The position numbers and the translations under genes were made by a program. 25,870 nt of DNA from a virus. Shown here in pieces: positions 1 to 25,870 of this stretch; positions within the stretch are counted from its first letter, which is position 1, and every line of letters starts with the position of its first letter. The notes below the pieces were generated by a model. That model was given only the letters and a program-made list of their open reading frames with translations. It was not told the DNA's origin and made no database searches. The DNA lies in the IMG/VR virus record IMGVR_UViG_3300013093_002126, positions 1 to 25,870 of that record; one strand, 5' to 3'.

Positions 1-200
1 AATTCTTCTCTGGTCAATGTTTGAGTAATAGTGCCATTGATGATTCCATCAGCGTGTTCTTTCAATGTCATCCCATTGCTTTGATGTACAACTCCAATGG
101 TTATTGAAAATTTTTCTGCGATATCTAGGTTAACTGATGATATTATAATGTCAGCTGGCGGAGCACTATTTGGTATTTTAATTGTAGAGTTTAAATCCAT
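1..200 (-). CDS. Pro-kumamolisin-like N-terminus (partial, runs off left edge)
   Basis: ATG at 200 opens a frame that continues off the window, giving 66 codons. The protein resembles the start of the sedolisin encoded at 8920-11502. Both share a GMTLKE motif, then A-D-x-I-x-N-G, then T-L-(T/S)-x-E-E, in the same order and spacing. In the S53 activation domain (Pro-kuma_activ family) the L-T-x-E-E-F stretch is a conserved feature. The start lies one base after the stop of the collagen-like gene, within the overlap TAATATG, so translation is probably coupled. There is no signal peptide. Whether a catalytic peptidase domain follows cannot be seen. It could instead be a stand-alone prodomain used as a structural module. 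The homology call is my own alignment. Confidence 0.6.
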   Translation of the reverse strand, partial: MDLNSTIKIPNSAPPADIIISSVNLDIAEKFSITIGVVHQSNGMTLKEHADGIINGTITQTLTREE

Positions 201-201
201 A

Positions 202-2193
202 TTATACTTCCAATTGTACCAATGTTAATGTAATTGTAATGTTGGTTGTAAATGCGCTGTTATTGGTTACAGCTAGATATATAGTACCACCGGGTGTAGT
301 ATCGTCGTTGTAGCCTATTACTGCTGGACTTAAAATTTGAGTGCTGGATCCTGTTGCTACTATATCAGCAATAACTCCGGTTCCTGGAATAGGATCAATA
401 CTTTGTACTCGAGACGCATCTGCTGTTCTAGTAGATGCTGAAGTATATAATCTTATCCAAGATGCTGCAGTAGTAGCTATTTTTAACAATGCGTAACTGT
501 TAAATCCTGTGATGCTGATATTGGCCGTAGTTCCTGGAGCAATGCTACCAGATGATCCACTTACTGTTGTTCTGGAACTCAGTCCAGTACCAGATCCTCC
601 AGTACCTGCAGGCCCGCTTGGTCCAGAAGGTCCTTGATTACCTTGTGGTCCTGTTGGTCCTATACCTTGCGGTCCTTGGTTTCCTTGCGGTCCTTGGTTT
701 CCTTGTGGTCCGGTTGCTCCGGAATTTCCCGAAGTTCCCTGTGGGCCAGATACGCCTTGATTACCTTGTGGACCTTGGTTACCTTGTGGACCGCTGGGTC
801 CTTGTGGTCCTACGATAGGTCCAACATCATTCCAGGCGGAACCTGTCCACACCCAAAGATGTCCAGTAGTGGTGACAATTTCTCCATCACCTATAGATCC
901 TGTATAAGGATTAGGCAAAGAAGAAGATGACGATACGCTGCCTACAATTCGTACTGATGTACCGGCTGGGCCTTGATTTCCTTGTGGTCCTTGATTACCT
1001 TGTGGTCCTAACCCTTGTGGACCGCTAGGACCTTGTGGACCGCTAGGACCAGTATTTCCTTGTGGACCTGCGGTTCCGCCTTGTGGCACTAAATTCGCAT
1101 AAAATTTAGAAGCAGATCCGCTGGATATATATTGATCACTGGGACTGCTGGTATAGGCAGTTACATTGACATAGTCAGTGGATCCATTTAGATATACCAC
1201 CACACTGCCGCTCTGTGACTGATTTGTAATTGCGTTGACCTGTGATTGTAAGATTAATTCGGTAGATCCGTTCTTATGTATCTGTAGATTTAATTGATCA
1301 GTTCCGCTGCCAACCTGCCAGTCTACAGCAACTTCGATATTATAATAACCGCCTATTGTAGGCTGAAATTGATGAGAACTGTTATTCCACCAACTACTAG
1401 GGTCTACTATTGAATTAAATTGTAGTACACGATCACCGCCGTGTATAATTTGTTGATCTGCGGATAATCCAGCACTGACCACATACGAACTGGTACTCAA
1501 TCCTAGATATGTAGGACCAGTAGGACCCGGTGTTCCTGGCGTTCCTTGCGGACCGCTGGGTCCTTGAGGGCCTGTGTTTCCTTGTGGCCCGCCAATTACC
1601 CCTACATCAGTAAACCCTGCTCCGTATGGCCCTGACCCTGTGTACACCAGCAGGTGCTGTGCCAATGGGCCTGCTGTGATAAGATATCCATCACCGAGGT
1701 TGTTGTTTGAACTTGGTAGGTTAGTTACATCAGGTACACTGCCTTTGATTTGAACTGAAGATCCTGGTTTACCTTGTGGTCCCGATGGTCCTTGTGGGCC
1801 TACACTTCCTGTAAATCCACGCAGTCCTTGGTCACCTTGTGGACCTACGGTGCCTGGATTACCCTGAGGACCGCTTATTCCTTGAGGGCCTTGTGCTCCA
1901 CTGGGACCCAATGGACCGCTTGGTCCCTGTGGTCCACCTGCTGGTCCTGGAGTACCTTGTGGTCCTGTTGGTCCTGTTGGACCGCCTGCGGGACCTACTG
2001 GTCCAGGATTTCCTTGCGGGCCTGCTGGACCTGCTGCCAATGCGGTTAGCTGTTCTACTGATATTCTTCTAGTAACCGTGGCATTATGATTCGTTGCGTT
2101 ATCGTCAACTGGTAAAAACACACGGTTTGGTTCGGCTTCTATATGGCTGTAAACTGTATCGTCTACAACAGGTAAATTAATAATTTTAGTCAT
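202..2193 (-). CDS. Collagen-like fibre protein with C1q-like domain
   Basis: A 663-residue protein with four Gly-X-Y blocks (about residues 55-145, 202-228, 373-412 and 462-532), rich in GPQGxxGP triplets. These should form collagen-like triple helices, as in many phage tail fibres. The N-terminus (1-54) is non-collagenous and may be the virion attachment part. Residues 148-200 and 414-460 are two copies of a small module (pattern: G-S-V, then L-P, then G-D-G, then W/Y-x-G-S, then D-V-G) that precede collagen blocks. Residues 229-368 look like a C1q/TNF-type jelly roll (GGYYNIEV and a beta-rich tail ending in YANLVPQ). The C-terminal 130 residues are a beta-rich cap. Small breaks in the Gly periodicity (PAGGP, GLGP, GIGP) occur. 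The gene starts 3 bases after the preceding stop, so it is in one operon with the 2234-residue gene. Likely a host-recognition or decoration fibre, by inference. Confidence 0.85.
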
Positions 2194-2196
2194 TGT

Positions 2197-5100
2197 TTAA
2201 TCTCTTATCAGTGGATCTGGGTCGGGTGCTCCTGGAACTCCTTGGGTATCTAGCGTAGGTCCTGTGGATTCATAGATAACACTATCAGAATCTATTTGTT
2301 CAAATAAGTTATTTCTACCAAATACCAAATATTTAGCAGTACCTTGATCAAGGGCATTTTCGATAATTATTCGATCTACATCAAAATCAAATTGTTTAAA
2401 ATCAAAACCGGTAGCTTGTATCTTGTCTACAATCTTTGTAGATTGTCCAGGCAGCGTATAACATATTGGAATAACACGCATGTATCCGGGTAATTGATAA
2501 CTGCCAGCCTGAGTTGTTTCCATATATACAGGCGTGTTGTAAGAATCTACGGCTATATTTGTATAATCACCAGATCCATTGGGTACTGTTATACTTTCTA
2601 ATGCTTCACGCATATTGGTCATACTGTTTGGATAATATACTTGTCCGTTGATATATATAACTAGTTCAGAACTTACTCCGGCATTGTTTATTAATCTATC
2701 TTTGGCATCAACATACACAACTTCATAGATAATGTTTCCTACACTATCACGGGCAACGGCAGTCTTTAAATCTCCAAAATATATGCGTTTTCTATAAAAG
2801 TTTTCACGCAACGCAACAACATAGTCTGCTATATTGAGTCTTTGTATTCCAAATTCCAAGTACATTCTAATGTCATGTTGAACTCCAAAATTTGGATCAT
2901 ATGGACGATATAACAACGATTGTGGGAATATAGTATTATCCGAAATAAAGTTATAATATACTTCTCGACGATCTTTTGGTAAAAACGGTCTTAGATAAAT
3001 CTTTGTAAATTCTTTTTCGACAATTGTAAGTGTAAAATCTCTTTGATTAGGAGCACTGTTATATACATCCACAGCTTCTATTGTAACGGTATAAGTACCT
3101 TCTGTTCCATAATCAGCCTGTCCCACAATAGAGCCATCTGGTATCAAAGTAAGTCCACTTGGTAAACTACCACTAACCAGTTGATATTTAATATTGCTTG
3201 ATGCTATGGTTGATGTAGACTGTAATTGAATAGAACTAACTTGTCCAGTAGCCAATGTTGCTAATGTTGAGGATGTTATCCAAGTAATATTATCGTAGAT
3301 ATTACCTTCTATAATCAAATTAAATGATACTTGGCTTGATGTTGTACCTATTGTTGCTGTTTTAGTAGCTTGAATAGTTAATGGGTATGTTCTAGTATAC
3401 ACCGGCTGATAATCAACCAGCCCAGACACATATCCTTTTGTTCCATCAAATGATAATTCTGGAGGCAACGATCCTGATGTTAGCGCATATGTTACAGATC
3501 CTGTTCCTGGATACGGATCATATCCTGATAAATCTACAATGTCTCTAGTTAATGTCCTAACATATATATCTTGCTTGTAGATAAATTGAATTGGAGGAAC
3601 GTAATTTATATGGAGACTCAATAGTATATAAGGATCAGTGACTGTCAACACAACATCTTGGCTAATCTGATAGGTACCGTTTGTGGCTACCAATGTTACA
3701 GGATAGTTTTTGGCATCCCCGTTAAGGGTGTCATTGACATACCCAGAAATTAATCCATCTGTGGATAAAGTCAATCCTGGGGGGAGTGTACTTGTTGTAT
3801 AGTATTTTACTGTAGCATACGGATCAGAAATTGCCAGCAGTTGATAATTTACATATTGATGATTTAATAACCAAGGTTCGCCACTGGGTCCGATTGATAA
3901 AAATACTGATGGTATTAATTCAACATCTGGAGATACACTGGCAAGCGACCACGACAATGGTCTGGTTGGGCCAGGAATACTTATGGTAAAATAATTATCA
4001 GCTGATCCTTGTATATTTTTTGCTCTAACAACAAATGTGTCCAATGTTGAAGTTGTTACAGGAGTTGGTGTTCCGGTTATAAATCCATTTGATGAGAATG
4101 TTAATCCTCCTGGGAATTTACCTCCCATTAAACTATATGTTACTCCGGCTCCTCCTGCTATTACAACGGTGCTGGTATAAACACCAACTGTGGCAGTAAA
4201 TAAAAACCCTGTAGGAGTTAACCATATTGGTTTTGATTTTGTTACATATGCTGGTGATCTTTCTACCGTTAAAGTATAAGTTTTTTGTGTGGTACCATTT
4301 TGTGCTGTCACTACAATTATAATTGTATTAATACCTGTACTTAAACTAATAGAATTAGATGAAGATCCAGAAGAAATTGGAAATCCATTAACAGTTAATT
4401 TGGCATGACTATCGCTGGTAACCGGAGTGATTGTAATTGAACTCACAGTATTATCAACAACATTTGTATATCCAACTATGCTACTATTAAATATTGGATT
4501 TAATGTTCCGCTAGATATCAATAGATTAGATAATAAAGCATTATTTGATAATACCAAAGGCAATCTTGTTACAATAACTGTATAGGTAATAGTAGTAGTA
4601 CCATCTTGTGCTTTTACAAAAACAGTGATTGTATTTGATCCCACCGTTAATGAAATTGGTCCAGATAAAGTTCCAGAATTAACAAAGGTTCCATTAACTA
4701 GTACTGTAGCATGACTTTCGTTAATAACAGGTAATACTGTTATAATACCAGTATTGTAAGAAACTGATTCAGTATAGTGTGTGGTTGCACTATTAAATGT
4801 TGGATTTAATGATCCTCCTGTTACCAACAATGACCTTAATGTAGCATCGCTAGAAGCACTAGGAGCGGCTCTGTTGACTATTATCTTATATATTTTAATT
4901 GTGGTATTGTCTTGTGCCGTTACTGATACAGTGATCGTATTAGAGCCAACAGATAGATTAATAACTTCAGAAGCTGTTCCTGAATTAACACCAACACCGT
5001 TTACTATTATTCGAGCATTAACCTGGTTGTGAGTAGGCGTTACTGTTACTGAACTAACAGAATTAGCCACTGATACTGTATAAGATGTTGTTTGAGAATT

Positions 5101-8100
5101 AAATGATAATGATCCGTTTGATATTGTTAGGCTAGATAGAGACGCATCTGATGATGGCAACGGTTGGGATCTTGTTACATTGATGGTATATGTTTTAATT
5201 GTTATACCATCTTGAGCTGTTACTACAATGGTGATTTTATTTTGCCCAACATTGAGATTTATTAGTGACGATGCTGTGCCTGAACGAACAACAACTCCAT
5301 TGATGGTTAATTGAGCATGACTTTCGTTGGTGGTAGCAGTAACTGTGACAGAGCCAACGGAGTTGTCCACTGTATCTGCATAAAGAACCATACTTCCATT
5401 AAATGTCGGAGTTAGTGTTCCGTTTGATATAGTCAAGTTAGATAGTGTGGCATCTGTTGATAATAGTGCGGCTCGAGTCACTGTTACTTGATAAATGGTT
5501 GAGTTAACATTATTTTGTGATGTCACTACAATATTAACAACATTGGTGCCGACATTTAAATTAATAGGGCTTGACGCAGTTCCTGATGTTACAGATGTTC
5601 CATTGATTTTTATAGTAGCATTGTTGTTGTTTGATATAGCAGTGAATGTTATTGAAGATGTAGAATTTGGTACACTATCAGTATATGTTAAGATAGTAGG
5701 ACCAAATGAAGGAAGTAGTGCTCCGGCAGATGCGCCTAAATATGACAACGATGAATCAGTAGAAATTGACTGTGCCCTTGTAACTATTATTGTGTAGCTT
5801 TTATTGGTTAATCCGTCTTGTGCTGTGACAACAATGGTAATGGTATTAGGACCGGTATTTAAATTAATTGAGTTAGATGGCGATCCTGAAGTCACGCCGT
5901 TTCCGTTGACCGTTATTGTGGCATTAGACTGATCAGCGGTAGGAGTAACAGTTACAGATGTAACACCATCTGCTACTGACACCATATAAGATACAGTCTG
6001 AGGACTAAATGTCAAAGAACCATTCGATATTGTTAGATTTGACAGCAATGCATCAGTTGATAATAGTTGACTGCTCCTGACCACATTAACAGTGTATGTT
6101 TTGGTAGTGACTCCGTCTTGTGCTGTCACAACTATTGTGACAATATTACTGCCTACATTTAAATTAATCGAGCTAGATGGTGATCCAGAAGCAACAGTTG
6201 TTCCATTTATAGTAACCGTAGCATTGGCTTGCTCGGTAGTAGGAGTCAATGATATTGTGGTGATGTTGTTTGATAATTGAATATTATAATAAGTGGTCTG
6301 TGAATTAAATGATATTGATCCACTAGACGCTGTTAGGTTAGATAGCAACGCATCATTTGATAAAATCTGTGCGGCTCGACTGACATTGATTGTATAATTC
6401 TTTGATGATATTATAGATGCCGGCGCTCTAACTACATTTATTGTGTAGGTCTGAGTAGTAACACCGTCTTGTGCTGTAACAACAATCGTAACTGAATTAT
6501 TGCCAACATTTAAACCAATAGCAGTAGACGGAGATCCTGATGTAACCAATGTTCCATTTACTGTTACTGTGGCACCAGCATTATTAACCGTTGGTGTAAC
6601 ACTGATTGAACTCACACTATTGTCAACTGAATCAGTGTATGAAGTTAAATTACTGCTGAATCCACCACCACCGCTGGATGCGGTTAATGTTCCAGCTGAT
6701 ACAGTCAAATTGCTCAACGATGCATCTGAATTGACAAACGGGTATTGAGATATATATGAAGTTAAATCAACAGGTACAAATAAGTATGTCTCAATTCCTC
6801 TCATTGACTCGTATGCAAATCCAACTCTGGTAAAAATATTAGATGAGTTAAATGTTTGATATTGTCGAGTTAGATATTGATCCACATATGTTTGTGGCAT
6901 TGACACTTGTCTAATGCCTTGAGTAATCAACCCAACAGGTATATTATATGGTTTTAATCTATCAATCCATCCCTGTGTCCATGATATCAATCCGTTTATT
7001 GTATTTGTAATATTGGTTTGATTAAGTGTGGTGTCGCCGTTGTTGTAATAGGCTAGACTGACAGTATACAAATAAGGATCCAGTACTACCCAGTCTGCTC
7101 GTATAGCATCAGCTAGAATGACCAAAGTAGGTACAGGGGTAATACCATTGTATCCCTGTTCAGCTGCCGGGGATATCACTACCCCTGGACTTATATTTGA
7201 TGACCTTGCAAGATCGCACAATGCCTGTAAATTTTGTCCTGATGGTTGGCCTGGACCTGTGTGTATCTCATCAGCCACTGAAAGATGTTTTGGTGACGAA
7301 TCTGGTTCTAAATTTGTACTGTCTGAGTAATAAGCATTGAAAATACTAGGACCTATACCATACCAATATTGAATGTGCCAGTGGTTTCTAGGATATCTTA
7401 CAGCTCTAAATATGCTGTCCTGTCCTGATGTGAGAGCTTGAAATTTAGATGGTATGGACACCGAGCTGGCAATGGTAATTTGATAATTTTGTCTTACCAC
7501 TGCGCCATCAGCATCTGTGACTCTTACAGAAAATGTGTATATCCCGGCCTGTGCAGGAATACCAGACAATATTCCCGTTGATGAATCTATATTGGTTCCA
7601 CCAGGTATATTACCATATACTACCCAGTAATTGTAAGGAGCGTTTCCTCCGCCAGCGGTAAACTGCTGACTATAAAATGTTCCTTGTGTTCCTGCCGGTA
7701 GTTTGTTTGAAACATCATTATCTAATGCTGGAGATCCAGGACTTAGTGTTAGATTTCCAAATACATTATTTGCTATCTCTACTGTAGTTTGATACTCACT
7801 AGAGGATATTGTCCAGTGAGTAAACCAAGATGTAAATCCATTGACGCTGGCAGGCCCTCCGACCGCTCCAGGATATGTTCCGTTGTTATAAACCCAAAAT
7901 CCATCAGGTAACAGGTACATATCACCTAATGTATTTCCTGTACTTGGTAATTGGCTGGTTGATGTAAGTGTACCTTTGTTGGTAACTGGGTTAGATCCGT
8001 CCCAGTCTCCCAAAGGAGCACCTTCGCGAAGATGTATGAAAGCTGTATTATTGGGATTCCAGGTTTTAAATGCCGCAACAATAGGATATGTGTTGTAAAT

Positions 8101-8901
8101 TGGAACCAATGTATCATTCTCATTAAGAATAAAGAAAAATTTACAAGGACTAGCATTTACAGCATCAAACCAAGGACCTTTGGGCAATCCGGGGACAGCT
8201 CCATCTGCAGCTCCGTATTGATACAGCGGACTGGCCAATTGTAGATCGGACTCTAAACCAGTATGAACATATTGATCTATGATTATAGATCTTATAAACG
8301 GATCTATGTAATTATGAGTAGTATCAAAATAATTTAAATTTGGTGGGCCACTGTTGTTGATAGCGGCTTTTGGCCAATGGCCAGACATTGTTCCGTAGTA
8401 GCACACACAATACAAAGTCAAATGCCCACCTGCACTGCTTCCGCATACTGTTAATCCTTTGTTTGCGGAAATGTAACTGTTGACATCTGCCCAGGATATA
8501 CCTGATACTCCTGTAGGATAAGCATTGGCAGCCGCAGTGGCATCTAAACAATAACTCAATACCGTGGTAACATCTAAAACATCTCCAGGTAAATTTCCTG
8601 GAGATTCTATTCCACCACCGTTGCCCAGTGTTCTATCTCTATAGTTGACATCAACCACAGCATATCCTGCTGTGGCCATTTCTGCCACATCTACTGTACT
8701 AGGGCCAGTGGAAGAAGGATAATACAAATTTGAATAGGTTCCTGCCACGGCTCCTGCGCCATCAGCGGATGCCCAACCTCCACCGTGTATGTGTAGTATT
8801 ACTCCCTTGGGTGTTATTCCTGTAGTTGGAAAATAAACATTTGCAAACTGTATAGGATCGCTTCCGTACTTGACATTTAATATATAGTTGTATGTTGACA
8901 T
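2197..8901 (-). CDS. Giant multidomain virion protein: esterase-like head, cadherin-like array, Ig domains
   Basis: A 2234-residue protein. Residues 1-380 resemble an alpha/beta hydrolase of the BD-FAE/HSL-type esterases: oxyanion motif HGGGW at 39-43, nucleophile elbow G-S-S-A-G with Ser156, and a likely acid at Asp263. The catalytic His is unclear (290 or 362). Residues about 303-350 are an inserted module also found in the collagen-like protein. Next comes a putative Ig (He_PIG-type) domain near 395-475, then an unassigned region (480-722) that could be an alpha/beta barrel. Eight cadherin-like beta-sandwich repeats follow (about 724-1550, roughly 100 residues each), then four He_PIG-like domains (about 1551-1965) and a C-terminal domain of about 270 residues. 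I recall that last domain from aquatic T4-like phage structural proteins. No signal peptide. The start is 19 bases after the sedolisin stop. Likely a tail or baseplate-associated surface protein acting on host-surface polymers, by inference. Confidence 0.8.
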   Translation of the reverse strand: MSTYNYILNVKYGSDPIQFANVYFPTTGITPKGVILHIHGGGWASADGAGAVAGTYSNLYYPSSTGPSTVDVAEMATAGYAVVDVNYRDRTLGNGGGIESPGNLPGDVLDVTTVLSYCLDATAAANAYPTGVSGISWADVNSYISANKGLTVCGSSAGGHLTLYCVCYYGTMSGHWPKAAINNSGPPNLNYFDTTHNYIDPFIRSIIIDQYVHTGLESDLQLASPLYQYGAADGAVPGLPKGPWFDAVNASPCKFFFILNENDTLVPIYNTYPIVAAFKTWNPNNTAFIHLREGAPLGDWDGSNPVTNKGTLTSTSQLPSTGNTLGDMYLLPDGFWVYNNGTYPGAVGGPASVNGFTSWFTHWTISSSEYQTTVEIANNVFGNLTLSPGSPALDNDVSNKLPAGTQGTFYSQQFTAGGGNAPYNYWVVYGNIPGGTNIDSSTGILSGIPAQAGIYTFSVRVTDADGAVVRQNYQITIASSVSIPSKFQALTSGQDSIFRAVRYPRNHWHIQYWYGIGPSIFNAYYSDSTNLEPDSSPKHLSVADEIHTGPGQPSGQNLQALCDLARSSNISPGVVISPAAEQGYNGITPVPTLVILADAIRADWVVLDPYLYTVSLAYYNNGDTTLNQTNITNTINGLISWTQGWIDRLKPYNIPVGLITQGIRQVSMPQTYVDQYLTRQYQTFNSSNIFTRVGFAYESMRGIETYLFVPVDLTSYISQYPFVNSDASLSNLTVSAGTLTASSGGGGFSSNLTSYTDSVDNSVSSISVTPTVNNAGATVTVNGTLVTSGSPSTAIGLNVGNNSVTIVVTAQDGVTTQTYTINVVRAPASIISSKNYTINVSRAAQILSNDALLSNLTASSGSISFNSQTTYYNIQLSNNITTISLTPTTEQANATVTINGTTVASGSPSSSINLNVGSNIVTIVVTAQDGVTTKTYTVNVVRSSQLLSTDALLSNLTISNGSLTFSPQTVSYMVSVADGVTSVTVTPTADQSNATITVNGNGVTSGSPSNSINLNTGPNTITIVVTAQDGLTNKSYTIIVTRAQSISTDSSLSYLGASAGALLPSFGPTILTYTDSVPNSTSSITFTAISNNNNATIKINGTSVTSGTASSPINLNVGTNVVNIVVTSQNNVNSTIYQVTVTRAALLSTDATLSNLTISNGTLTPTFNGSMVLYADTVDNSVGSVTVTATTNESHAQLTINGVVVRSGTASSLINLNVGQNKITIVVTAQDGITIKTYTINVTRSQPLPSSDASLSSLTISNGSLSFNSQTTSYTVSVANSVSSVTVTPTHNQVNARIIVNGVGVNSGTASEVINLSVGSNTITVSVTAQDNTTIKIYKIIVNRAAPSASSDATLRSLLVTGGSLNPTFNSATTHYTESVSYNTGIITVLPVINESHATVLVNGTFVNSGTLSGPISLTVGSNTITVFVKAQDGTTTITYTVIVTRLPLVLSNNALLSNLLISSGTLNPIFNSSIVGYTNVVDNTVSSITITPVTSDSHAKLTVNGFPISSGSSSNSISLSTGINTIIIVVTAQNGTTQKTYTLTVERSPAYVTKSKPIWLTPTGFLFTATVGVYTSTVVIAGGAGVTYSLMGGKFPGGLTFSSNGFITGTPTPVTTSTLDTFVVRAKNIQGSADNYFTISIPGPTRPLSWSLASVSPDVELIPSVFLSIGPSGEPWLLNHQYVNYQLLAISDPYATVKYYTTSTLPPGLTLSTDGLISGYVNDTLNGDAKNYPVTLVATNGTYQISQDVVLTVTDPYILLSLHINYVPPIQFIYKQDIYVRTLTRDIVDLSGYDPYPGTGSVTYALTSGSLPPELSFDGTKGYVSGLVDYQPVYTRTYPLTIQATKTATIGTTSSQVSFNLIIEGNIYDNITWITSSTLATLATGQVSSIQLQSTSTIASSNIKYQLVSGSLPSGLTLIPDGSIVGQADYGTEGTYTVTIEAVDVYNSAPNQRDFTLTIVEKEFTKIYLRPFLPKDRREVYYNFISDNTIFPQSLLYRPYDPNFGVQHDIRMYLEFGIQRLNIADYVVALRENFYRKRIYFGDLKTAVARDSVGNIIYEVVYVDAKDRLINNAGVSSELVIYINGQVYYPNSMTNMREALESITVPNGSGDYTNIAVDSYNTPVYMETTQAGSYQLPGYMRVIPICYTLPGQSTKIVDKIQATGFDFKQFDFDVDRIIIENALDQGTAKYLVFGRNNLFEQIDSDSVIYESTGPTLDTQGVPGAPDPDPLIRD
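4255..6730 (-). repeat. Eight cadherin-like repeat units, about 300 bp period
   Basis: Within the 2234-residue gene, eight units begin near 6725, 6355, 6055, 5760, 5460, 5150, 4850 and 4550. Each encodes the pattern (S/T)-x-(D/N)-A-x-L-S-N-L, then ISNG(T/S)L, then V-x-(V/I)-x-P, then a V-N-G turn, then N-x-G-x-N-x-(I/V)-x-(I/V)-x-V-T-A-Q-(D/N), and ends in Y-x-(I/V)-x-V-x-R. This matches the cadherin-like beta-sandwich family (PF12733-type) of bacterial surface proteins. The longer first interval holds an extra copy of only the last strand. Units are diverged but related at DNA level, giving leucine- and valine-rich spurious antisense frames. Confidence 0.8.
4913..4951. repeat. 39-bp segment near-identical to 8924-8962
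   Basis: Direct comparison of plus-strand bases 4913-4951 with 8924-8962 gives 37 matches in 39. Both mismatches fall at synonymous third positions (ACG/ACA and ACT/ACC codons on the minus strand). The segment encodes the VGSNTITVSVTA strand of cadherin-like repeat 6 here, and the end of the truncated cadherin-like domain of the sedolisin there. The similarity is much closer than between other repeat units, which points to a recent duplication or gene conversion. Confidence 0.75.
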
Positions 8902-8919
8902 GTAATTTCTCTATATTTG

Positions 8920-11502
8920 TTAATGTGCTGTTACTGATACGGTGATCGTATTAGAGCCAACATTCAACCCAATATTTCCTGAATGGGATCCTGACACTAC
9001 TGGAATATTATTAACTGTAATTGTGGTATTGGGATTATTGGTTGTGGGAGTAACTGTAACGAAACTTGTGCCATAATCCACACTGTCAGTGTAACTGGTT
9101 GTGTTGGCAGCAAATGACGGAGTCAGTGTGCCATTGGATATGGTCAAATTACTAAGTAAAGCACCAGTTGCTGGAGAAAATAAATTGACCAATGATACAC
9201 CATTGGGACTTCCTAGCCCCGTTGCTGCATCCCAGCCTGTGGTTGCGCTGTATCCCTGTGTGGCTGGAGCTCCTGGCGCAAGCACACTGTTGATTATATC
9301 TGGTGGTAATACATAGACATTAATTATATCATCAATGTTTACCGTCAATTGACCATTTGAATTTACATTTTCAAGAGTTATTCCAAACTGCCATAAACCG
9401 TATTGATCTGCGGTCACTGTGGTGCTCAAATTATATGGGTCTGAATTAGCTGTTTGCCCGTCGATGATTTTAATAACATTGCCATCGGGCCCTGCCCTAT
9501 AGAAATAAACGGCATCGCCTAATGAATTAAAAATTGTATCAGATATGGTAATCACAGACCCTATAGGGACCACTGGAGTATTTGGTGGGTACCATGTGAT
9601 GGTGTTGTTTGAAGTAAGTGTTATCCCTGTACTACATTTTTCAGTGGTTATGTTAGCAGGATTGGCCCTAAAAATCATTAGTTTGTTTGGTTCTAACGCC
9701 GCACCGGCAATAGGATAGAATGAGGCATATATTTCACCTGTTCCTAGAATATTTAAGTTCACAGATGCTGTTAATGGCCATGTCGATCCTTGAACAGATG
9801 CTGAATTAACGTATGGCCCTGGTGCTATATTTTGTAGCACTTCTAAAAAACCACCAAGAGAACCAGGAACATTATAAACAGTGGCTGACGCTGTAACGGT
9901 GGTGCCTTGTATTACTGTGGGAGGATTTATAGAATTTCCCAATGATGTTGACAAATCAACCTTTGTAGGAGCAATGGCATTATTTCCAGAAATTACATCG
10001 TAGAATGAGCCAAGATTGTTGTACAGTTTATTATGTACAAAACCTATGTTAGATCCAGTTAGAGCATTGATCCTGGCAATTAATCCTGCCCATAAAGGCG
10101 ATACCGCACTGGTTCCGCCAAACTGTACACGCTGACCATTTACATAAAATATATATCCACTACCTGGATCTGCGTTTCCTGAAATATCTGGTATACCTCT
10201 TCCTATAAAATTGATAGCATCAAATGCTCCACTGGTCAAGGTCACAGGAGATTGATTGCCATTATTATATTCGGTATATTGAATGCCGTTTTGATAAACT
10301 GGTACAGCATATTTTCTGCTTATGCCTCCGCCTGATCCAGAAAATGGTGACACTCCGACTATTGCTGGGTTATTCCATACCGTTTCATTAGAAATATTGC
10401 CAGAACCGTCTATTTGTAAAGATGTGCCTCCGCAACTCAATACCAAAGGATGACTAGAAGGAAAATTTACCGATAAAGGAATCCATCCCTGTGGATAATT
10501 GTTACCAAAAATAGATAGGTTGGCAGCCCCGGTATCACCACTGCTAACGCATACTGTGATTCCTTTGACCACAGCTTGATTTAATACTGTATCATAAGCT
10601 GCAAGATCTTGAGCAGTTACAAACCATTCAGGACCGGCCCAGCTTATGCTTACCACACTTGGTCGGTTTATTGAATCGTTTATTGCGGCACTTATAGCAT
10701 CAATAAAACCTTGAGTGGTGTTTATACTAAAATATATCGCCAAAGTGGCACTGGGAGCAACGGCTCCTGCTACAAATATATCCAACATCACTTCATTAGA
10801 AGCTCCGTTTACTATGGTATTTGTAGGAGGATCTGCCCAAAAACTATTGGTACCACCATCTACTGATACATCAATAATGGTTGGTGCCGATAATCCTACA
10901 GCATTAAAACTTGTCTGTACATCTGATGTTAGGTAGCCTCCGCCTAATTCAATAATACCTATACATTGCCCTGCTCCAGTGCTGGCAGGAAAATTATAGG
11001 CAGTTGCTACTTGTAGAGGTGTTAGTGGCACCTTTCCGCCGGGAGATGATTCAGGAGATGCAACAGCAAGATGTGGTTTATACCAGGCAGTTTCGTTGAG
11101 CCCAACAACATGCTCTACTATAGAATCTATCTCCGTAGGTATTATTAAATTGCCTGAATATGTTGTATAGGTCCTGTTATTTTTATCAGTATCAGAATGT
11201 AAAACTATTCTAAACAGTGTGTTGAATTGTTCTACTGTCCCGGATAATTTTACCAGGGCTGCACCTGTATTTGACTCTACAACTGTTAAATTGTTGGTTT
11301 GAGCAAATGCCAATACTGCGTTGATATCAGCTGATACTGTGCCAAATTGGTATGTAAATTCCTCATGGCTTAATGTATCACTAATCTCACCATTGACAAT
11401 GGCATCGGCATACTCTTTGAGAGTCATGCCGTTATCGTGAGTATCTCTTCGGAGATATAAACTAACTGTTAATTGATCTGTAAGGGGTTTTGCGGGTTTC
11501 AT
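8920..11502 (-). CDS. Sedolisin-family (S53) peptidase with truncated cadherin-like tail
   Basis: An 860-residue protein. Residues 1-140 are a pro-kumamolisin activation domain, followed by a linker and the peptidase domain from about 158. The S53 catalytic set is complete: Glu237 and Asp241 in E-V-M-L-D, oxyanion Asp323 in SSGDTG, and nucleophile Ser465 in GGTSAVSP. Both calcium-site motifs exist, YDVISGNN (Asp502) and GWDAATGLG (Asp758). They are about 256 residues apart, whereas in kumamolisin the matching residues (316 and 338) are 22 apart, so a beta-rich insert of roughly 240 residues splits the site. Residues 780-860 are a cadherin-like beta-sandwich cut off before its last strand. No signal peptide. 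Next in the operon is the esterase/cadherin protein. Family members are acid-active, self-activating endopeptidases. Here it may sit in the virion and process itself, its neighbour or a host-surface protein, by inference. Confidence 0.85.
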   Translation of the reverse strand: MKPAKPLTDQLTVSLYLRRDTHDNGMTLKEYADAIVNGEISDTLSHEEFTYQFGTVSADINAVLAFAQTNNLTVVESNTGAALVKLSGTVEQFNTLFRIVLHSDTDKNNRTYTTYSGNLIIPTEIDSIVEHVVGLNETAWYKPHLAVASPESSPGGKVPLTPLQVATAYNFPASTGAGQCIGIIELGGGYLTSDVQTSFNAVGLSAPTIIDVSVDGGTNSFWADPPTNTIVNGASNEVMLDIFVAGAVAPSATLAIYFSINTTQGFIDAISAAINDSINRPSVVSISWAGPEWFVTAQDLAAYDTVLNQAVVKGITVCVSSGDTGAANLSIFGNNYPQGWIPLSVNFPSSHPLVLSCGGTSLQIDGSGNISNETVWNNPAIVGVSPFSGSGGGISRKYAVPVYQNGIQYTEYNNGNQSPVTLTSGAFDAINFIGRGIPDISGNADPGSGYIFYVNGQRVQFGGTSAVSPLWAGLIARINALTGSNIGFVHNKLYNNLGSFYDVISGNNAIAPTKVDLSTSLGNSINPPTVIQGTTVTASATVYNVPGSLGGFLEVLQNIAPGPYVNSASVQGSTWPLTASVNLNILGTGEIYASFYPIAGAALEPNKLMIFRANPANITTEKCSTGITLTSNNTITWYPPNTPVVPIGSVITISDTIFNSLGDAVYFYRAGPDGNVIKIIDGQTANSDPYNLSTTVTADQYGLWQFGITLENVNSNGQLTVNIDDIINVYVLPPDIINSVLAPGAPATQGYSATTGWDAATGLGSPNGVSLVNLFSPATGALLSNLTISNGTLTPSFAANTTSYTDSVDYGTSFVTVTPTTNNPNTTITVNNIPVVSGSHSGNIGLNVGSNTITVSVTAH

Positions 11503-11525
11503 TTACTATATTTACCGCACAGCAA

Positions 11526-11753
11526 TTAATGTAGTGTTCTGTTGTCCAGCATGTTGAGGTCATCAATTCCATACATTTGTAGTATTAATGCTACTTCATC
11601 GGGGATATTGTCCATCATGTGCTCAGGAACAGTCATACTTACAAGTTCCCCATCGGGCCCGATAACAAAGCTGAAATCATCTGGACCAAGTTCGTCTGTT
11701 TCTTTTATTTCTAGTTCTTCTACAATAAAATCTGTATTAGGATTATTAGCCAT
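11526..11753 (-). CDS. Small acidic protein, unknown function
   Basis: A 75-residue acidic protein, rich in Asp/Glu, containing GPDDFSFVIGPDGELVSMTVPE, then a helical tail that includes D-E-V-A-L-I-L-Q-M-Y-G-I-D. I do not recognise a named family. The start ATG at 11753 is preceded by GGAG at a suitable distance (GTGGAGTAAGAAATG). It ends 23 bases before the sedolisin start, so it heads the adhesin operon. Its acidity and position could suit a small chaperone or a structural accessory of the large proteins downstream, but nothing in the sequence proves that. Confidence 0.7.
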   Translation of the reverse strand: MANNPNTDFIVEELEIKETDELGPDDFSFVIGPDGELVSMTVPEHMMDNIPDEVALILQMYGIDDLNMLDNRTLH

Positions 11754-11768
11754 TTCTTACTCCACGGT

Positions 11769-11774
11769 ATTATA
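11769..11774 (-). promoter_or_regulatory. Candidate -10 (TATAAT) upstream of the adhesin operon
   Basis: The minus strand reads TATAAT 15 bases before the ATG of the 75-residue gene. No good -35 is found at 16-18 bp; the region there is A-rich and holds the palindrome GATAGT-TTTT-ACTATC at 11783-11798. A transcript would start near 11762 with a leader of about nine bases that still includes GGAG. This may be a weak or activator-dependent promoter. Virion-type genes would more typically use a phage late promoter, and no clear TATAAATA is seen here. Confidence 0.35.
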
Positions 11775-11782
11775 ATTTTTTT

Positions 11783-11798
11783 GATAGTTTTTACTATC
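11783..11798. repeat. Perfect 6-bp inverted repeat, T4/A4 loop
   Basis: GATAGT-TTTT-ACTATC is a perfect palindrome between the superoxide dismutase stop and the 75-residue gene. On the minus strand it is followed by A residues rather than T residues, so it does not have the form of a rho-independent terminator for the genes here. It lies just upstream of the candidate -10 and might be an operator. Confidence 0.4.
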
Positions 11799-11820
11799 TT
11801 GATACGCTGACTGCTATAAT

Positions 11821-11826
11821 CCTCCT
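11821..11826 (-). other. Orphan Shine-Dalgarno sequence AGGAGG
   Basis: Four bases after the superoxide dismutase stop the minus strand carries a perfect AGGAGG. No ATG, GTG or TTG follows at ribosome-binding distance, and the following triplets reach a stop within about nine codons. It may be a remnant of a deleted gene or an mRNA element. It could also be chance. Confidence 0.4.
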
Positions 11827-11829
11827 GTA

Positions 11830-12402
11830 TTATGTTTTAGTCATATTTAATCTGTCGTTAATAACTTTCCAGTTAATTATGCGCCAGACATTTTTCAAGT
11901 ATCGAGCCTTGTCAGCTTGATAATCAAGGCTCCAACTATGCTCCCACCAATCTATTAGTAATACAATATCATTTTTAATTGCGTGATTTGTAATGGTTTT
12001 TATCTGACCGTTGCGAGCCAAATACACCCAACCTGATCCTTGTATCCCCATAGCAACAGTTTCAACTTTTTCTTTTAAATCATCTAAATTGTTGTAGTGT
12101 TGTTCAATAAATTCCAGGCTAGCACCAAATGGACGATTTGAACCACTAGGCGGCATTAGTTGTGGAAAAAAGATGTTGTGTAAAAACGCACCTGCTTTGT
12201 TAAAGTCGGGATCACCTTCATCTTTATTATAACGATCTACATAGCCTTTAGCAAGTTTACCGTAATGGTAATCTATGCTAGCTTTACTCAAAACGGGTGC
12301 TAGGTCGTCACGGCCATAGGGTAAATACTCAAGTGTTAATTTATCTTTGTTTGATTCAGCTAGTATAATCAACTGTCGAATCTCTGGTAATGTTTTTTGC
12401 AT
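11830..12402 (-). CDS. Fe/Mn superoxide dismutase
   Basis: A 190-residue protein, close to the usual length for the Fe/Mn family, which converts superoxide to oxygen and hydrogen peroxide. The four metal ligands are present: His46 (in D-Y-H-Y-G-K), His75 (in A-F-L-H-N), Asp151 and His155 (in LLIDWWEHSW). The second-shell tyrosine (Tyr54) and the G-S-G-W motif (122-125) are also there. The position of the outer-sphere Gln of MnSOD (Gln146 in E. coli) appears to be His140, as in some mycobacterial-type iron enzymes. The second His of the usual HHxKHH is Tyr47. I chose the ATG at 12402 over an upstream GTG at 12432 because the likely promoter lies between them. No Shine-Dalgarno is visible. Probably an auxiliary gene protecting infected cells; it could also be a structural relic of the fold. 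Confidence 0.85.
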   Translation of the reverse strand: MQKTLPEIRQLIILAESNKDKLTLEYLPYGRDDLAPVLSKASIDYHYGKLAKGYVDRYNKDEGDPDFNKAGAFLHNIFFPQLMPPSGSNRPFGASLEFIEQHYNNLDDLKEKVETVAMGIQGSGWVYLARNGQIKTITNHAIKNDIVLLIDWWEHSWSLDYQADKARYLKNVWRIINWKVINDRLNMTKT

Positions 12403-12412
12403 ACAGATATTT

Positions 12413-12441
12413 ATTATGGTTAAATAAAACACTTATGTAAA
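12413..12441 (-). promoter_or_regulatory. Sigma70-like promoter of the superoxide dismutase gene
   Basis: The minus strand reads TTTACA (12441-12436), a 17-bp spacer, and CATAAT (12418-12413), five of six matches at each box. Initiation 6-7 bases further would fall near 12406, only about four bases before the ATG at 12402, so the mRNA would be almost leaderless. That fits the lack of a Shine-Dalgarno sequence. Confidence 0.55.
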
Positions 12442-12454
12442 AGGAAGTTTAAAA

Positions 12455-12751
12455 ATGGAAATTATTATCGCTATTGCAATCGTAGCAATCGGAGTTGCGG
12501 TTTGGTTTAATCGCAAGGCTCCTGCTAAACCAATGGTTGAAGCAGAAACTTATTCTGACAACGGCATTAAGTTTGCTGTTAAAGAAGAAGCTCCTGCTAC
12601 TGCTCCTGTAGTTGAAGCACCAGCCACTGTGGTCGAAGAAGCACCTGCCAAAAAGACTCGTGCGCCTAGAGCCGCTAAACCCAAGGCACCTAAGGTTGCT
12701 AAAGCACCTAAGGCACCTGCAAAGAAAGCCGCACGTTCAAAGAAGGCCTAA
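12455..12751 (+). CDS. Membrane-anchored Ala/Pro/Lys-rich protein
   Basis: A 98-residue protein and the only convincing plus-strand gene in the window. AAGGAAG lies nine bases before the ATG. Residues 2-17 (EIIIAIAIVAIGVAVW) form one transmembrane or signal-anchor helix. An acidic, Ala/Pro/Glu-rich middle follows (30-65), then a strongly basic tail of A-P-K, K-A-P and A-K-K repeats (65-98) like the C-terminus of histone H1 or bacterial HU-like DNA-binding tails. The topology suggests a membrane-tethered polycation that could hold DNA, RNA or an acidic surface at the membrane. No family is recognised. Its 3' end overlaps the 3' end of the convergent uvsE gene by 15 bases. Codon use is high in GCT, GCA and CCT. 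No clear promoter was found; a TTAAATA stretch at 12420-12426 is only a weak late-promoter resemblance. Confidence 0.8.
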   Translation: MEIIIAIAIVAIGVAVWFNRKAPAKPMVEAETYSDNGIKFAVKEEAPATAPVVEAPATVVEEAPAKKTRAPRAAKPKAPKVAKAPKAPAKKAARSKKA

Positions 12752-13765
12752 AGCCTGACCTTGCCGGGCCAGTTCAAAGCTAGCCAGGTTCTTGCCCTTA
12801 GCTTCGCACATGATATCATGTGTGCCTAAAAAGCTCAGTGCCCATTCGTTTACTGCTGTATTCCAGTAGAAATCTGAGTGTGCTCTGAGCTTGGTCTTTT
12901 TGTATCCATTTTCAAGAAGAATTCTGTGATTGGGAGAATCTGTAGTTGAGTGGTCCACAAGTAGGTCTTCGCGGCTGACAGAGTAATGAAGAGTAGGCCG
13001 CACACCACGCCAAGACTGAACCACCTGATCAACACGGGGGTCCATGGGGGAGATGTACTCGCCTGTTTTAATCCAGTGATGATGAATATCCAAAACGATA
13101 GGAACCACATCACAAATGCTAAGGCAATCATCCAATCCATAACTTATCTCCTCGTTCTCTATGGTGATACAATTTCTTGCTTCAGGCGACAATCGTTTGT
13201 ATGCCCTGCGTATACCGTCAGGACCTTGACGACCTGCAATATGTACATTAATTTTAAAGTCTTGAAACTTTTGTCCATACCCCATCCAACGAGCCATGTT
13301 GGTGTGATACTCAAATTCTTCTATTGAGCGGTTGACGATATCTGGATTATCGCTAGCCAGAACAGTAAACTGGCCAGGATGAAAAGACAAGCGCACATTA
13401 TGTTGCCTAGCAATATTCCCAACTTCTCCAAAATGCTTTTCGAGGTAAGAAACAACATCTGGTCGTCTCCAGAAATCTCTAAAATCATCATGAGTATAAA
13501 CAGGAAGGATATCACTGCCAATCCGTAACATACGAAGGTGTTCATCTAAATTACCTACTCTTTCTACAAGTTTACGAACAGACTCGATGTTTTGTTCCAT
13601 TAAGTCCCACAGTTTTTGTTCTGCTATATCACGACCTTGTCGATTGAGCCAAGCAACAGTTGTACCACCAGTATTATATTGTTTAGCATCATCTGTGGCT
13701 TTAATGCCGTCGCATTGTTCCGGAGTATCAATCCACTTACAAGCAAATCCAATTCGTTTATTCAA
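12737..13765 (-). CDS. uvsE: UV damage endonuclease (UvsE/UVDE family)
   Basis: A 342-residue TIM-barrel endonuclease that nicks DNA 5' to UV photoproducts, starting alternative excision repair. Family motifs in order are the N-terminal R-I-G-F-A-C, N-x-x-H-L-R-M-L-R-I-G-S-D near 73-85, F-H-P-G-Q-F (His129), VHIAG (His175), IENEE (Glu203), LDIHHHW (Asp226, His229), LHYS (His260) and C-E-A-K-G-K (Glu321). These match the metal-binding residues of the Thermus enzyme. The Lys reported to be carboxylated there (K-x-H) is replaced by Thr258. The start is TTG at 13765: an in-frame TAA lies two codons upstream, and MNKRIGFAC fits the family's N-terminus. It overlaps the end of the AbrB-like gene by eight bases, so the two are likely coupled. 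Confidence 0.9.
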   Translation of the reverse strand: MNKRIGFACKWIDTPEQCDGIKATDDAKQYNTGGTTVAWLNRQGRDIAEQKLWDLMEQNIESVRKLVERVGNLDEHLRMLRIGSDILPVYTHDDFRDFWRRPDVVSYLEKHFGEVGNIARQHNVRLSFHPGQFTVLASDNPDIVNRSIEEFEYHTNMARWMGYGQKFQDFKINVHIAGRQGPDGIRRAYKRLSPEARNCITIENEEISYGLDDCLSICDVVPIVLDIHHHWIKTGEYISPMDPRVDQVVQSWRGVRPTLHYSVSREDLLVDHSTTDSPNHRILLENGYKKTKLRAHSDFYWNTAVNEWALSFLGTHDIMCEAKGKNLASFELARQGQALGLL

Positions 13766-13928
13766 TTTTTACTTTCTGTAGGCAGTATGTGCCATCTTGG
13801 TTATTGATCCATTCAATTACATCGCCCTCAACCCAGCCAACTTCTTTTAACATATCTTCAGGAAATGGAAGTATGAACTCATCAGAGTTGTCGGGGTTTT
13901 CTTCAATAGTAACAGTCCATTTAGTCAT
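13758..13928 (-). CDS. AbrB/SpoVT-like small protein
   Basis: A 56-residue protein starting at ATG 13928 (MTKWTVTIEE). The core pattern I-L-P-F-P-x-x-M-L-x-E-V-G-W-x-E-G-D-x-I-x-W resembles the swapped-hairpin AbrB/SpoVT DNA-binding fold, where L-P-x-x-L-x-x-x-x-G-x-x-x-G-D is typical. Similar short proteins occur in cyanophages, as I recall. It may regulate transcription or act as an antitoxin-like partner, but no toxin gene adjoins. A longer frame from 14000 exists but would overlap the preceding gene and its promoter, so I reject it. It is first in a two-gene unit with uvsE. The predicted transcription start coincides with the start codon. Confidence 0.75.
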   Translation of the reverse strand: MTKWTVTIEENPDNSDEFILPFPEDMLKEVGWVEGDVIEWINNQDGTYCLQKVKIE

Positions 13929-13934
13929 AGTATT

Positions 13935-13963
13935 ATTATACACGATATAGTGAATATAGTCAA
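13935..13963 (-). promoter_or_regulatory. Sigma70-like promoter giving a leaderless AbrB-like/uvsE transcript
   Basis: The minus strand reads TTGACT (13963-13958), exactly 17 bp, then TATAAT (13940-13935). The ATG starts at 13928, six bases after the -10, which is where initiation is expected. The -35 overlaps the TGA of the upstream oxygenase gene. A leaderless message for the AbrB-like gene, with uvsE behind it, is the direct prediction. Confidence 0.75.
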
Positions 13964-14553
13964 TCGTTTTGCTTGATTTTATGATACCACCCTGTGGCAA
14001 TATATTTTGGTTGTGTGTAAACAGTTAGGCCTCGATGTGGATGAGTCATGCCCGCTGGCCAAAATACCACAGTTCCTTGAGTTGGTCGAATTTTTCTACG
14101 TTGAAATAAAAATTCAGTTTCGGCTTCACCTTCGGGCATATCATTGAGATAAATCATCCATACTACTTCTCTTGAATAACTTTTTGGACCGTCACCGTTT
14201 TCATAATGCCATTGATGATATCCGCCCATTGGCATGGTTCTTTGTATTTTGAGGTTACATTGATTACTTAATGCTATGTCTGATAGTTGACCAAAATCAG
14301 CAATATAATCGGTCAAACAATCTTGTAACAAGTACAGATACCGTGTACAAAGATCGCTTTTGTTAAATCTAGCGTCTTCTAAAAATAATGCCAGGTCTTT
14401 ACGACCCAGCAATCCATTGCTGAATTGACTGCCGTTATCTTGTATTAGATCCTGTAAACCTGGATCAGCAACAAATGATTCAAAACTATCAATGGTTTCT
14501 TGGCAAACATCAGGTGGCACAAAATTTGGCCAAACACGAATAAAATCTTCCAT
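13960..14553 (-). CDS. 2-oxoglutarate/Fe(II)-dependent oxygenase
   Basis: A 197-residue protein with the double-stranded beta-helix signature of 2OG-Fe(II) oxygenases of the prolyl-4-hydroxylase type. The metal triad is likely His116 and Glu118 (W-H-Y-E-N-G, an H-x-E variant of H-x-D) with a distal His in G-M-T-H-P-H-R-G (170-175). A basic residue in Q-P-K-Y-I-A-T-G-W probably binds 2-oxoglutarate. The core motif V-V-W-M-I-Y-L-N-D, followed by G-E-T/A-E-F, is typical. Members hydroxylate proteins, nucleotides or small molecules; the substrate here is unknown. The start ATG overlaps the stop of the decarboxylase-like gene as TAATG, so the pair is translationally coupled. The pairing suggests sugar or glycan tailoring, but that is inference. 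Confidence 0.85.
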   Translation of the reverse strand: MEDFIRVWPNFVPPDVCQETIDSFESFVADPGLQDLIQDNGSQFSNGLLGRKDLALFLEDARFNKSDLCTRYLYLLQDCLTDYIADFGQLSDIALSNQCNLKIQRTMPMGGYHQWHYENGDGPKSYSREVVWMIYLNDMPEGEAETEFLFQRRKIRPTQGTVVFWPAGMTHPHRGLTVYTQPKYIATGWYHKIKQND

Positions 14554-15485
14554 TACAGCACCGTTTTAAAATACTCAATAGTTTTTTGTAAACCTGCGTC
14601 TAGATCTATTTTTGGTTCCCAATTTAAAATTGTCTTTGATTTAGTTATATCTGGTTTACGTTGTTTGGGATCATCTTGTGGTAAAGGTTGTTGTAGTATA
14701 ATACTGTTGCTACCTGTCAACTGAATAACCTTTTGAGCAAGTTGATTCATTGTAAACTCTCCAGGATTGCCCATATTGAATGGTCCGATAATCTCATCCT
14801 CAGAGTCCATTAGTGCCATCATACCGTCAATTAGGTCATCTACATAACAGAAACTACGTGTTTGTTCTCCGCTGCCATAAACTGTAATTGGTTTACCTTG
14901 TAGTGCTTGTACAATAAAATTACTGACCACACGACCGTCACCTTGTGCCAATCTTGGACCGTATGTATTAAAAATACGTACAATTTTGGCCTTAACAGTA
15001 TGAACACGATAGTAATCCATGAATAGTGTTTCTGCGGCACGTTTACCTTCGTCATAACAACTACGAATGCCTATTGGGTTTACATTACCCCAATATTCTT
15101 CTGTTTGTGGGTGAACATGTGGATCACCGTAGACTTCACTGGTACTGGCCTGTAAAATCTTGGCACCTGTGCGTTTGGCCAACCCTAACAGATTGTAAGC
15201 ACCCAACACACTGGTTTTCATGGTTTGAATAGGATCCCATTGATAGTAAAACGGGCTTGCTGGACAAGCAAGATTGTAAATTTCATCTACTTCGACATAA
15301 AGTGGAAAGCAAACATCTTGACGCATTACTTCAAAGTTTTTCTTATCAAGCAAATGTTCTATATTCTTTTTACTACCTGTAAAATAGTTGTCAACACACA
15401 ACACATGGTGTCCTTCGTTGACTAATCTATCACATAGGTGTGAGCCTAAAAATCCAGCACCGCCGGTTACTAATACTTTTTTCAT
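14553..15485 (-). CDS. UDP-glucuronate decarboxylase-like NAD-dependent sugar epimerase/dehydratase
   Basis: A 310-residue extended short-chain dehydrogenase. The NAD-binding motif is GGAGFLG (8-14), with VDNYFTGS at 31-38. The catalytic residues are in ASTSEVYGD (113-121, Glu117) and [13 protein letters not shown] (Tyr144, Lys148). The sequence around [15 protein letters not shown] and RSCYDEGKR is characteristic of UDP-xylose synthase, which converts UDP-glucuronate to UDP-xylose and CO2. R-S-F-C-Y-V-D-D supplies the expected Arg. Length is normal for the bacterial type. AGGAA precedes the ATG by eight bases. Xylose-type sugars could be used by the glycosyltransferase-like proteins at 24038-25628 or to alter the host envelope. 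A dTDP-glucose dehydratase is a less likely alternative. Confidence 0.88.
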
Positions 15486-15512
15486 TATTGATTCCTGTTT
15501 TTATATAAATGA

Positions 15513-15662
15513 TCACCAGTGGCGAACAACTCCTGCTACTATAAAGCAGTTTGTTATAATATATGATAACACAATGGCGGTACGAATACAAGCAATTCTA
15601 TCTGCTTCTATATTCGTATCGCCAACTTTTTCGCCAAGTGCTTTAGCCCATAGGCGCCACAT
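15513..15662 (-). CDS. 49-residue conserved phage membrane microprotein
   Basis: ATG at 15662 starts one base after the QueD stop and encodes 49 residues. The N-terminus is amphipathic (MWRLWAKALGEK), followed by D-T-N-I-E-A-D-R-I-A-C-I-R-T and a hydrophobic C-terminal segment (about 29-45, ending G-V-V-R-H-W). I recall very similar M-W-x-x-W-A-K-A-L-G-E-K ... G-V-x-R-H-W microproteins in many aquatic T4-like phages, all of unknown function. One transmembrane helix is likely. The gene sits between queD and the sugar epimerase gene in one transcription unit. A competing plus-strand frame of 33 codons in the same place is rejected. Confidence 0.8.
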   Translation of the reverse strand: MWRLWAKALGEKVGDTNIEADRIACIRTAIVLSYIITNCFIVAGVVRHW

Positions 15663-15663
15663 T

Positions 15664-16170
15664 TTACGCAAATAGATCTTCATTCCATTCTCTATGACCT
15701 TCTCTATAAGCCATATTGCTTTGTGTTTCTCTTACTTCTACACGATAGCACCATAGGCGTTCGGCCTCACTTGGTCCCCACATGTCGGGAATATAAACAC
15801 CGTTGACATATTTGTACAACATGTCACTTAGTGCTTCACAACCTAGTTTAGGTAGTAGAACAACTTTGGCTAGTTTTCTTTCATGTAAATCCATGAATGT
15901 TGCCAATTCAGGATCGTCCATTGCTACAATAAGTGTGTGATCAAATTGATCTTCCAATACCTTCTTTAGTTCTTTGAGTCCGCCATAGTCGGCAGCCCAG
16001 TTGCGAACGTCTAGGTCGTTGGTGCCAAAATAGAACTTCATGCTAAATGAATAGCCATGTATCAAGTTACAATGACTGTCGGCCCTCCACTGACGATACG
16101 CACATGGAAATGCGTCGTGATACTCCTTGGTACTGGTGTATTTGTAAACTACAGGATTTAATGTTGTCAT
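15664..16170 (-). CDS. queD: QueD-like 6-pyruvoyl/6-carboxy-tetrahydropterin synthase
   Basis: A 168-residue protein of the PTPS/QueD family, which turns dihydroneopterin triphosphate into 6-carboxytetrahydropterin for queuosine or 7-deazaguanine synthesis. Visible are S-H-C-N-L-I-H-G-Y (catalytic Cys34, His38), the V-R-N-W then A-D-Y-G-G-L segment (Asp61), F-D-H-T-L (Asp77, His78) and V-R-E-T (Glu148). Two of the three classical zinc His are Tyr here: Tyr25 in C-A-Y-R (usually A-H-R) and Tyr40 in H-G-Y (usually H-G-H). His33 may substitute. This belongs to a C-A-Y-R/H-G-Y subgroup that I recall from cyanobacteria and marine phages. The start has AGGAG seven bases upstream. FolE, the preceding pathway enzyme, is partly present at 25637-25870; QueE and QueC are not in the window. 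Confidence 0.82.
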   Translation of the reverse strand: MTTLNPVVYKYTSTKEYHDAFPCAYRQWRADSHCNLIHGYSFSMKFYFGTNDLDVRNWAADYGGLKELKKVLEDQFDHTLIVAMDDPELATFMDLHERKLAKVVLLPKLGCEALSDMLYKYVNGVYIPDMWGPSEAERLWCYRVEVRETQSNMAYREGHREWNEDLFA

Positions 16171-16179
16171 GCTGTTTCT

Positions 16180-16201
16180 CCTATGTTAATTATAGCATAG
16201 G
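16180..16201. repeat. Inverted repeat CCTATG-N10-CATAGG around the queD -10
   Basis: A perfect six-base inverted repeat (16180-16185 and 16196-16201) brackets the TATAAT of the queD promoter. It would lie at or upstream of the transcription start, so it is more likely an operator than an mRNA hairpin. Confidence 0.45.
16189..16197 (-). promoter_or_regulatory. Extended -10 promoter of queD (TGCTATAAT)
   Basis: The minus strand reads TGC-TATAAT, a consensus extended -10. No -35 match is seen at 16-18 bp, which extended -10 promoters can do without. Initiation near 16183 would give a leader of about 13 bases containing AGGAG before the ATG at 16170. It probably drives queD, the 49-residue gene, the sugar epimerase and the oxygenase. 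Confidence 0.6.
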
Positions 16202-16252
16202 CTGGCAGAGTTTATATACCGGGATGAACGCCAAAGGCCGGTGTAATGATAT

Positions 16253-16621
16253 TTATTTTTTGTAATTACCCTTGTCAGGAATTACATGTCTGACTCCGCC
16301 TCGCGGATCTTCCATGTCTCCTTGGCGTCGGGGGATCATGTGAATATGAGGATACATCACAGTTTGACCGGCCATCTCTCCAATGTTTTGACCTACATTA
16401 AATCCATCCCAATCGTTGTTGTCAATGCCTGCATAGCCAAACTGATAAGCGGCCCGATAACAGCTCATTACACCTTCAAAGGTTTCCTCAACAGGTACAA
16501 ACAGTAAGTGTCCCGGAGTAACAGGATAAGCATCTCGAAACACCCAATAGTCTCGGGTGCGGTATTCTATTTCAGTCCAAGGTGCCCGTTTGGTTGATAA
16601 TGCTTGTTCTAATGTTGTCAT
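16253..16621 (-). CDS. HIT-family nucleotide hydrolase
   Basis: A 122-residue protein of the histidine-triad superfamily (diadenosine polyphosphate hydrolases or nucleotide-monophosphate-releasing enzymes). Motifs are D-A-Y-P-V-T-P-G-H-L-L-F-V-P (30-43), F-N-V-G-Q-N-I-G (74-81), GQTVMYPHIHMIPRR (85-99) and D-P-R-G-G-V-R-H-V-I-P (105-115). The last is typical of one bacterial HIT branch. In the triad the central, nucleophilic His (His92) and the third (His94) are present, but the first is Tyr90. The start overlaps the stop of the 54-residue membrane gene as ATGA. It could clear signalling or damaged nucleotides during infection, by inference. Confidence 0.85.
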   Translation of the reverse strand: MTTLEQALSTKRAPWTEIEYRTRDYWVFRDAYPVTPGHLLFVPVEETFEGVMSCYRAAYQFGYAGIDNNDWDGFNVGQNIGEMAGQTVMYPHIHMIPRRQGDMEDPRGGVRHVIPDKGNYKK

Positions 16622-16782
16622 CTTATCTCTTTAAATAATTCTTTTAACAATTTAATATCTTCTTTAATGTCATTGATCATTTTTAATTCTTGATGTCTAG
16701 AACAAAATAATTTTAATAAACCAAATGTTATAATGCCCCAAACTACAATTATGCCTAAAATAAAAAATAATAAGTATGCCAT
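16618..16782 (-). CDS. 54-residue single-span membrane microprotein
   Basis: ATG at 16782 with GGGAG eight bases upstream opens a 54-codon frame. Residues 2-25 are strongly hydrophobic (ending G-I-I-T-F-G-L-L-K-L-F), forming one transmembrane helix. Residues 28-54 are a charged amphipathic helix (SRHQELKMINDIKEDIKLLK). The layout resembles a holin accessory, spanin-like or membrane-tethered regulator, but no family is assigned. The TGA overlaps the HIT gene start as ATGA, which strongly supports it as a real gene. Confidence 0.75.
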   Translation of the reverse strand: MAYLLFFILGIIVVWGIITFGLLKLFCSRHQELKMINDIKEDIKLLKELFKEIR

Positions 16783-16838
16783 AATTTTCTCCCTAAGTGA
16801 AATATTTAATCAACCTAATGAGAAAATTTAGTCCACAG

Positions 16839-17438
16839 TTATTCTCTATGCTCAATGATCTTGTCACATAGGCCATAGGCCAAACTATCTGCAGAACTCA
16901 TGAATGTATCTCGGTCCATGTCGCGTTCAAAATCTTCGTAGGTTTTTCCTGCTGTGTTGTGATGTACATAAAGTTCAGTTAGACGTTTTTTCCAAAACAT
17001 AATTTCTTTATAACTGATTTCAATGTCACTGGCCATACCTCTAGCACCACCGCTGGGTTGGTGAATCATGTGCCTACTATTAGGCAACATATAGCGTTTG
17101 CCTGGAGTGCCAGATTGTGCTAAAAAACTGCCCATTGAACAGGCCTGACCCATTACATAGGTAGCAACATCAGGACGAACAAATTGTATAACATCATAAA
17201 TGGCCATACCGGCAGTAATAACGCCTCCAGGACTGTTGATATAAAAGTGTATGTCTTTATCTGCATCTGTACTTTCTAAATGTAAAATTTGTGCTACGAT
17301 TAAATTACTAGAGTAATCATCAACTGGACCGTTTAAAAAAACAATGCGTTCGTTTAATAATCTACTGTAGATATCAAACGCACGCTCGCCCTGGCCGGTT
17401 TTTTCAACCACCATGGGTACTAAATTTCCTGTAATCAT
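16839..17438 (-). CDS. clpP: ClpP-type ATP-dependent protease proteolytic subunit
   Basis: A 199-residue full-length ClpP peptidase. The triad is complete: Ser101 in [14 protein letters not shown], His126 in [10 protein letters not shown], and Asp177 in D-R-D-T-F-M-S. The YINSPGG oxyanion strand is at 66-72, and Y-G-L-C-D-K-I lies near the end. In bacteria it forms a 14-subunit chamber fed by ClpX or ClpA; no ATPase partner is in the window, so it may use the host's or act in phage assembly, where ClpP-like enzymes also mature proheads. The start overlaps the upstream stop as TAATG. The N-terminal propeptide is short or absent. Confidence 0.93.
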
Positions 17439-17725
17439 TATTCTACTCTTTCATAAGTTGCTTCAAAAATATCTGGCTTACAAGCATAAAACTCGCCTTG
17501 TACGCCTCGGATAATCCAATCACCTTCAGTGGCAATATGTTGTACAGTTAAATGTACACCGTCTTCTAAAGTGCCAATCTCGGCTTCGCCTTTGGCAGAG
17601 AGATGACGTTCTTTACGGATATTGCCCAAGGCATCTCCGCAAAATTCTCGAAGTGCGGCAATACCTTCGTCTGAATAGACAAACTGTACAGCATCAATGA
17701 TCACTGGTTTCTTTTTAAATTTCAT
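17438..17725 (-). CDS. Conserved phage protein of the PGDYG-like type
   Basis: A 95-residue protein with N-terminal [15 protein letters not shown] and C-terminal [21 protein letters not shown]. This bipartite pattern is common in phage and prophage proteins of unknown function (PGDYG-like). It is a small beta-rich fold. It overlaps the upstream gene as ATGA and the clpP start as TAATG, so it is translated between them in one operon. The function is unknown. Confidence 0.8.
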
Positions 17726-18141
17726 TTGGCATCCTTGTCCATTGTAATATTTGTTAATCCTGCCACAACCTGGAAGTTGTCCCAGGCAGTTTTTACAGCA
17801 GGAAATCTTGCCAGTTCATCACTGGGCAGTGTGGCCTCTAACCAATAGTAAGGCATGCGTCTGACATGATATCCAAACTGGCGAGGTTGATGTAGGCGGC
17901 CAGTTTCCCAAAGCTCAATACTTATTGAGCGAAAACGATCTTCGTCTTCTTTGGGATAAGATTGCCATTCTGGATTACTCATACCATAAGAGTTATGATA
18001 TCCTGACCAAATATTGGACCATTGTTCATCGTCGTGCGGATCAAAATTTGTGCGAGCAATAATGATCAGTACATCGTTGATGTCTACTATTCCATCAATG
18101 ATATCACGAACACAACGAGAATATGACAATCCAATTTTCAT
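17722..18141 (-). CDS. Conserved hypothetical phage protein (139 aa)
   Basis: A 139-residue protein beginning MKIGLSYSRCVRDI, followed by D-V-L-I-I-I-A-R-T-N-F-D-P, E-D-R-F, G-R-L-H-Q-P-R-Q-F and P-Y-Y-W-L-E. I recall close relatives in marine T4-like phages and metagenomic viral contigs, none with a known function. The start at 18141 has no clear Shine-Dalgarno and lies nine bases after the preceding stop. The TGA overlaps the next ATG. No transmembrane segment. Confidence 0.75.
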   Translation of the reverse strand: MKIGLSYSRCVRDIIDGIVDINDVLIIIARTNFDPHDDEQWSNIWSGYHNSYGMSNPEWQSYPKEDEDRFRSISIELWETGRLHQPRQFGYHVRRMPYYWLEATLPSDELARFPAVKTAWDNFQVVAGLTNITMDKDAK

Positions 18142-18150
18142 TTTGTACTT

Positions 18151-18708
18151 TTAGCAATCAGCAGGACCAACTAACTCGGGATTGGCTGCCTTGCTCAAGT
18201 CAACAGATTTAACAAAATCAGCCAGTGCCTGATTGATATAGTCATTGAGAGTTATGCCTCGTCTATGTGCTTGTAGTGCGGCTTCAAGGATGACATCGTC
18301 TGACAGATCAAAATTCACCATAATACCTGTGTCATAGTCTTCGCCGTTTCTAATAGCCAGAGACTTTTGGATAAAATCGTCGTCTACTTCTAAATCTACA
18401 TAATTTACATCATCCCATGCTTCGTTTAGGTTACTACCCATGGCCTTTGCTTCTTGAGCATGTTTCTCACGCTTGTTCTCTGCTATCATACGATAAGCAC
18501 GCTCGTTGGTATAGTCGCATACTGTGACTTCATAGATCTTTTGAGTTTTGGTACTGAACACAATATCAAAACTGTATCCACCTTTGCCGTGGATGCCATT
18601 CCAACTGGATAGGCTATAGGCATGGTTACCATAACAGCGCCACATATATTCACTACCCTCGGTGATCTTATAGTCTACCAGTTCCATCCATTCATTCATT
18701 GTGATCAT
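18151..18708 (-). CDS. Two-domain protein with C-terminal ribbon-helix-helix
   Basis: A 185-residue protein. The N-terminal 90 residues (SSWNGIHGKGGYSFDIVFST, then I-Y-E-V-T-V-C-D-Y) are an unassigned alpha/beta domain. An acidic linker follows. Residues 130-168 (MVNFDLSDDVILEAALQAHR then G-I-T-L-N-D-Y-I-N-Q-A-L) match a ribbon-helix-helix/HicB-like DNA-binding dimer, where the beta strand is followed by L-N-x-x-I-N. It may be a transcription regulator or the antitoxin half of a system, though no HicA-like toxin adjoins. Its ATG overlaps the stop of the 58-residue membrane gene as ATGA, which supports this start over the Met at residue 4. Confidence 0.75.
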   Translation of the reverse strand: MITMNEWMELVDYKITEGSEYMWRCYGNHAYSLSSWNGIHGKGGYSFDIVFSTKTQKIYEVTVCDYTNERAYRMIAENKREKHAQEAKAMGSNLNEAWDDVNYVDLEVDDDFIQKSLAIRNGEDYDTGIMVNFDLSDDVILEAALQAHRRGITLNDYINQALADFVKSVDLSKAANPELVGPADC

Positions 18709-18881
18709 TTTGAATCCAATCTATCAGCAGTTATCAAAGCGGCCAGTATGATGGTGTTTAATACAACCATGGTCCAATCCTCTTGTCCAATGCTAGAAGC
18801 CAAACTCATTGTAGTAATACCAACCAGGAACCAGTTGATTTTAACATCATTTCTAAAATACCATGCTCGGAATTTATCCAT
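18705..18881 (-). CDS. 58-residue membrane microprotein
   Basis: ATG at 18881, with GGAG eight bases upstream, gives 58 residues: MDKFRAWYFRNDVKINWFLV, then a hydrophobic stretch, a polar loop G-Q-E-D-W, and a second hydrophobic helix (38-51) before a charged end. Two short membrane segments are likely. Small proteins starting with this R-x-W-Y-x-R-N pattern occur in aquatic phages as I recall, without known function. It ends with an ATGA overlap into the ribbon-helix-helix gene. The promoter at 18950-18978 should drive it. Confidence 0.75.
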   Translation of the reverse strand: MDKFRAWYFRNDVKINWFLVGITTMSLASSIGQEDWTMVVLNTIILAALITADRLDSK

Positions 18882-18885
18882 AATT

Positions 18886-18978
18886 TTAACTCCATATAAT
18901 TAATAAGGCCACTAAAATAGCCCACCCAACATGTCCTAATATCAGTAATAGTATAACACAAAACCAGGGTATTGTCAA
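18886..18978 (-). CDS. 30-residue hydrophobic microprotein with TTG start, overlapping a promoter
   Basis: Right after the stop of the 398-residue gene, AGGAG is followed six bases later by TTG at 18978 (another TTG lies at 18984). The frame encodes MTIPWFCVILLLILGHVGWA and ten more hydrophobic residues, then TAA, two codons before the next gene's ATG. Its stop (AGT-TAA) overlaps that gene's Shine-Dalgarno. It would be one transmembrane helix. The same bases form a near-consensus promoter, so either or both functions may be real. Hydrophobic composition and placement between start and stop signals support coding. Confidence 0.5.
   Translation of the reverse strand: MTIPWFCVILLLILGHVGWAILVALLIIWS
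18950..18978 (-). promoter_or_regulatory. Sigma70-like promoter with extended -10
   Basis: The minus strand reads TTGACA (18978-18973), 17 bp, then TATACT (18955-18950), with TGT directly before the -10 (extended -10). Predicted start near 18943, giving a leader of about 62 bases to the 58-residue gene at 18881. It probably drives that gene, the ribbon-helix-helix gene and the run through clpP and HIT. Confidence 0.7.
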
Positions 18979-18990
18979 AGTCAACTCCTA

Positions 18991-20187
18991 TTACTTGTAG
19001 ACTTTCAAGATTAAAACATCTTCATTAAGTCTACCGTTCAAAACAGTTTCTGTTGTTTTAATATTTTTAGTAAACCATGTTTCAAAACGTTTTTGTGTAT
19101 TTTGATCTTTGAATTCTTTAATTTGCTGTTCGGGCTTACGCAAGGTCTTTTGTAAACTCTTTTCTGTAAACTCTGTTAAACTAGTACCTTTAACACTAAA
19201 TCCGGCACTGCCGCGAGCTATGTAATAACCAATTTTACGAGTCTTTGTGTTATACACTACAGCACCTTGAGCTCCAATTAATTGAGCAGGACTAACACTA
19301 CTAACTCCTAACTTGTCGTCTGTAAGACGGAACTTGACTTTCTTGACCAATTCTTCTGCAGGTTTGATCTTTTTGGTGCGCACTTTCTTAAGTACTTTAG
19401 CCTCAGCAATGATTTGTTCACATGCTGTTTGAATACTATCATAGAACTCAATTAACTTTTTAATATTTTTGCGACTCTTACTGCTATAGCCTTCGCGTAA
19501 CTGATCATCGGCATTGCCGGATGCTAATTCCAATAGTTCGTTATGTCCACTTTGGAAAAATCCTTTGATATATCTAGCCTGTGCGGCTTTGGCACCCTTG
19601 CCACGCAATAAACTAACCATTTTAAAAGATTTTGGATCAAACTCTTCAGGGTTGGCAATCCAGCTATCAATGGCAGCGTCAATCTCTTCGCTCATGGCGC
19701 CTGCTTGATCACGTATACGATCTTGAATGTTAGGCACAACAATAGCAATAGGTTTAACAGTTTCAGTAAGTTCACCGACATCAACGTCATCTTTGCCGTC
19801 TAACACAATTCGGGCAATTTCTTTACGTAGCCATTCTGTGGTATCTTGTCCATCTCTAAATCCAGGATGTGAGGCTGGCATGCCTTTGAGCAAACAGGCC
19901 GCAATAGATGCCACTGTTAAGCTACAGCGACTATCTTTGGTTTTCTTAAAATCGGCAATTTCTTGTCTAGAGTAATCATTACGGCCCATCCAATCAATGA
20001 TTTTGGGTTTTAATTCTTTAACACTAGATTCAAGTCTATAATGTGCCATGGACATGCGGAATAGATTGTTAAATTGCTCACTGTTAAGCAATTCAGCTCC
20101 GTCCCATTTTGGACTATTGTCTCTTTTGGAGTGTTCGCGAGCACGTTGCCCTGCTGTTAATTTGGTAGTTTTTTGTGCTGTAGCCAT
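18991..20187 (-). CDS. Conserved phage protein of unknown function (398 aa)
   Basis: A 398-residue, charged, mostly helical protein beginning MATAQKTTKLTAGQRAREHS, with Lys/Arg-rich N- and C-terminal parts, an acidic middle (DDVDVGELTE, D-A-A-I-D-S-W) and a central K-I-K-P-A-E-E-L-V-K-K segment. No enzyme motif, transmembrane helix or signal peptide is visible, and I cannot assign a family. The ATG at 20187 follows TTAGGAG at five bases, so it is preferred over the TTG at 20208. It is transcribed from the strongest promoter in the window and ends just before the microprotein at 18978. A strong early promoter would fit a host-takeover or abundant nucleic-acid-associated protein, by inference. 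Confidence 0.8.
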   Translation of the reverse strand: MATAQKTTKLTAGQRAREHSKRDNSPKWDGAELLNSEQFNNLFRMSMAHYRLESSVKELKPKIIDWMGRNDYSRQEIADFKKTKDSRCSLTVASIAACLLKGMPASHPGFRDGQDTTEWLRKEIARIVLDGKDDVDVGELTETVKPIAIVVPNIQDRIRDQAGAMSEEIDAAIDSWIANPEEFDPKSFKMVSLLRGKGAKAAQARYIKGFFQSGHNELLELASGNADDQLREGYSSKSRKNIKKLIEFYDSIQTACEQIIAEAKVLKKVRTKKIKPAEELVKKVKFRLTDDKLGVSSVSPAQLIGAQGAVVYNTKTRKIGYYIARGSAGFSVKGTSLTEFTEKSLQKTLRKPEQQIKEFKDQNTQKRFETWFTKNIKTTETVLNGRLNEDVLILKVYK

Positions 20188-20219
20188 TTTTGCTCCTAAT
20201 TTGTTCAAACAATAGTTAT

Positions 20220-20248
20220 ATTATACAGGAGTTTTTGGCCGTTGTCAA
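20220..20248 (-). promoter_or_regulatory. Perfect-consensus sigma70 promoter
   Basis: The minus strand reads TTGACA (20248-20243), exactly 17 bp, then TATAAT (20225-20220). All twelve consensus bases match. Predicted initiation near 20213 gives a leader of about 26 bases with AGGAG before the ATG at 20187. The -35 overlaps the TGA of the upstream 191-residue gene. Confidence 0.85.
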
Positions 20249-20820
20249 CTGTTATCTTCGTCCCAATCTACAGAAACCCATCCCAAACATTTGAGATCTG
20301 CCCGTATTTCTTCAGTAACTACACCCTCTGGTACAAAGGTACGACCATCTTTGTCTAATTCTGGGTTCTTGTCAGTCAACCCATAGCCGGTGTCTTGGTT
20401 ACCAATACCACTACAGTACCAATCAATATAGTCACCTTGTTCGCGCATGTCGGCAATTATACCTCCAGAGTGACGCCAAGAACAAGACCAGTAATTGCCT
20501 TTGAGAATATTTAAGGTAGATTCCTTATGTGTGCCGTTGACATTACACCATTGCGTACTACACATGGCCGCATATAAGTTTTGGGCATAGTTGTCATTGT
20601 TTTTGACTTTGTCACAGATCCAATCAGTACTTCGGAGATCATATTCCAAGTTATTCTTTTGCCATTTGGGATCTACTTCTCGGTTGGCATCAATTTTTCG
20701 AAAGTTCTCCCACATTTCCAAGTAAGCCGGATCTGGATCTTCGCCTTTTTCCTTGGCACTTTTAATATGACTTTCTGTTAAAAATGTGTTACGGGTAGGA
20801 CTTTTAGAGATCTTCTTCAT
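20245..20820 (-). CDS. Conserved hypothetical phage protein (191 aa)
   Basis: A 191-residue protein with a charged N-terminus and a conserved-looking core: D-N-Y-A-Q-N-L-Y-A-A-M-C, then W-S-C-S-W-R-H-S-G-G-I-I-A-D-M-R and G-D-Y-I-D-W-Y-C-S-G-I, then EGVVTEEIRADLKCLGW. I recall this core from marine and cyanophage proteins of unknown function. Several Cys and Trp are spaced as in a small globular domain. The start overlaps the previous gene's end by 17 bases, indicating coupled translation. Confidence 0.75.
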   Translation of the reverse strand: MKKISKSPTRNTFLTESHIKSAKEKGEDPDPAYLEMWENFRKIDANREVDPKWQKNNLEYDLRSTDWICDKVKNNDNYAQNLYAAMCSTQWCNVNGTHKESTLNILKGNYWSCSWRHSGGIIADMREQGDYIDWYCSGIGNQDTGYGLTDKNPELDKDGRTFVPEGVVTEEIRADLKCLGWVSVDWDEDNS

Positions 20821-21028
20821 TGCCGGCCAGATAGTTGTCTACTCTTTCCTGTGCTTCTATTTCGGTTAGAGCATATACCAAACATGTAATGCGATTTCTT
20901 TTAATTCTTAGATCAAATGGAGTTACTCCATGTAGTACAAAACCGTCTGGTACTTCACGTTCTACAACAAATTTTTTGAGATTTTTACTGCGCTCAATTA
21001 AATATGAGGCCATTTCTGCAGAGTTCAT
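20804..21028 (-). CDS. Small hypothetical protein (74 aa)
   Basis: A 74-residue protein, MNSAEMASYLIERSKNLKKF, then PDGFVLHGVTPFDLRIKRNR and TEIEAQERVDNYLAG. It has an alpha-beta-alpha pattern and no known motif. The ATG overlaps the preceding TGA as ATGA. Unknown function. Confidence 0.7.
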   Translation of the reverse strand: MNSAEMASYLIERSKNLKKFVVEREVPDGFVLHGVTPFDLRIKRNRITCLVYALTEIEAQERVDNYLAGNEEDL

Positions 21029-21201
21029 TTTATTCCGCCTTCGAGATCCAACACAATGCCTGCGATTTGTTTTTGTTTTTCTTCTTTGATACGTCGAAAT
21101 TCTTCCAATTCTTTTTCAGTGGCCACAGGCACATTTTTTTGTCTTGCTAGATCTTTATCTGCTCTTCTTTCAATATGATTTCTTAATTTTTTTACTGTCA
21201 T
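21025..21201 (-). CDS. 58-residue charged helical protein
   Basis: ATG at 21201 with AAGGAG upstream encodes 58 residues: MTVKKLRNHIERRADKDLAR, N-V-P-V-A-T, then a long charged helix (E-K-E-L-E-E-F-R-R-I-K-E-E-K-Q-K-Q) that could form a coiled coil. ATGA overlaps at both ends (with the zinc-ribbon gene upstream and the 74-residue gene downstream) make it a convincing gene. No function assigned. Confidence 0.75.
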   Translation of the reverse strand: MTVKKLRNHIERRADKDLARQKNVPVATEKELEEFRRIKEEKQKQIAGIVLDLEGGIK

Positions 21202-21368
21202 GTTTGCTCCTTGGGAAACAAAGGTCGGTTACTACAATACCAACAATCTCTATCAGTACAAATATCTTCTAACCAATCATTACAATTTTCACAGTAATAG
21301 GCATCGTACTCGTGAGAGTACGAACGTGGACTATTACATTTTGGGCATTGAGTTTTTATTACGTCCAT
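21198..21368 (-). CDS. Zinc-ribbon microprotein (56 aa)
   Basis: ATG at 21368 encodes 56 residues with paired cysteines: C-P-K-C (8-11), C-E-N-C (26-29), then C37, C42 and C45 in C-T-D-R-D-C-W-Y-C. The first two pairs make a classical zinc ribbon; the C-terminal cysteines may hold a second metal. The S-P-R-S-Y-S-H-E-Y-D-A-Y-Y segment forms the strand between knuckles. It may be a nucleic-acid-binding or RNA polymerase-interacting phage factor, by inference. It overlaps the 273-residue gene by ten bases and the next gene as ATGA. Confidence 0.8.
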   Translation of the reverse strand: MDVIKTQCPKCNSPRSYSHEYDAYYCENCNDWLEDICTDRDCWYCSNRPLFPKEQT

Positions 21369-22180
21369 AGTGATTGCCTAATTTTAATCAACCTAATCAA
21401 CATAGCTTCGTCTTCACGTTCGTAAGCCTTTTCAATCTTACGAAGTTCTTTAAGTGCTATATCTCCGGCCTTTTTAAGTTCGGGACTTTTATCTTTTCCA
21501 AAACTTAATTTGCCGTTATTTTGTAAACGGTTAATTTCGCAATAAGCAGTCCATCCGCTGGCATCCATTGGATCTGGACGATTACGATATTTAATACACC
21601 ACCATTGGTATAATTCTAAAATTTCTTGTGCGTCCTTGGCCTGTTGTGTTGGTTCCTCTTTTTCGCCTGGCTCGATGTAGTCTTTATTTGTAAGACCAGC
21701 CGCCCAATTTAAATGCGCTATACCAGCTTCTGGACAACGCCATGTACGCCAACGCAACCAACCACTGCGCCACCAAGGTGGATTGTATTTTTTGCGAGCT
21801 TCTTCGTCCCACATACAAGTATGCCATGCTTGTTCTATTTCCACAAAATCCACAAGCTCGTTAAATAGACAAGGCAAAAAACGATTACCCACATCCTGCC
21901 ACTGACCGGGTTTAATGTCGCGAGGATGAGCGGTAAGAGCGTGGCTACGAGATACCCAGCGATTATTAATGTAATATCTAACGTCATTTAGTCGATCCGC
22001 AGGGTAGTTAATAAAATTTTGGATAGCGTTTAATGCTTCTTCGGCAATCCAATAACGAACAGGATTATAGCCTTGAGCTTTTTCTCGCCACTCATCCCAT
22101 TGTTCACTGGTGCCTGCACTGAGTTTAGGAGTTCCGCGAATGTAATCTGCTAGTTTTGAACAGGACCAATAGTTTCTCAT
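21359..22180 (-). CDS. Conserved hypothetical phage protein (273 aa)
   Basis: A 273-residue, Trp-rich helical protein. The start M-R-N-Y-W-S-C-S-K-L-A-D-Y-I-R-G-T, the middle Y-Y-I-N-N-R and H-A-L-T-A-H-P-R-D-I-K-P-G-Q-W-Q-D-V-G, and R-F-L-P-C-L-F-N-E-L-V-D-F-V-E-I-E form a pattern I recall from T4-like cyanophages, where it has no known function. No enzyme motif is certain. It begins one base after the MazG-like stop. The many aromatic residues suggest a compact soluble protein rather than a membrane one. Confidence 0.8.
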   Translation of the reverse strand: MRNYWSCSKLADYIRGTPKLSAGTSEQWDEWREKAQGYNPVRYWIAEEALNAIQNFINYPADRLNDVRYYINNRWVSRSHALTAHPRDIKPGQWQDVGNRFLPCLFNELVDFVEIEQAWHTCMWDEEARKKYNPPWWRSGWLRWRTWRCPEAGIAHLNWAAGLTNKDYIEPGEKEEPTQQAKDAQEILELYQWWCIKYRNRPDPMDASGWTAYCEINRLQNNGKLSFGKDKSPELKKAGDIALKELRKIEKAYEREDEAMLIRLIKIRQSLWT

Positions 22181-22181
22181 T

Positions 22182-22550
22182 TTATTTCTTCAAAAAAGGT
22201 TTTAAATTAGGTGGTACCCAACCAATTGGTTTTAGTACCTTGCCATCTTCACGTTTGCGAACTTTACCAGTTTCTTTGTCTACTTTGGCAAAGTTTGTAG
22301 CCATAACTTCTTTCCACGCACCTTCGGCATCAAACCCTGCACTATGGATAGCACCGATAGTGACAACTAGTATATCGATTAACGCATCTAGTTGCTCGAC
22401 AGGATCATTGGCTAAAACTGCTTGATGTAATTCTGCTGTTTCTTCATCGATTAAACTAAGATACATTAAGTATTGATTAGCATCAAATTCTCCCACAGAC
22501 TGATCGCAAGCCCGCATAAATTTTTCTTGATCTCTAAATGGATTTGTCAT
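22182..22550 (-). CDS. MazG-like NTP pyrophosphohydrolase
   Basis: A 122-residue all-alpha NTP pyrophosphatase (MazG/HisE-like superfamily). The magnesium-binding motif is E-E-x-x-E (36-40, in L-I-D-E-E-T-A-E-L) followed by E-x-x-D (52-55, then D59, in VEQLDALIDILVV). The tail N-F-A-K-V-D, then K-R-E-D-G-K-V-L-K-P-I-G-W, is typical of the phage type. Such enzymes hydrolyse (d)NTPs or alarmones and may retune host nucleotide pools. I take the ATG at 22550 because GAGG precedes it and it follows the previous stop by one base; an upstream in-frame Met at 22604 would overlap the 78-residue gene. Confidence 0.85.
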   Translation of the reverse strand: MTNPFRDQEKFMRACDQSVGEFDANQYLMYLSLIDEETAELHQAVLANDPVEQLDALIDILVVTIGAIHSAGFDAEGAWKEVMATNFAKVDKETGKVRKREDGKVLKPIGWVPPNLKPFLKK

Positions 22551-22551
22551 G

Positions 22552-22788
22552 TTAACCTCTGATGCTAGTTTTTGTTTTGGTAATTTTTGGACCGTTGCTT
22601 TCAATGTTCATACCGGCAGCTCGTCCTTCAAAACACTTGCCATTCCATTTCATTTTTACCTTAACACTTTTATTTAATACAACATCAAGAGCAGATTCAA
22701 AAACAAAGTTATCTACTACTGCTTCTATGGTATTTGAACTTCCTACTACACGAACTGTACAGGTTTCGGCGTGTCTAATTATTTCCAT
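22552..22788 (-). CDS. Small beta-rich hypothetical protein (78 aa)
   Basis: A 78-residue protein, MEIIRHAETCTVRVVGSSNT, then F-V-F-E-S-A-L-D-V-V-L and K-V-K-M-K-W-N-G-K-C-F-E-G-R-A-A-G-M-N. The alternation of hydrophobic residues suggests beta strands. It overlaps the preceding gene by 14 bases. I recall similar short proteins in T4-like phages but no function. Confidence 0.7.
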   Translation of the reverse strand: MEIIRHAETCTVRVVGSSNTIEAVVDNFVFESALDVVLNKSVKVKMKWNGKCFEGRAAGMNIESNGPKITKTKTSIRG

Positions 22789-23089
22789 TTGGTTTGCCCC
22801 ATCTTAGATAAAATTCTGTTAATTTCTTTTTTTCTAACTCTGCTACTATTGCATATTCATAACCCCAGTGTATTGTATTATTGTTACGATGCCATTCAGG
22901 TTTGTTGATAGCATGTTCCATAACAAATTGACCTGCTTCAGTTTGTTGCCACTGCCATAAAGGTTCTGCAGCATACAAATCTGGGTCATCTACATCACTG
23001 AGTTTAAAACGATGTACAACTACTCTATGAATTTCTTCAACAACAGTGTGTCCATCTTTTTCAAAATGTTGCCATCTTATTTGTCCCAT
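22775..23089 (-). CDS. Hypothetical protein (104 aa), paralogue-like to its neighbour
   Basis: A 104-residue protein with R-W-Q-H-F-E-K-D-G-H near the start, W-Q-W-Q-Q-T-E-A-G-Q-F-V-M-E-H-A, and the ending Y-A-I-V-A-E-L-E-K-K-K-L-T-E-F-Y-L-R-W-G. The last part matches the end of the 108-residue protein just upstream. The family occurs in T4-like aquatic phages as I recall and has no known function. It overlaps the upstream gene by 13 bases. Confidence 0.75.
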   Translation of the reverse strand: MGQIRWQHFEKDGHTVVEEIHRVVVHRFKLSDVDDPDLYAAEPLWQWQQTEAGQFVMEHAINKPEWHRNNNTIHWGYEYAIVAELEKKKLTEFYLRWGKPNGNN

Positions 23090-23403
23090 GATAGATAAAA
23101 CAATGTCATAAACTTTTCAGCTTCGGCTTTGTCTTTGAACACCCACATATCCCAGGCGGTTCGTTGAGCACCTGGCCAATCTTTAAGTTGTTGATCTGCC
23201 CATTCTACATGTGTATCAAGACTATTATATTCTAGTGTAGCATAATCATTTGATTTGTTAAATCTTTCCTTTAAAGTTATTCTCCACCCTGTGCGGATGT
23301 GATCTAACTCTGGGACTACTCTATGACCGCTATCCATAATATCCTTTAATTCATCGTAGGCTGGTTCTAGTGCTTGAAGCATGTGTTGCCAAGGGTCATT
23401 CAC
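23077..23403 (-). CDS. Hypothetical protein (108 aa), GTG start
   Basis: A 108-residue protein starting with GTG at 23403 (M-N-D-P-W-Q-H), overlapping the upstream gene by eight bases. The first internal ATG is at residue 8 (23382) and is a possible alternative, but neither has a good Shine-Dalgarno. The end W-V-F-K-D-K-A-E-A-E-K-F-M-T-L-F-Y-L-S-W resembles the end of the next gene's product. G-W-R-I-T-L-K-E-R-F and D-T-H-V-E-W-A lie in the middle. Function unknown. Confidence 0.7.
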   Translation of the reverse strand: MNDPWQHMLQALEPAYDELKDIMDSGHRVVPELDHIRTGWRITLKERFNKSNDYATLEYNSLDTHVEWADQQLKDWPGAQRTAWDMWVFKDKAEAEKFMTLFYLSWDK

Positions 23404-23857
23404 GTTTTTTCTTTCTTGGGAAGTTTCTACGTTTAGGTTTTGATTCTTTTAAATTCAATGGCTGATGTACGCCATCTTTTTGTGATTTTTCCAAAGCCGC
23501 ATGTATTTCTTCCGGAGTAGGATCTTCGTCTGTTAAGTCTTGATCCGATACTTCTTCTGTTGAATATGTAAATCCAGTTTGCCCTACAATTTTCTTTGTA
23601 GCATCAGCATCTTCGGATATTAAAATTTCTCGTAGACTTCCTATTGGTCCTTTCTTATCTTGACTAATAGTTTGCCATGTTCTAACTTCGTATAAAGGTT
23701 GAATTGCTGTTGGAATTTCTATCACATAGTATTTGTCAGAATAATCATCTAGATTAAAACTATGTACAACAGTACCCTGTGTTAGTTTATTCTCAACAGC
23801 ACTAACACCGTATACCCATACGGTGTCTCCTAGTTTGTATGTTTCTTTAATTGTCAT
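23396..23857 (-). CDS. SH3-like hypothetical protein with basic tail (153 aa)
   Basis: A 153-residue protein. The N-terminal half (K-L-G-D-T-V-W-V-Y-G, T-Q-G-T-V-V-H-S-F, Y-Y-V-I-E-I-P) has the pattern of a small SH3-like barrel. An acidic stretch (E-V-S-D-Q-D-L-T-D-E-D-P-T-P-E-E) follows, then a Lys/Arg-rich tail (K-P-K-R-R-N-F-P-R-K-K-K-R-E) that could bind nucleic acid. No family name can be given. It starts two bases after the 55-residue gene's stop. Confidence 0.7.
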   Translation of the reverse strand: MTIKETYKLGDTVWVYGVSAVENKLTQGTVVHSFNLDDYSDKYYVIEIPTAIQPLYEVRTWQTISQDKKGPIGSLREILISEDADATKKIVGQTGFTYSTEEVSDQDLTDEDPTPEEIHAALEKSQKDGVHQPLNLKESKPKRRNFPRKKKRE

Positions 23858-23859
23858 TG

Positions 23860-24027
23860 TTAATTCGCTGGTTGTTTTTCTCGGGTCTTAGACTCAAGCA
23901 TATCTTTGACAAATTTAATTGCCTTACGATCAGTATCATAAACGTATTCTTGATCTTCGTCATCATCGCTACGCAATGTAACGATAACACCGTTACAAAC
24001 CTTGCGAATTTCTATGAACTCGTACAT
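23860..24027 (-). CDS. Small hypothetical protein (55 aa)
   Basis: ATG at 24027 encodes 55 residues: MYEFIEIRKVCNGVIVTLRS, then an acidic D-D-D-E-D-Q-E-Y-V-Y-D-T-D and a helix A-I-K-F-V-K-D-M-L. The beta-hairpin plus helix layout resembles other tiny phage proteins. AAAGG lies upstream. Its start is ten bases after the glycosyltransferase-like gene. The function is unknown. Confidence 0.7.
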   Translation of the reverse strand: MYEFIEIRKVCNGVIVTLRSDDDEDQEYVYDTDRKAIKFVKDMLESKTREKQPAN

Positions 24028-24037
24028 ACATATACCT

Positions 24038-24760
24038 TTATTGTGGAACGCTCAAATTATAGTTAAAGTGGAAAATACCAATATGAGCAACTTCTTTGCT
24101 TAATTCTTGATCACACCAAATTTGATATCCTGCTTTTTGTGCCTGTTGGCAGAAGTAAATATCTTCTCCGATTTCAAGATTTAACTCTGGAATATACTCT
24201 TGTAAGTAATGTGGCTGTGGAATCTTTTCATACACTTCACGTTTACACAATACTAAACCATGTGGAAGAACATCAATCAACTCCATTGCTGGGCTATTGT
24301 CTGTGGTTTGGAATTCTACAAATTTACCAGCACTACCACTCATACCTGTAAAGTTGGGATTCGGAAAACGGCGTCTACGATAGTTAGCACCTACAATTTC
24401 TTTATTTCTTGCCAGCAATCTCATTGGAGCATCAATTGGAAACTTCATATCGCTGTCAATCCACATAATGTGCGAAAAGTCACTCTTTAAAAAGATGTCA
24501 ACTAAGTTGCGTCTTGCTATAGTAATAACTGATCCGATATTAAACGCACAGTTGATTTTAACTCCATTTGCTACCATATTGGCTGCCGCCATTGCTAAAT
24601 GTTGTGCGAATTCAGCATTGACCATTTCCATAGCAGGAACGGCAATCATAATACTAGGACGCTGTCCTGAATTAGCAGTTGCGCCCATTTGTGGTTGTGC
24701 CATTGGTCGTTGAGCCATTGTTTGGCGATTTGGAATATTAAGTTTACCTTTGTTCTTCAT
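24038..24760 (-). CDS. Glycosyltransferase family 2-like (GT-A) protein
   Basis: A 240-residue protein. After a Met/Gln-rich N-terminus (about 1-34), the GT-A fold begins at SIMIAVPAMEM. Next come A-F-N-I-G-S-V-I-T-I-A-R-R-N-L-V, the acidic metal/nucleotide motif D-S-D (102-104, in HIMWIDSDMKF), G-A-N-Y-R-R-R, and G-E-D-I-Y-F-C-Q-Q-A-Q-K-A-G near 200, which is the usual E-D acceptor-base region. Phage members may glycosylate DNA, virion proteins or host surface. The Met/Gln-rich head is unusual and may anchor it to a partner. It is in the same unit as the second glycosyltransferase-like gene. The substrate is unknown. Confidence 0.8.
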   Translation of the reverse strand: MKNKGKLNIPNRQTMAQRPMAQPQMGATANSGQRPSIMIAVPAMEMVNAEFAQHLAMAAANMVANGVKINCAFNIGSVITIARRNLVDIFLKSDFSHIMWIDSDMKFPIDAPMRLLARNKEIVGANYRRRRFPNPNFTGMSGSAGKFVEFQTTDNSPAMELIDVLPHGLVLCKREVYEKIPQPHYLQEYIPELNLEIGEDIYFCQQAQKAGYQIWCDQELSKEVAHIGIFHFNYNLSVPQ

Positions 24761-24876
24761 GATGTCCTTTTATTATAGTTTGAAGATGTTATTTCTTTAA
24801 ACATTCTACTAATATACACTCTTTTGTTTAAGAGAGCAATAAGATAAATGTTCAAAAGCCGTAAATATTTTACCAT
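24757..24876 (-). CDS. Possible 39-residue microprotein
   Basis: The 109 bases between the two glycosyltransferase-like genes are open in one frame: ATG at 24876, inside the previous gene's last codons, to a TGA that overlaps the next ATG as ATGA. The product is basic, starting MVKYLRLLNIYLIALLNKRV. AAGGAG lies ten bases upstream but inside the previous coding region. The same stretch holds promoter-like boxes, so it may be a regulatory gap with a chance frame. Confidence 0.3.
   Translation of the reverse strand: MVKYLRLLNIYLIALLNKRVYISRMFKEITSSNYNKRTS
24772..24816 (-). promoter_or_regulatory. Weak promoter candidates between the glycosyltransferase-like genes
   Basis: Two -10-like boxes lie on the minus strand: TATATT at 24811-24816, with TTGCTC 17 bp upstream, and TATAAT at 24772-24777, with only a poor -35. 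The second would give a leader of about five bases. Neither reaches the quality of the promoters at 13935, 18950 or 20220. Confidence 0.3.
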
Positions 24877-25628
24877 TCGGAGTAATCTCCTTCTGAACCT
24901 CCCCAGCCTCCGGTGTACCAAGGAACTTCTACTATTGGAAAATGACTCAATAGTACGTGAAAGAATATAGCTTCAAAATCTACATAACCTGCTATGTCAG
25001 GATTTTTTCTATACCAATCTGCTATGTTGAAGAAATTGTTATAAAAATTATCAAATTGTCCTTGTCCTACAGCATAGGTTTGACTGGGTGCCCAATGCAT
25101 TTTGCCGTTGCGATTTAGCTCTGCAGGATAATTCCAACTTTCTTGCCAATCCCAAATACGAATATGTTTGTTTAAAAAACTATTCTTATTTTGTTCGTTT
25201 AGAACAGATTTATCAAAGTGTGTGTAAAAGTATCTGCCGCTAATTTTTACAATGTAATCATATTGGCGCAACTCTTCTAAATAGTTTTTAAAAAATACTT
25301 CTGTACACAACGCTTCGCAATATCCTTTGGCAGGATGTGTTCTACATATCTCATTGGTCTCTGGATCAAGATCTTGAATGCTAACATATTTAAACTGATC
25401 AGAACTCAGGTACTTGAATTTTTCTCTGTACTCATCAGGATTACGGCTACAGTCGTATAGATACATCATACAACCAGGATAGGCCAGTCTTAGGCTGGCC
25501 AATGTAAACTGTGTTTGTCTAAGTCGTTCTTCTTTGTTAAAGAATGTACGTCTGCTGGAATATGTAAAATTATGTCCAGCAGAGTCGTCTACATTAATAA
25601 CAGAAGAAATAAAAAATGCTATTTTCAA
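24870..25628 (-). CDS. Putative glycosyltransferase-like protein (252 aa)
   Basis: A 252-residue protein starting MKIAFFISSVINVDD. R-Q-T-Q-F-T-L-A-S-L-R-L-A-Y-P then M-Y-L-Y-D-C-S look like the first strands of a GT-A fold. Y-D-Y-I-V-K-I-S-G-R-Y near 125-135 and Y-V-D-F-E-A-I-F-F-H are motifs I associate with uncharacterised phage glycosyltransferase-like proteins. The start is TTG at 25628, with AAGGA five bases upstream, nine bases after the folE stop. No signal peptide. Function is less certain than for the neighbour at 24038; a nucleotide-sugar-binding role is plausible. Confidence 0.6.
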   Translation of the reverse strand: MKIAFFISSVINVDDSAGHNFTYSSRRTFFNKEERLRQTQFTLASLRLAYPGCMMYLYDCSRNPDEYREKFKYLSSDQFKYVSIQDLDPETNEICRTHPAKGYCEALCTEVFFKNYLEELRQYDYIVKISGRYFYTHFDKSVLNEQNKNSFLNKHIRIWDWQESWNYPAELNRNGKMHWAPSQTYAVGQGQFDNFYNNFFNIADWYRKNPDIAGYVDFEAIFFHVLLSHFPIVEVPWYTGGWGGSEGDYSEW

Positions 25629-25636
25629 CTGTGTCC

Positions 25637-25870
25637 TTATCTTGGAGCAAACTCTTGTTGTAGTTTGATATTATCAAAGAATTCTTTCTTTGTATTTCCG
25701 TCATTATTAAAAGAACCTTTTAATACTGTGGTTTGTGTTAGGCTGGAATGTGCCATAATACCTCGATTCTCACAACAACCATGTGTCATCTGCATATATA
25801 CACCGATGTCATCTGCGCCTGTGGCCTTGCCTATTTCTTTAGCAATGTCATTACAAAGTTCCTCCTGGAG
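25637..25870 (-). CDS. folE: GTP cyclohydrolase I, C-terminal part (runs off right edge)
   Basis: The frame entering from the right edge gives the last 77 residues of FolE. I see LQEELCNDIAKEI, then G-V-Y-M-Q-M-T-H-G-C-C-E-N-R-G-I (usual H-x-C-M-x-x-R-G, with the third zinc Cys), L-T-Q-T-T-V-L-K-G-S-F, and K-E-F-F-D-N-I near the end. GTP cyclohydrolase I makes dihydroneopterin triphosphate from GTP, the substrate of QueD. A FolE plus QueD pair in a phage points to 7-deazaguanine (queuosine or preQ0-type) metabolism, which some phages use to modify DNA; folate or biopterin supply is the alternative. The active-site His and first two zinc ligands lie outside the window. Confidence 0.88.
   Translation of the reverse strand, partial: LQEELCNDIAKEIGKATGADDIGVYMQMTHGCCENRGIMAHSSLTQTTVLKGSFNNDGNTKKEFFDNIKLQQEFAPR

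Follow-up and report, generated by a model that had tools for sequence, protein, structure and literature searches.

Immunoglobulin-like sandwiches that lack their last strand, with a matching strand carried on another polypeptide, are known from chaperone-usher pilins and from the SpyTag/SpyCatcher system. Sedolisins, the cadherin-like β-sandwiches of Pfam family PF12733 and donor-strand pairing are each known separately; the literature searched, which covers the field in part, describes neither a sedolisin from a phage nor a dock on a virion formed by strand donation, nor a C-terminal tail shared by S8 and S53 proteases.

Two phage systems come closest to the locus described here. In the cultured cyanomyoviruses S-RSM4, S-H9-1 and ACG-2014h a tail-fibre gene is followed by a gene for a serine protease, in all three of family S8. 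In the jumbo phages Atu_ph07 (gp329) and Phosso an S8 peptidase is joined with He_PIG domains and a C-terminal anchor region, and the gene for gp329 lies at the end of a virion-protein cluster identified by mass spectrometry (PMC6102473). The protease is covalently fused in these two phages, whereas in the window (the whole 25,870-nucleotide stretch of viral record IMGVR_UViG_3300013093_002126 that was analysed) a separate S53 protein, sedolisin-A, is encoded beside a giant protein that bears the anchor.

Serine proteases downstream of fibC fibres

The window has the same cassette of fibre and protease genes as the cyanomyoviruses.

1 to 200, minus strand: start of sedolisin-B, cut by the contig end; usual slot, one base past the fibre gene (sedolisin HMM, E 9e-7)
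202 to 2193, minus strand: collagen-like tail-fibre protein ending in a 'fibC' domain at 202-576 (Pfam and PHROGs)

The fibC domain is present in 48 phage records, mostly cyanomyoviruses, and a profile search recovered 80 viral loci, which after removal of identical proteins gave 71 distinct proteins downstream of fibC fibres. A serine protease occupies this position in 64 of the 71 (27 S53 sedolisins and 37 S8 subtilisin-like enzymes; the remaining 7 are other proteins), most often at a spacing of one base from the fibre gene. The pattern was seen in loci L003-L014 (with S53 proteases), L089-L095 and L148-L225 and at positions 1-2193 of the window. In phage S-SCSM1, whose virion has been examined by mass spectrometry (PMC9602691), the fibC fibre and the next protein are annotated as virion proteins.

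The slot proteases of the unrelated S53 and S8 families have a C-terminal tail in common, roughly FPKxNYGFRPxSGxxYPR; the pattern (F/Y/W)PK...(R)P.SG..(F/Y/W)PR often occurs as two units. Most slot proteases end in this way, examples being FPKQNYGFRPASGSAYPRRSTGAR (S53) and FPKVNNFLRPSSGLLFPRTS (S8), and an HMM built from the S53 tails alone retrieved S8 tails from 3196 ORFs at E values down to 1e-10, with few other ORFs. As S53 and S8 are different peptidase families, the shared tail is best read as a putative mounting tag, which probably ties the usual slot proteases to the fibre or to another tail part. A slot S8 protease at L238:5374-7377 is without the tail, and such proteases can carry another C-terminal domain instead; that of S-H9-1 gp171 has its match in PHROG 677, a baseplate wedge tail fibre connector. 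That tail fibres are followed by interchangeable S53 and S8 proteases with a common tail is a pattern that seems to be undescribed in the literature searched.

Sedolisin-B lies directly downstream of the fibC fibre and is 68% identical to sedolisin-A over 25 residues (blastp, E 7.7e-10). Because the usual slot is already taken by sedolisin-B, sedolisin-A is an extra paralogue located elsewhere. Unlike the slot proteases, it is encoded upstream of the giant gene and lacks the shared tail that every one of the 26 slot sedolisins of full length carries.

An additional S53 peptidase beside a giant virion-type protein

8920 to 11502, minus strand: sedolisin-A, kumamolisin-like peptidase of family S53, 860 residues (PF09286 and 1t1e)
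11092 to 11478, minus strand: pro-kumamolisin activation domain, residues 9-137 (Pfam PF09286, E 1e-13)
9256 to 9969, minus strand: insert of ∼238 residues in the catalytic domain, residues ∼512-749, flanked by the GNN loop and the GWD-TGLGSP segment

Sedolisin-A matches kumamolisin (1t1e) with an E value of 2.9e-84 (phmmer), the alignment covering residues 10-511 and 750-778; it is lost at 511 and picked up at 750, which sets the bounds of the insert. The enzyme shares with kumamolisin and kumamolisin-As the PF09286 pro-domain, the catalytic Glu-Asp-Ser set (Glu237, Asp241 and Ser465, the last in GGTSA) and the oxyanion residue Asp323 (SSGD), all four residues being invariant in the alignment of all phage relatives. 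On the basis of its pro-domain and catalytic residues, sedolisin-A is a predicted S53 peptidase; it differs from kumamolisin in being phage-encoded, in its catalytic insert and in a truncated PF12733 domain at its C terminus. The sedolisin of L095 has an insert at the matching position, which the other aligned relatives are without. The viral-contig sedolisins are 36-39% identical to sedolisin-A in the best tblastn segment. Upstream of sedolisin-A lies an Fe/Mn superoxide dismutase-like gene with a GTG start (11830-12432).

2197 to 8901, minus strand: giant virion-type protein, 2234 residues, with an esterase-like N terminus, eight PF12733 repeats, He_PIG domains and a C-terminal anchor (Pfam)
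6427 to 6717, minus strand: PF12733 repeat R1
6373 to 6408, minus strand: orphan last (G) strand in the R1-R2 linker, residues 832-843 (strand-profile scan, 25.0)
6076 to 6345, minus strand: PF12733 repeat R2
4258 to 6045, minus strand: PF12733 repeats R3-R8 (R6 at 4870-5139)
2197 to 3024, minus strand: C-terminal anchor region, common to the Phosso and Atu_ph07 S8-protease proteins and ∼60 viral contigs

Virion proteins of these phages typically bear a C-terminal domain like that of the giant; homologues of this domain occur in L007, L008, L089-L147 and the two jumbo phages, where this region is fused to the S8 protease. A 2270-residue relative of the giant (L093:3875-10687) has nine complete PF12733 repeats and the same anchor, with YHYH domains where the giant has its esterase; neither a sedolisin match nor an orphan strand is present in it. 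The region of the giant that precedes R1 (6727-7464, about 246 residues) yielded no relative in the viral contigs, and a scan with the esterase region returned no match.

The C-terminal domain of sedolisin-A lacks its last strand

8923 to 9156, minus strand: truncated PF12733 domain (cadherin-like β-sandwich), residues 783-860, ending short of the last (G) strand (Pfam match 1-74 of 89)
8902 to 8919, minus strand: intergenic stretch of 18 bases with an AGAG ribosome-site-like sequence, in frame but with a TAG codon

The sequence-only reading of this DNA had noted that the last strand of the sedolisin domain is missing, and the profile comparison bears this out. The domain scores 47 bits against a curated PF12733 cut-off of 24.2, but it is matched only up to position 74 of the 89-position profile, short of a complete seven-strand sandwich. 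The predicted model of the intact repeat R6 (pLDDT 94) contains seven strands, of which residues 85-94 (of 100) form the last; according to this model, the strand absent from sedolisin-A corresponds to that last one, which we take to be the G strand of the Ig-like fold. The model of whole sedolisin-A is poor (mean pLDDT 46), with values of 57-89 for the C-terminal domain.

The truncation appears to be exceptional among PF12733 domains, judged from the sequences compared. All of the ∼150 matches listed, from 18 bacterial genomes, extend to profile positions 85-89 free of stops, while the row for the window itself requires read-through of two stops. C-terminal PF12733 domains in complete ORFs of bacterial loci are full length in eight cases out of eight (one frame-shifted assembly left out); truncated domains in Massilia L031 were excluded as the ORFs are fragmented. 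Nor is the truncated end common to related sedolisins, since those of the viral contigs have no PF12733 domain at all.

A surplus strand in the neighbouring protein

Scanning the giant with a last-strand profile gives nine matches for its eight repeats, leaving one surplus. This orphan, SSKNYTINVSRA, lies outside any complete repeat. Its score of 25.0 is inside the range of genuine strands, and all other unassigned matches in 79 proteins with 418 repeats reach at most 17.5; none as strong came up in the 78 other PF12733 proteins. Over the last ten residues the orphan is 57% similar to true G strands, which are 54% similar to one another. The two partial units have complementary extents: the sedolisin domain covers profile positions 1-74, the orphan about 75-89.

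Joining the orphan to the sedolisin domain raised the profile score by 13.3 bits, compared with 1.6 for the N terminus of the giant and 1.4 when the stop is read through. The gain from one of the giant's He_PIG strands lies within 1 bit of that from the orphan, so the fusion test is supportive but not specific on its own. The giant's N terminus, STYNYILNVKYG, was considered as a donor and rejected: apart from that small gain, it has a profile score of 3.8 against 18-27 for real strands.

An earlier suggestion, that a strand from another protein might complete the sandwich, is thus unexpectedly strengthened by a candidate donor, although one placed differently from that of the pilus. In donor-strand complementation of the pilus type the acceptor lacks the G strand, as does the sedolisin-A domain, and the partner donates a strand from its N-terminal extension; here the candidate is an internal linker strand, at residues 832-843 of the giant. 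What the window would share with pilins and SpyTag/SpyCatcher is an incomplete sandwich for which a second polypeptide offers the fitting strand; the case for the predicted binding draws on neither a chaperone nor an isopeptide bond. No second phage with a truncated domain paired with an orphan strand was found.

A 39-base patch shared with repeat 6

8924 to 8962, minus strand: 39-base patch near-identical to R6 of the giant (37/39, P 0.0013)
4913 to 4951, minus strand: partner of the patch, inside R6 of the giant gene

The near-identity of the sedolisin end to repeat 6, also pointed out from the sequence, is beyond what the encoded proteins and their codon usage would ordinarily produce. The two segments agree at 37 of 39 bases, both mismatches (ACC/ACT and ACA/ACG) being synonymous, and the runner-up window agrees at 33 of 39 when each of the nine units (R1-R8 plus that of the sedolisin) is paired with every other, 36 pairs in total. 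When the proteins were kept fixed and synonymous codons redrawn at the genes' own usage (1500 trials), at least 37 of 39 arose anywhere among the 36 pairs in 0.13% of trials (P about 0.001), and in no trial among the sedolisin pairs. Over the whole domain, DNA identity of the sedolisin unit is 60% to R6, 58% to R1 and 56% to R3 and R5. Since R6 is barely closer than R1, R3 or R5 domain-wide, the near-identity is confined to one short patch. It looks, in sequence, like a short gene-conversion or recombination tract.

Exchange with the repeat array of the giant, part of the earlier proposal, is supported by the patch and by the identity of the sedolisin unit being highest to R1, although the tree of repeats is poorly resolved. 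The other part, that the match stops exactly at the truncation and so marks a junction, carries no independent weight. The end of the match coincides with the stop codon because the PF12733 domain itself ends there, and no domain remains to be aligned past the stop.

Possible docking by strand donation and its alternatives

We tentatively favour the reading, whose likelihood falls a little short of an even chance, that a domain split across two adjacent genes docks sedolisin-A on the giant virion protein by strand donation. It is possible, with slightly less assurance, that the split Ig-like domain forms a non-covalent dock in which the protease supplies six strands and the giant the seventh, so that the enzyme is mounted on the particle. 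The T4-like phages of this group encode a serine protease beside their tail-fibre genes, with sedolisin-A as an additional copy; in this reading the copy gained a repeat unit without its G strand through recombination with the neighbour's PF12733 array. The spare G strand of the R1-R2 linker would fill the open groove of the incomplete domain, fixing one protease per giant protein, and the docked protease may digest a host surface protein.

The main rival to docking, ranked below it yet a real possibility, is recombination debris: unequal exchange within the array would have produced both the broken unit of the sedolisin and the stray last strand of its neighbour, the truncated domain being a tolerated, non-binding tail. 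The repeats do recombine, as the 37/39 patch at the truncated end illustrates, and the linker between R1 and R2 resembles a vestige of a deleted repeat, because a normal linker follows the orphan. A recent relic could also match the orphan's score, as it would take about 20% neutral change to erase the strand score of a relic. However, the orphan has retained its core although its DNA has diverged from that of the other G strands in the window by 40-58%, the sedolisin domain is intact up to the stop, and debris would have to account for two rare features in adjacent genes that cover complementary parts of one domain.

It is unlikely that the truncated domain pairs with itself as a swapped dimer, or binds a carbohydrate or other ligand as a free adhesin, the orphan then being irrelevant. 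Carbohydrate-active enzymes often carry PF12733 or similar sandwiches, and the nearest solved folds are glycosidase domains such as those of AgaBb (8yk1, Z 13.0) and glucodextranase (1ug9, Z 8.2), but free bacterial PF12733 domains retain the last strand and the surplus strand next door would be left unexplained.

The proposal that a stop codon divided a single ancestral gene, encoding both the sedolisin and the giant, has very little to recommend it. Both genes are in one frame, 18 bases apart, but two stops intervene, the intergenic bases are unlike a last strand (no remnant was found in the 18 bases past the sedolisin stop, P 0.57), and the giant opens with its own esterase-like domain behind the AGAG sequence. 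In every relative sedolisins are separate genes, normally downstream of the fibre gene. The related genomes had been suggested as a place to look for an intact fused gene or an intact domain, and neither came to light: sedolisin scans of viral contigs returned only sedolisins without the domain, and those of phages and genome contigs gave no match. An assembly error at the repeated 39 bases is just as improbable, for although the contig is metagenome-derived and repeats can create false joins, the longest exact run common to the two copies is 21 bases, both genes are intact, and in gene spacing and AGAG site the locus resembles other genes in the window.

Implications

Taken together, the order of fibre and protease genes and the tail shared by S53 and S8 enzymes suggest that tail-borne proteases may be widespread among aquatic T4-like phages, with mounting as a separate, exchangeable module. 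Should the two halves described here bind, sedolisin-A and its neighbour would form a dock on the phage particle built from one naturally divided domain; it would parallel strand donation in pili and SpyTag, and it can be read from sequence.
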